Assembly: GCA_021848545.1 (NCBI GenBank)
Contig: JAJZUL010000011.1
Coordinates: forward strand, 1 to 64,000
DNA: 64,000 bases
Source of the DNA: Pseudomonadota bacterium
Lineage (GTDB): Bacteria; Pseudomonadota; Alphaproteobacteria; Rhodospirillales; Magnetospirillaceae
Direction of reading: 5' to 3'
Shown here: positions 1 through 64,000 of the stretch, piece by piece
How positions within the stretch are numbered: position 1 is the stretch's first letter
Layout of the letters: every line of letters begins with the position of its first letter
Made by a program: the position numbers and the translations under genes
The notes under the pieces: generated by a model
What the model saw: only the letters and a program-made list of their open reading frames with translations
Told to the model about the DNA's origin: nothing
Databases searched by the model: none

Positions 1-191
1 GGTCGTCCATAATTCTTTCCCACGACGGCCGCAACCCCGGGCCTAAGAACGAGATCGTCCCTTGCGCATGCCGTTAAGAACGAACTCTTTACTAACGGAG
101 CCCGTTGGTCAAGGTTTCGTTCCTAAGGTCGCCCCCCGAATTTAGCACCGGTGCAAATGACGGTGTTTGCACTGATGCAAGGGACGGTGCG
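1..191. other. Non-coding left edge, possible IS flank
   Basis: No convincing gene is visible. The octamer TAAGAACG occurs twice (about 43-50 and 74-81) and the stretch leads directly into an IS66 TnpA remnant. It may therefore be the upstream part of a decayed insertion sequence, but no matching terminal inverted repeat is visible inside the window. Confidence 0.3.
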
Positions 192-302
192 ATGGCCAAG
201 GTTGGGGTTATATCCGACGTTGAGCGCCGCCGACGGTGGAGCGCGGATCAGAAGCGGGTGGTAGTGGCGGCGGCGGTGCTGCAGGCGCTGGCCGGCCGAT
301 GA
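192..302 (+). pseudogene. IS66-family TnpA (OrfA) N-terminal remnant
   Basis: The frame from ATG 192 encodes 36 residues. The segment VERRRRWSADQKR is typical of the start of the IS66 accessory protein TnpA, where it leads into a helix-turn-helix DNA-binding domain. After VVVAAAVLQALAGR the frame stops, where an intact protein would continue for another 80-100 residues, so the helix-turn-helix is lost. The stop abuts the end of the convergent ATPase gene. The family call rests on the RRRRWS motif and is reasonably but not fully secure. Confidence 0.5.
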
Positions 303-1475
303 TCATGGTTTCGCTCCCAGCCAGGCCATCATCTCGGTAAGCCCAATGGCCTCCAGGCCATCCTTCAGTGGATATCGCTCGGTGCCGGGATAGACCACGA
401 AACGGGCATCGGGCTTGATGTCGTCGCAGGCCAGCCAGAATCCCTTCGATGGCTGCGGCGACAGGCTGCGCTTGATCTCGATGGCCCAAAGGCGACCTGA
501 TCCGGTGGACAGGATCAGGTCGATCTCGGCCCCTGCCGATGTCCGATAAAATCCAGCCTGAGCGGTGGAAGGGGCTGCCGACAGCAGGTTCTCAATGACG
601 TAGCCTTCCCAGCTGGCCCCCGCCACGGGATGCCCCAGAAGGTCGTCGAGGGTCTCCAGCCCCAGCAGCGTATGCACAATGCCGCTGTCGCGGACGAAGA
701 CGCGCGGCGATTTGACCATGCGCTTGCCGGTATTGGACATCCACGGCGTCAGCCGTCGCACCAGCAGCAGGTCGACCAGCAGGTCGAGATAACGGGCGAC
801 GGTGACGCCGGTGACCCCCAGGCCCTGGCCGATGCGCGCGGCGTTGAGCAGCCCCCCTTGTTCATGGGCCAGCATGGTCCAGAATCGGCGCAGCGTTTCC
901 GCCGGCACCCTTGGCCCCAACTGAGGGATGTCGCGTTCCAGATAGGTGCGGATGAAGGCCTGCCGCCACTCGGCGCTGTCGCGGTCATCATGTGCCAGGA
1001 AGCTGTCGGGGAAGCCGCCGCGCAGCCAGTGACGATCCATATCGCCGATGCCCTTTACCACTTCCTGGGCGTCGAACGGGGTCAACTCGAACGTGGCGAT
1101 GCGCCCGGCCAGGGTCTCCGATGATTGCTTCAGGAGTTCGATGGAGGCAGACCCAAGCAGGAGGAAGCGGTCAGACCGACGACCTCGCCGCCGACCGGCG
1201 TCGATCAATCCGCGCAGGACTTTGAACAAATCAGGCGCGCGCTGGACTTCGTCGAGAATGACAAGCTTGTCTTCGTGGGCGGCCAGGTACAGTTCGGGTT
1301 CCGCCAGCTTGGCCAGATCGGAAGGCGATTCGAGATCGAGATAGATGGACTGGCGGCTCTCGCCGATTTCCAGCGCAAGCGTGGTCTTGCCACTCTGGCG
1401 AGGTCCGAGCAATGCTACTGCCGGATGGCGCTGGAGCAGGTTCTCGATGGCGGGGCGGTGACGGCGTTCGATCAT
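303..1475 (-). CDS. AAA ATPase with DUF4143 domain
   Basis: The 390-residue protein has a Walker A motif GPRQSGKT at about residues 24-31 and a Walker B motif VILDEVQ near 70. The C-terminal half resembles DUF4143, which carries a PD-(D/E)XK nuclease-like fold; the strand AEIDLIL near residue 315 and the following IEIK fit that fold. Such ATPases are scattered accessory genes of unknown physiological role, often near mobile DNA, as here. The start codon at 1475 lies inside a perfect inverted repeat (1473-1515) that could be an autoregulatory operator. Length matches the family. Confidence 0.85.
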   Translation of the reverse strand: MIERRHRPAIENLLQRHPAVALLGPRQSGKTTLALEIGESRQSIYLDLESPSDLAKLAEPELYLAAHEDKLVILDEVQRAPDLFKVLRGLIDAGRRRGRRSDRFLLLGSASIELLKQSSETLAGRIATFELTPFDAQEVVKGIGDMDRHWLRGGFPDSFLAHDDRDSAEWRQAFIRTYLERDIPQLGPRVPAETLRRFWTMLAHEQGGLLNAARIGQGLGVTGVTVARYLDLLVDLLLVRRLTPWMSNTGKRMVKSPRVFVRDSGIVHTLLGLETLDDLLGHPVAGASWEGYVIENLLSAAPSTAQAGFYRTSAGAEIDLILSTGSGRLWAIEIKRSLSPQPSKGFWLACDDIKPDARFVVYPGTERYPLKDGLEAIGLTEMMAWLGAKP

Positions 1476-1515
1476 CCTTGCAATTATGATATCGGATGTA
1501 AGAATTGCAAGGATG
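1473..1515. promoter_or_regulatory. Perfect 13-bp inverted repeat over the ATPase start codon
   Basis: CATCCTTGCAATT (1473-1485) and AATTGCAAGGATG (1503-1515) are exact reverse complements separated by 17 AT-rich bases. The left arm contains the ATG and the AAGG ribosome-binding element of the minus-strand ATPase gene. It could be a repressor operator, an RNA hairpin controlling translation, or a symmetric divergent start region. Function is inferred. Confidence 0.5.
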
Positions 1516-1552
1516 AAGCGAGGGCCTGGGGTCGGCCAAGGAGAGGAGCGAC

Positions 1553-1693
1553 ATGGACGATTGGGATGCGCCGGACGGCATCGATCTGAACGGTCCCTTG
1601 CCGCACCACAAGATTCAGATCCTATGGAAGCGAGCGGCGGCCGGGTCGGCTACCTTGGTTGCTGCGAAACATCCAGGGGAGCAGCCGATATGA
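1553..1693 (+). CDS. Possible 46-residue acidic-N-terminus small protein
   Basis: ATG 1553 is preceded by a strong AAGGAGAGGAG ribosome-binding site. The frame encodes 46 residues beginning MDDWDAPDGIDLNG and ending in a basic tail. It lies just downstream of the 1473-1515 inverted repeat and divergent from the ATPase gene, so the two could share control. No family is recognised. The case rests on the ribosome-binding site and position only; it may be a remnant of a longer gene. Confidence 0.35.
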   Translation: MDDWDAPDGIDLNGPLPHHKIQILWKRAAAGSATLVAAKHPGEQPI

Positions 1694-1702
1694 CGAGGAC
1701 AG

Positions 1703-2110
1703 TTAGGATTGCGGTTCCGACCACCGCTCTGGAGCAGGATAGCACGCTTGTGCCAGCGCCATCAGTGCCCGGTGGACCTCCACCAGGGTAATCGGGTGAA
1801 GGCGCGTTGGAGCGGAGCGACTAGGCCGTTGAGGCCGCCGCAGCGTGCGGAGAGGCCCCATCGGGGCCCCGGAGCGCAAGCGAAGATAACCCAGAGATCG
1901 CGCAAGCGAGGATAGCCAAGGGCGCGGACGCGCCCGCCCGGCGATTGAGGGAAATAGACATAATGCAGGGGAAGCGGGTTCACCCGATTCCCCTGGGACC
2001 TCCACCATCGCCAGGGTGTCGCGCCGGCAATAGGCCAGTAGCGCCTGCCGCAGCGTCACCGGCTTCCTTCGCCGCCACCTTGCCCGAGGCCATCCGCCAC
2101 AGGGCGCCCA
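1703..2110 (-). pseudogene. C-terminal remnant of a DUF2779-like gene, interrupted by a MITE-like element
   Basis: Reading the minus strand from about 2060 gives ALLAYCRRDTLAMVEV, which matches the conserved end of DUF2779 proteins. At 2005 the reading enters a 212-bp repeat element and resumes after it as VEVHRALMALAQAC to the stop at 1703. Removing the element plus one copy of the 10-bp direct repeat GGACCTCCAC joins the two halves in frame as DTLAMVEVHRALMALA. The N-terminal bulk of the gene is absent from the window, so the gene was dead or truncated in any case. The left boundary of homology is approximate. Confidence 0.6.
1784..1995. mobile_element. 212-bp MITE-like element with 14-bp inverted ends and 10-bp target duplication
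   Basis: The element begins CAGGGTAATCGGGT (1784-1797) and ends ACCCGATTCCCCTG (1982-1995); the ends are inverted repeats with one mismatch. It is flanked on both sides by GGACCTCCAC (1774-1783 and 1996-2005). It encodes no protein. The interior includes CGACTAGGCCGTTGAGG, AGCGTGCGGAGAGGCCCCAT and GCCCGGCGATTGAGGG, and the right end folds as a hairpin. Close relatives are at 52511-52854 and a diverged one at 53749-53864, so it belongs to a dispersed family, presumably mobilised in trans. Confidence 0.75.
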
Positions 2111-2160
2111 GTCGAAGTGCAGGAAACGCCGGTTGCGTGCCCCCGCAACCAAACAAATCA

Positions 2161-2194
2161 AAGGCTTAGCCCGTAATACGGCTAAGCCTTTTTT
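2161..2194 (+). terminator. Rho-independent terminator, probably bidirectional
   Basis: AAGGCTTAGCC (2161-2171) and GGCTAAGCCTT (2180-2190) form an 11-bp stem followed by a run of T to 2194. The A-rich sequence upstream of the stem would serve the minus-strand small membrane protein gene that ends at 2229. Confidence 0.75.
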
Positions 2195-2228
2195 GCGTCT
2201 GGAAGCAACCGAGCCGGAATTTCACAGG

Positions 2229-2450
2229 TCACAGCAGCCATCGGTAAATCCCCAGCACGTCAATGGCGACGAACACCCCTTGCAGGGCGGTGAGCGCAGG
2301 GTCCCCGGTTCGGATGCCGACCCAGGTCCAAGAGAGGGACGAGACCAGGAAGAAGGTGAATCCCCAACCACTCTCCGGCGTGTTGGCCGCCAGAAATCCG
2401 GCGCCGATAATGCCGGCTATGGTGCCGACCCACTTGGTTGTTGACAGCAT
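2229..2450 (-). CDS. Small membrane protein of unknown function
   Basis: The 73-residue protein has two or three hydrophobic segments: roughly residues 8-22, 29-48 and 52-72. ATG 2450 is chosen over the in-frame TTG one codon upstream because GAGGGG lies 7 bases before it. No catalytic motif is visible. The size and the Trp-Gly/Gly-Ile pattern recall small half-transporter proteins (SemiSWEET or PnuC-like), but this is only an impression. It is followed by the terminator at 2161-2194 and appears monocistronic. Confidence 0.6.
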   Translation of the reverse strand: MLSTTKWVGTIAGIIGAGFLAANTPESGWGFTFFLVSSLSWTWVGIRTGDPALTALQGVFVAIDVLGIYRWLL

Positions 2451-2569
2451 CAACGCCCCTCGTACCCATCAGTGCCGGGCTTGCCGACGCCGGTTATCGT
2501 CCCCGCCGCCGCGGCGGAAACATCGCGGACATAGGCGAGCCCAAGAGATTTCCCCCGACGCGTCGTCAA

Positions 2570-3881
2570 TCAAGTCCGGCGCAGGGCCAGACAAGTGATG
2601 TCGTCCGCCTGACTGCGGCCGGCGGCGAAATCGGTGACCGCGGTGACCAGAGCGTCCACCAGGGCCTGCGGCGCCCGATCGCCATGTTGGCGCAACAGCG
2701 CCATCACCGCCTCTTCGCCAAACAATTCGTCGGTGGGCGACATCGCCTCGGTAATGCCATCGGTGTACATCACCACGCTGTCGCCGGGGGACAGTTCGAT
2801 CATGCCGGCGGTATAGCGCGCGTCCTCGTCGATGCCGATGGCCGGTCCGGTCGGACGCAGGCGCACCAGATCGTCGCCCCGGATGGCGATGGCGTCGGTA
2901 TGGCCGGCGCTGCACCATTCGAAGCGGCCGTCGGTCCGGTCGAACAAACCCAGGAACACGGTGACGAACATGACCTCGCTGTTTTCCGCCGCGATCCTGG
3001 CGTTGAGCCGGGACAACAGGGAATCGGCGGTATCGGTCGCCGATGTCGCCAACGCGCGCAGGGCGGTGCGCGAGACCGCCATGAAAAAGGCGGCGGGCAT
3101 GCCCTTGCCCGAAACGTCGGCGACGGTGACGGCGATGCGCCGGTCGTCCAGGGCGAAGACGTCGTAGAAATCGCCGCCCACCGCCTTGGCCGGCTCCATC
3201 ACCGCCCCGATTTCGGCCCCGGCGAAAACCGGCATGGCGGGGGGCAGGATGGAGCGCTGCAACCGCGCCGACAGGGCCATCTCGCGCTGGCTGTCGCGCC
3301 GCGCCACCAGGGCGCGCACCACCCGCGCGAAAGCCTGGGCGAAAGGCGTCACCGCATCCGCCTGTTCCGCCAGGGCGTCGAGCAGAGCGGGGTCGATGTC
3401 CGCATGTTCCAGGGCGTTGGCCGCCTGTAGCAGATAGCCGAGCGGCCGGCTGACATTGTCCAGCCGGCGGGCCAGTTCGCGGATGATCGGCAGGGACGCC
3501 TCGGGGTAGGAGCCGATCAAATGATGCAGATCGGCCTGGCGGATGCGCAGCAGCGACATCTCGGTCGTGGCGATCACCGTCGCGGTGCGCGGCACGTCGG
3601 CCAGCGCCCCCATCTCGCCCAGGAAATGGCCGGGGCCGACCATGGCGATGCGTGACGATCCCAGGGGGCTTTCCGCGAGAACCTCGGCCTCGCCGGAGAC
3701 GACGATCTCGGCCTCGTTGCCCTTTTCGCCCTGGTGGAACAGAACGGTTCCCTGCGGAACGACCATCGATTCGCACGCCGCCGCCAGTTGTTCGAGAAAG
3801 GAATCCGGCATCGAGGCGAACAACGGCAAGGCCCGCACGGCGGCCTTTCGATCGGCGAGGGCGGTTCCGGCCGCCGCCGCC

Positions 3882-3910
<29 letters not shown>
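2570..3910 (-). CDS. cNMP-binding domain / SpoIIE-type PP2C phosphatase
   Basis: The N-terminal third is a cyclic-nucleotide-binding domain (PLFASMPDSFLEQL, then GEMGALADVPRTATV). The C-terminal 200 residues are a PP2C/SpoIIE phosphatase with metal-binding signatures GGDFYDVF, ADVSGKGMPAAFFMA and YTDGITEA. Such phosphatases dephosphorylate STAS anti-anti-sigma factors. A STAS protein and its likely kinase lie about 1-2.5 kb upstream on the same strand, so together they look like a partner-switching module with an ABC ATPase gene embedded in it. The start is uncertain: ATG 3910 overlaps the ABC gene by 29 bases; 3937 and 3895 are alternatives. Confidence 0.88.
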
Positions 3911-4619
<709 letters not shown>

Positions 4620-4658
4620 GCCCGTCGCCTCAGAGCTTGTAAATCAATCGAACTTGCA

Positions 4659-4721
4659 AAAGAACGCCCATTGGAAACGCTGGCGTTTTTCCGTCGATTT
4701 CACGCCGGATGGGCATTCTTT
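4659..4721 (-). terminator. Large hairpin between STAS and ABC ATPase genes
   Basis: AAAGAACGCCCAT (4659-4671) pairs with ATGGGCATTCTTT (4709-4721) with one mismatch. A smaller hairpin, AACGCTGGCGTT, lies inside the loop. On the minus strand the stem is followed by TTTGC. It could attenuate or terminate transcription after the STAS gene. Confidence 0.45.
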
Positions 4722-4730
4722 CACAAACCC

Positions 4731-5069
4731 TCAGGCCCGGCAGGCGGCGACCGCCTCGTCGCGCGCGCCGCAGACCGTCAGGATAGTGGTGAATCCGCTG
4801 GCGTCGAAGACGTCGAAAATGAGCGGGCGCAGGTTGCAAAAGGCGACCCGCCCTTTCACCGCCTTGATTTTCTTGCCCGCGATCAGGACCGAGCGCAATC
4901 CGGCGCTGGAGATGTAATCGACCTCCGCCATATCGATGACCATGCGGGTGGCGCCTTTGCCGATTTCGGCCAGAAGCGCCGTTTCCACGTCGTTACAGGT
5001 ATCGGTATCGACCTTGCCTTCCAACGCGACGATGGTCACCGGCCCGTCCTGACTGATGGAAACCTTCAT
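4731..5069 (-). CDS. STAS-domain anti-anti-sigma factor
   Basis: A single STAS domain of 112 residues with the phosphorylation-site motif DYISSAGLRS at about 51-60 (Ser54 or Ser55 is the expected target). ATG 5069 is supported by AGGAAGGA eight bases upstream. Its ATG overlaps the stop of the upstream ATPase gene (ATGA), which indicates translational coupling. In partner switching the unphosphorylated STAS protein binds the anti-sigma kinase; the SpoIIE phosphatase at 2570 would reactivate it. No sigma factor gene is in the window. Confidence 0.9.
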   Translation of the reverse strand: MKVSISQDGPVTIVALEGKVDTDTCNDVETALLAEIGKGATRMVIDMAEVDYISSAGLRSVLIAGKKIKAVKGRVAFCNLRPLIFDVFDASGFTTILTVCGARDEAVAACRA

Positions 5070-5530
5070 CGGGCACGTCCTTCCTTTTCTCGGCCCGGGC
5101 GAGCCTGCCCGAATCCCTTCGTGATCGTCAGCCGGTTGGTATCGCCGTCGCGGCTGTAATCGCACGAATCCGTGAACGTCTTTACCAGATGGATGCCCAG
5201 CCCACCAATCGCGCGATCCTCGATATCGGAATCGAGATCCGGCGGCGGCTGGTCCAGCGGGTTGAAGGCGCGTCCATCGTCGATCAGGGTGATGGTGACC
5301 ATCCCGGCCGGCGATCGGAGCAGTTCCACGGTGATCCGGTGGGAGCCGTCATCGTCATAGGCGTAAGAGACGATGTTGGTGAACAGCTCGTCCAGAGCCA
5401 GACGAATCCGCCCCACGCCCTGTTCGTCGCCGCCCGCCCGCCGGCAGAACGCATCGACCACGTCCAGCAAGGTCTGCCGGTTGGCCAGATCGTTGTCGAA
5501 GTGCAGGACGGCACTGTCCTTACGCGCCAT
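5066..5530 (-). CDS. RsbW/SpoIIAB-type ATPase (anti-sigma kinase-like)
   Basis: A 154-residue HATPase_c domain with N-box ALDELFTNIVSYAY, G1 box LIDDGRAFNP and G2 box GGLGIHLVKTF. This is the fold of serine kinases that phosphorylate STAS partners and sequester sigma factors or other clients. ATG 5530 has GGAAGGGGG upstream and overlaps the glycosyltransferase stop (TGATG), so the two genes are probably co-translated. The client protein cannot be told from sequence; it might be an enzyme of the lipid locus instead of a sigma factor. Confidence 0.88.
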   Translation of the reverse strand: MARKDSAVLHFDNDLANRQTLLDVVDAFCRRAGGDEQGVGRIRLALDELFTNIVSYAYDDDGSHRITVELLRSPAGMVTITLIDDGRAFNPLDQPPPDLDSDIEDRAIGGLGIHLVKTFTDSCDYSRDGDTNRLTITKGFGQARPGREKEGRAR

Positions 5531-6717
5531 CACCCGCCCCCTTCCGCTTTGTGGAGTTCGTTTCCGTTCGCATCGCCCATCCGCCGACCGCGCCACCAGA
5601 TGTCCCGCCCCGCCAGCGCATGCAGGGCCACGCCCGGCATGATCAGTTCCCGCGCCATCATGGCAACAAGGTGGAATTGGTTAAAGTGCATTCTCCGCTG
5701 TTTCAACCAGACCGTTTCGGCCGCCATCCACAATCCGGCCTGGGTCGCGCCCCAGAAGCCCGCCTGAAGCGGGGTCAGACCCCACAGCGCCGTCAGGCCG
5801 GCGGTCAGGCAGCCGACCGACGCGATCAGACCGGCCAAAGGCTCCAACGCGAAGACGATCGGAACCATCCGTTTGCGATGGCGGGCCCAGCGCAATTGCC
5901 GTCCCCAGATTTCGGCGAAGCGCCGTTTCCCCACCGGATGCGGGGCGCCTTTGGCGATCAGACGGGTGCGCAGCCCCAGCCGGCGGACCGCCAGGGCGGC
6001 GGCATGGTCCTCGGCGCTGGCCGCCGCCATCGCCGTTACGCCGCCCATGCGGGCGAAAACCTCCGCCGTCAGCGTCATGACCCCTCCCACCGCGGTGATT
6101 CCGCCCAGCCGGTCGGCCAGCTCCAGCCAGCGCAACTGGTGGCCGTTGAGAAAGGCGCATTCGATTTCCGCCGCCAGTCCCGAAGGTTCGCAGCCGGCCT
6201 TGGCGGCGGAAACCAGGCCTATGTCGTTTCCCAATTGCGCCACGGCGTCGTCGAGATAGCCCGGGGGCAGGTCCAATCCGCCATCGACCAGGATCAGCAG
6301 CGGCCGGTCGGCGGCGGCGAAGCCCTTCACCAGATTGTCGAGCTTGGGGTTGCCGGTCGGCGCCTCGTCGCCGATCAGCACCGCGCCCATCCCGCCCGCC
6401 AGGGACGCGACGAAGGCCCGCGCCGGCGCGACGGCGCCGTCCTCATCCCGCGCGCAGCAGATCAGGACCTGATCGTCGGGGCGGAGCTGGCGCCGCAGCG
6501 CGGTGAAGAAGCGCGGCGAGGCGTCGCGTTCCCCCTGCAACGGCACCAGGATGGCGGCGGCGGTCCGCCGCCCCGGCCTCCGCGCGTGCCGGGGCGGCGG
6601 CAGCGCGGCCGTCGTCACATGCAGCGCCAGGGTCCCGCCGCCCCAGGCCAGAAGAAACAGATCAAGCAATCCGCAGCCCCCGAAACTCCTTGCCAGCCAT
6701 CCGGCAATACGTACCAT
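5530..6717 (-). CDS. GT21-like (ceramide glucosyltransferase / HpnI family) glycosyltransferase
   Basis: The 395-residue protein has an N-terminal hydrophobic segment (about 1-35), a GT-A catalytic domain and C-terminal membrane helices after about 285. GT21-like features are GNPKLDNLVKGF, the acidic pair in ILVDGGLDLPP, the third Asp motif ASAEDHAA and the (Q/R)xxRW motif in GRQLRWARHRK. Family members transfer sugar to ceramide or hopanoid lipids. The nearby serine palmitoyltransferase-type gene favours ceramide, but this is inference. ATG 6717 is chosen because upstream sequence looks non-coding and faces the divergent MFS gene. Confidence 0.72.
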   Translation of the reverse strand: MVRIAGWLARSFGGCGLLDLFLLAWGGGTLALHVTTAALPPPRHARRPGRRTAAAILVPLQGERDASPRFFTALRRQLRPDDQVLICCARDEDGAVAPARAFVASLAGGMGAVLIGDEAPTGNPKLDNLVKGFAAADRPLLILVDGGLDLPPGYLDDAVAQLGNDIGLVSAAKAGCEPSGLAAEIECAFLNGHQLRWLELADRLGGITAVGGVMTLTAEVFARMGGVTAMAAASAEDHAAALAVRRLGLRTRLIAKGAPHPVGKRRFAEIWGRQLRWARHRKRMVPIVFALEPLAGLIASVGCLTAGLTALWGLTPLQAGFWGATQAGLWMAAETVWLKQRRMHFNQFHLVAMMARELIMPGVALHALAGRDIWWRGRRMGDANGNELHKAEGGG

Positions 6718-6777
6718 CGCCCGGTCCGACAAGAACCAGTTTTCGTTTTCCGGACGGCTTACGGCAGGGAGCGTACC

Positions 6778-7974
6778 ATTTCCAGGCAGCTTCGCCCGCT
6801 CATCGCCATCATGCTCCTCGACGGGTTCGGATTCGGTCTGGGACTTCCGGTGTTGCCGCCGCTGATCTCCCATTTCGTCGGCGGCGACGCTGTCGCCACC
6901 GCCCAGGCTCTGGCCGGTTTGTTCTCGCTGTTTTCCGCCATCCAGTTCCTCGCCATGCCGGTGCTGGGCGGCTTAAGCGACCGTTTCGGGCGGCGGCCGA
7001 TCTTTCTGTGGTCGCTGACCGGGGCGATGGGGGATTATCTGGTGTCGGCGGTGGCGCCCCATCTCTGGTGGCTGTTCGCCGCCCGCATCTGGACCGGCGT
7101 CACCGCCGCCAACGTGGTGGTGGCCAATGCCCAGGTCGCCGATTTCACCCCGCCGGAGCGGCGCGCCCATCTGTTCGGTCTGGTCGCCGGCCTGTTCGGC
7201 CTGGGATTGATCGTCGGCGCCATCGTCGGCGGCGCCCTGTTCCCCCTGGGCCTGCGCGCCGGTTTCATCGCGGCGACGGCGGTGGCGGCGGTCAATGTCG
7301 GTCTGGCCGCTTTTCTTCTGCCGGAATCCCTGGCGCCGAATCTGCGCCGTTCGCCGGAAAAGGCCGAAATGATTCCGCTGCTGGCGATCCGGGTGCTGCG
7401 GCGTCGGCCGGCCGGCTTCGGCCTGGCCGTTTCCTTGGTGCTGGGCTGGCTGGCGGCCGCGTCCATCCAGGCGATCTGGCTGGTCTATACCGCCGATCGC
7501 TACGGCTGGACCCCGCTTCAGAACGGCTTCGGTCTGGCCGTGTACGGGATCGCCATGGCCGTATCCCAGGGGGTGCTGGTGGGCTATGGCGTGAAGCGGT
7601 TCGGCGGCGGTGCCGTCATCCTGGGGGGGGTGGCGATCTCGGCCGCCGGCTGCGTCATCGCCGGGTTGGCCTCGGCCGGCTGGGGGGCCTATGTCGCCCT
7701 TGCCATCCTGGCGCTGGGCGAAATGGCGGTGCCGGCCACGCGCGGCCGGCTTTCGGGGTTGTTCCCGCCCGAGGAACAGGGGCGCCTGCAAGGGGTTTTG
7801 TCCAGCCTCAACAGTCTGGCGTCGGTGGCGGCGCCGCTGGTGGCGGCCGGCCTGTTTTCCCGTTTCGCCGCCATGGGCGGCATCGGTGCCGGCGCGCCGC
7901 TGTTCGGCGCCGCCCTGCTGTGCGCGTTGGGCGGGTTGGTGGCGTGGAAAAGCCTAGCAGTCCGTGAATCTTAG
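6778..7974 (+). CDS. TetA-like MFS transporter, probable AUU start
   Basis: A 12-helix major facilitator with the loop 2-3 motif GGLSDRFGRRP and helix 1 signature LLDGFGFGLGLPVLPPL. The first in-frame ATG, at 6811, falls inside helix 1 and has no ribosome-binding site. An in-frame ATT at 6778 is preceded by CAGGGAG about 7 bases upstream and gives ISRQLRPLIAIMLL, the normal N-terminus length for TetA relatives. I therefore favour initiation at ATT. The last codons and the TAG stop overlap the repeat at 7971. Substrate unknown. Confidence 0.8.
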   Translation: MSRQLRPLIAIMLLDGFGFGLGLPVLPPLISHFVGGDAVATAQALAGLFSLFSAIQFLAMPVLGGLSDRFGRRPIFLWSLTGAMGDYLVSAVAPHLWWLFAARIWTGVTAANVVVANAQVADFTPPERRAHLFGLVAGLFGLGLIVGAIVGGALFPLGLRAGFIAATAVAAVNVGLAAFLLPESLAPNLRRSPEKAEMIPLLAIRVLRRRPAGFGLAVSLVLGWLAAASIQAIWLVYTADRYGWTPLQNGFGLAVYGIAMAVSQGVLVGYGVKRFGGGAVILGGVAISAAGCVIAGLASAGWGAYVALAILALGEMAVPATRGRLSGLFPPEEQGRLQGVLSSLNSLASVAAPLVAAGLFSRFAAMGGIGAGAPLFGAALLCALGGLVAWKSLAVRES

Positions 7975-8111
7975 AGTGTGATGCCCTAAATGTGCATCAC
8001 ACTCTAAGTCGTTTTGTTTTTCCCTCTGCCTAAGCGCGCGCGTCCGCGCGCTTGGCCGCGCCCTCAATGGGCGCTAGAGCGGCGTGCCTCGTATTTAAGG
8101 CTCGCCGCTCT
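7971..8111. repeat. Four-hairpin intergenic repeat element, copy 1
   Basis: Four consecutive palindromes are visible. TTAGAGTGTGATGC/GCATCACACTCTAA is a perfect 14-bp stem; AAGCGCGCG/CGCGCGCTT is a perfect 9-bp stem. GCGCCC/GGGCGC follows around TCAAT, then AGAGCGGCG/CGCCGCTCT. A second copy with the same order of stems is at 32601-32759. The element supplies the stop codon of the MFS gene. Confidence 0.75.
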
Positions 8112-8190
8112 TAAGCCGGGAAATCCTGGCGCCGCCGGCCCATGACAATTCCTCATCATTCCAAATTGAGCTTGGGGAGAGCGGAGGGGC

Positions 8191-9018
8191 GTGTCAATCT
8201 GTCGCACAATGCCTTTTACGCGATTTTCCCCCACCCGCCCGTTGTTTCCGTTCGCTTCGGCGGCCCTTACCGGAGCGAGCGGCGGCATCGGCGCGGCCAT
8301 GGCGGTGGCGCTGGCCCGGCCCGGCGTCACCCTGTTTCTGGCCGGGCGCGATGGGCCGCGTCTGGAGGCGGTGGGCGATACCTGCCGCGCCGCCGGCGCT
8401 GAAGTCCGGCTGGCGCGTTTCGACGTCACCGATGCCGAGGCGGCGGAACGCTGGGTGCGCGACGCCGACGCCGAACGGCCCCTGGACCTGCTGGTCGCCA
8501 ATGCCGGCATATCGACCGGACGGCGGCGCGACGGCAGCCCGGAATCCCCGGCCGATGCGCGCCGGGTGGTGGCGGTCAATCTGCTGGGCGCGATGAATGT
8601 GGCGTTTCCGGCGCTCGACGCCATGGCGGCGCGCCGGTCCGGCCATCTGCTGGTGGTCGGGTCCCTCGCCGCCCTGCGCGGATTGCCCCACTCGCCGGCC
8701 TATTCGGCGGCCAAGGCCGGCCTGTTGGCCTGGGCGGAGGGCGTTCGCGCCACCATGCGGCCGCAAGGGGTCACGGTCTCGGTGGCGCTGCCGGGGTTCG
8801 TGAAAAGCCCGATGAGCGACCGCGTCATCGGCCCCAAACCGTTTCTCGCCGATCCGGGCGCCGCGGCCCGCACCCTCCTGAAGGGGACCGCCATGGGCCG
8901 GGCGCGGATCGTCTTTCCCTGGCCCCTGGCCATGGGTCTACGCATCGCCGCCCTGCTTCCCGGCCGTTGGGGCGATGCGATGCTGATGCGCTTGCCGGGA
9001 TATGTGGAGCCGCAATGA
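8191..9018 (+). CDS. Short-chain dehydrogenase/reductase, probable 3-ketosphinganine reductase role
   Basis: A classical SDR: cofactor motif TGASGGIG, NAG motif (LVANAGIS), catalytic Ser in VVGSLAAL and YSAAK for Tyr/Lys. Such enzymes reduce keto groups with NAD(P)H. Its stop overlaps the ATG of the acyltransferase gene and the SPT-type gene is downstream, which suggests reduction of a 3-ketosphinganine. That role is inferred from context. GTG 8191 has GGAGGGG almost adjacent; ATG 8209 is the alternative start and gives a more usual N-terminal length. Confidence 0.82.
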   Translation: MSICRTMPFTRFSPTRPLFPFASAALTGASGGIGAAMAVALARPGVTLFLAGRDGPRLEAVGDTCRAAGAEVRLARFDVTDAEAAERWVRDADAERPLDLLVANAGISTGRRRDGSPESPADARRVVAVNLLGAMNVAFPALDAMAARRSGHLLVVGSLAALRGLPHSPAYSAAKAGLLAWAEGVRATMRPQGVTVSVALPGFVKSPMSDRVIGPKPFLADPGAAARTLLKGTAMGRARIVFPWPLAMGLRIAALLPGRWGDAMLMRLPGYVEPQ

Positions 9019-10172
9019 GTTCGGATACCATCACCGTCGCCGCCGTGACGGACCGCCGCCAGAAGCGGGCCTTTCTGGACGTGCCGCAGATCGTCAATGC
9101 CGGCGATCCCTCCTGGATCGCGCCGTTGCGGATGACGGAAGCCGAGCGATTGGATCGCAAACGTCACCCGTTCTACCGCTACGGCGAGGCCGAATTTTTC
9201 GTCGCCTGGCGCGGCGGCCGGCCGGTGGGACGGATCAGCGCCCAGATCAATCGCCTGTATCTGGAGCGTCACCAGGATTCCACCGCCCATTTCGGCATGT
9301 TCCAGGCCGACGACGATCCCGCCGTCGTCGCCGCCTTGATGCGGGCGGCGGAGGGCTGGGCGGCCGAACGCGGCCTGCACCGCCTGGCCGGGCCGTTCTC
9401 CCTGTCGATCAACGAGGAAAGCGGTCTGTTGATCGATGGCTACGACACGCCGCCGATGGTCATGATGGGCCATAACGGCCGTCATCTGTCGGCGCGACTG
9501 GAAGAGAACGGCTACGGCCAGGATAAACGGCTGCTGGCCTATCTATGGGATCTGAACGGACCGCTTCCCGATCGTCTGGAACACTCGCTGGCCAAGGCCG
9601 GCGAACGATACGGCAAGCATCTGAAGGTCCGTCCCTTCGATCTCGGCAAAATGGATCGCGAGATCGGCGTGGTCGTGGAAATCTTCAACGATGCCTGGAA
9701 GGGCAATTGGGGCTTCGTGCCCTTCACCCAATACGACGTCGAATCCATGGCCCGCGATCTGAAGCCCCTGCTGGTGGCCGAGGGCGGACAGATCGCCGAG
9801 TGGGACGGCGAACCCATCGCCATGCTGGTCGGCCTGCCCGACCTCAACGAGGCCGCCGTCGATTTGAAGGGGCGGCTTTTGCCGTTCGGCTGGCTCAAGC
9901 TGCTCTACCGCCTGAAGGTGAAGAGGCCGACGGGCGGCCGCATCGCCCTGATGGGGGTGCGGGAAGCCTGGCGCGGCAAGCCCCAAGGCGCCTTCGCCGT
10001 CGCCCTCATGCTCGACCGGGTCCGGCGGGCCGGACAAAAACACGGCATTCAACGAGTCGAATATTCATGGATTCTTGAAGATAACCATGCGATGCGCGGA
10101 ATCATCGAGGCTTCGGGGCTCTCGGCCTACAAGACCTACGCCATCTATGGAAAGAGCATCGGCTCTAAATAA
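9015..10172 (+). CDS. GNAT-fold acyltransferase, candidate bacterial ceramide synthase
   Basis: The 385-residue protein has the profile of the large GNAT-like family that includes the Caulobacter ceramide synthase bCerS: an N-terminal domain with DPSWIAPLRMTE, a central GPFSLSINEESGLL segment, and a C-terminal acetyltransferase-like domain with GVREAWRGKPQG and WILEDNHAM. If so, it would N-acylate (dihydro)sphingosine. ATG 9015 overlaps the SDR stop (ATGA), which implies co-translation. The family match is from remembered motifs and gene neighbourhood; a search is needed to exclude other DUF-type acyltransferases. Confidence 0.65.
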   Translation: MSSDTITVAAVTDRRQKRAFLDVPQIVNAGDPSWIAPLRMTEAERLDRKRHPFYRYGEAEFFVAWRGGRPVGRISAQINRLYLERHQDSTAHFGMFQADDDPAVVAALMRAAEGWAAERGLHRLAGPFSLSINEESGLLIDGYDTPPMVMMGHNGRHLSARLEENGYGQDKRLLAYLWDLNGPLPDRLEHSLAKAGERYGKHLKVRPFDLGKMDREIGVVVEIFNDAWKGNWGFVPFTQYDVESMARDLKPLLVAEGGQIAEWDGEPIAMLVGLPDLNEAAVDLKGRLLPFGWLKLLYRLKVKRPTGGRIALMGVREAWRGKPQGAFAVALMLDRVRRAGQKHGIQRVEYSWILEDNHAMRGIIEASGLSAYKTYAIYGKSIGSK

Positions 10173-10322
10173 CCATGATTATATATTGCATGGTTCTAGT
10201 TTAGTTGATAATTCCATGATGTATGGGGGCTGCGGAGCATTCGCCCTGAGTTTTCGGTAAAATTTTGGTAAAATTCAGCCCTTGCGCAGGGCGGCTTTGG
10301 CGAAGGTCGGGGGGATCGTGAT
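10173..10322 (+). promoter_or_regulatory. AT-rich gap, probable promoter for the ACP-KS-SPT-export genes
   Basis: This 150-base gap is far more AT-rich than its neighbours. It holds CCATG/CATGG arms around TATATTG, a direct repeat GGTAAAATT spaced 11 bases (about 10257-10275), and GGGGGG just before the ACP start. It probably carries a promoter, but no consensus -35/-10 pair can be assigned with confidence. Confidence 0.35.
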
Positions 10323-10637
10323 ATGACCGAGGGGAATGATCTTCACCGTGAGGACGGCGCCGATCTTCAGTTCGAGGAGCGTGTCCGCAAGGCGATCGCC
10401 AAGGGTGTCCCCATGGAGCTGGAGAAGGTCGATCTGGCTTTGACGTTCGGCGCGCTGGGGCTGCAGTCGCTGGACATCATCAACATCATCTTCGCCCTGG
10501 AGGACGAGTTCGGCGTCGAGATCGCTCCCGAGGATTTCGATGTGGGCAGCGATCCGGCGGCGTTCGAAACGCAGACCATCCGCACCCTGGTGGACGCGGC
10601 CCGAGCGGTGATCGAGCGCGAGCCGGCCGCGGGCTGA
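10323..10637 (+). CDS. Dedicated acyl carrier protein
   Basis: A 104-residue ACP. The phosphopantetheine site reads LGLQSLDIINI with Ser49; the usual Asp before Ser (DSL) is Gln here. Helix III region EIAPEDFDV is typical. It stands immediately upstream of a ketosynthase and an SPT-type gene, so it is likely a specialised carrier supplying an acyl chain to them rather than the housekeeping AcpP. Specialised ACPs are known in bacterial sphingolipid loci. The N-terminal extension of about 15 residues is longer than in AcpP. Confidence 0.85.
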   Translation: MTEGNDLHREDGADLQFEERVRKAIAKGVPMELEKVDLALTFGALGLQSLDIINIIFALEDEFGVEIAPEDFDVGSDPAAFETQTIRTLVDAARAVIEREPAAG

Positions 10638-10647
10638 GGATACGGCC

Positions 10648-11877
10648 GTGACCCGTCGTGTCGTCGTGACCGGGCAGGGATGCGTCTCGCCCCTGGGCAA
10701 TGACATCCCCAGCTTGTGGCGGGCTTTGGCGTCCGGGACATGCGCCATCGCGCCCCTGGCGCACCCGGAAGCCCATTTCGTCAAGGGCGTGAAGACCTTC
10801 GCGCCGATCGCGCCTTTCGACCCGGAAGCGCATTTCGCGCCCCGCCATCTCATGCAGCTCGATCCCGTCGCGCAGGTGGCGATGCTGGCGGCACGTCAGG
10901 CGGTGGCCCAGGCGGGGTTGAAGGAAGCGCCGGTTCCGGCGCACCGGATCGGCGTGATCATCGGCAGTTCCATCGGCGGCAAGACCACCGATGACGAAAA
11001 CGCCCGCCGTTTCTGGTTCGGCGTGGCCGGGGACCGGACCGTCACCACCAATCCCATGGGTATTCCGCGGGTCATGGCCAGTTCTGCGACCAGCCATGTC
11101 GGCATGGATCTGGGCTTCACCGGCCCCAGTTTCGCCACCAGTACCGCCTGTTCCACCGCCAATCACGCCATCGGTCTGGCCTATTGGCTGGTGCGGGCGG
11201 GAATCATGGATGCGGCGGTCACCGGCGGGGCCGATATCTGCAATACGCTGTCGGTGCTCAAGGGGTGGGAATCGCTGCGCGTCCTGTCGCCCGACCTGTG
11301 CCGGCCGTTCTGCGCCGAGCGGCGGGGACTGGTCCTGGGGGAGGGCGCCGGGGTGGTGGTGATCGAGACTTTGGATGGCGCCCTGGCCCGCGGGGCCACG
11401 CCCCTGGCGGAAATTCGCGGTTTCGGCATGACGGCGGATGCGGGCGACATCACCAAGCCGTCGGTCGACGGGACCTCCGGCGCGATCACGGCCGCCCTCC
11501 AGGATGGGGGGCTTGCCGCCGACGAGATCGATTACGTCAATGCCCACGGCACCGGCACCCGCGCCAATGACGAAACCGAAACCGCGGCGCTGCGCAAGGC
11601 TCTTGGTGCCCATGCGGAAAAGGTGTCGATCTCCTCGACCAAATCCATGCTGGGCCATGCCCTGGGCGCGGCGGGCGCGTTGGAACTGATCGCGACCATC
11701 GGCGCGTTGCGCGAGGGATTGGTGCCGCCCACCGTCAATTTCGGCACGCCGTCGCCGGAATGCGATCTCGATTACACCCCGAACGAGGCCCGCAAACGGC
11801 CCGTGGCGGCGGCCCTCTCCAACAGCTTCGCCTTCGGCGGCCTCAACGCCGTCCTGGCGTTGGCGCGTTTCGACTGA
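10648..11877 (+). CDS. Beta-ketoacyl-ACP synthase (FabF-like)
   Basis: A full-length 409-residue KAS I/II enzyme. The catalytic triad is visible: Cys168 in TSTACSTANHA, His in HGTGTRANDETE, and Lys/His in KSMLGHALGAAG. It extends acyl chains by decarboxylative condensation with malonyl-ACP. The start is GTG with GAGGAT upstream. Placed between a private ACP and an SPT-type enzyme, it may tailor the chain length fed into sphingoid-base formation. Most described bacterial sphingolipid loci have an acyl-ACP synthetase instead, and none is seen here. Confidence 0.9.
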   Translation: MTRRVVVTGQGCVSPLGNDIPSLWRALASGTCAIAPLAHPEAHFVKGVKTFAPIAPFDPEAHFAPRHLMQLDPVAQVAMLAARQAVAQAGLKEAPVPAHRIGVIIGSSIGGKTTDDENARRFWFGVAGDRTVTTNPMGIPRVMASSATSHVGMDLGFTGPSFATSTACSTANHAIGLAYWLVRAGIMDAAVTGGADICNTLSVLKGWESLRVLSPDLCRPFCAERRGLVLGEGAGVVVIETLDGALARGATPLAEIRGFGMTADAGDITKPSVDGTSGAITAALQDGGLAADEIDYVNAHGTGTRANDETETAALRKALGAHAEKVSISSTKSMLGHALGAAGALELIATIGALREGLVPPTVNFGTPSPECDLDYTPNEARKRPVAAALSNSFAFGGLNAVLALARFD

Positions 11878-11895
11878 TCGGGGGAGAGCCGGACC

Positions 11896-13116
11896 ATGGC
11901 ACTGCTCGATAAATTCAACGCTCTGCGGCAGGCGTCCGCCGCCGTCATCTCCGATATCGGCCTGCTGCCGTTCGGGGTCGGTTTCGACGCCATCCTGTCG
12001 CCGACCGAAGCGGTCTGGCGGGGGCGCCGCGTCGTCATGCTGGGATCGAACAATTATCTGGGCATGACCCATGACCCGGATTGCGTCGATACCGCCCGCC
12101 GGGCGCTCGACGATTGGGGGCGCGGCTCCACCGGCGCGCGCCCGGCCAGCGGGACCTTTTCCCTGCATCGGGCGCTTGAACAGGATATCGCCGCCTTTTT
12201 CGGCGTCGATCACGCCATGCTGTTCACCACCGGCTATCAGGCCAATCTGGGGATCATCGGCACCCTCTGCGGCCATGGCGACGTGGTGGTGTTGGATCGC
12301 GACAGCCATGCCTCGATCTATGACGGCGCCCGGCTGAGCGGCGCCACGGTCCGGCGTTTCCAGCACAACGATATCGGCAGCCTGCGGCAGATTCTGGAAA
12401 GCCTGGGGCCGGATCGCGCCTCGAATTGCCTGGTGGCGGTGGAATCCCTGTATTCGATGCTGGGCGATCTGGCGCCGCTGACCGAAATCGCCGCAATCTG
12501 CCGCGAACATGGCAGTCTGCTTCTGGTCGACGAAGCCCATTCCCTGGGGGTGTTCGGGCCGTCGGGGGCCGGGCTGGTGAAGGCCGAAGGCTTGATGGAT
12601 TCGGTCGATTTCCTGGTGGGAACCTTCAGCAAAAGCCTGGGCACGATCGGCGGATTTTGCGCGACCCGCCACGATATCGAGGCCTTGCGGGTGGCGGCCC
12701 GTCCCTATCTGTTCAGCGCTTCCGCTCCGCCTTCGGTGATCGAAGGCGCGCGCACGGCCCTGGCGCGCATGGAAGCCATGGACGCGGAACGCGCCCGTCT
12801 GCTGGCCAATGCCGACCGCCTGCGTCACGGGTTGGCCGCCCTGGGGCTGCGGGTCACCGCCGGCACGGGGCCGATCGTCGCGGTCATGCTCGACAATCTG
12901 GTCGAGACGACCTGCTTCTGGCGGGACCTGCTCGAAGAGGGCGTTTACGCCAATTGCATGGTTCCCCCGGCGACTCCGGGGGGCGTTTTCCTGATCCGTT
13001 GTTCCGTCAGCGCCAGCCACGACGACAGCCAGCTCGCCGAGGTTCTGGCGGCGTTCGGGCGGGCGCTGGAGCGGCGGCGGAGCGTTTCCGACGCGGCCGC
13101 GACGGTGGCAAGATAA
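11896..13116 (+). CDS. Serine palmitoyltransferase-type alpha-oxoamine synthase
   Basis: A 406-residue PLP-dependent alpha-oxoamine synthase, close in pattern to Sphingomonas serine palmitoyltransferase. Matching segments are GSNNYLGMTHDP, LDRDSHASIYDG, LVDEAHSLGVFG, Lys246 in GTFSKSLGTIGG as PLP lysine, and PPATPGGVFLIRCSVSASH near the end. SPT condenses L-serine with a long-chain acyl thioester to 3-ketosphinganine. The adjacent ACP, KS, SDR and acyltransferase support that over AONS (biotin) or KBL. ATG has GGGGAGAG upstream. Confidence 0.85.
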   Translation: MALLDKFNALRQASAAVISDIGLLPFGVGFDAILSPTEAVWRGRRVVMLGSNNYLGMTHDPDCVDTARRALDDWGRGSTGARPASGTFSLHRALEQDIAAFFGVDHAMLFTTGYQANLGIIGTLCGHGDVVVLDRDSHASIYDGARLSGATVRRFQHNDIGSLRQILESLGPDRASNCLVAVESLYSMLGDLAPLTEIAAICREHGSLLLVDEAHSLGVFGPSGAGLVKAEGLMDSVDFLVGTFSKSLGTIGGFCATRHDIEALRVAARPYLFSASAPPSVIEGARTALARMEAMDAERARLLANADRLRHGLAALGLRVTAGTGPIVAVMLDNLVETTCFWRDLLEEGVYANCMVPPATPGGVFLIRCSVSASHDDSQLAEVLAAFGRALERRRSVSDAAATVAR

Positions 13117-13141
13117 AAGTACGAGGGGGGCGGAACACGAC

Positions 13142-14224
13142 ATGAAGAATCCGGTAACCATCGCCACCCTTCGGTCCTGGGGCGAGCGATTGCCGCCGCG
13201 TTACCGGAAACCGGCGCTGATCGGCGCGGGAAGCCTGCTGGTCCTGGTGATCGGCGTTTTGGTCGCCGATTCCTTTTCCACCCCGCGCCACACGCCCGCC
13301 CTGGCCTGGCCGCGAACCGGGGATGTCGTCGCCCGCGGCCGCGTCGACGTTCCCACCCAGATCGCCACCGTCAACGCCTCGACCAGCGTGGCGACGCCGG
13401 TGGTCGCCCATATCTTCGTCAAGGAAGGCGATGTGGTGAAAGCGGGTCAGGTGATCGCCACCCTGGAGAATCACGATCTCGCCAAGACCGCGCTGCAGGA
13501 GGCCGAGGCGCGGCTGGCCCTGTCCAGGATCAAGTTGGCGGCGGTGAACGGTCCCGCGCGCGAAGCCGATATCCACGCCAAGGAAGCGGCGGTTCAGGCG
13601 GCCACCGCCAAGCTGCATCTGTCGCAATCCCGGGCTCATCGCGCCAACCTCCTGCGCCGCCGTAACGTGGTTTCCGCCGCCACCCAGGAGGCGCGGGACC
13701 TGGAAACCGCACAGTCCCAGGCCAACCTTGAAACCGAACGGCGGCAATTGGTCGCCATGCGCGACAATCTGGTCAATGACCGCGCCGTCGCCGCCGGTAA
13801 TCTGACCCTGGCCGAGGCGGAACTGGATCATGCCCGCGCCGAATTGGCCACCACCACCATCCGCGCCCCCTTCGCCGGCACCGTGCTGAAGGTTTCCGCC
13901 CGCGACGGCGAGGTGGTGGGGCCGGCGGGCATCGCCCGCTTCGCCGATCTGTCGCGCCTGCGGGTCATGGCCGACGTGCCCGAAATCGACGCCGCCCGCC
14001 TCAAACTGGGCGACAGGGCCGAGATCACCCTGCGCGGCCGCACCCACGCCTTGTCGGGGCGCGTGATCCGCATCGCCCATATCGTCAAGCGCGAGAACCG
14101 TCCCGATCCCGAGGCCGCCGCGCCCACCGACGCCCATATCGTCGAAGTGGAGATTCTGCCCGATCACATCGCCAGGTTCCCGCCCATCATCGGCTATGAA
14201 GCCACCGTGCGGATCACGCCGTGA
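13142..14224 (+). CDS. HlyD/DevB-type membrane fusion protein
   Basis: The 360-residue protein has one N-terminal membrane helix (about 23-43), a lipoyl half at 75-115, a long coiled coil (about 115-240, rich in Ala/Glu/Arg) and a beta-barrel domain. It would bridge an inner-membrane ABC exporter to an outer-membrane channel. Its stop overlaps the GTG of the FtsX-type permease (GTGA). With the ATPase at 3882 it could form a DevABC-type exporter, a class known to export heterocyst glycolipids in cyanobacteria. Cargo here is inferred from the lipid genes. Confidence 0.88.
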   Translation: MKNPVTIATLRSWGERLPPRYRKPALIGAGSLLVLVIGVLVADSFSTPRHTPALAWPRTGDVVARGRVDVPTQIATVNASTSVATPVVAHIFVKEGDVVKAGQVIATLENHDLAKTALQEAEARLALSRIKLAAVNGPAREADIHAKEAAVQAATAKLHLSQSRAHRANLLRRRNVVSAATQEARDLETAQSQANLETERRQLVAMRDNLVNDRAVAAGNLTLAEAELDHARAELATTTIRAPFAGTVLKVSARDGEVVGPAGIARFADLSRLRVMADVPEIDAARLKLGDRAEITLRGRTHALSGRVIRIAHIVKRENRPDPEAAAPTDAHIVEVEILPDHIARFPPIIGYEATVRITP

Positions 14225-15408
14225 GCGATTTCTCCCTTTCCCTCCGTCTTCCCGTCGGGGCGCAGCAGCTTTACCGCCAGCGCACCAGCACCATGCTGGT
14301 GGTGTTGGGGGTGACGGTCAGCGTGGTGATGCTGTTCGTGCAGCTGGGTCTGCAAAAGGCCGTCTTCGGGTCGGGCGTGCGCGTCGACAAGGCGATCGCC
14401 GGGCAGATCGCCATCGTCAATCGCAATTTCCAGTCGATCCAGTCCTTTTCGACCGTCGCGCGCGACATGATCGAGGTGGCGGAAGCCTATCCGGGCGTCG
14501 AAAAGGCCATGCCGTTCTATTACGGCAATATGCCCGTCATCAACGTCAAGGACGGATCGGCCCAGCAGATCATGGTTTACGGCATCGATCCGGCCTATCC
14601 GGCTTTGCGCCTTCCCGGCCTGACCAGACAATTGCAAACCATCGCGATGGCCCGGCGCTATCTGTACGATTCCTACTCGCGGCCCAATTACGGCGATATT
14701 CTCAGGCGGATCGGCCAACCGGGCGGGCTCAGGATCAAAGGCCCGCTGAACACCCAGCAATTGCACAAGGTGATCTCCATCGCCGGCACCTTCAGACTGG
14801 GGCCGAACGTCCTTTATAACGGCGCGCTTTTGACCTCGGCCGCCAATTTCGGCATCGCGCCGGGCTGGCCGCTGGACCGGGTGTCGATGGTGGTCGTGAA
14901 GCTGAAGCCGGGGGTCGATGCCGGACGGGCGCGCAAGGCGATCGCGGCCCTGGTCGGCAACCGGGCGAAGGTGCTGACCAAAAGCCAGTTGGTCGCTGCG
15001 GAGAAACATTTCTGGGCGGACGACACGCCGATCGGCTACATCACCGATCTCGGGCTGGTCGTCGGTGTCGCCATCGGCATCATTTTCATTTATCAGGCCA
15101 TTTTCCAGGTGATAAGCACGAACATACCGGAATATGCGGTCCTGAAATCCTTGGGGTATTCAAATAAATTCTTCGCCTATGTGATCATACAGATTTCAGC
15201 GATCATCGTGGCCGCGTCCTATGTCATAGGAATCATCCTATCGTTCATAATTTTTTATTTCGCTGAAAGTGCCACGCACCTGGGCATAGACATGACGTTC
15301 AATATCATCGTATCCGTTCTGGCGATCACCGTGACCATGGCCCTGGCCTCCGCCTTTCTGGCTTTGCGGCGTCTGGTGGCGGTCGACCCCATCACCCTGT
15401 TCAGTTGA
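14221..15408 (+). CDS. DevC/FtsX-type ABC permease
   Basis: The 395-residue protein has the FtsX/MacB permease layout: helix 1 (about 20-45), a large periplasmic domain (about 46-275), then three helices near 277-302, 318-350 and 358-385, with the conserved EYAVLKSLGYSNKFF cytoplasmic loop. The GTG start overlaps the HlyD stop. Its last third (about 15060-15300) is distinctly more AT-rich than the rest. No ATPase is adjacent; 3882-4619 is the best candidate partner. It runs convergent with the GT4 gene and overlaps it by 8 bases. Confidence 0.87.
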   Translation: MSDFSLSLRLPVGAQQLYRQRTSTMLVVLGVTVSVVMLFVQLGLQKAVFGSGVRVDKAIAGQIAIVNRNFQSIQSFSTVARDMIEVAEAYPGVEKAMPFYYGNMPVINVKDGSAQQIMVYGIDPAYPALRLPGLTRQLQTIAMARRYLYDSYSRPNYGDILRRIGQPGGLRIKGPLNTQQLHKVISIAGTFRLGPNVLYNGALLTSAANFGIAPGWPLDRVSMVVVKLKPGVDAGRARKAIAALVGNRAKVLTKSQLVAAEKHFWADDTPIGYITDLGLVVGVAIGIIFIYQAIFQVISTNIPEYAVLKSLGYSNKFFAYVIIQISAIIVAASYVIGIILSFIIFYFAESATHLGIDMTFNIIVSVLAITVTMALASAFLALRRLVAVDPITLFS

Positions 15409-16429
15409 CCCGCAAGTCCGGAGTTCCGCCGGTTCCGACGGCGTCGATCGCGGCGAGAAATTTGGCCATTTGCGCCGGCCAGGCATGGCGTTCGGCGGTG
15501 GCTCGGCATTGGGACGCGGGCAGGGTCAGCGCCTGCCGGCAGGCTTCCGCCAGATCCCAGGACAGGCAACCGGCGCCCGTCCCCTCCAGAATATCCAGCG
15601 GTCCGGTCACCGGATAGGCCGCGACCGGCACGCCCGAAGCCAGCGCCTCCAGAATCACCAGTCCGAACGTGTCGGTGCGGCTGGGAAAGACCAGCAGGTC
15701 GGCCTGGGCATAGGCCTCGGCCAGGGACGCGCCGGTCAGGATGCCGCGAAACACGATGTCGGGATGGGCGGCGCGCAGACGCGGCAGGGACGGTCCGTCG
15801 CCGACGACCATCTTGGTCCCCGCCACCGGCAGCCTGACGAAATCCTCGATCCCCTTTTCCTCGGCGACGCGGCCGACGAACAACAGGATCGGCCGCTTGT
15901 GCAATCCGCTTTTGGGGGCCGGCGCGAAGCGGTCGATATCGACGCCGTGGCCGCAGACCGCGACATGGCCGATCCCATGGCTTTGGAGCAAAGGCGCCAG
16001 CGAGGCCGAGGGAACGATCACCGTGCGCGAGGCCGAATGGAACCAGCGCAGATAGCGGTAGATCAGGGCTTCGGGGATGCCGAAGCGGATGCGGGCGAAG
16101 GCCGGGAACAGGGAATGGAAGGCGGTGGTGAAGGGCCGGCCCCGCCGCCGGCACCAGCGCCGGACCGCCAGTCCCACCGGCCCCTCGGTGGCGATGTGGA
16201 TTTGAAACGGTTCGGGGATCGCCGCCATGATCTTCGCCACCCGGCCCGGCAGGGCCAGACTGACGCGGTCGTCCGGCCACAGGAAAAAACCGGCATTGGG
16301 AAAATCGTCGGGGGTGATCATCGTCACCTCGACCCCAAGGGCGGGCAGCTCCCGCCGGGCCGCTTCAAGAACCCGGACGATCCCGTTCACCATGGGCGCC
16401 CAATTGTCCGTGGCGATGACCAGCCGCAC
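15401..16429 (-). CDS. GT4 glycosyltransferase
   Basis: A 342-residue GT-B fold enzyme. It begins MRLVIATDNWAPMVNGIVR, typical of the MgtA/GtfA-like alpha-mannosyl- and glycosyltransferases acting on lipids, with CGHGVDIDRFAP before the hinge, FVGRVAEEKGIEDF as donor-site loop, and the EX7E motif in TDTFGLVILEALASG. It likely adds a sugar to a membrane lipid on the cytosolic face. Location beside the export genes suggests a role in the same glycolipid; acceptor and donor are unknown. Confidence 0.85.
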   Translation of the reverse strand: MRLVIATDNWAPMVNGIVRVLEAARRELPALGVEVTMITPDDFPNAGFFLWPDDRVSLALPGRVAKIMAAIPEPFQIHIATEGPVGLAVRRWCRRRGRPFTTAFHSLFPAFARIRFGIPEALIYRYLRWFHSASRTVIVPSASLAPLLQSHGIGHVAVCGHGVDIDRFAPAPKSGLHKRPILLFVGRVAEEKGIEDFVRLPVAGTKMVVGDGPSLPRLRAAHPDIVFRGILTGASLAEAYAQADLLVFPSRTDTFGLVILEALASGVPVAAYPVTGPLDILEGTGAGCLSWDLAEACRQALTLPASQCRATAERHAWPAQMAKFLAAIDAVGTGGTPDLRVN

Positions 16430-16478
16430 CTGAAATTCCTTGTTCCGATCCGTTTTTTTTCGATAACGGGGATGCTGT

Positions 16479-17321
16479 TCAGCGATTAGGTCTGATCGTC
16501 AGCGCTTCCCGCTCCAGGCTGGGCCAATCCTTGGCCCAGCAGCAAAAATGGGTGAAGCCGGGAACGACGATCATGCGTGCCGGGCTTCCCGGCGGAAGTT
16601 CGACCATGAAGGCGCGGGTCACCGCCGGGCCGACCGTATCGTCGTCGGCGCCGGCGAAATGGATTTGCGGCATCTTGCCCAATTCCGGCGCCACGCTGAC
16701 GGGATCGATGGATTCTTGCAGGGGCGACAGATCGCGTTCGGCGGTCCAGAAGGCGAGATCGAGATCGCCGGCCACGGTGATCACCCTGGCGACGTCGGCG
16801 CGCCGCGCCGCCAGCAGGACGGCCAGGGCGCCGCCCCCGGAATAGCCCACCAGGATCAGCCGCTTGGCGCCGACCCGGCGTTTCAAGGTGTTGAGCGCGT
16901 CGTTCAGACTGTCGATCACCACCGGGGCGTAGCGGGCTTGCGTCCAATAGGCGGTGCGGCAATCGCGGCCATAAGTGGGCATGGTGTATTGGCAGGGCCG
17001 GCCGATCCAGGCCACCGCCGCCCCGCTGATGTCCTTGAGCGCCATGCGCAGGGAATCCGGGTCGGTCGGGGTCGGGTCCATCGACGGCATGGTCGGCGTG
17101 ATATAGGCCAGTCCGTCGCCGGCGATATAGGCGACCAGGGTGGAATTCCGGGCGGGCTCGGGCGCGGTGGCCACTGCCAGATCGAAGGCGCCGGCCGGCA
17201 GAATCCGCCAGTCCCAGCCGGCTTTCCCGGCCAGATCGGGGCCGAGGGCATGGCGCGCCTGGGTGCCGGCGCAGCCGCCCAGCAGCAGGGCCAGGGCGAG
17301 GACGACAACGGATAGTCGCAT
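16479..17321 (-). CDS. Alpha/beta-hydrolase lipoprotein
   Basis: The 280-residue protein starts MRLSVVVLALALLLGGCAG, a lipoprotein signal with lipobox LLGGC. A nucleophile elbow GYSGGG follows at about residue 165, with a candidate acid in GADDDT and a late His in GFTHFC, the order of an alpha/beta hydrolase. It would act on the periplasmic side, possibly as an esterase or lipase. ATG 17321 overlaps the TPR protein stop (TGATG), so the two are co-transcribed. Substrate unknown. Confidence 0.78.
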   Translation of the reverse strand: MRLSVVVLALALLLGGCAGTQARHALGPDLAGKAGWDWRILPAGAFDLAVATAPEPARNSTLVAYIAGDGLAYITPTMPSMDPTPTDPDSLRMALKDISGAAVAWIGRPCQYTMPTYGRDCRTAYWTQARYAPVVIDSLNDALNTLKRRVGAKRLILVGYSGGGALAVLLAARRADVARVITVAGDLDLAFWTAERDLSPLQESIDPVSVAPELGKMPQIHFAGADDDTVGPAVTRAFMVELPPGSPARMIVVPGFTHFCCWAKDWPSLEREALTIRPNR

Positions 17322-18427
17322 CAGGGTTTCAAGTCCTTCAAAGCCTCGGCGACGCGGGCCGTCACCCCGGCCCAATCGCCGCCGCCGGTCTGGCGGAACA
17401 GCCGCAGCGACGGGTACCAGGGGCTGTCGTCCCGGTCCATCAGCCAGCGCCAGTCGGGGATATGGGGCAGCATCGCCCAGACCGGGCGGCCCAGGGCGCC
17501 GGCCAGATGGACCGGCGAGGAATCGATCGAGATCAGCAGATCGGCGATGGCCAGGATGGCGGCGGTATCCTCGAAATCCTCGATCTTGTCGCTCAGCGGA
17601 ATCAGGGTCATTCCGGCCGGCGGATGGGCCGCCTGTTCGGCCGCCGGTCCCTTCTGGATGGCGAGAAAGGTCGCGCCGGGCATGGCCAGCGGCGCCAGAT
17701 CCGCCAACGTCATGGAGCGGTTGGCGTCGTTGAGATGGTCGGGCCGTCCCGCCCAGACCAAAGCCACCAGCGGCCGGGAAAGGTGGCCCAAGTGGCGGCG
17801 CCATTTGGCCAAGCGGGTGGGGTCCGGCGTCATATAGGGGACGGGGCCGGGCAGATCGGCCATTTTCAGCCCCATGGCCATGGGCAGGCTCATCATCTCG
17901 CAATGAAGATCGAAGGGCGGGGGCAATTCGCCCTTCACCACGATCTCGTCGAAGCCGCCGGTCCGCTTGGCCAGGGACAAGGCGTGGGGATTGATTTCCA
18001 GGATGATCCGCGCCCCGCTTCGTTCCTTGGCCCAAGGGACCATGCGCAGGAACTGGAAGGTGTCGCCGAATCCCTGTTCGTCATGGATCAACAGGGTGCG
18101 GCCCGCGATCCGGTTGCCCTCCCAGCGCGGGCGCTGGACCTTGCGTTCGATGCGGGTGGTATGGGCCAGACTGTAGCGCCAGCGATATTCGATCCAACCC
18201 TGTTCGAAGTCGCCCATCAGCAACAGCACTTCGGCCAGATCGAAGCGGTTGGCGAGATCGCCGGGCACGGCATCGACGATCATCTGGCGGATGGCCCGGC
18301 ATTCCTCGACCCGTCCCTGCGCCAGCACGGCGTTGGCCAGCATTTTCCACAGCGGGATGGGGCCGGTGCCGGAAGCGAGATGGGGGCGCACCAGGGCTTC
18401 GGCCTCTTGCGGGCGCCGTTCGGCCAT
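17321..18427 (-). CDS. TPR-containing glycosyltransferase-like protein
   Basis: The first 80 residues are TPR helices (ERRPQEAEALVRPHL, EVLLLMGDFEQGWIEYRWR). The rest has the pattern of GT-B enzymes related to GT9 and GT41 (LLIHDEQGFGDTFQFLRM, VALVWAGRPDHLND, LLISIDSSPVHLAGALG). ATG 18427 is the first standard start, but coding character (DAIQGPFQKL) continues upstream to an ATT codon at 18466, which has AGGG 7-10 bases before it and a stop just beyond. The true start may therefore be non-canonical. Target is unknown. Confidence 0.8.
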   Translation of the reverse strand: MAERRPQEAEALVRPHLASGTGPIPLWKMLANAVLAQGRVEECRAIRQMIVDAVPGDLANRFDLAEVLLLMGDFEQGWIEYRWRYSLAHTTRIERKVQRPRWEGNRIAGRTLLIHDEQGFGDTFQFLRMVPWAKERSGARIILEINPHALSLAKRTGGFDEIVVKGELPPPFDLHCEMMSLPMAMGLKMADLPGPVPYMTPDPTRLAKWRRHLGHLSRPLVALVWAGRPDHLNDANRSMTLADLAPLAMPGATFLAIQKGPAAEQAAHPPAGMTLIPLSDKIEDFEDTAAILAIADLLISIDSSPVHLAGALGRPVWAMLPHIPDWRWLMDRDDSPWYPSLRLFRQTGGGDWAGVTARVAEALKDLKP

Positions 18428-18554
18428 CAGTTTCTGGAACGGGCCTTGGATCGCGTCGAAATCGGTAATGTTGGCGCCCTATCGACAATCATGGCTCGGT
18501 CTCGGCCGGGGCCGTGACTCTTCGTTACCACGGTGACCGGGGGCGAGGGCTTCG

Positions 18555-18881
18555 TCAACGGCCGCTCTGATCCCACGATCCGCCCATCTTCGTCACCAGA
18601 TGGATGTAATCGAACAGATCGCTCAGCATGAAATGGCGGTTCTCGGCTTTGCTCATATGTTTGACGGTGCCGCGCTCGCCGTCGAGATAGCGGAAGGCGG
18701 TGGTGCGGAATTGCTCCGGCAGGCCGAGATTGAAGGCCGAAGGCTGGGTCAATAATTTGCAGATCTGCTCGAACAGCAGCCGGAAGCGGTCATCCTCCGG
18801 GTCCATGTAGACGTCCCCGAAATCCGTTTTGTAGCGGCTGAACAAAGCGAGGTAATCCTCGCCATCCGGCTTGGTCCGCAT
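18555..18881 (-). CDS. Conserved-looking protein of unknown function
   Basis: A soluble 108-residue protein, charged and helical, without signal peptide or membrane helix. ATG 18881 has GGGGAGCG upstream. Features include FEQICKLLTQPSAFNLGLPE and LSDLFDYIHLVTKMGG. I do not recognise a family. It stands alone between the TPR glycosyltransferase gene and the ABC importer genes, in the same orientation. Confidence 0.6.
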   Translation of the reverse strand: MRTKPDGEDYLALFSRYKTDFGDVYMDPEDDRFRLLFEQICKLLTQPSAFNLGLPEQFRTTAFRYLDGERGTVKHMSKAENRHFMLSDLFDYIHLVTKMGGSWDQSGR

Positions 18882-19007
18882 CGATCCGCTCCCCGCTTGT
18901 TCCCGTCTCGTCAAGCAAGATCGGTGCCATGGTTTTGCGGCGTTGACATCCAATCCGTGGTCGAATTGACGACAGTGAGCCCGAAATCCCGCTGATCGGC
19001 CGTGCCC

Positions 19008-20357
19008 CTATCCCGCGTCCGCCGCCGGCGGCTTTTCGCCGTCCCCTTCCTCGTCCTCTTCCTCGTCCTCGGGCAGTTCGAGCAGGCCGGTATTGTAATC
19101 GTAATCGAACAGGTCGCCGTAACGGCCCCAGGCGATCATCATTTCCAGCACCCGTTCCGCCTCGTCGCCGGTCAAATAATCCTGAAGCTCCTGAAGGAAC
19201 CGTTCCTCGGGCGCGCGGTGGCCGCGCCGTTCCTCCAGCACCCGGCGGATATGGGCGGCCAGCGGAATCGACCGCACCAGATGCTCGGCGAACATCTCCT
19301 TGCGGTCGTCATTGTCGGCCTCGGCGAAGGCGCGACCCGAGGGCGTCAGGAAGATGTCGCCGGCGGCCAGGCGGGCGAAACCCAGCACCCGCAGGCCCTC
19401 GTACAGATGGAACAGGGCGTCGTCGGGCAGCTCGGTGACCTCGGCCAGGGCCGGCAAATCGGCATGGCCGTTGAACGGCGGTTCGGCCACGGTTTCCAGC
19501 AGACTGGCCAGCTTGCCCGGCGAGGCGTCGGGAAGACGATAGCCGATGGTGATGGCTTCGCCGGCGGCGGTGCCGGTCCGGGCGACGGCAGTCATCAATC
19601 CATAGACCTCGTCGACGATCTGGCGGAAGACGGCGCTTTCGGTGTCGCGGGGCCGGGCCAGGGTGATGGGAATGTCGGCCCGCACCCGGCCGGGGTCGCT
19701 GGAAAAGATCAGGATGCGGTCGGCCATGGAGACCGCTTCCTCGATATTGTGGGACACCAGCAGGATGCCCTTGGTGGGGATGCGGCGCTCGTCCCACAAT
19801 TCCAGAAGATCGCCGCGCAGGGTTTCCGAGGTCAGCACGTCGAGCGCCGAGAACGGCTCGTCCAGCAGCAGCACGTCCGGGCGCATCACCAGGGCGCGGG
19901 CGAAGCCCACCCGCTGGCGCATGCCGCCCGACAATTCCTTCGGGTACGCGCCTTCGAACCCGCCCAGTCCGATCAACTCGATGGCCTCCTGGGCGCGGTC
20001 CTCGCGCTCGGCGCGGGGAACCTTTTGCGCCTCCAGCCCCAGTTCCACGTTTTCCTGGACCGTCAGCCAGGGAAACAGGGCGAAGGATTGGAACACCATG
20101 GAAATGCCGCGCGCCGGGCCGGTCATGGGCTGGCCGCGATACAGCACCGTGCCGCCATTGGCGCGGATCAGCCCGGCCATGATGCGCAGCAGCGTCGATT
20201 TGCCCGATCCCGATTTTCCCAAAAGCGCGACGATCTCGCCCTCGGCCAGACGGAAATCAACCCCCTCCAGCACCGTGCGTTCCTTGTGATCCGGGGTGCG
20301 GAAGGTCTTCTTGACCCCGCTCAGGTCGAGCAGCGCCGTGCCGTGATGACCATTCAT
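19008..20357 (-). CDS. NitT/TauT-type ABC transporter ATPase with AAA-associated C-terminal domain
   Basis: The 449-residue protein is a nitrate/sulfonate/taurine-class ATPase. Walker A is LLGKSGSGKST, signature LSGGMRQRVGFARAL, Walker B VLLLDEPFSALD and H-loop LVSHNIEEA. After about residue 270 comes a helical extension of the AAA-associated C-terminal type, ending in an acidic tail (LPEDEEEDEEGDGE). It lies 44 bases downstream of its permease gene. No substrate-binding protein gene is nearby, so the substrate is open. Confidence 0.88.
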   Translation of the reverse strand: MNGHHGTALLDLSGVKKTFRTPDHKERTVLEGVDFRLAEGEIVALLGKSGSGKSTLLRIMAGLIRANGGTVLYRGQPMTGPARGISMVFQSFALFPWLTVQENVELGLEAQKVPRAEREDRAQEAIELIGLGGFEGAYPKELSGGMRQRVGFARALVMRPDVLLLDEPFSALDVLTSETLRGDLLELWDERRIPTKGILLVSHNIEEAVSMADRILIFSSDPGRVRADIPITLARPRDTESAVFRQIVDEVYGLMTAVARTGTAAGEAITIGYRLPDASPGKLASLLETVAEPPFNGHADLPALAEVTELPDDALFHLYEGLRVLGFARLAAGDIFLTPSGRAFAEADNDDRKEMFAEHLVRSIPLAAHIRRVLEERRGHRAPEERFLQELQDYLTGDEAERVLEMMIAWGRYGDLFDYDYNTGLLELPEDEEEDEEGDGEKPPAADAG

Positions 20358-20401
20358 TGTCAGCTCTCCCTAAACCCGAAGCGCGGACCGCCGTTCCGGC
20401 G

Positions 20402-22141
20402 TCAATCAAGACGCAGCCGCTCGGCGGCGATCATGTACAGGCGCCGCCAGACGAAGCGGTTCAGCGCCATCACGAACAGGCACATCACGGCGATGCCCAG
20501 GGCGATGCGCGGAAAATCGCCGGCCTGGGTGGCGTTGGCGATATAGGCGCCCAGCCCCACCGCTTGCAACTTTACGTTGCCCCAGCTTACCAGTTCCGAG
20601 ACGATGGAGGCGTTCCACGATCCCCCCGACGCGGTGATGGCGCCGGTCAGGTAAGACGGGAAGATCGCCGGCAGGATGAAGCGTTTCCATTTCAGCCAGC
20701 CCGACAGCCCCATATTGCCGGCCGCGTCCTTCATGTCCTGGGGCAGGGCCGAAGCGCCGGCGATGACGTTGAACAGGATGTACCATTGCGTCCCCAGGAT
20801 CATCAGGGGGCTGGTCCAGATATTGACGTTGAGGTGGTAGCGCACGATCACCATCACCACCACCGGAAACATCAGATTGGCGGGAAAGGCCGCCAGGAAC
20901 TGGGCCACCGCCTGAAGATTCTGGGCGATGCGCGGCCGCGTGCCGATCCACACCCCCACCGGCACCCAGATCAGCGAGGCCAGGGCGATCAGCACCACCA
21001 CCCGGATGGTGGTGGCCACGCCGAACATGAACACCCGGCCGACCTCGGCCAGTCCGACCTCGTCATGGACGAAGAATCCGACCTTCACCAGGGCCGCCGC
21101 CGCCGCGCCGATCAGCACCACGTTCCAGACCTTGTCCAGCCAGGCGGGCAGGGTGAGCAAAGGCCCCGGCTGGCGGTAAAAGGCGCTTTTGTCGCGCGGC
21201 CGCAACAGGCCCGAGGTCCGGTCCCACAGCATGCCCGGCAGGGTGACCATCGCCTGGAACATCCGCGCCCGCTGGATCAGGGTCAAAAGCCAGGATTCGG
21301 GGATCTGCTCGCCCGGCAGGGAATCGAACTTGAACTTGTCGGCCCAGGCCACCAGGGGGCGGAACATCAACTGGTCGTAGACCAGGATGCCCCCCAGCAC
21401 CGCCAGGATCGCCCAGCCGATGGCCGCCATGTCCCGGTGGGCGATGGCCAGCGCGATATAGCTGCCCACGCCCGGCAGCATGATGGTCTGGCCGGAAACC
21501 GAAATGGCCTCGGACGCCACCACGAAGAACCAGCCCCCCGACACCGACATCATCATGTTCCACACCAGGCCGGGCACCGCCCAGGGCAGTTCCAGACGCC
21601 AGAACCGCTGCCACGGCGACAGGTGGAACATGTTGGCCGCCTCGATCAGATCGTTGGGCACGGTCTTCAGCGACGAATACAGGCTGAAGGTCATGTTCCA
21701 GGCCTGCGAGGTGAAAATGGCGAAGATGGCCGCGCATTCCACCCCCAGCAGATTGCCGGGGAACAGGGCGATGAAGCCGGTGACGGTGATCGACAGGAAG
21801 CCCAGAATGGGAATGGATTGCAGGATGTCGAGGATCGGGATCAGCACTTTTTCCAAAGCCTCCACCTTGGCCGCCAGGGTGGCGTAGACCAGGGTGAACA
21901 GCATGGAACAGGCCAGGGCGGCGGCCATCCTGAGCGCCGAGCGCAACAGGTAGTAGGGCAGGTTGGACGGGTCCAGCGACAGCGGGATCGGCGTGCCGAT
22001 ATTGTAGGGCGTGGTCATCTGGGCGCCGCCATAGGCCAGCAGCACCAACAGGGCGAAGACCAGCGGCAGCAGCAGAGCGTCCCAGGAATTGGGCCGAATC
22101 TCGGGCCTTGTGTAGTCGGGGCGCGATGGATTGAGCCTCAA
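20402..22141 (-). CDS. Fused double ABC permease (two BPD_transp domains)
   Basis: The 579-residue integral membrane protein has two binding-protein-dependent permease halves joined by a linker near residues 290-350. Each half has an EAA-type loop: EAANMFHLSPWQRFWRLELP in the first and DAAGNMGLSGWLKWKRFILP in the second. Duplicated permeases paired with a long ATPase form a recurrent two-gene family without a dedicated binding protein. With the ATPase it makes a complete inner-membrane channel; anion uptake is suggested by family only. Confidence 0.88.
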   Translation of the reverse strand: MRLNPSRPDYTRPEIRPNSWDALLLPLVFALLVLLAYGGAQMTTPYNIGTPIPLSLDPSNLPYYLLRSALRMAAALACSMLFTLVYATLAAKVEALEKVLIPILDILQSIPILGFLSITVTGFIALFPGNLLGVECAAIFAIFTSQAWNMTFSLYSSLKTVPNDLIEAANMFHLSPWQRFWRLELPWAVPGLVWNMMMSVSGGWFFVVASEAISVSGQTIMLPGVGSYIALAIAHRDMAAIGWAILAVLGGILVYDQLMFRPLVAWADKFKFDSLPGEQIPESWLLTLIQRARMFQAMVTLPGMLWDRTSGLLRPRDKSAFYRQPGPLLTLPAWLDKVWNVVLIGAAAAALVKVGFFVHDEVGLAEVGRVFMFGVATTIRVVVLIALASLIWVPVGVWIGTRPRIAQNLQAVAQFLAAFPANLMFPVVVMVIVRYHLNVNIWTSPLMILGTQWYILFNVIAGASALPQDMKDAAGNMGLSGWLKWKRFILPAIFPSYLTGAITASGGSWNASIVSELVSWGNVKLQAVGLGAYIANATQAGDFPRIALGIAVMCLFVMALNRFVWRRLYMIAAERLRLD

Positions 22142-22197
22142 AGGAATCCTCCTGGAGGGCGAGCCCTGTTCATAATGCGGCGCGTCGCGGCTGTCGA

Positions 22198-22526
22198 GTT
22201 TGTTGGTTGGGCCTCAGGCGCCGGCGCTCGCGCTTGGCTGTCCTCGCGCCCTGCGGGCGCTCCGGCGCGCTGGTCTTGGTGCTCCGCTGCGCTTCGGGCG
22301 CATAGTCGCGGCGGGTTTGTTGGTTGGCCTCAAGCGCCGGCGCTTGCGCTTGGCTTATCCTCGCTCGCTGCGCTCGCTCCGGCGCGCTGGTCTTGGTGCT
22401 CCGCTGCGCTTCGGGCGCATAGTCGTCGCTGGTTTGTTGGCTCGCCTCAAGCGCCGGCGCTTGCGCTTGGCTTATCCTCACTCGCTGCGCTCGCTCCGGC
22501 GCGCTCAATGCGCATAGTCGTCGCTG
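22198..22526. repeat. Three tandem ~117-bp repeats
   Basis: Units begin GTTTGTTGG at 22198, 22315 and 22433, giving periods of 117 and 118 bases. The third unit is truncated, lacking CTGGTCTTGGTGCTCCGCTG. Each unit contains the palindrome AGCGCCGGCGCTTGCGCTT, CTCGCTGCGCTCG and GGGCGCATAGTCG. All frames are open, so spurious Arg-rich ORFs appear; I see no gene. The stretch from here to 22630 holds nothing else I can support. Confidence 0.8.
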
Positions 22527-22640
22527 CGCTCCTCCGGGTGCCGCAGGTCGAGAATTGTGGGGGCGGGTGGGGTTTTGGCGGTTGAAATATTGATTCGCCG
22601 CAGGCGCTGGCGCGGCGGCGGGTCCTGCATTATATTGGGG

Positions 22641-22934
22641 GTGTCGGGCTTGCCCGACTACGGTGCTAAACGCTTTGCGGAATAAGCGTTGCGGACCCGG
22701 GGGCGGTACCCGGCGCCTCCACCATCGATTTACCGGCCGACGCTTTCGGGCCAGGCCGGTATCATGGGGGCGAAACAGGATCGACGCGCGTAGTAAAGGC
22801 ATGGCTTGTGCTCGGCATGGTTCCGCCGTTATCGGGCCGTTCTCACAAGTGCCAACGACAACGTTGCTCTTGCCGCTGCCGCGTAAAAAACGGTAAGCGC
22901 GGTTCGGGGGGCGCCGGGCAACAGAAGTCCCCCC
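22641..22934 (+). ncRNA. ssrA: Circularly permuted two-piece tmRNA
   Basis: The acceptor piece ends with a T-stem CCGGG/CCCGG around GGCGGTA and CGCCTCCACCA at 22724. After a 41-base spacer the coding piece starts GGGGGCGAAACAGGATCGACG at 22766; GGGGGCG pairs with CGCCTCC (one G-U) to form the tRNA-like acceptor stem. This order is the permuted arrangement known in alphaproteobacteria. The tag frame at 22851-22886 reads ANDNVALAAA then TAA. The piece ends near the GGGGGG/CCCCCC hairpin at about 22905-22934. TATATT at 22631-22636 is a plausible -10. The outer boundaries are approximate. It rescues stalled ribosomes and tags nascent proteins. Confidence 0.93.
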
Positions 22935-23025
22935 ACAAATTTGCGTAAGAATGCTTCGGTATGGGGTCATTTGCGCAGACGTCGGAAACTGGGCGAAGAT
23001 TGAAGTCCAGGAGCAAGGGGTGCAT

Positions 23026-23496
23026 ATGCCCGAGGAAATTCTCAAATATGATCGCATGGTGGAAAACGCGCTCAGGGGCGTGGTACGCGATGCTTTGGCG
23101 CTGACGGCCCAAAACGGACCGATCGGCGACCATCACTTTTACATCACGTTCCGTACGTCCTTCCCCGGCACGCGCGTTCCCGATTATATTCGCGCCCAAC
23201 ATCCCGATGAAATGACCATTGTATTACAGCACCAATTCTGGGATTTGGAAGTGGCCGACGACGGCTTCAACGTCGCCCTGTCCTTTTCCGGGGTGCCGGA
23301 AAATCTTTGGATTCCTTTCGCCGCGGTGACGGGTTTCGCCGATCCCTCGGCGAAGTTCGGTCTCCAGTTCCAGGGGGACGGGGCTTCGCCCCCCGATGAC
23401 GGCGAGGATGTTCCCGACATCGAGCCGGCACCGGAAGAGGCGCCGCCGTCGGGCGACGGCAATGTCGTGACGCTGGACGCGTTCCGCAAGAAATAA
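23026..23496 (+). CDS. sspB: ClpXP adaptor SspB (alpha type)
   Basis: A 156-residue alpha-type SspB. The globular tag-binding domain spans about 1-115 ([41 protein letters not shown]). An acidic Pro-rich linker and the C-terminal ClpX-binding tail [10 protein letters not shown] follow. It tethers ssrA-tagged proteins to ClpXP. ATG 23026 follows AGGAGCAAGGGG. It lies 91 bases downstream of the tmRNA gene, placing tag writer and tag reader side by side, and 29 bases upstream of the fumarase gene. Confidence 0.92.
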
Positions 23497-23525
23497 GGAC
23501 CCCGGAACGGCGTCGGAGGAGGATC

Positions 23526-25151
<1,626 letters not shown>

Positions 25152-25592
25152 TCATCCGGGCCGCGTCGTTTCCATTTCCGCCAGCAGCCAATGTTCCAGG
25201 GCCTGACCCTGGGGCCGGCCCCGCGCCTCCCAGATGTAATGGGCGCGCTTGCGGATGGAATCGAGATCGCTGCCGGCCAGGACCGACGAGACCCGGCGGT
25301 TCATCGCCACCAGCGAATGGATGTCGTGGTCGCTGACCGCCGGCCGCTGGGTGGCCCCCAGGGCGAAAGCGGTCTGGCGCTGGTCGGGCACCGGCCATTT
25401 CTGGTGGCTGGCGATGGACCGCACCGCGCGCCAGACCCGGCGATTATCTTCCAACGCCTTCAGGAAAGCGGTCGAATCGGCGGCGCCGTCAAGCGCGCTG
25501 GCGGCGAAGGCCAGGGCCAGCGCGCCCCTTTCGGCCAGGCTGAGCGGTGTCGAATCGGTTCCCGCGTCGGCTTGTGCAAGCGATACCTGCAT
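25152..25592 (-). CDS. FlaF-like protein with C-terminal DUF2934-like segment
   Basis: A 146-residue protein. The first 100 residues resemble FlaF, the flagellin-synthesis regulator (FLKALEDNRRVWRAVRS, then IHSLVAMNRRVSSVLAG). The last 35 residues (IRKRAHYIWEARGRPQG, LEHWLLAEME) match the DUF2934 pattern. I know of no established combination of the two, so the FlaF part is tentative. ATG 25592 has GGGAG upstream. No flagellar gene is adjacent. Convergent with the fumarase gene, with no gap between them. Confidence 0.65.
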   Translation of the reverse strand: MQVSLAQADAGTDSTPLSLAERGALALAFAASALDGAADSTAFLKALEDNRRVWRAVRSIASHQKWPVPDQRQTAFALGATQRPAVSDHDIHSLVAMNRRVSSVLAGSDLDSIRKRAHYIWEARGRPQGQALEHWLLAEMETTRPG

Positions 25593-25809
25593 GATCCAAG
25601 ATCTCCCGTCGCGCTCGAGCATCCCTGATAAGGTAGGTAGCGGGCGGGAAGAAGTGTGGCAAGTGACTTCCGATTAATCTTTTCTGACCGTAATGAAAAT
25701 CCAGTATTTCCGCCGTTTTCAGGCGATGTGCGCATCTAACCGAACGGGTGGGGTCATGTCGGTTTTGTGACAAAACTACAGTACCGATATGGAAAAGGGA
25801 GGGGCGGGC

Positions 25810-25941
25810 ATGAAATCAAGGGTTGGCCAGTCTCTTGTCCTGTCGCATTATTTGCCCCATCGTATTATCGATCCAGGCAATGCGGGTGGGTGGCGGCCAG
25901 ACTTTTTGCGACCCCCGGACTTTGGTCCAGTGGACTTTTAG
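25810..25941 (+). CDS. Possible 43-residue leader or small protein upstream of soeA
   Basis: ATG 25810 is preceded by AAAGGGAGGGGCGGGC, a strong ribosome-binding site. It encodes MKSRVGQSLVLSHYLPHRII and then a Pro-rich tail ending PDFGPVDF. No family is recognised. The surrounding 25593-26075 region is otherwise non-coding and must contain the promoter of the molybdoenzyme operon, so the small ORF could be a leader peptide or chance. Confidence 0.3.
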   Translation: MKSRVGQSLVLSHYLPHRIIDPGNAGGWRPDFLRPPDFGPVDF

Positions 25942-26075
25942 CCATCCCAAACTTTGCCCCAAATCCTTGCTTTATTAGTGCGCTCTAATGTAATGTTCGG
26001 CCCTTCGCGCGGGCAGGGGGCGGGCGGCGCATGCCGGCCGGCGAGCGAAAAACGGCGGAAAGCCAAGGAGACGGT

Positions 26076-28970
26076 ATGACGGAGCAGGCCACCACGTCCG
26101 ACGGTCAATTCGGCCGCACGGAGGTCAAAACCACCACCTGTTACATGTGCGCCTGCCGCTGCGGCATCCGGGTCCATGTGCGCAATGGTGAAATCCGGTA
26201 TATCGAAGGCAACCCCGATCACCCGCTCAACAAGGGTGTGATCTGCGCCAAGGGCGCTGCGGGGATCATGAAGCAATATTCCCCGGCCCGTCTGACCCGC
26301 CCCTTGCGGCGCAAGGCGAATGCCGAGCGCGGGGAGAACGCCTTCGAACCGATCTCCTGGGACGAGGCTCTGGACATGCTGGGCGAGCGTCTGGCCCATA
26401 TCCGCGCCACCGATCCCCGCAAATTCGCCATCTTCACCGGCCGCGACCAGATGCAGGCCCTGACCGGCCTGTTCGCCAAGCAGTACGGAACCCCCAATTA
26501 CGCGGCCCATGGGGGGTTCTGCTCGGTCAACATGGCGGCCGGGATGATCTACACCATCGGCGGCTCGTTCTGGGAATTCGGCGGTCCCGACCTCGACCGC
26601 GCCAAGCTGTTCGTGATGATCGGCACCGCCGAGGATCACCATTCCAACCCCATGAAGATCGCCCTGTCCAAGTTCAAGCGGGGCGGCGGGCGCTTCATCG
26701 CCATCAATCCGGTGCGCACCGGCTATGCCGCCATCGCCGACGAATGGGTGCCCATCCGCCCCGGCACCGACGGCGCCCTGATCCTGGCCCTGATTCACGA
26801 AATCATCGAACGGGGCCTGTTCGACCGCGAATTCCTGGTCCGCTACAGCAACGCCGCCGAACTGGTCAACATGGACAAGGACAGCGACGAATATGGCCTG
26901 TTCGTCCGCGACCCGGACGTGCCGGTGCGGCCCGACACCTTCGAGACCCCCGACCGGCTGTGGTGGGATCTGAAGAAGGATCGGCCGGTGGTGTCGCGCA
27001 CGCCGGGTTCCGTCGGCCGTCTGATGGGCGAATACGCCCTGCCCGGCGGCATGCCGGTCAAGCCCGCCTTCCAGCTGCTCAAGGACCGGGTCAGGCAATA
27101 CACCCCCGATTGGGCCGAGGGGATCACCGGCATTCCCGCCGCCACCATCCGCCGTCTGGCCCACGAGATGGGGGTGACCGCCCGCGACCAGAAGATCGAG
27201 CTGCCCATCGCCTGGACCGACGCCTGGGGCGAGGAACACGAGACCCTGACCGGCAATCCGGTGGCCTTTCACGCCATGCGCGGTCTGGCCGCCCATTCCA
27301 ACGGGTTCCATACCATCCGGGCCCTGGGCATCCTGATGTCGATTCTGGGGACCATCGACCGACCCGGCGGCTTCCGTCACAAGGCGCCGTTCCCGCGTCC
27401 GATCCCGCCCTGCCACAAACCGCCCAAGGGCCCCCACGCCATCCGCCCCGATTCGCCGCTGGAAGGCTCGCCCCTGGGCTGGCCGGCCGAGCCCGAGGAT
27501 CTGGCGGTGGACGAGAACGGCGAACCGTTGCGCATCGACAAGGGCTTTTCCTGGGAATATCCCCTGTCCGTGCACGGGCTGATGCATAACGTCATCACCA
27601 ATGCCTGGCGGGGCGATCCCTATCCCATCGACACCCTGCTCCTGTTCATGTCGAACATGGCCTGGAACTCCACCATGAACACGGTGGAGGTCCGCAAGAT
27701 GCTGACCGACAGGAACGAGGACGGCGAATACAAGATCCCCTTCATCGTCGTCGCCGATGCCTTCGAATCCGAGACGGTGGCCTTCGCCGATCTGGTGCTG
27801 CCCGACACCACCTATCTCGAACGTCACGACGTGATGAGCATTCTCGACCGGCCGATTTCGGAATTCGACGGGCCGGTGGATTCGGTACGGGTGCCGGTGA
27901 TGCCGCCCAAGGGCGAATGCCGGCCGTTCCAGGACGTGGTGATCGAACTGGCCACGCGCCTGAAGCTGCCCGCCTTCGTCACCAAGGAGGGGGAGCGCAA
28001 ATATCGCGACTATCCCGATTTCATCGTCAATTTCGAAACCGAACCGGGATCGGGGATCGGCTTCCTGGCCGGCTGGCGCGGCGCGTCGGGCGAGAAATTC
28101 ATGGTGGGCGAGCCCAATCCCAGCCAATGGGAGATGTACGCCCGCAACAACAATCATTTCCATTACGAACTGCCCCGCAGCTACCAGTACATGCGCAACT
28201 GGAACAAGGGCTATCTGACCTGGGCGCAAAGCCACCGCATGGTGCGCTATACCGACCCCATCAACATTCATATCTATTCCGAAGTGCTGCAGAAATTCCG
28301 CCTCGCCGCCGAGGGCAAATGGAAGGGCCGCCAGCCCCCCGCCCATATGGCCGAGCGGGTCCGCACCTTCTTCGATCCGCTCCCCTTCTATTACGCGCCT
28401 TTGGAATGGCACGCGGTCGATCCCATCGCCTATCCGCTGTCGGCCATCACCCAGCGGCCGATGGCCATGTACCATTCCTGGGATTCCCAGAACGCCTGGC
28501 TGCGTCAGATCCATACCCACAACGTGCTGTTCGTCCATCCCTCGGTGGGGGCGGCCAACAATTTCGGCGACGGCGCCTGGATCTGGGTGGAAAGCCCCTG
28601 GGGCAAGGTCCGCTGCCAGGCCCGGTTCTCGGAATCGGTCGAGCCGGGAACGGTCTGGACCTGGAACGCCATCGGCAAGGCCAAGGGCGCCTGGGGCCTG
28701 GATGGCGACGCCAACGAATCCAAGCGGGGCTTTCTGCTCAATCACCTGATTACCGAGGAATTGCCCGGGCTGCTGTCCGGGCGCCGGGTGTCGAATTCGG
28801 ACCCGGTCACCGGTCAGGCGGCCTGGTTCGACGTGCGGGTGCGCATCACGCCCTGCGCCGAGGGCGAGCCGGAGGAAAGCTGGCCGCAATTCGCCGGCCT
28901 GCCCGAGGTGCCGGGCCAGACCGGATTCCGGGGCCGCATCCGGGCGTTCTTCGCCGGCCGCAAGGGGTGA
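26076..28970 (+). CDS. soeA: SoeA-type molybdopterin oxidoreductase catalytic subunit (sulfite:quinone oxidoreductase)
   Basis: A 964-residue bis-MGD enzyme of the DMSO reductase family. The N-terminal [4Fe-4S] site is CYMCACRCG followed by GVICAKG. There is no twin-arginine signal, so the enzyme is cytoplasmic. A probable Mo-binding loop is HGGFCSVNMAAG. The N-terminus and operon order (catalytic, ferredoxin, DmsC-like anchor) match SoeABC, which oxidises sulfite to sulfate with electrons to quinone in purple sulfur bacteria. Related thiosulfate or polysulfide reductases are usually exported. ATG 26076 has AAGGAGA upstream. Confidence 0.8.
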   Translation: MTEQATTSDGQFGRTEVKTTTCYMCACRCGIRVHVRNGEIRYIEGNPDHPLNKGVICAKGAAGIMKQYSPARLTRPLRRKANAERGENAFEPISWDEALDMLGERLAHIRATDPRKFAIFTGRDQMQALTGLFAKQYGTPNYAAHGGFCSVNMAAGMIYTIGGSFWEFGGPDLDRAKLFVMIGTAEDHHSNPMKIALSKFKRGGGRFIAINPVRTGYAAIADEWVPIRPGTDGALILALIHEIIERGLFDREFLVRYSNAAELVNMDKDSDEYGLFVRDPDVPVRPDTFETPDRLWWDLKKDRPVVSRTPGSVGRLMGEYALPGGMPVKPAFQLLKDRVRQYTPDWAEGITGIPAATIRRLAHEMGVTARDQKIELPIAWTDAWGEEHETLTGNPVAFHAMRGLAAHSNGFHTIRALGILMSILGTIDRPGGFRHKAPFPRPIPPCHKPPKGPHAIRPDSPLEGSPLGWPAEPEDLAVDENGEPLRIDKGFSWEYPLSVHGLMHNVITNAWRGDPYPIDTLLLFMSNMAWNSTMNTVEVRKMLTDRNEDGEYKIPFIVVADAFESETVAFADLVLPDTTYLERHDVMSILDRPISEFDGPVDSVRVPVMPPKGECRPFQDVVIELATRLKLPAFVTKEGERKYRDYPDFIVNFETEPGSGIGFLAGWRGASGEKFMVGEPNPSQWEMYARNNNHFHYELPRSYQYMRNWNKGYLTWAQSHRMVRYTDPINIHIYSEVLQKFRLAAEGKWKGRQPPAHMAERVRTFFDPLPFYYAPLEWHAVDPIAYPLSAITQRPMAMYHSWDSQNAWLRQIHTHNVLFVHPSVGAANNFGDGAWIWVESPWGKVRCQARFSESVEPGTVWTWNAIGKAKGAWGLDGDANESKRGFLLNHLITEELPGLLSGRRVSNSDPVTGQAAWFDVRVRITPCAEGEPEESWPQFAGLPEVPGQTGFRGRIRAFFAGRKG

Positions 28971-28975
28971 TGACG

Positions 28976-29734
28976 ATGTTCGGAAAAAAACAAACCCCGG
29001 CGAAAAAGCAACTGGCCCTGGTCATCGACCTCAATGTCTGCGTCGGCTGCCATGCCTGCGTGACCAGTTGCAAGGAATGGAACACCTCGGGTTCGGCCGG
29101 GCCGCTGCCCGACGAGAACCCGTACGGCGCCGATCCCAAGGGCGTGTTCTTCAACCGGGTCCAGACCTTCGAATGCGGCACCTATCCCAATACCGAGACG
29201 GTGCATTTCCCCAAAAGCTGCCTGCATTGCGAAGATCCGCCGTGCGTGCCCGTCTGTCCCACCGGCGCGTCCTATAAGCGCGAGGAGGACGGGATCGTCC
29301 TGGTGGATTACGACAAATGCATCGGCTGCAAATATTGCTCGTGGTCGTGCCCCTACGGCGCCCGTGAATTCGACGAGGTGCAGGGCGTGATGAAGAAATG
29401 CACGCTGTGCGTGGATCGCATCTACGACACCTCTCTCGATCCCAAATTGCGCAAGCCCGCCTGCGTGCTGGCCTGCCCGACCAGTGCGCGTATTTTCGGC
29501 GACATCAAGGACCCGCAGTCGGAGGCCTCGATCGCCATCGCCGAGAATTCAGGCTTTCAGCTCATGCCGGAATGGGGCACCAACCCGGCCAATCATTATT
29601 TGCCGCGCCGCAAGACCCGGATCACGCTCCACGAGGACGAGCTGGTGCGGGCCGACAATCCGTTGAAGGTCGAAGGGGAGCCGCCGAAGGTGCCGCTCAC
29701 TTCGCCGACCATCGACGACGCGTCGAACTGGTGA
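28976..29734 (+). CDS. soeB: SoeB-type four-cluster ferredoxin subunit
   Basis: The 252-residue electron-transfer subunit has four Cys clusters: CVGCHACVTSC, CLHCEDPPCVPVC, CIGCKYCSWSC and CTLCVDRI with CVLAC. It passes electrons between the molybdenum subunit and the membrane anchor. ATG 28976 has AAGGGG eight bases upstream; ATG 28970 overlapping the soeA stop is an alternative. No signal peptide. Confidence 0.88.
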   Translation: MFGKKQTPAKKQLALVIDLNVCVGCHACVTSCKEWNTSGSAGPLPDENPYGADPKGVFFNRVQTFECGTYPNTETVHFPKSCLHCEDPPCVPVCPTGASYKREEDGIVLVDYDKCIGCKYCSWSCPYGAREFDEVQGVMKKCTLCVDRIYDTSLDPKLRKPACVLACPTSARIFGDIKDPQSEASIAIAENSGFQLMPEWGTNPANHYLPRRKTRITLHEDELVRADNPLKVEGEPPKVPLTSPTIDDASNW

Positions 29735-29753
29735 GCGGGGGGAGACACCGACC

Positions 29754-30734
29754 ATGCGACCTGCTTTTTCCGTTCTCTTCCTCACCACCCTGATCGGCAT
29801 CGGCCAGGGGCTGCTGGTGGCGCTGTCCGTCGGCCAATGGATCGAAACCATCGGTTGGGCGCCCGTCGATCCCAACGGCAATTTCATTGCCTACGGGGCC
29901 GTGGTGGCGGTGGTGTTCCTGGGGTTGGGGCTGTTCGCCTCGTTCTTCCATCTCGCCAATCCCCAACGGGCCTGGCGGGCGGCGACCCGCTGGCGCACCT
30001 CGTGGCTGTCGCGTGAGGTTCTGCTGTTGCCGGTGGTGATGGGGCTGGGCCTGGTTTACGCCCTGATCCAGTATTTCAATGTCCAGCCGGCGCTGGTGAC
30101 CTTCGCCAACGGCGAAAGCGTCACCCTGGGCCTGGTGGTGGGGACGGTGGCCGCCCTGGCGGCGCTGCTGCTGTTCGTCGTCACCGGCATGATCTATGCC
30201 TGCGTCAAATTCATCCGCGAATGGGCGTCCGCCTGGACGGTGATCAATTTCATGATCATGGGATTGGCGTCGGGATCCGCCGTGGCCGCGATCTGCGCCA
30301 ATCTCGAAGGCGGCGTTCTCGCCCGCTTCTACCTGTTCGCCGCCCTGGTCCTGACGGTGGTGGCGCTGGCCACGCGGTCCTATCAGATATGGCTCAATTC
30401 CCGGCTGGCGCTGAAATCGACTTTGAAGACGGCCATCGGCCAGCACCACCAGCAGATTCGCCAGATCAGCCAGGGCTTCATGGGGAGTTCCTTCAACAAC
30501 AAGGAATTTTCCGCCCCCGGCGGCCGCGACGCGGTGCGCGGCACCACCGTCGCCTTCCTGTTCTTCGCCTTCCTTCTGCCGGCGGCGCTGATGATCGTCG
30601 CCCTGGGACATGGCGGGTTGGTGGTTCTGGCGTCGGCGGCGGCGATCCAGTATCTCGGCCTGCTGGTGGAACGCTGGGCTTTCTTCGCCCAGGGCCAGCA
30701 TGTGCAGAACCTCTATTACCAGGGCAAGGCGTAA
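29754..30734 (+). CDS. soeC: SoeC-type (DmsC-family) membrane anchor
   Basis: The 326-residue protein has eight or so membrane helices and a DmsC-family N-terminus (MRPAFSVLFLTTLIGIGQGL, then FHLANPQRAWRA and WRTSWLSREVLLLP). DmsC-type anchors exchange electrons with quinones. It lies 19 bases after soeB with GGGGGGAGA before the start. The operon ends here; the next gene is convergent 3 bases away. Confidence 0.87.
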   Translation: MRPAFSVLFLTTLIGIGQGLLVALSVGQWIETIGWAPVDPNGNFIAYGAVVAVVFLGLGLFASFFHLANPQRAWRAATRWRTSWLSREVLLLPVVMGLGLVYALIQYFNVQPALVTFANGESVTLGLVVGTVAALAALLLFVVTGMIYACVKFIREWASAWTVINFMIMGLASGSAVAAICANLEGGVLARFYLFAALVLTVVALATRSYQIWLNSRLALKSTLKTAIGQHHQQIRQISQGFMGSSFNNKEFSAPGGRDAVRGTTVAFLFFAFLLPAALMIVALGHGGLVVLASAAAIQYLGLLVERWAFFAQGQHVQNLYYQGKA

Positions 30735-30737
30735 ACC

Positions 30738-31463
30738 CTATTCTCCGCCCCAGCCGCAGCGTTCCAGCAAGGCCCGCATATGGTCGGGCACCGGGGCGGT
30801 GACGGTGATCGGCGGTTTGCGCGGGTAAAGCGGGATGGTCACCTGCCGGGCTTGCAGATGCATGGCGTCGGCGGCCAGATCGGCGGTGCCATGGCCATAG
30901 CGGGAATCGCCGGCGATGGGGCTGCCGATGGCGGCCAGATGGGCGCGGATCTGGTGGGTGCGGCCGGTACGCGGCCGGGCCTCGATCCACGCCAGGCGTC
31001 CCTCCGGCTCCCGTCCCAGGACCCGCCATTCGGTCACGGATGGTTTGCCGCGACGCCGATCGACCACCACCTTCCAGCCATGGCGGCGCTCCTCTTTCCA
31101 CAGGGGCAGATCGATGAGCCCCGCATCCCCGGCCGGCGCGCCGACCACCACCGCCCAATAAACCTTCTCCACCGCGCCTTCGGCGAACAGGGCGCCCAGC
31201 CGCGCCAAAGCCTGGCGATGGCGGCCCAGCACCAGACAGCCCGACGTGTCGCGGTCCAGGCGGTGGGCCAGCTCGGGCGCCCGCTTCAGGCCGAAACGCA
31301 GGGATTCGAGCAGGGGCGCAAGATTGTCGCCGGGTTCACTGGATTGGCGGCCTGCGCCGCCGTGGCCGCCGGCATGCACCGCGACGCCCGCCGGCTTGTC
31401 GATCACCAGCATCAGCCCGTCGCGATAAAGAAGCGGCGGGGAAGCGCCCTCGTTATCGGTCAT
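30738..31463 (-). CDS. RluA-family pseudouridine synthase
   Basis: A 241-residue enzyme isomerising uridine to pseudouridine in RNA. The catalytic Asp lies in HRLDRDTSGCLVLG, with later motifs ARPRTGRTHQIRAHL and PIAGDSRYG. It lacks an S4 domain and is short, which resembles RluA-like tRNA/23S enzymes rather than RluC/D. ATG 31463 overlaps the SPOR gene stop (ATGA), so they are co-expressed. RNA target is not clear. Confidence 0.9.
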   Translation of the reverse strand: MTDNEGASPPLLYRDGLMLVIDKPAGVAVHAGGHGGAGRQSSEPGDNLAPLLESLRFGLKRAPELAHRLDRDTSGCLVLGRHRQALARLGALFAEGAVEKVYWAVVVGAPAGDAGLIDLPLWKEERRHGWKVVVDRRRGKPSVTEWRVLGREPEGRLAWIEARPRTGRTHQIRAHLAAIGSPIAGDSRYGHGTADLAADAMHLQARQVTIPLYPRKPPITVTAPVPDHMRALLERCGWGGE

Positions 31464-32530
31464 TTGGGAAAGGGGGTGGGCGTGCAGGACTGTCCCTTGG
31501 CGGTCAGGCTCTTGCACAGGGCGATGGCCGCGTCCGGCTTCAGCGGTCCGGCGATCAGCCGGTAGGTGGTGCCGAGATCGCCGAGACTGGCCTTGACCAC
31601 CTTGTAGGACAGGGGCGCCAGGGCCGGATACATGTGGCTTAACGTGTCCCAGGCGCGGGGGCCGTAGGCGCGCGCCGCCATGGCCAGCAATTGCACGCCG
31701 GCCGGTCCGGTGAAGCCCGCCTTCAGCGGCGGCGGCGCCACGCCCGGCGGATTGGGAACATAGACCGGCTTGAATCCCTGATAGGGGGCGGGACGGGGTG
31801 GTCCCTTGCGGCGGACGATTTTGGCCGGCTTCGGTTCCAGCTTCGGCGTTTGCGCCGGCTGGGCGATGAAACGGGCCAGCGCCGCCTTTTCCGCCGCCGC
31901 TTCCGGGGGCGTGATCAATCCGGTTTCCACCAGCCGGTCCAGGCGCGCCGGCAAGGCGCGGGCGGCGGCCGGATCGGCCGGTCGCAGCGCCTGACGTTCG
32001 GCGGGGGCCGCCGGCAGGATGGAATCCAGCAGGAATTTCTTTTCGGCGGCTACGCCCGTGCCCGCTTCGTCCCCCAGCGCCCGCATGCGCGCCACCAGCG
32101 ACGGGGGCGAAGGGATCGGCGCCGTCAATCCCACCGCCGGCGGCGCCGCGGTCAGGGGCAGCAGGCCGCCGATATTGGCGTCGACCCGTTGTTTGGCGTC
32201 GTCGGGGGTGATCAGCCCGTCGGCCAGCAAACGCCGGATGGTCAGAAAGCGCAACGCGATGGGATCGCCGGCCAGCAGGCGGACCGCCGCCGGCCCGGTG
32301 ACCGTGGCGGTGGCGGGAAAGGGCGAATCGTTGGCGGCCAGCGGTGACAGCGGCGCCGGGCGGGCGGGTTCGGCTTTGGGGGGCGGGGCCGGCACCATGG
32401 CCGGCGCCGCCGGTTCGGTGGCGGCCGGCCGGGCGCCGAACGGCGTGTCGAAGGTGCAGCCGCCCAAAGCCGTGGCCAGGGCCAGCGGCGTCAAAATCGT
32501 CAACCGGAGGCGGGGCGGAAATCGGCGCAT
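31460..32530 (-). CDS. SPOR-domain lipoprotein
   Basis: The 356-residue protein has a lipoprotein signal with lipobox ALGGC at about residues 21-25, a long Ala/Pro-rich middle and a C-terminal SPOR-like domain (about 285-356: AWDTLSHMYPALAPLSYKV, YRLIAGPLKPDAAIALCKSL). SPOR domains bind denuded septal peptidoglycan. Two internal segments (RFLTIRRLLADGLITPDDAK and LPARLDRLVETGLITPPEAA) look like a repeated helical motif. Confidence 0.75.
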   Translation of the reverse strand: MRRFPPRLRLTILTPLALATALGGCTFDTPFGARPAATEPAAPAMVPAPPPKAEPARPAPLSPLAANDSPFPATATVTGPAAVRLLAGDPIALRFLTIRRLLADGLITPDDAKQRVDANIGGLLPLTAAPPAVGLTAPIPSPPSLVARMRALGDEAGTGVAAEKKFLLDSILPAAPAERQALRPADPAAARALPARLDRLVETGLITPPEAAAEKAALARFIAQPAQTPKLEPKPAKIVRRKGPPRPAPYQGFKPVYVPNPPGVAPPPLKAGFTGPAGVQLLAMAARAYGPRAWDTLSHMYPALAPLSYKVVKASLGDLGTTYRLIAGPLKPDAAIALCKSLTAKGQSCTPTPFPK

Positions 32531-32600
32531 GGCGGCATTGTCGACGGTCGCGGGGCGCGGAGCAAGGGCGATTGGCCATTGCGCCGCCGGACTCTTTTCT

Positions 32601-32759
32601 TTAGACCGTGATGCAGAAAATCTGCATCACGGTCTAAGCGCTTTATATTTGGCCCTCGCCGGGCGCGCGCGTCCGCGCGCTTGGGTGCTCGCTCAATGCT
32701 CGCCGGAGCGACGCGTCCAAGATTTAGCCAGGCGTTTCATATTTCAGGCGCGTCGCTCT
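32601..32759. repeat. Four-hairpin intergenic repeat element, copy 2
   Basis: The first stem is TTAGACCGTGATGCAGA/TCTGCATCACGGTCTAA, perfect over 17 bp with an AAA loop (32601-32637). GCGCGCGCGTCCGCGCGC, TGCTCGCTCAATGCTCGCC and a final GAGCGACGCG/CGCGTCGCTC stem follow. The order and sequence match copy 1 at 7971-8111. It sits upstream of the SPOR gene, directly abutting another palindrome. Confidence 0.75.
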
Positions 32760-32764
32760 AGAGC

Positions 32765-32898
32765 CTGCCCCGAAAGTTGCCGTGGCGGCCTGCAAATGGC
32801 GGTTTTCTGCGCTTCCGCTACTCACGTACATGAAGTACGCTCCGCTGCGGTTCTCGAAAACCGCCATTTTCGGCTTACCCTGCCGACTTTCGGGGCAG
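32765..32898. repeat. 134-bp nested palindrome (cruciform-like)
   Basis: The outer arms CTGCCCCGAAAGT (32765-32777) and ACTTTCGGGGCAG (32886-32898) are perfect. The inner arms AAATGGCGGTTTTC (32794-32807) and GAAAACCGCCATTT (32856-32869) are perfect. GTAC/GTAC lies at the centre around ATGAA. It contains no gene; the DedA start is 78 bases downstream. Confidence 0.75.
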
Positions 32899-32975
32899 TC
32901 TCCAGAGACCCCGGAAATTCCTGGAACCGCCCTCATTTCGTCCGGGGCCGCCATCGCCCGGTACGGGGACAGATC

Positions 32976-33665
32976 GTGTCTTTTCTTTCGGTTGACGCCT
33001 TTACCCACCTGATCGGCCCCTACGGTTATGGTCTGGTGGCGCTTGTCGTCGGTCTGGAAAGTCTGGGCATCCCCCTGCCCGGCGAGGGCATATTGATCGC
33101 GGCGGCGCTGTTCGCCGGCCGCACCGGGCGGCTCGATATCGGCGGCATCGTCGTGGCCGCCATCATCGGCGCGGTGCTGGGCGACAGCGGCGGCTATTGG
33201 ATCGGGCGGCGCTTCGGCTACGGGTTGCTGCTGCGCTACGGCCCGCGCGTCGGGGTGGGGCCGGCCCGCATCAAGGTCGGGCAATATCTGTTTCTCAAGC
33301 ATGGCGGCAAAGTGGTGTTCTTCGGCCGCTTCTTCGCCATCCTCAGAATCCTGGCGGCGTTGCTGGCCGGGATCGACCGCATGGACTGGCACCGCTTCCT
33401 GGTGGCCAATGTTTCCGGCGCCATCCTGTGGGCCAGCCTGTATGGCGGCGGCGCCTATCTGTTCGGCGACCAGGTCCGGCGTCTGTCGGGCATGGCCGGT
33501 CTGGCCTTGATGGCGGCCGGCGCCATCTCCTTCGTCATCGTCATCGTCATCATGCGCCGCCACCACATGCGTCTGGAGGAGGTCGCCGAGCGCGCCTTGC
33601 CCGGACCGCTGCCGCCGGCGCACGTCCATCACGGCCGTCCCCGTCGCGGCGATGGCGGGCGCTGA
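32976..33665 (+). CDS. DedA-family membrane protein
   Basis: A 229-residue DedA/SNARE-associated family protein with the conserved ESLGIPLPGEG segment, GDSGGYWIGRRFG and FFGRFFAILRILAALLAGI. Four to five membrane helices are followed by a basic His-rich tail. DedA proteins include undecaprenyl-phosphate and phospholipid flippases. The start is GTG 32976 with GGGGAC upstream; the frame upstream runs through palindromes and is not coding. Confidence 0.88.
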   Translation: MSFLSVDAFTHLIGPYGYGLVALVVGLESLGIPLPGEGILIAAALFAGRTGRLDIGGIVVAAIIGAVLGDSGGYWIGRRFGYGLLLRYGPRVGVGPARIKVGQYLFLKHGGKVVFFGRFFAILRILAALLAGIDRMDWHRFLVANVSGAILWASLYGGGAYLFGDQVRRLSGMAGLALMAAGAISFVIVIVIMRRHHMRLEEVAERALPGPLPPAHVHHGRPRRGDGGR

Positions 33666-33694
33666 CGGTAGCGGGCGCGGCCCATGATTCGGCG

Positions 33695-36600
33695 TTACCG
33701 TCTGTGCGCCGGCGTCGGCGCCGCCGCGCCGGGGTTGTCGTCCTGGGACCGGAGGGTCTTGCGGTGGGCCTTGCCCGCCTTGCTCGCATACAGGGCCTGG
33801 TCGGCTTTTCGCAACAAGGCGTCGGCGCTTTCGGATTCGCCGTCGGGATACAGGCAAAGTCCGGCGCTGGCGCCCACCACCACCGTCAGATCGGGCGACA
33901 CGGTGATCGGCTGGGCGATGACCTGATCCAGCTTGGTCATGACCTCGGTCGCCTCGTCGGCCGACGCGCATCCTTCGATCAGGAGGACGAATTCGTCGCC
34001 GCCGAAACGGGCGATGAAATCGGTCTGCCGGAGCGCCCCGCGCAAACGGCGCGCCACCTCCCGCAGGACCTGATCGCCGATATCGTGGCCGTGGGCGTCG
34101 TTGATCGGCTTGAACCCGTCAAGGTCCATCATCACCACCGCCAATATGGTTTCGGCGCGGCGGCTGCGCCCGATGGCCTTTTCGAATTCCATGTCCAGCG
34201 CCCGGCGGTTGGGCAGGCCGGTCAGCATGTCGAACAGCGCCTGCCGGGACAGGGTTTCGGTCAGGCGATGGCGTTCGGTGACGTCCTCGATGGTCCAGAC
34301 CGACAGGTCCTCGCGTTCGTCCAGGCGTACGCCGGAGAAGTCGGCGATCCGGATCGAGCCGTCCCGGTGGCGCAGACGGACCGAGCGGACATGGATGTCG
34401 GGGCGGCCCGCCAGCTTGGCGTGGGCGCGCGCGACCCGCTCCCAATCCTCGTCGCCGGTATGGATGGCGCCCAACGGACGCCCCTCCATCTCGATGCGCC
34501 GGTAGCCCAGGATTTCGGCGCCGCGCGGATTGACCTGCTCGATCACGCCGTCCTTGACCAGAAGAATGCCGGCCACGGAATTGTTGAGAAGCGCGTGCTG
34601 CAGACTGCGCCCTTCGAGCAGGTCGAGCCCGCGGGAGATATCGAAGGCCAGTTCCTCCAGCAGGGCGCGCAAATCCCGGTCGAAAACGTTGCGCTCGGAA
34701 TGGTAAAGGCAGAACACCCCCCAGACGGCGCCGTGGCGCAGAATCGGCAGCGAGGCGTGGGAACACAGGCCATGCCGGTTCAACCGCTCCCGCCAGGGCT
34801 CCATATCCTCCCCGCTCACATCCTGGTGGAACAACGCCACCCCCTCGCGCCAGGCTTGGCCGGTCAGTCCCCGTCCCGTGGGACTGGTGGGGTCGATGGA
34901 GATTTCGATTCCCTCCAGATAGGCGACAATTCCGGCGGCGGCGGCAAAGGTGAAGCGGCCGTCGGGGCCGGGCCGGGCGACGACCGCCAATGCCAGATGG
35001 GCGTAGCGGATGGCGAGATCGCAGATGGATTGCAGCAAGACCTTTTCGTCGGAGGCGGCGGCGATCACCTGATTGACATGGCCGAGCAGAGCGTTGAAAT
35101 CGCTTATTCTTTTCAACTTCATGGCTGATTCCCGCACCGTGTCCTCCAGGGCGCGCTGTTCGGTGACGTCCACTCCCAGCGCGATCAGGCGGGCGGGGTT
35201 GCCGTCGGCATCGTCGAGTACGGTGTTGATCCACCGGAACAGGCGCCTGTCGCCCGAGCGCGACAGCCAATGGGTTTCGATGTCGTCGCAGATGGCGGGG
35301 TCGCGCAGATTGCCGAACAGGGCGCCGGCCAGCGGGTGTTCGTCCTTGGGGATGAAGCGTTCCCATACCTGGGGGATTCCCCGCACGTCGTCGAAACGGC
35401 AGCCCATGTACCGTTCCGCCGCTTCGTTCATCCGCTCGATTTCGCCCTTGTCGTCGATGACCAGCGCCATGGCGCCGATGGTGTTGAACAGGCTGGTGCT
35501 CAAGGTCAGCGCTTCCTGGATCGCGCGGCGCTGGCGGCGATGGACCAGCCAGGCGCCCACGGACAGGACCAGCTGCTCCAACAGCCGGCGCACCGGTTCG
35601 GAAAAGTGCCGGGCGGAAATCTCGTGGATCACCAGCACGGCGGCCGGCGGCCGTCCCGCTTCAATGACGATGGGATAGGCCATCACCGCGTCCACCGGCT
35701 TCAGGGCGGGATGCGCCTGACGGATCGTTCGGGTCGCGGCATTGTCGCGGGGGTCCACCGGGCCGATCGGCCGGCCCTGGCGAAAGGCGCGGCCGGCGGC
35801 CATGGCGCCTTCGGGCCATTGCCGCGGGTCGGCTGACGGCGTCATGGTCGCGATCACCGCCCGCAACGCCTCGTCATTGGCCGAGATGGCGACCGGGCGC
35901 AGCCAGGATTGTTGGGAATCGGGCACCACCACATAGGCGCCGCAGGCCGCGGTTTCGCGAACCACCAGATCGGTGACCCGCTGGAAAATGGCGTTTTCAT
36001 CCTCCAGGGACGGCAGATCCTGCTGGATATGCAGGGCGGCCGCCTGATAGCGGTACAGGCGGGCGGCGCGGGTCAGCAGGACCGTCACCACCCGGTCGGT
36101 GCCCAGCAGGAACAAAAGGATGATCCCCAGCATCAGGGCGCGAAACCGTTCCTCGTCCCAGAAGGCGGCGGTGAACGCGCTCTTGGTCCATTGCGCCTGC
36201 ACCACCCAGGGAAAACCGGGAACGTCGCGGGTGACGGTGCCGTCGGCCTTGGGCAGCGGCGCATCCGGCGGCATCCAATGCCGGTGTCGCCAGACCGAGC
36301 CGGTCCGGCCGTCCTTGTCGGCCAGCCGCGCCTGGAAATCGGGTGGGATCTCGATCGTCTGCAGCCGCGACAGCAGATAGGGCGAGCCGATGAATCCCAG
36401 GATATGTCCCCGATCGGTCCTGATCCTTAAGCGCATGGGCAGGATCCATCCCCCGATACGGGGGGCGAAAATCGGTTGACCCAGCAGTTTGTCGGGGTTT
36501 CGGGGCAGGGGGGCGAAGGTGATTCCCTTGGCGATCACATGGGGGTTCTGTTTGTGGCTCGACCACAGAATTATGTCGCCGGTGGTATCCTGGATATTGA

Positions 36601-36982
36601 TGGCGAACAGCTTGGGATGGTCGAGCTGGAACCGGCGAAACATCGTCCTGGTCCAGGCGTCGGGAATCAGGGCGCGCGCCGCGCCGGGTTTCGTCTCTCC
36701 GGGTCCGTGTTCGAAAATGGCGTTGCGCAGGAACGTCAGCGCGGTGAACTGGCGGTTCCAGGCGGCGGCGGCGGTTCCGGCGATCTGGTCGGCCGTTTCC
36801 GCGGCGCTGCTGGAGAAGCGTTCCCGAACCGATCGGCCGACGTCGTAATAGTTCACGACGAAAAACAGGATCAGTAAAACGGCGAAAAAAGCGAAGACGG
36901 CATGAACGACCGCCAGCCAGGGAATTTTTTCCCCGAACGGGCGCTGTGCCTGATGGTCGTTTCCGTCTGCCCCGCTACCCAT
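33695..36982 (-). CDS. Multi-sensor membrane diguanylate cyclase (GAF-PAS-GAF-PAS-GGDEF)
   Basis: A 1095-residue signalling protein. Order: membrane helix (about 20-45), periplasmic sensor domain (to about 280), second helix (about 282-305), GAF-like, PAS, GAF, PAS, then GGDEF (about 930-1085). The active site is FGGDEF, with the inhibitory I-site RQTD five residues upstream, so product feedback is likely. It makes cyclic-di-GMP; no EAL domain. ATG 36982 is preferred over an in-frame TTG at 37063, although neither has a clear ribosome-binding site. Ligands are unknown. Confidence 0.9.
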   Translation of the reverse strand: MGSGADGNDHQAQRPFGEKIPWLAVVHAVFAFFAVLLILFFVVNYYDVGRSVRERFSSSAAETADQIAGTAAAAWNRQFTALTFLRNAIFEHGPGETKPGAARALIPDAWTRTMFRRFQLDHPKLFAINIQDTTGDIILWSSHKQNPHVIAKGITFAPLPRNPDKLLGQPIFAPRIGGWILPMRLRIRTDRGHILGFIGSPYLLSRLQTIEIPPDFQARLADKDGRTGSVWRHRHWMPPDAPLPKADGTVTRDVPGFPWVVQAQWTKSAFTAAFWDEERFRALMLGIILLFLLGTDRVVTVLLTRAARLYRYQAAALHIQQDLPSLEDENAIFQRVTDLVVRETAACGAYVVVPDSQQSWLRPVAISANDEALRAVIATMTPSADPRQWPEGAMAAGRAFRQGRPIGPVDPRDNAATRTIRQAHPALKPVDAVMAYPIVIEAGRPPAAVLVIHEISARHFSEPVRRLLEQLVLSVGAWLVHRRQRRAIQEALTLSTSLFNTIGAMALVIDDKGEIERMNEAAERYMGCRFDDVRGIPQVWERFIPKDEHPLAGALFGNLRDPAICDDIETHWLSRSGDRRLFRWINTVLDDADGNPARLIALGVDVTEQRALEDTVRESAMKLKRISDFNALLGHVNQVIAAASDEKVLLQSICDLAIRYAHLALAVVARPGPDGRFTFAAAAGIVAYLEGIEISIDPTSPTGRGLTGQAWREGVALFHQDVSGEDMEPWRERLNRHGLCSHASLPILRHGAVWGVFCLYHSERNVFDRDLRALLEELAFDISRGLDLLEGRSLQHALLNNSVAGILLVKDGVIEQVNPRGAEILGYRRIEMEGRPLGAIHTGDEDWERVARAHAKLAGRPDIHVRSVRLRHRDGSIRIADFSGVRLDEREDLSVWTIEDVTERHRLTETLSRQALFDMLTGLPNRRALDMEFEKAIGRSRRAETILAVVMMDLDGFKPINDAHGHDIGDQVLREVARRLRGALRQTDFIARFGGDEFVLLIEGCASADEATEVMTKLDQVIAQPITVSPDLTVVVGASAGLCLYPDGESESADALLRKADQALYASKAGKAHRKTLRSQDDNPGAAAPTPAHRR

Positions 36983-37096
36983 AACCGGAAAACTACATGC
37001 CGAAGGTGTTGTCTGGTCTTGGAATTTCCGCCGTAATTCCGATCCGCGAAATGGCCCGTTCAACCGGGAGCATTGCCGACAGTTTGATAATTACGC

Positions 37097-38242
37097 CTAT
37101 TTCGTTACAAGTGACAGATAGAAGCTGTCAAAACTTGCGCGAATAGCGGTCAGGGTGAATCGGGTTTCGACCCGCGGTCGAGCCCGGTCGGCCAATTGCC
37201 GCCGCAGGCCGGGTTCGTCGAGCAGGCGGGTCAGCGCCGTCCTCAACGCGGCCTCGTCGGCGGGCGGTACCGCCAATCCGGCGTCGCCGACGATGGCGGC
37301 GGCGTCGCCGACCTTGGTGGTCACCACCGGCAGCCCCACCGCCATCGCCTCGATCAGCACGTTGGGAAAGCCCTCGCCGAAACGCGACGCCAGCACGGCG
37401 ATGTCGAAGGCGTTCATGAGACCGGCGACGTCGTCGCTTTGGGGCAGCAGGCGCACCGGGCCGGGGCAGGCGGCGGCAAGGTCGCGCAGGACGGGATCGG
37501 TATCGATGCCGCGTCCCACCAGCACCAGGGCCAGATCGGGCCGCCCCAGGGCGGCGACGGCCGCCAGAAGGCCTTCGTGGTCCTTCATGGGATCGCGCCG
37601 CGCCACCATGCCGGCGACGATGACGTCGTCCTCCAGATTCAGGCGCGTGCGGTACGCGGCCCGCGCGGCGGGATCGGGACGAAAGCGGGTCTCGTCCACG
37701 CCGTTGCCGATGATCGCCCATTGCCGGGGATGGTAGCCCAGGCGTTGATGCCAGATGCGCCCGGCCTCGGAATTGGACAGGATCGCCCGGGGCAGGGGCG
37801 ACAGGAGCGCCAGCAGCCGCACCAGCAGGCGGGTGGTGCGGTGGTAACGGGCGAGATCCATGTCCGAGCAGCGCAGATTCCACACCACCCGTCTTTGGCC
37901 GGCGATCAGGCCGGCGACCAATCCCACCAGGTCGGCGTGATACAGCCAGGTTTGGATGATGTCCGGGGCCAGGCGCCGGATCAGGGCGACGGTTCGCGCC
38001 AGGGCGAGGATCGCCGAGGGACCGCGCCGCACGTCCATTTCGTGAAGCTCGATCCCCGCCCGTCGCAGGGAATCGGCGTAAAAGCCGCCTTTGACGAGCG
38101 CGATCACCGTATGGCGGATCGGCGACGCGGACGGCGCGGTCACCAGATTGACCAGCATCCGCTCGGCTCCGCCGACGCCCAGGCCGGTGATGATGTGAAC
38201 CACCCGGACGCCGGGTTCCCCGGCGGGCGCGTTGTCGCTCAT
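37097..38242 (-). CDS. GT4 glycosyltransferase
   Basis: A 381-residue GT-B enzyme: N-terminal VVHIITGLGVGGAERMLVNL (donor-independent GGAE loop), IGNGVDETRFRPD after the first Rossmann domain, VARRDPMKDHEGLL, and the EX7E motif in FGEGFPNVLIEAMAVG. Members build O-antigen, capsule or lipid-linked sugars. It is not adjacent to a polysaccharide cluster here. Sugar specificity is not readable. Confidence 0.88.
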   Translation of the reverse strand: MSDNAPAGEPGVRVVHIITGLGVGGAERMLVNLVTAPSASPIRHTVIALVKGGFYADSLRRAGIELHEMDVRRGPSAILALARTVALIRRLAPDIIQTWLYHADLVGLVAGLIAGQRRVVWNLRCSDMDLARYHRTTRLLVRLLALLSPLPRAILSNSEAGRIWHQRLGYHPRQWAIIGNGVDETRFRPDPAARAAYRTRLNLEDDVIVAGMVARRDPMKDHEGLLAAVAALGRPDLALVLVGRGIDTDPVLRDLAAACPGPVRLLPQSDDVAGLMNAFDIAVLASRFGEGFPNVLIEAMAVGLPVVTTKVGDAAAIVGDAGLAVPPADEAALRTALTRLLDEPGLRRQLADRARPRVETRFTLTAIRASFDSFYLSLVTK

Positions 38243-38391
38243 GGGCGCCGCTCGACCTTTTCAAAAATCCCCACGGCGACCCCGCCATGATGGTCGCCCC
38301 CAACCGAAAGGCGGTAAGATATGGGTATAGCCCCTGCCATGGCGCGCGGCCAGCCCCACGGCGTGCCGTATCGGCCGCGCGGAAATCCGGG

Positions 38392-39219
38392 TCAGAAGAA
38401 GTGAAAGGCCGTGCCCAGCATCAGGGTGGTGTCGGTGGTCGTGCTGTTGGGTTCGTAATAGCCGTTGGCATCAGCGGCGCTGGCGCCGAAGCCGAGGCGG
38501 GTGGTTTCGACGCTGATCCGCTCCTCCAGTTCGGGGGTGACGGCGTACCCAACCTCGCCGCCCACGCGCCAGGTCAGGGCGTCGCCCAGGGAGAAGGTTT
38601 CGTTGAACGGCGCGGTGGCGTACATGTCGGCGCCAAAAGTGGTGCCCACCGCCGCCGACAGCGATCCCACCCATTTCGGCGCCGGCGAATATTGGCCGAT
38701 CAGGCCGCCCAGGACGGACCAGTTGGTATAGGTTTCGGTATAGGTCAGGGACCGGCGCCAATGGCGATATCCCACCTCGGCGTAGGGGATCAGCATGGCG
38801 TCGGGAGCGATTTCATAACCGCGCCCGATGCGCCCCGCCGCGCGCCAGGCCAGATCGTTGGTGGTGGCGGCATAGGGGGTGCCGTCGAGCAGGGCGCCCT
38901 CGTAATGGGTCTGGCCGAAGGTCAGGCTGGCATCGGCGTGCAGATACAGATTGTGAAAAATTCCCCGGGCGGCGCCGGAGGCCAGAATGCTGTCGCCGAC
39001 GCGGATTTCGGGCATCCATCCCCGTTCGCTGTCCAGGGTGCCGCCGCGGCCGTTATCCTCGCGGTAATCCATGTAATGGGTGCCGACCCCGATCGAAAGG
39101 GCGTTGTCGGCGGCGCGGATGTCGGCCATGCCCGCCCGGGCGTTGGTCCAGGGGATCAGGGCGAAAGCCATCGCCGATCCGCAGACGATGGCGGCGCGCC
39201 GGAAAAAAGTCGTGGCCAT
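38392..39219 (-). CDS. Outer-membrane beta-barrel protein
   Basis: The 275-residue protein has a signal peptide cleaved near ARAG (about residue 29). Alternating hydrophobic strands rich in Tyr/Trp/Gly follow, and the protein ends in Phe (GTAFHFF), the outer-membrane insertion signature. It fits a small barrel or autotransporter-like beta domain without a passenger. The ligand or role is unknown. Transcribed alone, with the IclR gene upstream on the same strand. Confidence 0.75.
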   Translation of the reverse strand: MATTFFRRAAIVCGSAMAFALIPWTNARAGMADIRAADNALSIGVGTHYMDYREDNGRGGTLDSERGWMPEIRVGDSILASGAARGIFHNLYLHADASLTFGQTHYEGALLDGTPYAATTNDLAWRAAGRIGRGYEIAPDAMLIPYAEVGYRHWRRSLTYTETYTNWSVLGGLIGQYSPAPKWVGSLSAAVGTTFGADMYATAPFNETFSLGDALTWRVGGEVGYAVTPELEERISVETTRLGFGASAADANGYYEPNSTTTDTTLMLGTAFHFF

Positions 39220-39312
39220 GATGGTCTCCCGGTGACCGGGGCGATATTCGCCCGAATTTTACGGCCGACGGTGTAGCGCCGCCGGCCCGTTTCATCAAGC
39301 CCTCATCACGTT

Positions 39313-40056
39313 TTAGTAGCGCGCATCCGGTCCCAGCCGCGCCGCCAGCCGGGCGGCGGCGCCTTTCAGTTCGGCCAGCCAAGTATCGCTGATCCGCTCC
39401 AAGGGCGCCGAGATCGACAGCGCCGCCACCATGGTTCCGGCCGGACCCGTCACCGGCACCGCCAGACAGCCGACGCCCGGTTCGGCCTCCTCCACGTCGC
39501 GGGCGAAGCCCGTCCGTCCGGCCTCGGTCACCGCCGCCGCCAGGTCGGCCGCGTCGCACAGGCTGTGTTCGGTATAGCGGGGCAGGCCGGTGCGGGCGAC
39601 GTAATCCACCAGAGCGGCGGGGCCGGCGGCGGCCAGGAACAGTTTGCCGCCGGCGGTGACGTGCAGCGGCGCCCGCGTGCCGATGACGTGCTCGACCCGA
39701 AGCGACCGGCCCTCGGCCACGGCGCGGGCCAGATAGCTGACCTCGTCCTCGGTCCGCACCAGCAGATTGACGCTTTCGCGGACCCGGTCGCGCAAATCCT
39801 CCAACAGGGGTTGGGCCAGGGCGCGCAGGTCCGGTCCCGGCGCCCGCGCCCCCCAGGCGGCCAGACGCCGCCCCAGCCCGTAGCCGTCGCCCTGGCGCAG
39901 CACCAGCCCCAGATCCGACAGGCTGGCCAGCAGCCGGTGGGCGGTGGCGGGATGCAGGCCGCTATCGGCCGCCAGCACTTTCAGCCGCACCGGGCCGTCG
40001 GCCCGGGCCAGCAGATCGATCAGGCGGACGGCACGGTCCAGAACCTGGGTGCTCAT
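39313..40056 (-). CDS. IclR-family transcriptional regulator
   Basis: A 247-residue regulator: winged helix-turn-helix (about 1-65, VLAADSGLHPATAHRLLASL) and a C-terminal effector domain (about 75-245, ESVNLLVRTEDEVSYLA, LHVTAGGKLFLA, GVGCLAVPV). ATG 40056 has TGGAG upstream. It is divergent from the TPP enzyme/kinase/GlcDEF operon across a 99-base gap and is the likely local regulator, with a small hydroxy or sugar acid as inducer by family habit. Confidence 0.9.
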   Translation of the reverse strand: MSTQVLDRAVRLIDLLARADGPVRLKVLAADSGLHPATAHRLLASLSDLGLVLRQGDGYGLGRRLAAWGARAPGPDLRALAQPLLEDLRDRVRESVNLLVRTEDEVSYLARAVAEGRSLRVEHVIGTRAPLHVTAGGKLFLAAAGPAALVDYVARTGLPRYTEHSLCDAADLAAAVTEAGRTGFARDVEEAEPGVGCLAVPVTGPAGTMVAALSISAPLERISDTWLAELKGAAARLAARLGPDARY

Positions 40057-40080
40057 AACGATGACGCTCCAGCAATTTCT

Positions 40081-40108
40081 CACATTATAAAATCGTTTTC
40101 GCTATGTG
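40081..40108. promoter_or_regulatory. Candidate IclR operator in the divergent promoter region
   Basis: CACAT (40081-40085) and ATGTG (40104-40108) flank an AT-rich centre containing the near-palindrome AAAATCGTTTT (40089-40099). The site lies midway between the divergent starts, where an IclR dimer could control both. Symmetry is imperfect and binding is inferred. Confidence 0.4.
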
Positions 40109-40155
40109 CAACGATATTGATGCGCGTAAGCTGGCTGCAACTTGGAGGAATGCCC

Positions 40156-42345
40156 GTGACCCATGACCGCCCCGCCTTCACCGCCGGCATCGAAAGCTTC
40201 GGTCCGGCCTGGCCCGATTTCGACCGGCTGGCGGCCGCCCCGGCCATTGCCGAGGGTGCCCGCGCCATCTCCGACCCCGCCGATCCGGCGGCGATCTACC
40301 AGACCATGCTGGCCGCCGACGCGCTGCGCTATCTGACCCTGCTGGTGACCGGCGCCAAGCAATCCGGCCATCCCGGCGGCTTCGCCAGTTCGGTCGAGGC
40401 CTATGCCTCCCTGGTGATGCTGGGTCATCGCGACATCGTCACCGAGGTCGGCCACCATGCGCCCGGCTTCTACTCCGCCCTGTTCCTGGACGGCTCGCTG
40501 GAAAAGATGGGCATCCATACCGCCCATGACTTCCGCGCCCGCTTCCGCGAGCGTCACGGCCTGCTCGGCCATCTGTCGGGGGCCATTCCCGGCATCCTGG
40601 CGCCGGCCGGTCCGCTGGGCCAGGGGCAGCATTTCGCCATGGCCGGCGCTCTGCTCCATCCCGACCGCCTGTTCGCGGTGACCATCGGCGACGGCGGATT
40701 GGGCGAGCCCTACATCCTGTCGGCCTTCCAGCATTTCGCCACCGCCTATCCGGATTCCACCAACGTCCTGCCGGTGCTGGTGTGGAACGGCTACAGCCAG
40801 GAACACCACGCCATGGTCTCGACCTGGTCGAACGAGCGCATGAGCGCCCTGTGGCACGCCCACGGCTTCGACGAGGTGATCCTGATCGACGCCAAGGAAT
40901 ACGACGATACCGGCCGCTTCGGCGCCTTCGCCGACAGCACCCGCTTCGGCTTCGCCGCGCGCCGGGCCTTCGTCGGCGCCGTGCTGGCGGGAATGGCGAA
41001 GGCCGCCGGCAACGCCATGAGCGGACGGCGCACCGCCTTCATCATCAAGCAATTGAAGGGCGCCGGCCTGCATGTGGAAGGGGCCAAGGCCCACAATCTC
41101 CATCCCGGCGATTCCCTGGACAAGCCGACGATCAAGGAGGCGCTGGCCCGTCTGGCTCTGCCGGAATCGGCTTGGGGCCTGCTGCGCGAGACCTTCCGCC
41201 GCGCCGGCGGCGGTCCCGCCGTCGCCGTCGCCGCCACCGAAACCGCCCGTCCGCTGCCGCCCCTGGGCGATCTGCCCCTGGTCGATCATCCGGTCGGCGA
41301 AAAGGCGGTGCCGTCCACCGCCGTCGGCCTGTTGGTGGCCGAAACCGGGCGCCGCGATCCGGCCTTCGTCGTCACCAATGCCGACGGCAACGAGGCGTCG
41401 GGCATGGCCAATATCAACGTCGCCCTGGGCATCCGCCACCCCACCGCCGACGCGCTGTATCACCAGCGTCCCGACGGTCAGGTCTACGAGCCGTTGAACG
41501 AGGATGCCTGCGCCGGCCTCGCCGCCGGCATGGCCCTGTTCGGCGGGCGCAGCCTGTGGCTGTCCTATGAGAGCTTCGCCGTCAATGGCTGGCCGATCCT
41601 GCAGACCGTGACCCAGGCCATGGCCGAATTGCGCCGGCCGACCCCGTCCATGGTCTGCCTGTTCACCGCCGGCGCCCTGGAACAGGGACGCAACGGCTGG
41701 ACCCATCAGCGTCCCGAGATCGAAGCCTATGCGGCGGCGATGATGCGCAACGGCAACGTCTATCCGCTCTATCCCTGCGACGCCAACATGGCCCAGGCCG
41801 CCTATGGCTGGGCCATGGCCAGCCGCAACAAGGGGGTGCCGATCTTCGCCGCCAAAAGCGCCCTGCCGATCCGGGTGTCCATGGCGGCGGCCAAGCGCGC
41901 CGTCGAGGACGGGGCCGCCATCCTGTATGACGGCGCCGGCAGCGGTCCGCTGATCACCTTCGCCGTGGCCGGCGATCTGGCCCTGGCCGGAATCGACGCC
42001 GCCCGCGATCTGCTGGAGGCCGAGGGCAAGCGCGTGCGCATCGTCGCCGTGGTCAATCCCCGCCGTCTGTTCCGTCCCCATGACGTCGCCTGGGACAGTT
42101 GTTCCGAAGCCGACGGCACCTTCATGGACGACGATGCCTTCAACGCCCTGTTCGATTGCGACACCTTGGTCGCGGTCAGCGGCGGCGCCGCCGCCACGCT
42201 TGAGCCGGTGCTGTTGCGGGCGCGGGCGGGACGGCGCGAACTGGCCTGCTGGAAGCGCGGCGAGACCACCGCCGGTCTCGACGAATTGCTGGTTCTGAAC
42301 GGCCTGGACGGCAAGTCCCTGGCCGCCCGCGCCCGTGGGGTCTGA
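40156..42345 (+). CDS. Phosphoketolase/transketolase-like TPP enzyme
   Basis: A roughly 729-residue thiamine-diphosphate enzyme. It has SGHPGG and GPLGQG in the first domain and the TPP-Mg motif starting at GDGGLGEPY. The second half (LSYESFAVNGWPIL, GRNGWTHQRPEIEAY) resembles phosphoketolases more than transketolases. It is shorter than Xfp (about 800 residues). It would cleave or transfer a two-carbon ketol unit; its substrate is open. GTG 40156 lies 6 bases after GGAGGA; ATG 40150 abuts that site, so GTG is favoured. First gene of the operon. Confidence 0.78.
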   Translation: MTHDRPAFTAGIESFGPAWPDFDRLAAAPAIAEGARAISDPADPAAIYQTMLAADALRYLTLLVTGAKQSGHPGGFASSVEAYASLVMLGHRDIVTEVGHHAPGFYSALFLDGSLEKMGIHTAHDFRARFRERHGLLGHLSGAIPGILAPAGPLGQGQHFAMAGALLHPDRLFAVTIGDGGLGEPYILSAFQHFATAYPDSTNVLPVLVWNGYSQEHHAMVSTWSNERMSALWHAHGFDEVILIDAKEYDDTGRFGAFADSTRFGFAARRAFVGAVLAGMAKAAGNAMSGRRTAFIIKQLKGAGLHVEGAKAHNLHPGDSLDKPTIKEALARLALPESAWGLLRETFRRAGGGPAVAVAATETARPLPPLGDLPLVDHPVGEKAVPSTAVGLLVAETGRRDPAFVVTNADGNEASGMANINVALGIRHPTADALYHQRPDGQVYEPLNEDACAGLAAGMALFGGRSLWLSYESFAVNGWPILQTVTQAMAELRRPTPSMVCLFTAGALEQGRNGWTHQRPEIEAYAAAMMRNGNVYPLYPCDANMAQAAYGWAMASRNKGVPIFAAKSALPIRVSMAAAKRAVEDGAAILYDGAGSGPLITFAVAGDLALAGIDAARDLLEAEGKRVRIVAVVNPRRLFRPHDVAWDSCSEADGTFMDDDAFNALFDCDTLVAVSGGAAATLEPVLLRARAGRRELACWKRGETTAGLDELLVLNGLDGKSLAARARGV

Positions 42346-42348
42346 CCC

Positions 42349-43668
42349 ATGGCCGGCGCCAGCGGGGGCGGCCGGCGGATCTTCGTCTTCGACGACGATC
42401 CCACCGGCTCGCAGACCGTCCATTCCTGTCTGCTGCTGACCGATTCCCGGCCCGAAACCTTGCGGGCCGGGTTGGAGGACGAAGCCGGCATCTCCTTTCT
42501 TCTGACCAACAGCCGCGGTCTGGCGCCGGACGCGGCGGCGGCGGTGATGCGGCAATCCTGCGCCAATCTCAAGATCGCGCTCGACCAGGCCGGTCTGGAC
42601 ATGCCGCTGCTGGTCAGCCGGTCGGATTCGACCCTGCGCGGTCATTTCCCCCTGGAAACCGACATCCTGGCGGAAGCCTTCGGGCCGTTCGACGCCACCC
42701 TGCTGGTGCCGGCGTTTTTCGAGGGCGGGCGGGTCACCGTCGACGGAATCCATTACGTCGAGACCGACGGCAAACGGGTGCCGGCCCACGAGACCGAATT
42801 CGCCCGCGATTCGGCCTTCGGCTATTCCACCGCGATCCTGGCCGATTGGGTGGCGGAAAAGACCGGCGGCCGGGTGCCGGCGGCCTCGGTGCGGCGCATC
42901 GGGGCCGCCGATCTCGCCCAGGATGGCGGGCTCGCCATCCTGATGGGCCTGTCCGGCAATGCGATCTGCACGGTGGATGCGGAGAAACAGGCCGATCTCG
43001 ACGCTTTCGCGGCGGCGGTCTGGGCGGCCCGCGCCATGGGCAAACGCCTGCTGTTCCGCTCGGCGGCCAGCCTGCTCACCAGTCTCGCCGGCCTGCCGCC
43101 GGGACCCAAGCCGGCCGAACTCGCCGCCTTCGCCCGCGGCCGGCCGGGGGCGGTGGTGGTGGGCTCCCACGTGCGGCGGTCCAGCGAACAATTGGCGGTG
43201 CTGCTGCAAGAACCGAACTGCGCGGCGATCGAGGTCGATGTGGACGCCCTGGTGGCCGCGCCCGACGTCACCGTGGCGGCGATCGCGGTGCGGGCGGCGG
43301 CGGCGTTCGCGAGCGGCCAGGTGGCCGTGATCCATACCAGCCGCGAGGAACGGCGCTTCACGGATACCGAAACCCGTCTGGCCTTCGGCGCCAAGGTGTC
43401 GGCCGGGCTGATGGCCATCATCCGCGCTTTGCCGCCGGATCTGGGTTTTCTGGTGGGCAAGGGCGGCATCACCTCCCACGACATGCTGGCCGAGGGGCTC
43501 GGTCTGGCCACGGCCCGGTTGCTGGGCCAGATCGCGCCGGGGATATCGGTGGTGCGGCTTCCCGCCGACCATCCCCGCTTCCCCGGTCTGCCGGCGGTGA
43601 TCTTTCCCGGCAATGTGGGCGGTCCCGACACCCTGGCCCAGGTGGTTCGCATTCTCGGCGGCGGCTGA
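42349..43668 (+). CDS. Four-carbon acid-sugar kinase family protein (DUF1537)
   Basis: The 439-residue protein has the N-terminal FDDDPTGSQTV motif and the C-terminal nucleotide-binding domain with GKGGITSHDML and FPGNVGGPDTL. Characterised members phosphorylate D-threonate, D-erythronate, 3-oxotetronates or 3-oxo-isoapionate. It follows the TPP gene after 3 bases and is followed by glcD after 1 base, so the five genes act together. Confidence 0.87.
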   Translation: MAGASGGGRRIFVFDDDPTGSQTVHSCLLLTDSRPETLRAGLEDEAGISFLLTNSRGLAPDAAAAVMRQSCANLKIALDQAGLDMPLLVSRSDSTLRGHFPLETDILAEAFGPFDATLLVPAFFEGGRVTVDGIHYVETDGKRVPAHETEFARDSAFGYSTAILADWVAEKTGGRVPAASVRRIGAADLAQDGGLAILMGLSGNAICTVDAEKQADLDAFAAAVWAARAMGKRLLFRSAASLLTSLAGLPPGPKPAELAAFARGRPGAVVVGSHVRRSSEQLAVLLQEPNCAAIEVDVDALVAAPDVTVAAIAVRAAAAFASGQVAVIHTSREERRFTDTETRLAFGAKVSAGLMAIIRALPPDLGFLVGKGGITSHDMLAEGLGLATARLLGQIAPGISVVRLPADHPRFPGLPAVIFPGNVGGPDTLAQVVRILGGG

Positions 43669-43669
43669 C

Positions 43670-45130
43670 ATGGCGGGCGATCTTCGCGCTCTGGTCCGGG
43701 CTCTGCGGCGCGCGCTGCCCGAAGAGTCCGTGCTCAGCGGCAAGGACGATCTCAAACCTTATGAATGCGACGGTCTTGCCGCCTATCGCGCTTTGCCGGG
43801 CGCGGTCTGCCTGCCCCGCACCCGGGACGAGGTGGCGGCGGTGCTGCGCCTGTGCCATCAGGCCGATATTCCCGTGGTGGCGCGCGGGGCCGGCACCGGC
43901 CTGTCCGGCGGCGCCCTGCCCCTGGCCGGCGGCGTTTTGCTCAGCCTCGCCCGTCTCAACCGCATCCTGGAGATCGATCCCCTGAACCGGGTGGCGCGGG
44001 TCGAGCCGGGGGTGCGCAATCTCGCCGTTTCCGAGGCCGCCGCCCGCCACGGGCTGTTCTACGCTCCCGATCCCTCCTCCCAGGTGGCCTGCACCATCGG
44101 CGGCAACGTGGCGGAAAATTCCGGCGGGGTGCATTGCCTGAAATACGGGCTGACCGTCCATAACCTGCTGGGACTGACCGTGCTGGACGCCGCCGGCGAG
44201 GTGATGGAGATCGGCACTGGCGCCCTCGATTCGCCGGGCCTCGATCTGCTGGCGCTGATGACCGGCTCGGAAGGCCTGCTGGGGGTGGTGGTGGAGGCGC
44301 GCCTGCGCCTGCTGCCCCGTCCCGACCGGGTCCGGGTGCTGCTGGCGGCCTTCGCCAGCGTCGAGGCGGCCGGCGACGCGGTGGGCCGCATCATCGCCGC
44401 CGGCATCGTTCCGGCCGGGCTGGAATTGATGGATTCCCTGGCGATCCAGGCGGCGGAGGCCTTCGTCCATGCCGGCTATCCCCTGGACGCCGCCGCCATC
44501 CTGCTGTGCGAACTGGACGGCGCCCCGGCGGAGATCGCGGAAACCGAGGAACGGGTCGGCGCCGTCCTGCACGCGGCCGGGGCCACCCACATTCACAGCG
44601 CCGAGGAACCGGCGGAGCGCGCCCGCCTGTGGGCCGGGCGCAAGGCCGCCTTTCCGGCGGTGGGTCGGCTCAGCCCCGATTATTATTGCATGGACGGCAC
44701 CATCCCCCGCTTCCGCCTGCCCGAGGTGCTGGCCGAAATCGCCCGTCTGTCGGAACGGTACGGTCTGGCGGTGGCCAATGTCTTTCATGCCGGCGACGGC
44801 AATCTCCACCCCCTGATCCTCTACGATGCCGGCCGCCCCGGCGATTTGGAGCGGGCGGAAGCCTTCGGTCGCGACATCCTCGCCCTGTGCGTGGCGGTGG
44901 GCGGCGTCATCACCGGCGAACATGGGGTGGGGGTGGAAAAGCTCGATTCCATGTGCGCCCAGTTCGGCCCCTCCGAGCTGGCCCAGTTCCACGCGGTGAA
45001 AGCCGCCTGCGACCCGTCGGGTCTGCTCAATCCCGGCAAGGCGGTGCCGACTCTGCACCGTTGCGCCGAATTCGGCGCCATGCACGTCCATGCCGGAACG
45101 CTGCCCTTTCCCGAGCTGGAGCGGTTCTGA
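43670..45130 (+). CDS. glcD: Glycolate oxidase FAD subunit GlcD
   Basis: A 486-residue FAD-linked oxidase: PCMH-type FAD domain with RGAGTGLSGGALPL and GGNVAENSGGVHCLKYG, then a C-terminal FAD-oxidase domain ending with HAGDGNLHP and GEHGVGVEK. With GlcE and GlcF it oxidises glycolate (or a similar 2-hydroxyacid) to glyoxylate and feeds quinone. Its stop overlaps the glcE start (TGATG). Confidence 0.9.
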   Translation: MAGDLRALVRALRRALPEESVLSGKDDLKPYECDGLAAYRALPGAVCLPRTRDEVAAVLRLCHQADIPVVARGAGTGLSGGALPLAGGVLLSLARLNRILEIDPLNRVARVEPGVRNLAVSEAAARHGLFYAPDPSSQVACTIGGNVAENSGGVHCLKYGLTVHNLLGLTVLDAAGEVMEIGTGALDSPGLDLLALMTGSEGLLGVVVEARLRLLPRPDRVRVLLAAFASVEAAGDAVGRIIAAGIVPAGLELMDSLAIQAAEAFVHAGYPLDAAAILLCELDGAPAEIAETEERVGAVLHAAGATHIHSAEEPAERARLWAGRKAAFPAVGRLSPDYYCMDGTIPRFRLPEVLAEIARLSERYGLAVANVFHAGDGNLHPLILYDAGRPGDLERAEAFGRDILALCVAVGGVITGEHGVGVEKLDSMCAQFGPSELAQFHAVKAACDPSGLLNPGKAVPTLHRCAEFGAMHVHAGTLPFPELERF

Positions 45131-46251
45131 TGACCATGGGGGCCGACCGGACGGACGATTTGCGGGCGCGGGTGGCGGCGGCGGCCGAAAACGGCGCGCC
45201 GCTGGCCATTCGCGGCGGCGGCACCAAGGATTTCTTCGGCGGCCCCATTACCGGCGAGCCCCTGGAGATGTCCGGTCATCGCGGCATTCTCGCCTATCGC
45301 CCCACCGAACTGGTGCTGACCGCGCGGGCCGGCACGCCCCTGGCCGAAATCGAGGCGGTGCTGGCGCGATCCGGCCAATATCTGCCTTTCGAACCGCCCC
45401 GTTTCGCATCCGCTGGCTCCGCCAGCGATTCTACAAATAAGGGCGCCTGCGCGCCCGGCGGAACTTTGGGCGGGGCGGTGGCTTCGGGCCTGTCGGGACC
45501 GCGTCGGCCTTATGCGGGGGCGGTGCGCGATTACCTGCTGGGGGTGACGGTGCTGACCGGCCGGGCCGAAATCCTGCGCTTCGGCGGCGAGGTGGTGAAG
45601 AACGTCGCCGGCTACGATCTGTTCCGGCCCATGGCCGGCGCCATGGGCAGCCTGGGCGTGTTGCTGGACGTGTCGCTGAAAGTTCTGCCCGTTCCCCCCG
45701 CCCGGCGCAGTTTCGCCTTCGCCCTGGACGGGGGCGCGGCCATCCTTGCCGCCAACCGCATCGCCGGCCGGCCGTTGCCGGTGACCGGGGCCGTCCATGA
45801 CGGCGGGCGCCTGATCCTGCGGCTGGAAGGGTCGGCGGCGGCGCTGGACAAAGCCCTCCCCCTGCTGGAGGAAATGGCGGGACCGGCGATGCCGATGGAC
45901 GATGACGGGGCGTTCTGGACGGCGATCCGCGACCACACCCATCCCTTTTTCGCCGGCGATGCGCCGCTATGGCGCCTGTCGGTGGCCCCGGCGGCGGCGC
46001 CGCTGCCCTGGCACGGCCCGCAAATGGTCGATTGGGGCGGCGCCCAGCGCTGGCTGCGGGGCGAGGCCGATGTCGGCGAAATGCGGCGGATGGCGATGGC
46101 GGCGGGTGGCCACGCCACCCTGTTCCGCGGCCCCGATCGCGCCCGCGCCTTCCAACCGCCGGCCCCCGCCGTGGCGGCGCTGAACGGACGGCTGCGGGCG
46201 GCGTTCGATCCCGCCGGCATCTTCAATCGCGGCCGTCTGGGCGAGGTCTGA
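45130..46251 (+). CDS. glcE: Glycolate oxidase subunit GlcE, with in-frame 17-residue insertion
   Basis: A 373-residue FAD-binding subunit of the glycolate oxidase complex (LAIRGGGTKDFFGG, GLSGPRRPYAGAVRDYLLGV, GGEVVKNVAGYDLFRPMAG). Between FEPPRF and GGTLGGAVASG, where homologues run directly on, there are 17 extra residues (ASAGSASDSTNKGACAP) encoded by two palindromes at 45406-45456. The insertion keeps frame and may be tolerated as a surface loop near the FAD domain. ATG 45130 gives MTMGAD. Confidence 0.87.
   Translation: MTMGADRTDDLRARVAAAAENGAPLAIRGGGTKDFFGGPITGEPLEMSGHRGILAYRPTELVLTARAGTPLAEIEAVLARSGQYLPFEPPRFASAGSASDSTNKGACAPGGTLGGAVASGLSGPRRPYAGAVRDYLLGVTVLTGRAEILRFGGEVVKNVAGYDLFRPMAGAMGSLGVLLDVSLKVLPVPPARRSFAFALDGGAAILAANRIAGRPLPVTGAVHDGGRLILRLEGSAAALDKALPLLEEMAGPAMPMDDDGAFWTAIRDHTHPFFAGDAPLWRLSVAPAAAPLPWHGPQMVDWGGAQRWLRGEADVGEMRRMAMAAGGHATLFRGPDRARAFQPPAPAVAALNGRLRAAFDPAGIFNRGRLGEV
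45406..45456. repeat. 51-bp in-frame double-palindrome insertion inside glcE
   Basis: CGCTGGC-TCC-GCCAGCG (45411-45427) and GGGCGC-CTGC-GCGCCC (45441-45456) are two perfect hairpins joined by ATTCTACAAATAA. The length is a multiple of three. It is similar in concept to palindromic elements that insert in frame into genes, as described in Rickettsia. Confidence 0.65.
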
Positions 46252-46254
46252 CCG

Positions 46255-47469
46255 ATGCACACCCAACCTGCGCCGAATTTCGAACAGGACGGGACCGGGC
46301 GCGCCGCCGCCGACCTGATCCGCGCCTGCGTCCATTGCGGCTTTTGCACCGCCGCCTGTCCCACCTACCGGATTCTCGGCGACGAGCGGGATTCGCCGCG
46401 CGGGCGCATCTATCTGCTGAAGGATCTGTTCGAGGAGGGCGCGGTCACCGCCGCCACCCGCCGCCATCTCGACCGCTGCCTGTCCTGCCGCGCCTGCGAG
46501 ACCGCCTGTCCGTCCGGCGTCCAATACGGACGTCTGGCCGATCTTGGCCGGGCGGCGATCGAAGCCGGCGGCGGCCGGCCCTGGGGCCAGCGCGTGGCGC
46601 GGGCCGCTTTGCGCAACGCCCTGTCGCGCCCCCGTCTTTTCGCCATGCTGTTGACCCTGGGGCGGGCGGCGCGGCCGCTGCTGCCCGATCGGTGGAAACG
46701 TCTGGTGCCGCCGGCGCGCGCCGCCGGACCCTGGCCCGCGCCCCGCCACGACCGGGTGATGCTGGCGCCCACGGGCTGCGTGCAGCCGGCGGTCCTGCCC
46801 GCCATCGACGCCGCCGCCGCCCGCATTCTCGACACGCTCGGCATCACCCTGGTGGCGGTGGACACCGGCTGTTGCGGAGCGCTCGGCCACCATCTGGGCG
46901 CGACCGACGAGGCCCGCGACCGCATGCGCCGCACCATCGATTCCTGCTGGCCCCATATCGAACGCGGGGCCGAGGCGATCCTGGTCACCGCCAGCGGTTG
47001 CGGCGCGGTGATCAAGGAATACGGCCATCTGCTGGCCGACGACCCCCAATATGCGGCGCGCGCCGCCCGGGTGGCGGAACTGGCCCGCGATCCGGTGGAG
47101 GTGCTGGAAACCGCCGTCGCCCATTTGGCCCCGCCGCGCTGGCGCCGGGTGGCGTTCCAGGCCCCGTGTTCGCTGCAACATGGGCAAAAGCTGGCGGGGC
47201 GGGTGGAAGCCCTGCTGGCGGCGGCGGGGGTGGAATTGACGGCGCTGGACGAACCGGATCTGTGTTGCGGCGCCGGCGGCGCCAACGCCTTGCTTCAGCC
47301 GGCCATCGCCGCCGCCTTGGCCGAACGCAAGATTGCCGACCTGACCAGGGACGGGCCGGAGGCGATTCTCACCGCCAATATCGGCTGTCTGCTGCACCTG
47401 TCCGGCCACGGTCGGGCACCTGTGCATCACTGGCTGGCGACGTTCGATCCGTTTTCGGAAAAAGAATAA
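46255..47469 (+). CDS. glcF: Glycolate oxidase iron-sulfur subunit GlcF
   Basis: The 404-residue protein has two N-terminal ferredoxin sites, CVHCGFCTAACP (about 24-35) and CLSCRACETACP (about 75-86). Two CCG domains carry VDTGCCGALGHH and DLCCGAGGANA. It carries electrons from GlcD/E to the membrane quinone pool. It begins 3 bases after the glcE stop. End of the operon. Confidence 0.92.
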   Translation: MHTQPAPNFEQDGTGRAAADLIRACVHCGFCTAACPTYRILGDERDSPRGRIYLLKDLFEEGAVTAATRRHLDRCLSCRACETACPSGVQYGRLADLGRAAIEAGGGRPWGQRVARAALRNALSRPRLFAMLLTLGRAARPLLPDRWKRLVPPARAAGPWPAPRHDRVMLAPTGCVQPAVLPAIDAAAARILDTLGITLVAVDTGCCGALGHHLGATDEARDRMRRTIDSCWPHIERGAEAILVTASGCGAVIKEYGHLLADDPQYAARAARVAELARDPVEVLETAVAHLAPPRWRRVAFQAPCSLQHGQKLAGRVEALLAAAGVELTALDEPDLCCGAGGANALLQPAIAAALAERKIADLTRDGPEAILTANIGCLLHLSGHGRAPVHHWLATFDPFSEKE

Positions 47470-47552
47470 TACTCTGGAATATTGCTCCGATTACGGGCTC
47501 CGCGTAAGATGTGGCGATATTTATCCTTGGCCCAGGGTTTGCGGTTCGCGGC

Positions 47553-48527
47553 ATGCGCCTGTTATGGACATTTTTTGCCGGCGCAATGCTAAGCGTTCTG
47601 GCCTTGATCGTCGCCTTGCCGGTTCTGGGGGGGGCGGCCGCCTTTCTGCATTGGCTTTCCAATCGTGATGGATGGGTGACCCTGTCGGGACCGTCCTATT
47701 TCTCGGTGCGTGATCGCCAGGGCCAGTTGGAAGGCCGCATGGCCGACGTCCATTTCCAGCCGGTGATCCTGCCGCGTCTGAAGGACCACCGTCCGCCGCC
47801 GATTCTGGTGCGGTTCGACGTCTCGAACTCGGTTTTCGCCGATTCCGGGGCGGAGGGGGCGGTGCATTTGCAGGCCTGGCCGCTCAAGGGGCCGGCGGCG
47901 CTTGAACGCACGCCTCTTTACAACGTGACGGTGCCGGGACGGTCGGCGCGCATCCAGCACGGCGATTTGCTGATGGTCTCCCATGGCGGCGGACGCAAAA
48001 GCGCCTATAGCCTGTCCAACGGCCGTTGGCTGTTCGACGCCGATGCGCCGATCGCCGTCTTCACCGAGCCCGACACCAGCGCGGCCGAGGGGGGGCGGCG
48101 GCTGATCGCCGTGGCCCAATCGCCGGACGGCGTGATCGGCAACGGCGTGGCGGTGCTCGCCTACGCCACGCCGGAACGAATCCTGAGCCGGGTTCTTCTG
48201 TATGCCCATGATCCCGTTCGCGCCCGTTTCCTGCGCGGCACGGTGTCGATGACGCGGGCGGTCGAACGCATCGATTCCGCCGGCAAGCGGGTGCTCGAAC
48301 TGCAATTGCCGGCGGGGCTGGTGCGGATCGGCATTCAGCCGGACTCCCTCGATCTCGCCGCCGCGTCGGTGCCGGACGGTCTCGCTTTGGCGCCCATGGT
48401 GCCGTGGGGCGGCAAAGTGCCGGCACCCGCGCCCGCAGCGCCCGCGGTCTCCGTGTCTTCTCCTGCGCCGGCCGTGCTTCCACCGGCATCGGCGGCGCGT
48501 CCGGCTTTACCGGCTGGTAAGCCGTAA
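47553..48527 (+). CDS. Membrane-anchored protein of unknown function
   Basis: The 324-residue protein has one N-terminal hydrophobic helix (about 5-35, signal anchor) and a beta-rich, probably periplasmic body. An Ala/Pro-rich C-terminal tail starts after about residue 285. No domain is recognised. ATG 47553 is chosen because the hydrophobic segment starts there. It is followed 47 bases later by the LOG gene and may be co-transcribed. Confidence 0.6.
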   Translation: MRLLWTFFAGAMLSVLALIVALPVLGGAAAFLHWLSNRDGWVTLSGPSYFSVRDRQGQLEGRMADVHFQPVILPRLKDHRPPPILVRFDVSNSVFADSGAEGAVHLQAWPLKGPAALERTPLYNVTVPGRSARIQHGDLLMVSHGGGRKSAYSLSNGRWLFDADAPIAVFTEPDTSAAEGGRRLIAVAQSPDGVIGNGVAVLAYATPERILSRVLLYAHDPVRARFLRGTVSMTRAVERIDSAGKRVLELQLPAGLVRIGIQPDSLDLAAASVPDGLALAPMVPWGGKVPAPAPAAPAVSVSSPAPAVLPPASAARPALPAGKP

Positions 48528-48574
48528 CCGCCTATTCTCCATCTGTCCGTTTTCTTGTCCGCGTCGGGGCCATC

Positions 48575-49507
48575 ATGACCGAAGACGAGTCCGGCTCCGA
48601 CGGAGCCGATCTTTTTCCCGCCGAGCCTTTTCCCGGCGCGCGGCGCGAAGTCGAAAGCCATCGCGCCCGGGTCAATCCGGCAGCGACCTCGCCCTCCTAT
48701 CGTCTCGCCTTCGAGGATATCGATTTCCTGTTGCGCCAGGATTTACGGCCGGTGCGTCTGCAATTGGAGATGCTGAAGCCCGAATTGCTGCAGCAGGAAC
48801 ACGGCATCCGTTCGACGGTGGCGGTGTTCGGATCGAGCCGCATTCCCGACCCGGCGGCGGCCCGACGCGCCCTGGACGAGGCCGAAGCGGCGGCGCGCGC
48901 CCGGCCCCGCGACGCCGCCGCCGCCCGCCATCTGGCGGTGGCCCGGCGGCGCATGGCCAACAGCCGCTATTACGAAGAGGCGCGCCGTTTGGGCCATCTG
49001 ATCACCGAAAGCGGCGGCGGCGACATGGTGGTCAAGACCGGCGGCGGTCCCGGCATCATGGAGGCGGCCAATCGCGGCGCCGCCGATGTCGGGGGGAAAT
49101 CGATCGGGCTGAACATCGTCCTGCCCATGGAGCAGGAACCCAACCCTTACGTCACCCCCGATCTGTGTTTCCTGTTCCACTATTTCGCCATCCGCAAGAT
49201 GCATTTCATGGCCCGGTCCAAGGCGCTGGTGGTGTTTCCCGGCGGCTTCGGCACCCTTGACGAATTGTTCGAGGCGGCGACTCTGATCCAGACCGGCAAG
49301 ATCGATCCCATTCCCATCCTTTTGTTCGGGCGCGAATATTGGGAGCGAATCATCAATCTGGACGCCATGGTCGGCGAAGGGGTGATCTCGCCCGAGGATC
49401 TCGCCATCTTCACCTTCGTCGAGACGGCGGACGAGGCGTGGAGCATCATCGGCGATTACGGTCGGGCCGATCCTGATTCTGGCGGGGACCCGCCGGCCGG
49501 GCTATGA
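48575..49507 (+). CDS. LOG-family (lysine decarboxylase-like fold) nucleotide hydrolase
   Basis: The 310-residue protein has the LOG signature PGGFGTLDELFEAAT and upstream GGGPGIMEAANRGA; FGSSRIPDP marks the first strand. LOG proteins hydrolyse nucleoside 5'-monophosphates (cytokinin ribosides in plants). This one is of the longer bacterial type with an N-terminal extension of about 80 residues. Its substrate in bacteria is uncertain. Confidence 0.87.
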   Translation: MTEDESGSDGADLFPAEPFPGARREVESHRARVNPAATSPSYRLAFEDIDFLLRQDLRPVRLQLEMLKPELLQQEHGIRSTVAVFGSSRIPDPAAARRALDEAEAAARARPRDAAAARHLAVARRRMANSRYYEEARRLGHLITESGGGDMVVKTGGGPGIMEAANRGAADVGGKSIGLNIVLPMEQEPNPYVTPDLCFLFHYFAIRKMHFMARSKALVVFPGGFGTLDELFEAATLIQTGKIDPIPILLFGREYWERIINLDAMVGEGVISPEDLAIFTFVETADEAWSIIGDYGRADPDSGGDPPAGL

Positions 49508-49534
49508 TATTCGGGATAGATTAGTGGGGTTCCC

Positions 49535-50236
49535 ATGAGCCACGACATTCCCGCCGTCATATCGGCAATGGTGCAAATGGCCGGTCGCAGCCCGGCGGAA
49601 GGCAGGCAGCGGCCGCAACGGCCGGTGATCACCGTGTCGCGCGATTACGGGTCGGGGGGGGACGAGATCGCCGCCATGCTGGGCCGGAAGCTGGACGTGC
49701 CGGTCTATGACGACACGGTGCTTCGCGAAGTGGCCGTGCGCATGAAGGACCACCCCGCCATCGTCCGGATGCTCGACGAGGAATTCGGTCGCGCCAAGGA
49801 TATGTGGTTGTACCGCCTGTTGTCGGGCAAGGATGTGGGGCCGGACGTCTATCGCGACACCCTGGTCAAGGTGATCCTGAGCCTGGGACGGATGGGCGGC
49901 GTGATCGTCGGCCGCGGCGCCCATGTGGTGCTGGCCGAATCCTGCGCCCTGCGTCTTCGGGTCGCCGGTACGCCCGCGATCTGCGCCCGTCGTCTGGCCG
50001 CTCATGGCGATGGCGACGAGAAGGCGGCTTTGGCCAAGGTCGAGGACGTCAACCATCACCGCGGCCATTTCGTGTGGGAGATGTTCCGGTCGCGCCTGTC
50101 GGATGCCTGCCAGTTCGACATCACCGTCAATACCGACCGCATGGCCGATTTCACCGAGATCGTCGAAGCCCTGGCGGCGATGGCGGTGGCCACCCATTCC
50201 GGGCGGGTGCTGACCGTGACGTTTGGCAACGCTTAA
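49535..50236 (+). CDS. Cytidylate kinase-like protein
   Basis: The 233-residue P-loop-type protein has the cytidylate-kinase-like pattern ITVSRDYGSGGDEIAAMLG and then VPVYDDTVL. The classic GxxGxGKS P-loop is replaced by the DYGSGGDE segment, as in the cytidylate-kinase-like family. GRGAHVVLAE and INTDRM-type elements occur further on (TVNTDRMADF). It may phosphorylate a nucleotide or act as a regulator. It overlaps the convergent gene at 50233 by four bases. Confidence 0.78.
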   Translation: MSHDIPAVISAMVQMAGRSPAEGRQRPQRPVITVSRDYGSGGDEIAAMLGRKLDVPVYDDTVLREVAVRMKDHPAIVRMLDEEFGRAKDMWLYRLLSGKDVGPDVYRDTLVKVILSLGRMGGVIVGRGAHVVLAESCALRLRVAGTPAICARRLAAHGDGDEKAALAKVEDVNHHRGHFVWEMFRSRLSDACQFDITVNTDRMADFTEIVEALAAMAVATHSGRVLTVTFGNA

Positions 50237-51165
50237 ATCGGATCGCTTCCCAAACGAGTGCGCGCCACCACGGCGCGGGCCTGATCGAGATAGGCCTCGT
50301 CCCCGTCGCCGTGACGGCGCGTCAATTCCTCGACCGCGTCGTCGTCGTGACGCCGGCCGGTGCGTTGCGCCTGCCAGGCCAGTTTGAGGGTGGTGAACAG
50401 CATCACCTCGCGGATTTCGTCGCGGGTCATGTAATCGGCCAGGGCGCCGCGCGCCTGGCGGACCAGTTCGGGCACGGCATTGGGCGACGACAGCAGGTTG
50501 GTCACCAGTTCCTTGCGGACCAGCGGCGGAAAAGCCAGGATTTCGTCCAGCAGCGCGGCCTTGACGATGATATCGATGCGCGGGCTGGTGAACATCCGGT
50601 CCACGCACAGGGAATAGATGCCGAAATCCAGCTTGCCGGCCACGGCGCGGGTGAAGTCGTGGAATTCGTCGATGAACGAGGCGTGCGAGATGCGGCCCTC
50701 GGTCAGCATCCGCACGATGTCGAGAAAAGCCCGGTAGCGCAGCCGCGCCGGCTGGATGGTGCCCCCCAGCTCGTGGGCCAGTTCGTTGATCTGGGTGTCG
50801 CGGAAACGGGCGTGGATCAGGGATTGGGCGGCGTCGCGCGCCCCCGAATCGAAGGCTGATTCCTCGATCAGGGCGAACAGGCGTTCGTATTTGTCGCGGC
50901 GTCGCCCGTTGGTGTCGGCCCGCGCGGCGGCGACGCCCAGGGGCAGGATGGCGGTGCGGGCGACCATGGTGTCGCGGGCGACGATGACCGCCATGCTCAT
51001 GGCGGCGAAATCGTTGACGGCGCCGCCCAATATGTCGTCGGTGATGACCAGTCTCTCGCCCGGCGCCAGGGTCAGGTTGGCGCCCAGAGACCCGCATTCC
51101 ATGAAATGGGTGGCGAGGTCCGACGCCTTGGCGAGGGTCGTTATGGGAGCGGCTGCTGTCTCCAT
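50233..51165 (-). CDS. Helical protein of unknown function
   Basis: The 310-residue, predominantly helical protein lacks a signal peptide. Recognisable stretches include RLVITDDILGGAVNDFAAMS near residue 40 and repeated helical hairpins such as IDIIVKAALLDEILAFPPLV. I do not recognise a catalytic motif or family. It precedes the MurI-like gene by 14 bases on the opposite reading order (same strand, downstream of murI), so both may be co-transcribed. Confidence 0.6.
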   Translation of the reverse strand: METAAAPITTLAKASDLATHFMECGSLGANLTLAPGERLVITDDILGGAVNDFAAMSMAVIVARDTMVARTAILPLGVAAARADTNGRRRDKYERLFALIEESAFDSGARDAAQSLIHARFRDTQINELAHELGGTIQPARLRYRAFLDIVRMLTEGRISHASFIDEFHDFTRAVAGKLDFGIYSLCVDRMFTSPRIDIIVKAALLDEILAFPPLVRKELVTNLLSSPNAVPELVRQARGALADYMTRDEIREVMLFTTLKLAWQAQRTGRRHDDDAVEELTRRHGDGDEAYLDQARAVVARTRLGSDPI

Positions 51166-51179
51166 CCCACCATTACACC

Positions 51180-52031
51180 CTATCCGGCGGTTTCGGGCAA
51201 TGTCTCCAATTCGATCGTCTCGATCCCGTCGGGGGCGATGGCCCAGGGAACGAAGATTTTCGAAACGCGGGCGAAGCGGTCCGGCGCGTCGGTGACCAGA
51301 TAGCGGACCGAAGCCGGCCGGTCCGAGGCCGGCGCGGCGAGGTGGCGGTTCTCAAGCACCTCTTCCACCGCCCGGGCGGTGGTGGTGGCGGAATCGACGA
51401 TCACCACCTTGGGTCCGAAAACCCGGCGCAACAGCGGCACCAGGGCCGGAAAATGGGTGCAGCCCAACAGCAGGCAGTCGCCCCGTTCGGAATCCGGCGG
51501 GTCCAGCAGCAGCGGCGCCAGATAATGGCGGGCCACCTGCTCGGCGATGGGACCTTCGACGATGCCTTCCTCGACCAGGGACACGAACAACTGGCAAGGA
51601 ACCTGCGCCACCCGCGCCGCCGGTCGGGCATGGAGGATGGAGCGTGGATAGGTGCCGGTCCTGACGGCGCTTTCGGTGGCGATGACGACGATGCGCCCGT
51701 GGGGGCTGGCATGGCCGGCGGCGACCGCGCCGGGTTCCACCACGCCCACCACCGGCAGGCCGGGAAAGTGGGCGCGCAACACGTCCAGCGCATGGGCCGA
51801 CGAGGTGTTGTCGGCCACCACCAGCGCCTTGACGCCCAGCGACACCAGGGCGTCCGCCGCCTGCAGAGCGTAGGCGCTGACGGTCGCGGCGCTTTTGGTG
51901 CCGTAGGGAAGGCGCGCGGTGTCGCCCAGATAGATCAGGGATTCGCCGGGCAGGCGTTCGCGCAACGCCTTGAGAACGGTAAGCCCCCCGACCCCGGAAT
52001 CGAACACGCCGATCGGCTTATCCGCCGTCAT
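51180..52031 (-). CDS. murI: Glutamate racemase homologue with Cys-to-Asp change at the first catalytic site
   Basis: A 283-residue Asp/Glu racemase-fold protein of normal MurI length: FDSGVGGLTVLKAL, YLGDTARLPYGTKS and the second catalytic Cys in LLLGCTHFPAL. The first catalytic motif, normally ACNTAS, reads ADNTSS, so the thiol that abstracts the proton from one enantiomer is absent. The codon is GAC, two changes from a Cys codon. Cofactor-independent racemases need both Cys, so activity as a racemase is doubtful. Another racemase elsewhere or a changed reaction is possible. Confidence 0.8.
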   Translation of the reverse strand: MTADKPIGVFDSGVGGLTVLKALRERLPGESLIYLGDTARLPYGTKSAATVSAYALQAADALVSLGVKALVVADNTSSAHALDVLRAHFPGLPVVGVVEPGAVAAGHASPHGRIVVIATESAVRTGTYPRSILHARPAARVAQVPCQLFVSLVEEGIVEGPIAEQVARHYLAPLLLDPPDSERGDCLLLGCTHFPALVPLLRRVFGPKVVIVDSATTTARAVEEVLENRHLAAPASDRPASVRYLVTDAPDRFARVSKIFVPWAIAPDGIETIELETLPETAG

Positions 52032-52064
52032 CTCGTTCCTTCCGTCCCGGATGGGGCGCGTCGG

Positions 52065-52406
52065 TCAGTCCCCTTCCAGGCTGTCGGCGGGCACCACCGT
52101 CACGCCGCTGCCGTCTTCCTCTTCCAAGATGGCGACGTCGCCGATGATGCGTTCATCCTCTGGCGCCAGATGATTGAAGTATTGCCATAGGAAAGCGACG
52201 GATATGGTTTGGTCGATCTGCTCGTCCTCATCCATATCGTCCTCGTCGATCCGAGCAACCTCTCGCAATATGTCCAAGGACTCGTCGAACATCTCCTGGA
52301 TGTCCGGGTTCTCTTCCATAATGTTTTTAATGATATAGGCGTGCTCTTCGTCGCTCAGTTCAAACTTCCATTGAGCCGTGTCGGACTTATAATATATGGA
52401 AATCAT
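52065..52406 (-). CDS. Acidic small protein of unknown function
   Basis: The 113-residue protein is strongly acidic (IDEDDMDEDEQID in the middle, LEEEDGSG near the end) and probably soluble. ATG 52406 has AAGGAGG at good spacing. No family recognised. It lies 33 bases upstream of murI on the same strand and is probably in the same transcript. Confidence 0.65.
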   Translation of the reverse strand: MISIYYKSDTAQWKFELSDEEHAYIIKNIMEENPDIQEMFDESLDILREVARIDEDDMDEDEQIDQTISVAFLWQYFNHLAPEDERIIGDVAILEEEDGSGVTVVPADSLEGD

Positions 52407-52510
52407 CGCTGGCCTCCTTGCGGAGAATGGGTCGGACAAAGAACGCAGATGTGCATTGGCGGCGACCATCGGTCATTCCCGGGTAAAAGGCAAGCGGGTG
52501 TTTTGACGAG

Positions 52511-52854
52511 CAGGGTAATCGGGTGAAAGCGACTTGGAGCGGAGCGACTAGGCCGTTGAGGCCGCCGCAGCGTGCGGAGAGGCCCCATTGGGGCCTCGGA
52601 GCGCAAGCGAGGATAGCCCAGGGCGCGGAGGCGACCGCCCGGCGATTGAGGGAAATAGACATAACCCAGGGTGATCGGGGTCACCCGATTGCCCTGGGAG
52701 CGACTAGGCCGTTGAGGCCGCCGCAGCGTGCGGAGAGGCCCCATTGGGGCCTCGGAGCGCAAGCGAGGATAGCCCGGGGCGCGGAGGCGACCGCCCGGCG
52801 CTTGAGGGAAATAGACATAACCCTGGGTAATCGGGTTCACCCGATTCCCCAGGG
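52511..52854. repeat. Tandem copy pair of the 1784-type repeat element
   Basis: The stretch starts CAGGGTAATCGGGT at 52511 like the element at 1784, and ends ACCCGATTCCCC plus AGGG at 52854. The core GCGACTAGGCCGTTGAGG occurs at 52544 and again at 52700, so the unit is duplicated with a 156-base period. Each unit ends in a strong hairpin (CCCAGGG...CCCTGGG; CCCTGGG...CCCCAGGG). It encodes nothing. No target duplication is evident. Confidence 0.8.
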
Positions 52855-52878
52855 CGTGGAGTTGATAGGGATGACGCG

Positions 52879-53739
52879 ATGAACGGGCAACGCCGTTATG
52901 TTCTGGTTATCGCCTGTCCCGACACGGTGGGCATCGTCGCCGCCGTGTCGGGTTTTCTCACCGGGCAGGATTGCTTCATCACCGAGGCCGCGCAATATGG
53001 CGACCCGCTCTCGGGACGGTTCTTCGCCCGCATGGTGTTCGATGTGGGGGCGCTGGGGCCGTCGGGATCGGATCTGGAAAAAATGTTCACGCCGGTGGCC
53101 GAGCGTTTCCAGATGATCTGGCGCCTGTGCGACACCACCCGCCGACCGCGCGTGGTGATCCTGGTGTCCAAATTCAGCCATTGCCTGGTCGATCTGCTGC
53201 ATCGCTACCATACCGGTCAACTGGCCATCGACATTCCGGCGGTGATTTCCAACCATCCCGATCTGCGCGGCATCGTCGAATGGTATGGCATTCCCTATCA
53301 TCATTTCCCGGTGGACCGCGCCGACAAGGCCGCTCAGGAGGCCCAGGTGATGGGGGTGATCGAGGAGGTCGGCGCCGAACTGGTGGTGCTTGCCCGTTAC
53401 ATGCAGATCCTGTCCACCGATCTGTGCACCCGCCTGGCGGGGCGGGCCATCAACATCCACCATTCCTTTCTGCCCAGCTTCAAGGGGGCGAAGCCTTATC
53501 ATCAGGCCCATGCCCGCGGGGTGAAGATCATCGGCGCCACCGCCCATTACGTGACCCCCGATCTTGACGAGGGGCCGATCATCGAACAGGGGGTGGAGCG
53601 GGTGGATCACACCTGCACGCCCGAGGATCTGGTGGCCATCGGCCGCGATATCGAGACGGTGGTGCTGGCCCGCGCCGTGCGCTGGCATTGCGAACGCCGG
53701 GTTCTGCTCAACGGCGCCAAGACCGTGGTTTTCAAGTGA
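52879..53739 (+). CDS. purU: Formyltetrahydrofolate deformylase
   Basis: A 286-residue PurU: N-terminal ACT domain (LVIACPDTVGIVAAVSG) and C-terminal formyl-transferase-like domain with RYMQILS, NIHHSFLPSFKGAKPYHQA and TAHYVTPDLDEGPIIEQ, including catalytic Asn/His/Asp positions. It hydrolyses 10-formyl-THF to THF and formate and balances the one-carbon pool. Full length. It starts 24 bases after the repeat at 52511-52854, which must lie in or beside its promoter. Confidence 0.95.
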   Translation: MNGQRRYVLVIACPDTVGIVAAVSGFLTGQDCFITEAAQYGDPLSGRFFARMVFDVGALGPSGSDLEKMFTPVAERFQMIWRLCDTTRRPRVVILVSKFSHCLVDLLHRYHTGQLAIDIPAVISNHPDLRGIVEWYGIPYHHFPVDRADKAAQEAQVMGVIEEVGAELVVLARYMQILSTDLCTRLAGRAINIHHSFLPSFKGAKPYHQAHARGVKIIGATAHYVTPDLDEGPIIEQGVERVDHTCTPEDLVAIGRDIETVVLARAVRWHCERRVLLNGAKTVVFK

Positions 53740-53748
53740 CCCCAACCT

Positions 53749-53864
53749 GCGATGAGCGCAGCTCATCGCTAGGCGCAAGGCGCCGCGCGGCTGATGCCGC
53801 GAGAGCCCGAGCGAACGGAGTGAGCGCCCGGCGATTGAGGGCGACGTTGATCGCTTCCGATCAA
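53749..53864. repeat. Diverged member of the hairpin repeat family
   Basis: GCGATGAGC-GCA-GCTCATCGC is a perfect 9-bp stem at the left end, and TTGATCG-CTTC-CGATCAA a 7-bp stem at the right. The interior GCCCGGCGATTGAGGG is identical to the core of the element at 1784, and CTAGGCGCAAGGCGCCGC parallels CTAGGCCGTTGAGGCCGCC there. It fills the gap between purU and the DUF423 gene. Confidence 0.6.
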
Positions 53865-53889
53865 CGATCAGATCAAGGGGAGAGCGAAT

Positions 53890-54300
53890 ATGGGGATCCG
53901 GGCTTGCGTCGCTGCGCCGAACTGGCGCTTCATCGCCGCGCTGAACGGCTTCGTCGCCGTCGCCTTCGCCGCCTATGCGGCCCATGGTCTGGCCGGACAC
54001 GCCCAAGCCCAATATCTGGTGCGTCTGGCCAGCCAATTCCAATTGTTCCATGCCCTGGCGCTGTTGTTCACCGACCGTATGGTCATGGAAAAGCGTCGCT
54101 TCGCCAAAAGCGCGGCTTGGCTGTTCACCCTGGGTATGGTGCTGTTCAGCGGCTCGCTTTATGTGATGGGGATCGCCGGCGCCCCGGCCCAGCCGTTGGT
54201 GACCCCCGCCGGAGGGACGTCCTTGTTGCTGGCGTGGCTGGCCCTGGCGGCGGCCTCCTTGAAGCGCGCCGCGCCGGCTACTGATCGGAAAGACGCATAA
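53890..54300 (+). CDS. DUF423-family membrane protein
   Basis: The 136-residue protein has four membrane helices and the DUF423 signature: FIAALNGFVAVAFAAYAAHGL, then QFQLFHALALL and LFTLGMVLFSGSLYVMGI. Function of the family is unknown. ATG follows AGGGGAGAG. The repeat at 53749 separates it from purU. Confidence 0.82.
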   Translation: MGIRACVAAPNWRFIAALNGFVAVAFAAYAAHGLAGHAQAQYLVRLASQFQLFHALALLFTDRMVMEKRRFAKSAAWLFTLGMVLFSGSLYVMGIAGAPAQPLVTPAGGTSLLLAWLALAAASLKRAAPATDRKDA

Positions 54301-54572
54301 AAAACGCAAATCGAGAGTTGAAAAAGACGGTTTTGAGGTTGAGTCTCTGTATCCATGCTCACTGAAACATGGACTTGATCGCGGCGCGGTCACCATTTCG
54401 GCAACATCCGCTTTTCATGTGATGCGTGTACGTCGTTTTTACGACTCGTTTGCATGATATGCGAAAAGATGTGTTTCTCCCGTTCCTGGAGTTTGACTCT
54501 GCCGGCCGGGATCGTTGTGCTACGATCTTTTGCGCGACCGCCGGAGCGCGATGACACGGGGCAGGGAGAGCC

Positions 54573-54938
54573 ATGGCCAAGACCGTGCTGATCGTTGAGG
54601 ACAACGATCTCAATATGAAGCTGTTCAATGATCTGTTGCAGGCCAGTGGTTACGAGACTTTGCGGACCAAGGATGGCCGCGAAGCCGTCGACATCACGCG
54701 TCGTCACCACCCCGACCTCATTCTGATGGATATCCAGCTGCCGGAGATTTCCGGTCTGGAAGTCACCCGAATGATCAAGAGCGACGAGGATTTAAGGGCG
54801 ATCCCGGTGATTGCCGTCACCGCCTTCGCCATGAAGGGGGATGAGGAGAAGATCCGCAACGGCGGCTGCGAGGGCTATATCGCCAAGCCCATTTCCGTGG
54901 CCCATTTCCTGGAAACCGTGGCCCGCTTCATCGGGTGA
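54573..54938 (+). CDS. divK: Single-domain response regulator DivK
   Basis: A 121-residue receiver domain without output domain. Phospho-acceptor Asp53 lies in LILMDIQLP, acidic pocket residues in VEDND (about 9-10), Thr in AVTAFA and Lys in IAKPIS. Sequence and neighbourhood (rpmG downstream, convergent) match DivK, which controls cell polarity and CtrA activity in alphaproteobacteria. ATG has GGGAGAG upstream. It has its own 272-base upstream region (54301-54572), in which I see no further gene. Confidence 0.88.
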
Positions 54939-54958
54939 GGCGGACTTGACACGCTGAA

Positions 54959-54988
54959 GCCATGAAAAAGCAGGGGCTTTTTCATGGC
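54959..54988. terminator. Bidirectional terminator between divK and rpmG
   Basis: GCCATGAAAAAGC (54959-54971) and GCTTTTTCATGGC (54976-54988) form a perfect 13-bp stem with AGGG loop. The A/T-rich upper stem can serve both converging genes. Confidence 0.75.
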
Positions 54989-55035
54989 CGGATATCAGGG
55001 CGCGTGACGCGATGGGCGCGCGTCAATGCCCGAAA

Positions 55036-55203
55036 TCACTTGATCTTGGCTTCCTTGAAGGCGACGTGCTTGCGCACCACCGGATCGTACTTGCGGAATT
55101 CAAGCTTCTCGGTGGTCTTCCGGGGATTCTTCTTGGCCGTATAGAAATAGCCGGTGCCGGCGGTGCTGAGCAGTTTGATCAGGATGGTGGCAGGCTTGGC
55201 CAT
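55036..55203 (-). CDS. rpmG: 50S ribosomal protein L33
   Basis: The 55-residue protein begins [20 protein letters not shown] and ends with VAFKEAKIK, with [21 protein letters not shown] between, matching alphaproteobacterial L33. The zinc-binding Cys pairs of some L33 types are absent (Cys-minus form). It is a small basic component of the large ribosomal subunit. ATG 55203. Confidence 0.95.
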
Positions 55204-55594
55204 ATCGGGTATCCCCGTCGTTTAATCTTGTCGATCTTCGTAGGTGAATTCGGCGCCGGTCCGAAGGGGCCGGCGATCCGAAGCGGCGAAGATACGGATA
55301 TGGCCGCCCAAGTCAAGGGGATTCGGCGAAACCTTCGCGCATGGCCCTTGCCCGGCCCGCACGCATAAAATTTTTGTAATTATTATTTCACAAACCGGAG
55401 CCGCGTGATAGGCCGGCCGCCGTATCATGGTACTATGTCCTGGTCCGGCCGGTGTTTCGACCGGGCCGTCTCTTGAACGATCATATCACCGGTCGCGCCC
55501 CGTCGTTTCAGGGGGGCGGAGCGGCGTGTCCGCGCGGGGGGGCGCCTTCGAGAACGGTAGCTGCCGGGGGATATCAGGAAGGGTTTTAAGAATC
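55204..55594. other. 391-base gap between rpmG and the outer-membrane protein gene
   Basis: No gene is convincing here. The sharply AT-rich run ATAAAATTTTTGTAATTATTATTTC (about 55367-55391) stands out from its GC-rich surroundings and probably belongs to divergent promoters or a protein-binding site. The rest is GC-rich leader with short palindromes. A minus-frame start could extend rpmG only by non-homologous residues. Confidence 0.4.
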
Positions 55595-56635
55595 ATGGCT
55601 TCGCGTATGGTGAAGGGCGCGGCCCTTCTCGCCGTGTGTCTTCTCGCGCCCCAGGTCGCGCAAGCCTGCGCCACCTGCGGCTGCACGCTGAGTTCCGATG
55701 CGGCGACCGGCTATTCCTCCGGTCCGGGTTGGCGGGTCAGCCTGAGCTACGATTACATCAATCAGAGCCAGTTGCGCTCAGGCACTCATTCCATCTCCGC
55801 CGCCCAGGTCGCCGCCCTCAATAACGGCGGCAGCCAGGAGGTGGAGAAGGACACCGTCAACCGCTATCTGACCTTAGGGGTCGCCTATAGCCCCAACGTC
55901 GATTGGAACTTCCAGTTCCAGCTTCCCTATGTCGATCGCAGCCACAGCACCTACGGGTCGGCCACGCCCGGACAGCTCACCGCCAGCCAGCTCAGCAGCG
56001 TGTCGCTCGGCGATATCGGCGACGCCAAGCTGATCGCCAGCTATCAGGGCATTCTGCCCACCCATAATCTGGGCGTGCAACTGGGCATGAAATTGCCGAC
56101 CGGGCGTTATGGCGGCCAGAACACCGTCACCGGCGCCACTGTCGGGCGTCATCCGGTGTTCTTCGCGTCGGGGCCCAATGCCACCCAGACCCTCGATACC
56201 AGCCTGCAGCCGGGGACCGGCAGCGCCGATTTGATCCTGGGCGCCTATTATTATCAGGCGGTCAGCCAGAATTTCGATGCCTTCATCAACGGCACCTTCC
56301 AGACGGCGGTGTGGGAAGCGCTGGATTCGGCCAATGCCAATTTCCGGCCGGGCAACACCACCAATGTCAGCTTCGGCCTGCGCTACGAGCGCACGCCGAT
56401 CTGGGTGCCGCAGGTGCAGATCAATATTTCCCACAAGAGTCCCGATCAGGGCGCGCTGGCCGACACCGCGGATACCGCCGGCACGGTGGCCTATTTCAGC
56501 CCCGGCCTGACCGTGCGTCTGGGCAAGGGGGTCGAGGCCTACGGCTTCGTGCAGGTGCCGACCTATAGCTGGCTGGCCGGCTATCAATTGTTCCCCCGTT
56601 GGAGCGCCAGCGGCGGGATCAGTTATGCGTTCTGA
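55595..56635 (+). CDS. Outer-membrane beta-barrel protein with N-terminal CATCGC motif
   Basis: The 346-residue protein has a signal peptide ending at AQA, directly followed by CATCGC. Many beta strands follow and the protein ends in Phe (GGISYAF), so it is an outer-membrane barrel of the transporter-like type. Three cysteines in the mature N-terminus suggest metal binding or a disulfide, and the next gene (overlapping by 11 bases) encodes a thioredoxin-fold protein, consistent with redox handling of those cysteines. ATG 55595 has AGGAAGG upstream. Confidence 0.78.
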   Translation: MASRMVKGAALLAVCLLAPQVAQACATCGCTLSSDAATGYSSGPGWRVSLSYDYINQSQLRSGTHSISAAQVAALNNGGSQEVEKDTVNRYLTLGVAYSPNVDWNFQFQLPYVDRSHSTYGSATPGQLTASQLSSVSLGDIGDAKLIASYQGILPTHNLGVQLGMKLPTGRYGGQNTVTGATVGRHPVFFASGPNATQTLDTSLQPGTGSADLILGAYYYQAVSQNFDAFINGTFQTAVWEALDSANANFRPGNTTNVSFGLRYERTPIWVPQVQINISHKSPDQGALADTADTAGTVAYFSPGLTVRLGKGVEAYGFVQVPTYSWLAGYQLFPRWSASGGISYAF

Positions 56636-57164
56636 GCGAACGCTCCGTCTGCGCCGGGCGCTGGCCGTTCTGGCCTGCGTCTGCGGGCTGATCGGGGGAG
56701 GGTCGGCGGCATCCGCCGCCGACCTTGCCGTCGGCCGGCCGGCGCCGGCCCTGGTTCTGCACACCCTGGGCGGCCGCGCCATCGCCACCCGGGCCTTGCG
56801 CGGCAAGGTGGTGATCGTCGCCTTCTGGGCCAGTTGGTGCGCGCCCTGCATGCAGGAATTGCCGATCCTGTCGGCCTATGCGGCCCGCCATGCCGGCCAG
56901 GGCCTGCGGGTTCTGGGCTTTTCGCTGGATGGCCCGGAAAACCTGGCGACGGTGCGGCGCATCGCCAAGGGATTGTCCTTCCCGGTGGGATTGCTGGGCA
57001 GCGCCTGGGCCGGCGATTACGGAAGGATCTGGCGGATTCCGGTCAGTTTCGTCATCGGCCGTGACGGCAATCTCCGCTATGACGGCTGGAAGGATGCCGA
57101 GCAGCCCTGGACCCGCGCCGCCCTGAGACGGGTGGTGGGGCCGTTGCTGTTCACGCCGGGTTAG
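56625..57164 (+). CDS. TlpA-like thiol-disulfide oxidoreductase
   Basis: The 179-residue protein has a signal peptide or anchor (about 10-32) and a thioredoxin fold of the TlpA/ResA type: AFWASWCAPCMQELP with the CxxC active site near residue 72, VLGFSLDGPENLATV and the cis-Pro region RIPVSFVIGRDG. It acts in the periplasm, probably reducing disulfides. Overlap with the preceding barrel gene suggests that protein is its client. It overlaps the convergent rnr gene by 4 bases. Confidence 0.88.
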   Translation: MRSERTLRLRRALAVLACVCGLIGGGSAASAADLAVGRPAPALVLHTLGGRAIATRALRGKVVIVAFWASWCAPCMQELPILSAYAARHAGQGLRVLGFSLDGPENLATVRRIAKGLSFPVGLLGSAWAGDYGRIWRIPVSFVIGRDGNLRYDGWKDAEQPWTRAALRRVVGPLLFTPG

Positions 57165-59410
57165 CGCCGCCTGCGGCTCCGCTCGCCGCCGCGCCCGGAG
57201 GGCCGTCCCGCGGGTCGCGGCCGGGGCGGACGGCCGGCGGTTTCGGCCGGGTGGAACAGCAGCGAGCCGCGAACGGGATCGGCCTCGCGCAGAACGACCT
57301 CCAGGGGCTGGCCCAGTTGGAAGCTCCGGCGGGTGCGTTTGCCGACCAAGGCGTGGCGGGCCTCGTCATGGATGTAATAATCGTCGGGCAGGGTACCGGC
57401 GGGAACGATGCCGTCGGCGCCGGTCTCGGCCAGGGTGACGAACAAGGCGAAGCGGGTGACGCCGGAAATGCGGGCGGCGAAGGTGGCGCCCACCTGGCCG
57501 GCGAGAAAGGCGCTGACATAGCGGTCGATGGCCTCGCGCTCGGCCGCGGCCGCCCGCCGTTCCGTTCCCGAAATATGCTCTCCGGCTTCCGTGAAACCGG
57601 CACCTGCGTCCGCAGGCAGGCCGCCCGCGCCCAGACCCAGGCCGGTGACCAGGCCGCGATGGACCAGCAGATCGGCGTAACGCCGGATCGGCGAGGTGAA
57701 ATGGGCGTAGCGGGCCAGCCCCAGGCCGAAATGGCCGATATTGTCGGGCGCATAGACCGCCTGGGCCTGGGAACGCAGGATCACCTCGTTGACCAGGGTT
57801 TCGTTGGGACCGTCCTTGACCTTGGCCAGGATGCGGTTGAAATGCTCGGGTTTCAGCACTTGGCCGCGGGCCAGGGGCAGCTCCAGCGAGTGCAGGAAGT
57901 CGCGCAGGGAGTCCAGCTTTTCCGGCGACGGCGTGTCGTGGACCCGGTACATGCAGGGCTGGCGGCGGCGTTCCAGTTCCTCGGCGGCGCAGACATTGGC
58001 CTGGATCATGAAATCCTCGATCAGGCGATGGCTGTCGAAGCGCGCCCGCGGCACGATGGAAACGATCTGTCCGTTCTCGTCCAGGATCACGCGGCGTTCG
58101 GGCAGGTCGAGGTCCAGCACGCCACGCCGCTTGCGGGCGGTCTCCAGGGCCTTCCAGGCGCCGTACAGGGGGGTCAGGACCGGCGCGACCAGAGGGGCGA
58201 TGTCCGGGTCGGGATTGCCGTCCCGCGCGGTCTGGACCCGCGTATAGGTCAGGCGCGCCGCCGAGCGCATCAAGCCCCGGACGAAGACATGGTCGAGCTT
58301 GGTGCCGTCGGCGGACAGGCGGAAGCGCACCGCCAGACAGGGGCGGTCCTCGTCGGGTTTCAGCGAACACCAGCCGTTGGATAATTCCTCGGGCAGCATC
58401 GGCACCACCCGGTCGGGGAAATAGACCGAATTGCCGCGCTTATAGGCCTCGCGGTCGAGCGCGTCGCCGGGGCGCACATACCAGGACACGTCGGCGATGG
58501 CCACCACGCAGCGCCAGCCGCCGGGGTTGGCGGGGTCGGTATCGGCCTCGGCCCACACCGCGTCGTCGAAGTCCCGGGCGTCCTCGCCGTCGATGGTCAC
58601 CAGGGGCAGATCGCGCAGATCGGTTCTCTGGTCCAGCGCCGCTGCCGTGGCCGTCCGCGCCTGGGCCAGGGCGTCGTCGGGAAAGGTGAAGGGGATGTCG
58701 TTGGTGTGGATGGCGACCAGACTGACGGCGCCGGCCCCGCTCATGGCGCCCAGCCTTTCGCGCACGGTCGCCTGGCGCAGGCCGTAGAAGCGGCCGGGCA
58801 GCAGGTCGGCCAGCACCAGATCGCCCTCCGCGGCACCGCCGGTCTCGCCCCGGGGCACCATGTAATCGGCCTTTTCCTTCCGGCTGACCGGACGGATGCG
58901 GCCCGACCCGTCGGCCATCGCCTGGAACTGGCCCAGCACCCGGGCCTTGGCGGCGCCGATGACCCGGATGGCGCGCCCCTCATAGCTGTCGTCGCGAATC
59001 CGGTGCAGGCGGGCCAGCACCCGGTCGCCCATGCCCACCAGCACGTCGCCGCGGCGCATGGGCGCCATCAGGATGCGGGGCGGTCGCTCTTTTTCCTCCC
59101 AGGCCAGGGGGCGGGCCACCAATTCGCCGTCGCTATCGGTGCCGGTGATCTCGACGACCGCCACTTCGGGCAGGGCGCCGGGCGGGGCCAGGCGCCGGCG
59201 GCGGCCGCGGCCGACCGCGCCTTCGATCTCCAATTCCTTCAGCAGGCTTTTCAGGGCCAGGCGGTCAGCGCCCCTGAGGTTGAAGGCGCGGGCCAGTTCG
59301 CGTTTGCCGATGGGGCCGGGCTGGTCGCGGATGAAATCCAGCACCTGCTGCTTGGTGGGGAGGGGGACGGTTTTGGGCGTCTTACCGACGGGCTTGGGCG
59401 GCTTGCTCAT
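57161..59410 (-). CDS. rnr: Ribonuclease R
   Basis: A 749-residue 3'-5' exoribonuclease: N-terminal helix-turn-helix (QQVLDFIRDQPGPIGKRELA), cold-shock domains, RNB catalytic domain with IDGEDARDFDDAVWAE (metal-binding Asp cluster at about 275-285), an S1 domain and a basic C-terminal tail ending RRRR. It degrades structured RNA and cooperates with tmRNA in removing non-stop mRNA. In many alphaproteobacteria rnr and topA are neighbours, as here. Confidence 0.94.
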   Translation of the reverse strand: MSKPPKPVGKTPKTVPLPTKQQVLDFIRDQPGPIGKRELARAFNLRGADRLALKSLLKELEIEGAVGRGRRRRLAPPGALPEVAVVEITGTDSDGELVARPLAWEEKERPPRILMAPMRRGDVLVGMGDRVLARLHRIRDDSYEGRAIRVIGAAKARVLGQFQAMADGSGRIRPVSRKEKADYMVPRGETGGAAEGDLVLADLLPGRFYGLRQATVRERLGAMSGAGAVSLVAIHTNDIPFTFPDDALAQARTATAAALDQRTDLRDLPLVTIDGEDARDFDDAVWAEADTDPANPGGWRCVVAIADVSWYVRPGDALDREAYKRGNSVYFPDRVVPMLPEELSNGWCSLKPDEDRPCLAVRFRLSADGTKLDHVFVRGLMRSAARLTYTRVQTARDGNPDPDIAPLVAPVLTPLYGAWKALETARKRRGVLDLDLPERRVILDENGQIVSIVPRARFDSHRLIEDFMIQANVCAAEELERRRQPCMYRVHDTPSPEKLDSLRDFLHSLELPLARGQVLKPEHFNRILAKVKDGPNETLVNEVILRSQAQAVYAPDNIGHFGLGLARYAHFTSPIRRYADLLVHRGLVTGLGLGAGGLPADAGAGFTEAGEHISGTERRAAAAEREAIDRYVSAFLAGQVGATFAARISGVTRFALFVTLAETGADGIVPAGTLPDDYYIHDEARHALVGKRTRRSFQLGQPLEVVLREADPVRGSLLFHPAETAGRPPRPRPAGRPSGRGGERSRRRR

Positions 59411-59498
59411 GACGCCGCTTATAGCATCGGCGCCGCGCGCGCCGATACCGTTCCGGTTGCGGTACGACCGGGCGCCGTTCGTGCCGCCGCCGGAACGT

Positions 59499-60068
59499 CT
59501 ACCACCAATATTCGGGATAACGCCGCCCGGACGACAGATTGTTCACCACCACCGCGACCGCCAGCAGGATCAGGGCGCCGGCGCCGACGGGGATGGCGGC
59601 GTACAGGAATCCCAGTTGGACGATGCGCGGCCCGCCCGTCACCGCGATCAGCGCCGTGGCGCCGCCCGGGGGGTGCAAGGTGCGGGTGATGTGCTGGGCG
59701 GCGATGGCGGTGGCCACGGCGATCGCCGCCGCCAGCCAGACGGGATGAATCAGATCGCGGCAGGCGACCCCCACCAGCGCTGAAACGACGTGGCCGCCGA
59801 TCAGATTGCGCGGCTGGGCCAGCGGCGAGCGCACGGCGCCGTAGACCAGCACCGCCGAAGCGCCGAACGAACCGATCATCATCAGCAATTGGGTATGGTC
59901 GACCAGATCGCGGTTGAGCCAGGCCACCAGCCCGATGCCGATGGCCGCGCCCAGCCAGGACCACAGGATTTCCGTCATCCCCACGCCGGGCGGGGCCTGG
60001 CCGCCCCCCGTCATTTTTACGAAATAGCGGCGGATGGACAGCGCGGGCGGGTTGGTCACAGGTGACAC
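59499..60068 (-). CDS. HPP-family integral membrane protein
   Basis: A 189-residue four- to five-helix protein with the family name motif TLHPPGGATALIAV and SFGASAVLVYGAVRSPLAQPRN. Some HPP proteins transport nitrite; others have fused CBS domains. Here a separate CBS gene overlaps immediately upstream (13 bases), suggesting the two polypeptides work as the split form of the fused protein. Starts with GTG 60068 or GTG 60059. Confidence 0.85.
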   Translation of the reverse strand: MSPVTNPPALSIRRYFVKMTGGGQAPPGVGMTEILWSWLGAAIGIGLVAWLNRDLVDHTQLLMMIGSFGASAVLVYGAVRSPLAQPRNLIGGHVVSALVGVACRDLIHPVWLAAAIAVATAIAAQHITRTLHPPGGATALIAVTGGPRIVQLGFLYAAIPVGAGALILLAVAVVVNNLSSGRRYPEYWW

Positions 60069-60685
60069 CGTTTCATCAGATCGTTGAGGAACAGAACCCC
60101 CGCCAGACGGCCTTCGGCATCAATGACGGGAAAGCGGGCGTGGCCGGAGCGGCGGACCGCGTCCATCACCGCGGGCGCATGGTCGTCGATGCCGACCGTC
60201 ACCGCCGGGGCGTGCATGATGTCACCGGCCAGCGGCGTGTCCGCGCCCTGATCCAGACCCTTTTGTTCGCGGCGATGATTGCCCACCAGCCGCAGGGCCT
60301 CGTGATCGTGGTCGGGGGCGATGCAGACCAGGAAATCCGAACGGGTGACGACCCCCAGCACGCGGCGTTCGGCATCGATCACCGGCATGAAGCCGATGCC
60401 GGTTTCGGTCATGCGCTCAGCCACCCGGATCAGCGGCGTGTCGGCGGTGATCGACGGCGCGGCCCGGTCCATCGCCTCGCCGGCCCGGACCGAACATGAC
60501 AGGCGCTCCAGCGCGTGGAGAAAGGCGTGGCGGTATAAAAGCTTGAAATCGCCGGGGGTGATGTCGAGAAACCCCCCGATCTCGGCCATGGCCGCATAGG
60601 CGTCCTCGTCCGAGATATCGACATAGGCGAACGATCGTCCGTCCGGCTGCGTCCCGTTGTTCCCGTCCGTGTCGTCGGCGCTCAT
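60056..60685 (-). CDS. Tandem CBS-domain protein
   Basis: The 209-residue protein has an N-terminal region (DISDEDAYAAMAEIGGFLDI) and two CBS motifs (about 85-135, GFMPVIDAERRVLGVVTRSD; about 165-205, RFPVIDAEGRLAGVLFLNDL). CBS pairs bind adenine nucleotides and gate partner proteins; the adjacent HPP protein is the obvious partner. ATG 60685 has GAGGGG at good spacing. Confidence 0.87.
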   Translation of the reverse strand: MSADDTDGNNGTQPDGRSFAYVDISDEDAYAAMAEIGGFLDITPGDFKLLYRHAFLHALERLSCSVRAGEAMDRAAPSITADTPLIRVAERMTETGIGFMPVIDAERRVLGVVTRSDFLVCIAPDHDHEALRLVGNHRREQKGLDQGADTPLAGDIMHAPAVTVGIDDHAPAVMDAVRRSGHARFPVIDAEGRLAGVLFLNDLMKRCHL

Positions 60686-60797
60686 CCTAAAACCCCTCGG
60701 CATTATGATGTATATTGCTTACCTAATATTATGGTTGATGCAAGCGGTTTTGTCGGCCGCTCTTGACCGCGTCATTCCGCTCGCGCATTTTCGCGCA

Positions 60798-61934
60798 ATG
60801 GACGCCGAAATCAGAGAAATTTCGACCGCGGAGCGTTTGGACTGGCTGCGATTGATCCGCAGCGAGAACGTGGGTCCGCGCACCTTCTTCCGTCTGATCG
60901 AACGGTTCGGCACGGCGGCTGCGGCCCTCGACGCGCTGCCGGGTCTGGCGCGGCGCGGCGGTCTCAGGCGGCCGATCACCATCTGCCCCCGCGGGGCGGC
61001 GGAACGCGAGATGGAGACCGCCCACAAGCTGGGCCACACCCTGCTGGCGGCGGCGGAAGGCGGCTATCCGCGCTGGCTGGCCGCCATCGAGGACGCGCCG
61101 CCGGTGATCAGCGTGATCGGGGCGCCGTCGCTGTTGGCCAAACCGATGGTGGCCATCGTCGGCGCCCGCAACGCGTCGCTCAACGGCCGCACTTTCGCCC
61201 GGCGTCTGGCCGCCGATCTCGGCCGGGCCGGGATGGTGGTGGTCTCGGGGCTGGCGCGGGGCATCGACGCCGCCGCCCACGAGGGGGCCTTGGCCACCGG
61301 CACGGTGGCGGTGATGGCCGGCGGTCTGGACGTGATCTACCCGCCCGAAAATGCCGGTCTGTACGCCGATCTGGTGGCGACCGGCGCGGCGATTTCGGAG
61401 ATGCCGGCCGGCACCCAGCCCCAGGCCAGCCATTTTCCCCGCCGCAACCGCATCGTCTCGGGTCTGGCCCTGGGGGTGGTGGTGGTCGAGGCCGCGCTTC
61501 GGTCGGGGTCGCTGATCACCGCCCGGCTGGCGGCCGAACAGGGACGCGAGGTGTTCGCCGTGCCCGGTTCGCCCCTCGATCCCCGCGCCAAGGGGCCGAA
61601 CGCGCTGTTGCGCGACGGGGCCACCCTGATCGAGGGGGCGGCGGATGTGACCGACGTTCTGGCCGACCTGCTGCGCCGGCCATTGGCCGAATCGCGGTCG
61701 TCGGCCTATGGGGCGCCAGCGCCGGCGCCCCTCGACGAAGCCGCGATCGGCGCGGCGCGGACGGCGGTGCTGGATCAGTTGGGATCGGTTCCGGTGACGG
61801 TGGACGAGATCGCCCGCGACCTGGATTTGCCGGTTCCCATCCTGCAGGTGGCGTTGCTGGAACTGGAACTGGCCGGTCGCCTGGAACGGCTTCCCGGTGG
61901 TCGCGTCGGACTGCTCGCCGATGCCGGTCCCTGA
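60798..61934 (+). CDS. dprA: DNA-processing protein DprA (Smf)
   Basis: A 378-residue protein: N-terminal helix-hairpin-helix-like part (LIRSENVGPRTFFRLIERFG), Rossmann domain with VAIVGARNAS, SGLARGIDAAAHEGAL, SHFPRRNRIVSGL, and a C-terminal winged helix (VTVDEIARDLDLPVPILQVAL). DprA loads RecA on incoming single-stranded DNA during transformation. ATG 60798 is chosen because homology starts there. The topA gene follows, a common order. Confidence 0.93.
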   Translation: MDAEIREISTAERLDWLRLIRSENVGPRTFFRLIERFGTAAAALDALPGLARRGGLRRPITICPRGAAEREMETAHKLGHTLLAAAEGGYPRWLAAIEDAPPVISVIGAPSLLAKPMVAIVGARNASLNGRTFARRLAADLGRAGMVVVSGLARGIDAAAHEGALATGTVAVMAGGLDVIYPPENAGLYADLVATGAAISEMPAGTQPQASHFPRRNRIVSGLALGVVVVEAALRSGSLITARLAAEQGREVFAVPGSPLDPRAKGPNALLRDGATLIEGAADVTDVLADLLRRPLAESRSSAYGAPAPAPLDEAAIGAARTAVLDQLGSVPVTVDEIARDLDLPVPILQVALLELELAGRLERLPGGRVGLLADAGP

Positions 61935-62072
61935 GGCAAAGCTAAACCCGATCGGGGTTGACGAACGCTTCCGCGGGTGCCAATTCTCTCCGTCCATGGC
62001 GCCGACCGTGCCGCCGGCGCGATGCGGGACCGACCGGCGCCCCCGCCTCCCCCTTTCTTTCAGCGGGTTTGG

Positions 62073-64000
62073 ATGAAGGTTGTCGTCGTCGAGTCTCCGG
62101 CCAAGGCCAAGACCATCAACAAGTACCTGGGCAGCGATTTCCACGTGGTGGCCTCCTACGGCCATGTCCGCGATCTGCCCGCCAAGGACGGCAGCGTGCG
62201 GCCCGACGAGGGCTTCGCCATGGATTGGGTGGTCGATCCCCGCTCCGAAAAGCATATCAAGGACATCGCCGGGGCGCTGAAGGGCGCCGACAAGCTGTTT
62301 CTGGCCACCGACCCGGATCGCGAGGGCGAGGCCATCTCGTGGCATGTGCGCCGGGTGCTGGAGGAGCGCAAGGCGCTGAAGGGCGTCGACGTCAAACGGG
62401 TGGTGTTCAACGAGATCACCAAAAGCGCCGTGCTCGACGCCATGCGCAATCCCCGCGATATCGACCAGGAACTGGTCGACGCCTATATGGCGCGCCGGGC
62501 GCTCGATTATCTGGTGGGATTCACCCTGTCGCCGGTTTTATGGCGCAAGCTGCCCGGTTCGCGGTCGGCGGGCCGCGTCCAGTCGGTGGCGTTGCGCCTG
62601 ATCTGCGAGCGTGAAGGCGAGATCGAGGATTTCCGGCCGCGGGAATATTGGACGGTGGCCGCCGATTTCCTGACGCCGCGCAGCGAAAGTTTCAGCGCCC
62701 ATCTCACCCATCTCGACGGGATCAAGCTCGACAAATTCGCCCTGCCCGACGCCGCCGCCGCGATGCGGGCGCGTCAGGCGGTGGAGGCGGGTTCCTTCTC
62801 GGTGGCCAAGGTCGAGCGCAAGAAGGCCCGGCGCAACCCGTTTCCGCCCTTCACCACCTCGACCCTGCAGCAGGAGGCCAGCCGCAAGCTGCACCTGCCC
62901 ACGGCCCGGACCATGCAGATCGCCCAGCGTCTGTACGAGGGCATCGATATCGGCGGCGAAACGGTGGGTCTGATCACCTATATGCGAACCGACGGCGTGC
63001 AGATGGCGGCCGAGGCCATCGCCGCCTGCCGCACATTGATCGGCAGCGATTTCGGCAACCGCTATTGCCCCGACACCCCGCGCGTCTACAAGACCAAGGC
63101 CAAGAACGCCCAGGAAGCCCATGAATGCATCCGGCCGACCGATCTGTTCCGGCGGCCGGAAGCGGTGGCGCGCTATCTCGACCGCGACCAGCTGCGCCTG
63201 TACGAGATGATCTGGAAACGGACCGTGGCCAGCCAGATGGCCGCCGCCGAGCTTGATCAGGTGGCGGTGGACGTGGCCGATGGCGGACGCCGCACCATGC
63301 TGCGCGCCACTGGCCAGATGGTCACCTTCGACGGTTTCATGAAAGTGTATCGCGAGGATCGCGACGATACCGAGAATGGCGACGGTGATGCCGAGGACGG
63401 CAACCGCCTGCTGCCCGACATGACCGAGGGCGAGGCGCTGGATCAGGAGGGCGAGGTCCGCGCCCGCCAGCATTTCACCCAGCCGCCGCCGCGTTTCACC
63501 GAAGCCAGTCTGGTCAAGCAGATGGAGGAATTGGGGATCGGACGACCGTCCACCTACGCCTCGATCCTGTCGGTGCTCCAGGACCGCAATTACGTGCGCC
63601 TGGATCAGCGCCGCTTCATGCCCGAGGATCGCGGCCGGCTGGTCACCGCCTTCCTCGAACAGTATTTCAAGCGCTACGTCGAATACAATTTCACCGCCGA
63701 TCTCGAAAACCGGCTGGACGACATTTCCGGCGGACGCATCGACTGGCGCACGGTGCTGGAGGATTTCTGGCGCGACTTCTCGGCCTCGGTGGGCGAAACC
63801 AAGGATCTGCGCGTGTCCGAGGTGATCGAGACCCTGGACCGGGAATTGGGCGCGCATTTCTTTCCGCCCACCGAAGACGGTCACGATCCCCGCCTCTGTC
63901 CGGGCTGCAACAGCGGCCGTCTTTCCCTCAAGCTGGGCAAGTTCGGCGCGTTTCTCGGCTGTTCCAATTATCCCGAATGCCGCTATACCCGGGCGCTGGC
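62073..64000 (+). CDS. topA: DNA topoisomerase I, N-terminal ~642 residues (runs off the window)
   Basis: It begins MKVVVVESPAKAKTINKYLG (TOPRIM) with ATDPDREGEAISWH. The catalytic Tyr303 is in GLITYMRTDG, with later type IA motifs GIGRPSTYASIL and VEYNFTADLENRLD. The first C-terminal zinc finger (CPGCNSGRLSLK and CSNYPEC) is present before the sequence ends without a stop. It relaxes negative supercoils. The 138-base gap upstream of ATG 62073 holds no gene. Confidence 0.95.
   Translation, partial: MKVVVVESPAKAKTINKYLGSDFHVVASYGHVRDLPAKDGSVRPDEGFAMDWVVDPRSEKHIKDIAGALKGADKLFLATDPDREGEAISWHVRRVLEERKALKGVDVKRVVFNEITKSAVLDAMRNPRDIDQELVDAYMARRALDYLVGFTLSPVLWRKLPGSRSAGRVQSVALRLICEREGEIEDFRPREYWTVAADFLTPRSESFSAHLTHLDGIKLDKFALPDAAAAMRARQAVEAGSFSVAKVERKKARRNPFPPFTTSTLQQEASRKLHLPTARTMQIAQRLYEGIDIGGETVGLITYMRTDGVQMAAEAIAACRTLIGSDFGNRYCPDTPRVYKTKAKNAQEAHECIRPTDLFRRPEAVARYLDRDQLRLYEMIWKRTVASQMAAAELDQVAVDVADGGRRTMLRATGQMVTFDGFMKVYREDRDDTENGDGDAEDGNRLLPDMTEGEALDQEGEVRARQHFTQPPPRFTEASLVKQMEELGIGRPSTYASILSVLQDRNYVRLDQRRFMPEDRGRLVTAFLEQYFKRYVEYNFTADLENRLDDISGGRIDWRTVLEDFWRDFSASVGETKDLRVSEVIETLDRELGAHFFPPTEDGHDPRLCPGCNSGRLSLKLGKFGAFLGCSNYPECRYTRAL

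Follow-up and report, generated by a model that had tools for sequence, protein, structure and literature searches.

We identified a gene for a Tet(A/B/C)-like MFS efflux transporter that probably initiates at an AUU codon (plus strand, 6778 to 6780; positions refer to the window, i.e., the complete stretch of 64,000 nucleotides analyzed). The Shine-Dalgarno sequence, the position relative to Tet profiles and NorA, the extent of helix 1, and the absence of a canonical alternative converge on AUU 6778, making it the best candidate; the starts of homologues and a chance test were considered in addition. If true, the few bacterial genes outside infC with an AUU start would gain a further member, and the N-terminus, which standard gene calling would shorten by 11 residues to a point within helix 1, would be corrected. 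Annotation rules on start codons hide such genes.

Gene layout and ribosome binding site

The reading frame spans 6778 to 7974 on the plus strand and comprises 398 codons, with ATT as codon 1 followed by 397 codons, before it is closed by TAG at 7972 to 7974. The product matches PF07690 with 126 bits and NF012174 with 270 bits, missing the cut-off of 475 bits of the latter, and is classified from sequence as a relative within MFS_1, not as a member of a named Tet class. At the 3' end, a perfect inverted repeat (TTAGAGTGTGATGC...GCATCACACTCTAA, 7971 to 8007) overlaps the stop codon. The repeat has four copies in the genome (contigs C4, C14, C31, and C62) and may act as a terminator or represent a dispersed intergenic element.

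On the 5' side, a divergent glycosyltransferase gene (PF13506, minus strand, 5530 to 6717, likely ATG at 6717) bounds a gap of 60 nt ahead of ATT. From 6718 to 6810, not a single ATG, GTG, or TTG occurs in any of the plus-strand frames, which also rules out a frameshift error in the gap masking a canonical start. The first in-frame ATG, and the expected pick of a standard gene caller, is located at 6811 to 6813, while the next one on the 5' side (6619) lies inside the opposite-strand glycosyltransferase gene. The start at GTG 5686 in our own greedy call for the transporter is an artefact, caused by the frame being open over a long stretch. A weak promoter-like pair of hexamers (TTGCCA-16-TACCAT, plus strand, 6690 to 6717), based on a consensus match only and found once versus 0.2 times expected from shuffles, would leave a leader of ~50 nt ahead of ATT. 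Structure or a known RNA family in this leader was ruled out, its folding being no better than that of shuffled sequences (z 0.87) and a search of Rfam families giving no match.

The segment 6765 to 6780 reads CAGGGAG-CGTACC-ATT. Confirming the original prediction of an in-frame ATT at good distance behind CAGGGAG (6765 to 6771), the Shine-Dalgarno sequence GGGAG (plus strand, 6767 to 6771) pairs with the anti-Shine-Dalgarno octamer at -7.2 kcal/mol and leaves a spacer of 6 nt between GGAG and ATT. The octamer is presumably the one present in this organism, no 16S rRNA gene (RF00177) having been found in the assembly, in line with its draft status. The same calculation returned +2.0 kcal/mol for ATG 6811, which was correctly anticipated to be devoid of a Shine-Dalgarno sequence, -2.0 for ATG 6619, +0.2 for ACG 6754, and +1.2 for ATC 6808. 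Among the in-frame near-cognate codons, only AGG 6784, an implausible start, equaled the energy of ATT when the site was allowed a loose window, and ATT stood alone at -7.2 kcal/mol when a tight one was applied. As a yardstick, 28 of the 49 gene calls in the analyzed stretch carry a match of at least 4 nt, a loose comparison as their starts were partly picked by this very property. An equally good energy was reached at 4.5% of 3000 random positions and at 4.2% of the 1078 ATT trinucleotides of the window. Random stretches of 22 codons (n = 6000) held an ATT with so good a site in 0.3% of cases, and any of ATT, ATC, or ATA in 1.3%; these chance tests were designed after the site had been seen.

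We infer from this arrangement that ribosomes use the AUU. GGGAG would position the 30S subunit 6 nt upstream of the codon, and the initiator tRNA would read AUU with a mismatch at the third position, the protein still beginning with Met (MSRQLRPLIAIMLLDGFG...). Initiation would be expected to be weak and to be further lowered by IF3, so that basal synthesis of the pump would be low. The original prediction had linked AUU starts to autoregulation by IF3. While AUU holds as the best candidate, the autoregulatory part does not carry over because the gene is not infC: its product is an MFS transporter and not IF3, which could at most lower initiation here.

Relatives of the transporter and position of the N-terminus

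Searches of GTDB contigs, of the family, order, class, and phylum, and of plasmids returned no relative above 43% identity. The GTDB contigs contained four loci with 27-42% identity, and the genus is represented by this single genome among those searched. On the family level, 7 of 55 genomes (own genome included) gave matches at E <= 1e-40, the best of the others being 34-38% identical. Further matches came from 10 of 317 genomes of the order (at 1e-60), 17 of 385 of the class, and 8 of 398 of the phylum. Plasmid matches stayed below 60% on protein level (at most 42% among the matches listed) and were restricted to pieces of 67-75% on DNA level, and viral contigs gave no match to the transporter. 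As a consequence of lacking a relative above 43% identity, comparison does not distinguish conservation of the AUU from a recent mutation of the start or from an assembly error of one base.

Nevertheless, the more distant relatives allowed the N-terminus to be placed. Counting from ATT, the residue number equals the profile position in 9 of 15 Tet profiles (Tet(30), E, H/J, Y, H, G, J, B, and D); the remaining offsets are -1 (A/B/C/D profile and Tet(62)), -2 (A), +2 (C), -6 (Tet(42)), and -7 (Tet(65)). NorA is likewise in register, its position 12 aligning to residue 12 of the transporter. A canonical start is absent from the N-terminus thus supported by homology in the transporter itself. In 42 of 44 homologues (26-43% identity), a canonical start is present at the ATT column or up to 40 codons upstream of it, counted as a candidate start rather than the one actually used. 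Such candidates lie exactly at this column in two (L003 and L016), one to three codons upstream in five (L021, L026, L028, L035, and L043), and further away in others. From these positions, ATT appears to be the short end of the natural start range of the homologues, with 6811 outside of it. The two remaining loci (L022 and L040) have no canonical start upstream of helix 1 and both have one at +4. L022 carries an ATG that overlaps the preceding stop codon in a different frame, which makes a short start or an error in the frame likely there. The original prediction had held conserved residues on the 5' side of 6778 to be incompatible with its start; no block of this kind was visible among the homologues (judged by inspection rather than quantified), and start positions varied.

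On the level of individual residues, the signal is smaller. Residues 1-11 add approximately 2-4 bits in 14 of the 15 Tet profiles. In a profile built from 40 of the 44 homologues (all except L001 to L004, each homologue given an assumed start and its first residue set to Met), they add 3.3 bits, a gain matched by 59 of 1000 random extensions and by 155 of 1000 shuffled ones. The in-frame segment immediately preceding ATT, placed at the same position, scored 357.5 compared with 357.9 for residues 1-11. The paralogues L006 and L007 fell below the tblastn cut in the homologue alignment. Homology of residues 1-11 themselves is faint. Codons 2-11 (SRQLRPLIAI, plus strand, 6781 to 6810) encode two cytoplasmic leader arginines and the first residues of helix 1. 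They carry G or C at the third position in 9 of 10 codons, versus 12 of 20 in the stretch 6718 to 6777 and 329 of 387 from 6811 onward. Their codon score is neutral (-0.8 bits over 10 codons), better than that of the other two frames and that of 6718 to 6777 (-12.5 bits).

A structural model of the transporter (five-row alignment, mean pLDDT 75.6, and 81 over residues 1-10) assigns residues 6-34 to helix 1. ATG 6811 encodes Met12 and is located inside this modelled helix, in agreement with the earlier claim that the first ATG truncates it: starting there would remove 11 residues, five of the leader and six of helix 1. Membrane proteins follow the positive-inside rule, and apart from Arg3 and Arg6 there is no positive residue before helix 1 or at its beginning. 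Because both would be lost, a start at 6811 would be unfavourable yet possible.

Alternative explanations

The most obvious alternative is initiation at ATG 6811, possibly on a leaderless or Shine-Dalgarno-independent mRNA, yielding a protein of 387 residues whose helix 1 is shortened. No other canonical start lies in range, the 22-residue stretch from Met12 could still span the membrane, and 5 of the 49 gene calls in the window likewise lack a Shine-Dalgarno match, with energies weaker than -5 kcal/mol at the start chosen for them (1475, 16548, 18427, 43613, and 48575). We nevertheless consider it unlikely, given the unfavourable pairing energy, the loss of both arginines and of the first six modelled helix residues, and the fact that no homologue was seen to be forced to start at the 6811 column. 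Also rather unlikely is that the start codon was lost, by a recent ATG-to-ATT or another mutation, leaving a poorly translated or silent gene on its way to a pseudogene. The isolation of the gene within the 55 family genomes fits a dispensable or acquired gene, but the frame is intact over 398 codons and, together with the third-position composition and the good Shine-Dalgarno sequence, gives no sign of decay. Moreover, a lost ATG at 6778 would leave a weakly initiating AUU, so that this explanation shades into the main reading.

A one-base assembly error would turn the codon into an ordinary ATG, the true base at 6780 being G. Only a single change separates ATT from ATG, and the assembly is a draft of 85 contigs that yielded no 16S gene and is the only one of its genus among those searched. 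Single-base errors are rare in assembled contigs, however, and no frameshift was seen in the transporter gene, making this explanation very improbable. The least probable explanation is a start further upstream, at the in-frame ATG 6619 or another near-cognate codon, giving a long N-terminal extension. Although the frame is open far upstream of 6778, this stretch is antisense to the glycosyltransferase gene, its codon score between 6718 and 6777 is poor, the pairing energies of ATG 6619 and ACG 6754 are weak, and the promoter-like site sits downstream of 6619. Counting against initiation at AUU itself, passages of PMC13009471 describe it as a poor start codon where measured. Taken together, we retain AUU 6778 as the probable start.

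Apparent AUA start of infC and comparison with known systems

The infC gene of the same genome also appears, from its sequence, to start at a non-canonical codon. Its frame on contig C1 opens right after a stop with ATA GCC AGA CCA CCG ATG (locus L048, minus strand, ATA at 2034 to 2032), with a Shine-Dalgarno energy of -7.3 kcal/mol at ATA and of -2.7 at the ATG five codons on. In the family, infC is present in 52 of 55 genomes, and all 30 loci read (own locus included) have ATA at this column together with a Shine-Dalgarno sequence (-5.6 to -11.4 kcal/mol). The ATG five codons on is absent or without a good site, and in several loci a canonical start is missing over 40 codons. The pattern is not entirely uniform, as one locus (L051) has a TTG with a good site three codons past ATA. 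The apparent AUA start of infC makes AUH starts plausible in this lineage, although it is not evidence for the transporter. Of the two, the AUA codon conserved at the infC start across the family is arguably the firmer example. Among the papers listed in our literature search, none had a title dealing with infC starting at AUA in alphaproteobacteria, which is not proof of absence. That AUH starts outside infC serve as a low-expression device in this lineage, with the level of IF3, apparently itself initiated at AUA throughout the family, setting the output of a TetA-like pump via AUU, is a speculative and quite improbable extension.

As read here, the transporter adds a new case to a kind of start that is rare but already known. 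Passages of PMC5472188 and a title cited in PMC13009471 give AUU starts for Escherichia coli infC and pcnB, which resemble the start proposed for the transporter in that AUU is read as start with limited yield. Unlike the transporter gene, E. coli infC encodes IF3 itself and is autoregulated for that reason. Passages among PMC5559785, PMC13009471, PMC5472188, and PMC10158994 further describe an AUU start of Xanthomonas infC found by proteogenomics, mention an ATT start in Deinococcus deserti, and report lowered yields from such starts as well as IF3 repression of an odd start outside infC. The latter is exemplified by Streptomyces sigR, whose GTC start is repressed by IF3 according to passages of PMC5472188. 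It shares with the transporter an odd start in a non-infC gene, at which IF3 lowers translation, but differs in the codon (GTC versus ATT) and in that the IF3 effect was tested in sigR, whereas we infer it for the transporter.

In Staphylococcus aureus, passages of PMC13009471 describe an AUU start for cvfC1 and AUA starts for ccpN and infC. They have in common with the transporter a non-canonical start combined with a Shine-Dalgarno sequence, with reduced yield in S. aureus. According to the same passages, those starts have extended Shine-Dalgarno sequences, are conserved, and were mapped by ribosome profiling, in contrast to the moderate GGGAG of the transporter. A counterpart in terms of annotation is Borrelia burgdorferi pncA/BBE22, for which the abstract of PMC13398362 describes an AUU start in a non-infC gene whose canonical annotation removes conserved N-terminal structure, as it would in the transporter. 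Genetic and biochemical data together with a crystal structure support the start of pncA/BBE22, whereas the transporter is known here from sequence.

Follow-up and report, generated by a model that had tools for sequence, protein, structure and literature searches.

The window, a stretch of 64,000 nucleotides, carries on its plus strand the gene glcE (45130-46251), which encodes the FAD-binding subunit of glycolate oxidase (NCBIfam NF008439 GlcE, E = 1.2e-133 over residues 4-370; Pfam FAD_binding_4). Within this gene the sequence from 45406 to 45456 reads GCATCC-GCTGGCTCCGCCAGC-GATTCTACAAATAA-GGGCGCCTGCGCGCCC, followed by GGCGGAACT. Alignment to orthologues assigns the first six bases, GCATCC (45406-45411), to the host gene; the remaining 45 bp (45412-45456, plus strand) are one unit of a palindromic element that encodes the peptide AGSASDSTNKGACAP in frame. 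The unit consists of a hairpin P1 (GCTGGC-TCC-GCCAGC, 45412-45426), an AT-rich linker (GATTCTACAAATAA, 45427-45440; family consensus GATTC-att-GAATC) and a hairpin P3 (GGGCGC-CTGC-GCGCCC, 45441-45456). Both hairpins are perfect, as the first-pass annotation of this DNA had recognized. P1 differs from the family consensus GGCGGC/GCCGCC by two compensated base pairs, and its stem is lengthened to 7 bp by a flanking C and G, whereas P3 is identical to the consensus.

The glcE product reads FEPPRFAS-AGSASDSTNKGACAP-GGTLGG, and its two nearest orthologues read FEPPHFGT-GATLGG (55% identity) and FEPPHLGA-GATLGG (51%). The net addition relative to both is 15 codons, or 45 bp, and the 51 bases and 17 residues first attributed to the insert are two codons too long. 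At the left junction (45410-45413, CC|GC) the element follows the target dinucleotide CC (45410-45411), where the relatives have GACC|GGCG and CGCC|GGCG in the same codons; at the right junction the target resumes with GGCG (45457-45460), again in the relatives' same codons, and the target CC|GGCG is intact in both orthologues. The early statement that glycolate oxidases normally have no insert at this position is correct for these two close relatives, which lack exactly the 15 codons, but does not extend to more distant GlcE proteins, which have a loop of other, somewhat longer natural lengths. The element thus lies in a length-tolerant loop. In the AlphaFold model of GlcE, residues 94-109, which comprise the insert (95-109) and one further residue, have pLDDT values below 50, and the insert is thus predicted to be disordered.

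The folding energy of the insert is only moderately better than that of dinucleotide shuffles (z = -2.1 as RNA and -2.7 as DNA), and the role of chance was therefore judged by comparison. By this measure the insert exceeds chance: a covariance model built with the glcE copy left out (R2) finds this copy as its best match in the window (33.7 bits, E ~1e-7), and the 45-bp unit recurs across the genome. A search of Rfam returned no known RNA at the site.

Copies elsewhere in the genome

When the 66-bp glcE region was compared by blastn with its own genome (a draft of 85 contigs, 99.75% complete), many partial matches spaced 45 bp apart were found. These define a unit GGCGGC-GGAG-GCCGCC / GATTC-ATT-GAATC / GGGCGC-CTGC-GCGCCC (16 + 13 + 16 = 45 bp), and the shared architecture is a P1 hairpin, a linker of 13-14 nt that is often palindromic (GATTC-n3-GAATC), and the hairpin GGGCGC-CTGC-GCGCCC. 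Head-to-tail arrays with a period of 45 contain 4, 3, 3, 3 and 2 units on contigs C5, C2 (two loci), C31 and C44; elsewhere the units are single. The glcE copy is the most divergent one, 60-67% identical to its closest counterparts and identical to them only in P3. For this reason the 19-mer proposed at the outset as a probe for further copies is unique in the genome; the expectation of further copies failed by identity (one match) and held by similarity, with about 22 units scoring above 40 bits at 12 loci (covariance model R1). Because the glcE linker is private to this copy, it is likewise misleading that the exact linker 19/20-mer retrieved nothing relevant from this genome, 60 relatives, GTDB contigs and viral contigs.

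Copies lie both within and between genes. In this genome the genes that contain copies are uvrC, a chemoreceptor gene with a hemerythrin domain, phoH (near the N-terminus), a GST gene (at the N-terminus), a DUF6468 gene, an rluA-like gene and glcE. In a relative, G002, they are nrdJ (three units, two of them identical), pheS, dnaX, a Mu-type portal gene and a C5-methylase gene. The clearest case is uvrC, where the insert of 45 residues comprises exactly three units of 15 residues (PGAQAPDSDDRRPAS, PGAQAPDSDDRRPAS and PGAQAPDSKNGRPAS) placed before PGDDY and near the YDNSH motif, which is conserved. It is absent from about 50 relatives, that is, from every relative aligned: in all matched genomes of the family the alignment breaks at query residue ~431 and restarts at ~473-475 while the subject is contiguous. 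On the element strand the site reads ATCACCC|element|GGCTTAAG in this genome and TCGCCC|GGCGTCAG, or a close variant, in the relatives. The rluA-like gene holds a second copy within the window (31314-31361, minus strand), which was part of neither training set and scored 31.5 bits (R1) and 33.6 bits (R2) in cmsearch. It is reduced to P1 and the linker, with P3 mostly lost, and adds a net 27 bp (9 residues) in frame to an RluA-family pseudouridine synthase gene whose aligned orthologues have no insert.

Exact net insert lengths were established for GlcE, UvrC and RluA. The copies inside genes stay open and, where checked, are a multiple of three in length. Four of the six reading frames are used in genes, on both strands, and the two most stop-rich frames are used in no gene with a recognized family. 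The peptides that result (AGSASDSTNKGACAP, PGAQAPDSDDRRPAS, GRAGAQSNESAASAA and PAAEAADSLNRAPAR) are unrelated from frame to frame, which points to the DNA rather than the protein as the unit under selection. One palindromic family is thus present at several loci within and between genes, and its intragenic copies are in frame and absent from orthologues, as expected of coding palindromes in the broad sense. The initial comparison to the coding palindromes of Rickettsia, with a different sequence, is borne out by the similar units at 12 loci and the empty sites in close relatives.

Insertion site and stem compensation

Among 29 insertions counted as independent, CC precedes the element in 17 and GG follows it in 19, and both occur in 11, against a CCGG background of 1.4% (binomial P ~1e-13, a value that treats the loci as independent). 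This preference for CC^GG could partly reflect an extra base or two belonging to the element itself. The ends of the unit, GGC and CCC, are constant although the flanks differ, and there is accordingly no sign of target duplication; in the sites that can be cleanly compared, the element was added at CC^GG without duplicating its target. The joint between units of a tandem array, CCC|GGC, is identical to the preferred target. Units within an array or locus are more alike (92%) than units from different loci (81%), which indicates that the arrays grew in place. In the P1 and P3 stems of 54 units we counted 15 double changes with compensation, 3 changes on one side only that leave the pair intact, and 9 breaks.

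Distribution and vehicles

In GC-rich relatives a score of about 35 bits was taken as the lower limit for a copy, and weaker matches there were regarded as background. Besides this genome and G002, strong matches were found in a few other members of the family (G001, G024, G076, G027, G014 and G073), and in other families of the order: f19 (G291 and G252), f11 (G088) and f2 (G085 and G101). The f2 genomes have a 78-bp version with an extra hairpin-like segment in the middle (L221, L222, L227, L229 and L232), with 11 matches in G085. In a class-wide sample of 385 genomes only one, the genome studied here, exceeded the threshold.

Four transposase genes, which from their protein sequences rather than a family search we take to be of the IS66 type (G001:C162, G024:C143, G076:C31 and G027:C1:2484246), contain the element, in all of them at the same codon position. 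Two of these element-bearing proteins are only 57-58% identical to another, and the G027 copy is frame-broken. The element appears to have outlasted much of the surrounding IS66-type protein sequence. Further copies reside in phage-type genes, and IS66 elements and phages are plausible vehicles. A phage-like gene cluster in G000 (C65:14500-30500, L179) contains three strong copies of the 45-bp element and at least two that have decayed, and a homologous phage-type gene of G002 (C3:4450-4481) contains a shortened copy in the same place. Searches of plasmid and phage collections gave no match to a two-unit query, and the one viral contig retrieved by pattern has the P3 hairpin only.

A locus common to two genomes from different families (G024:C5:59357 and G088:C52:53503) is 79% identical over ~2 kb and has the element in the same place, which suggests horizontal transfer of the element together with its host gene. 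In G002, seven contigs (C67, C77, C11, C9, C75, C5 and C65:63260) have the element in the same place within a larger intergenic repeat (gagggatctttc ... ggcgctccgctccctcgggatgaca); here nested repeats have been copied together.

Discussion

We consider it probable, at roughly 80%, that the glcE insert is a copy of a short, non-autonomous, dispersed 45-bp DNA element that is mobile, as judged from one genome per species, and that is tolerated in frame. Its spread would have been that of selfish DNA, and the moving form was probably either a folded single strand or a small circle in which the joint, CCC|GGC, has the sequence of the target. Cutting and joining would be performed in trans by a Y1/HUH-type enzyme or another recombinase that either was lost from this genome or is borne by phages or IS66, and slippage or unequal recombination would let the arrays grow. 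Copies inside genes may survive because 45 is divisible by three and most frames are free of stops, and may be tolerated as surface loops, given that the encoded peptide is small, polar and predicted to be disordered.

The element could alternatively be a REPIN, a pair of inverted REP hairpins moved classically by a RAYT (REP-associated Y1 tyrosine transposase). The two hairpins with a spacer, the many copies and the lack of target duplication agree with this interpretation, and in the arrays that are best preserved P1 is in part an inverted copy of P3 (loops GCAG and CTGC around a GATTC/GAATC centre). The covariance model matches both strands. However, the inverted symmetry over the full length is weak across the wider family (0.59, compared to 0.49 for shuffled sequences), which leaves the pure REPIN interpretation a rival only; the GTAG or CGTC tag is missing, and this genome has no match to Y1_Tnp (PF01797). 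Nor do the Y1 genes of relatives have the element at their flanks, and a RAYT is not supported as the current mobilizer. In G002 the Y1 gene (C48:82530-82853, L170) is bracketed by a perfect inverted repeat of 29 bp and accompanied by a cluster of CCGTAACTTCC direct repeats, none of which corresponds to the 45-bp element. With no Y1 gene here and the G002 gene bracketed by its own repeat, the usual mobilizer of REPs is not supported, and we regard the REPIN explanation as unlikely.

Somewhat less likely still is that the units are kept for a function of the nucleic acid, such as a GANTC (CcrM) methylation site, a protein-binding site or an RNA hairpin, as in CIR. GANTC is present in 26 of the 54 units, where shuffled linkers lead one to expect 2.7, the stems show compensation, and the element was retained in IS66 transposases with no more than 57-58% identity; but GANTC is missing from half of the units, among them those of nrdJ and of the G001 IS66 gene, shared ancestry explains much of the count, and the distribution is as patchy as one genome in 385 of the class. 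Selection of the peptide, as a functional 15-residue repeat that spread at the protein level, would account for the in-frame state of every copy inside a gene and for the tandem 15-residue repeats. It is very improbable in view of the four frames on both strands with their unrelated peptides, the intergenic copies, and stems that covary at the DNA level. We give the least credence to the notion that no mobile element exists and that similar GC palindromes arose independently through local duplication or hairpin-templated synthesis: the genome is GC-rich, short palindromes are common in such DNA, and almost every GC-rich relative yields weak matches of 20-30 bits; however, an exact period of 45 bp, a P3 and linker motif that are invariant across loci, precise insertions, and a match to the held-out model are hardly expected from independent events.

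Taking the insert as a copy of a mobile 45-bp element, its closest parallels include the RPEs (Ogata et al. 2000, 2002), which in the accounts cited are dispersed palindromes in and between genes that lie in frame within conserved, unrelated proteins; in the one case tested there, an RPE in gmk, the insert was neutral or mildly harmful to the enzyme (PMC2229807, PMC10969869). The element resembles them in being dispersed palindromic DNA in and between genes and in frame within conserved proteins. As described in the same sources, RPEs are 105-150 bp long and form one long stem-loop, whereas the element has 45 bp and two short hairpins, which by description sets it apart from RPEs in the narrow sense; in-frame head-to-tail arrays, the CC^GG preference, and GC-rich hosts with genomes of 3-5 Mb are further differences.

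Intragenic GTAG and CGTC REPs are found in many species, in frame in genes for excinuclease and DNA repair, tRNA synthetase and pseudouridine synthase, and for the CGTC REPs, which predominate in alphaproteobacteria, no dedicated transposase has been reported (Di Nocera et al. 2013, PMC3733652). The element likewise consists of short palindromes with 4-nt loops, hits similar gene classes, and, as with CGTC REPs, is without a dedicated transposase. In contrast to these REPs, its units, as far as listed, have no GTAG, CGTC, TGTC or CCTC tag and end in GGC and CCC, its stems have 6 bp instead of the 8-9 bp beginning with AT, and it forms head-to-tail arrays with a fixed 45-bp period where CGTC elements are mostly head-to-head dimers (PMC3733652). 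The CIR of Caulobacter and Brucella (Chen and Shapiro 2003) share the alphaproteobacterial host, two hairpin arms with a linker, and GANTC in many copies; according to the passages cited, they are ~110 bp long, not intragenic, and have stops in all six frames (PMC2229807), whereas the element has 45 bp, is mostly open and often intragenic, and has GANTC in about half of its units. ERIC/RU and Correia/NEMIS are also non-autonomous and sometimes form in-frame fusions, but they are larger, duplicate a TA target, and differ in sequence and architecture (PMC2229807).

The element is best called a new family within the known phenomenon of in-frame palindromes, distinguished by its sequence, unit length, tag and array organization. 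A literature search on related genera, with subscription journals mostly outside its reach, returned no description of such an element. We find it possible, though doubtful, that more is involved, namely that selfish DNA which codes for protein has a further, new class: a codon-tuned 45-bp element of two hairpins, specific for CC^GG without duplication and with a tandem joint identical to its target, moved by an enzyme other than a RAYT, carried between genera by phages and IS66, and expanded in place into 15-residue repeats in proteins, including those of essential-type genes such as uvrC, nrdJ and pheS.

Earlier discussion of coding palindromes has centred on Rickettsia and Wolbachia. Both are obligate intracellular bacteria whose genomes are AT-rich and decaying, and weak selection could account for the palindromes there. 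The present copies lie in GC-rich bacteria with genomes of 3-5 Mb, with a unit fixed at 15 codons and precise empty sites, and in-frame arrays add 45 residues to core repair proteins. Along with the intragenic REPs, the element makes selfish DNA a source from which proteins in general gain new segments, and a defined insertion site with several empty sites makes the mechanism of mobility testable.

Other repeats in the window

Three other repeats were noted in the window. A different, intergenic-looking repeat of ~156 bp (GGCTATCCTCGCTTGCGC ... TTATGTCTATTTCCCTCAATCGCCGGGC), with internal GC palindromes, is found in tandem at 52541-52852 and again at the far end of the window (1814-1995). An 88-bp dispersed repeat with a long GC palindrome (CGCGCGCGTCCGCGCGC) occurs at 8010-8097 and 32639-32726, the two copies being 70% alike. 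A 117-bp repeat in two tandem copies that are 92% alike (22241-22474) lies just upstream of the tmRNA gene (22604-22935), whose match is to the alphaproteobacterial type.
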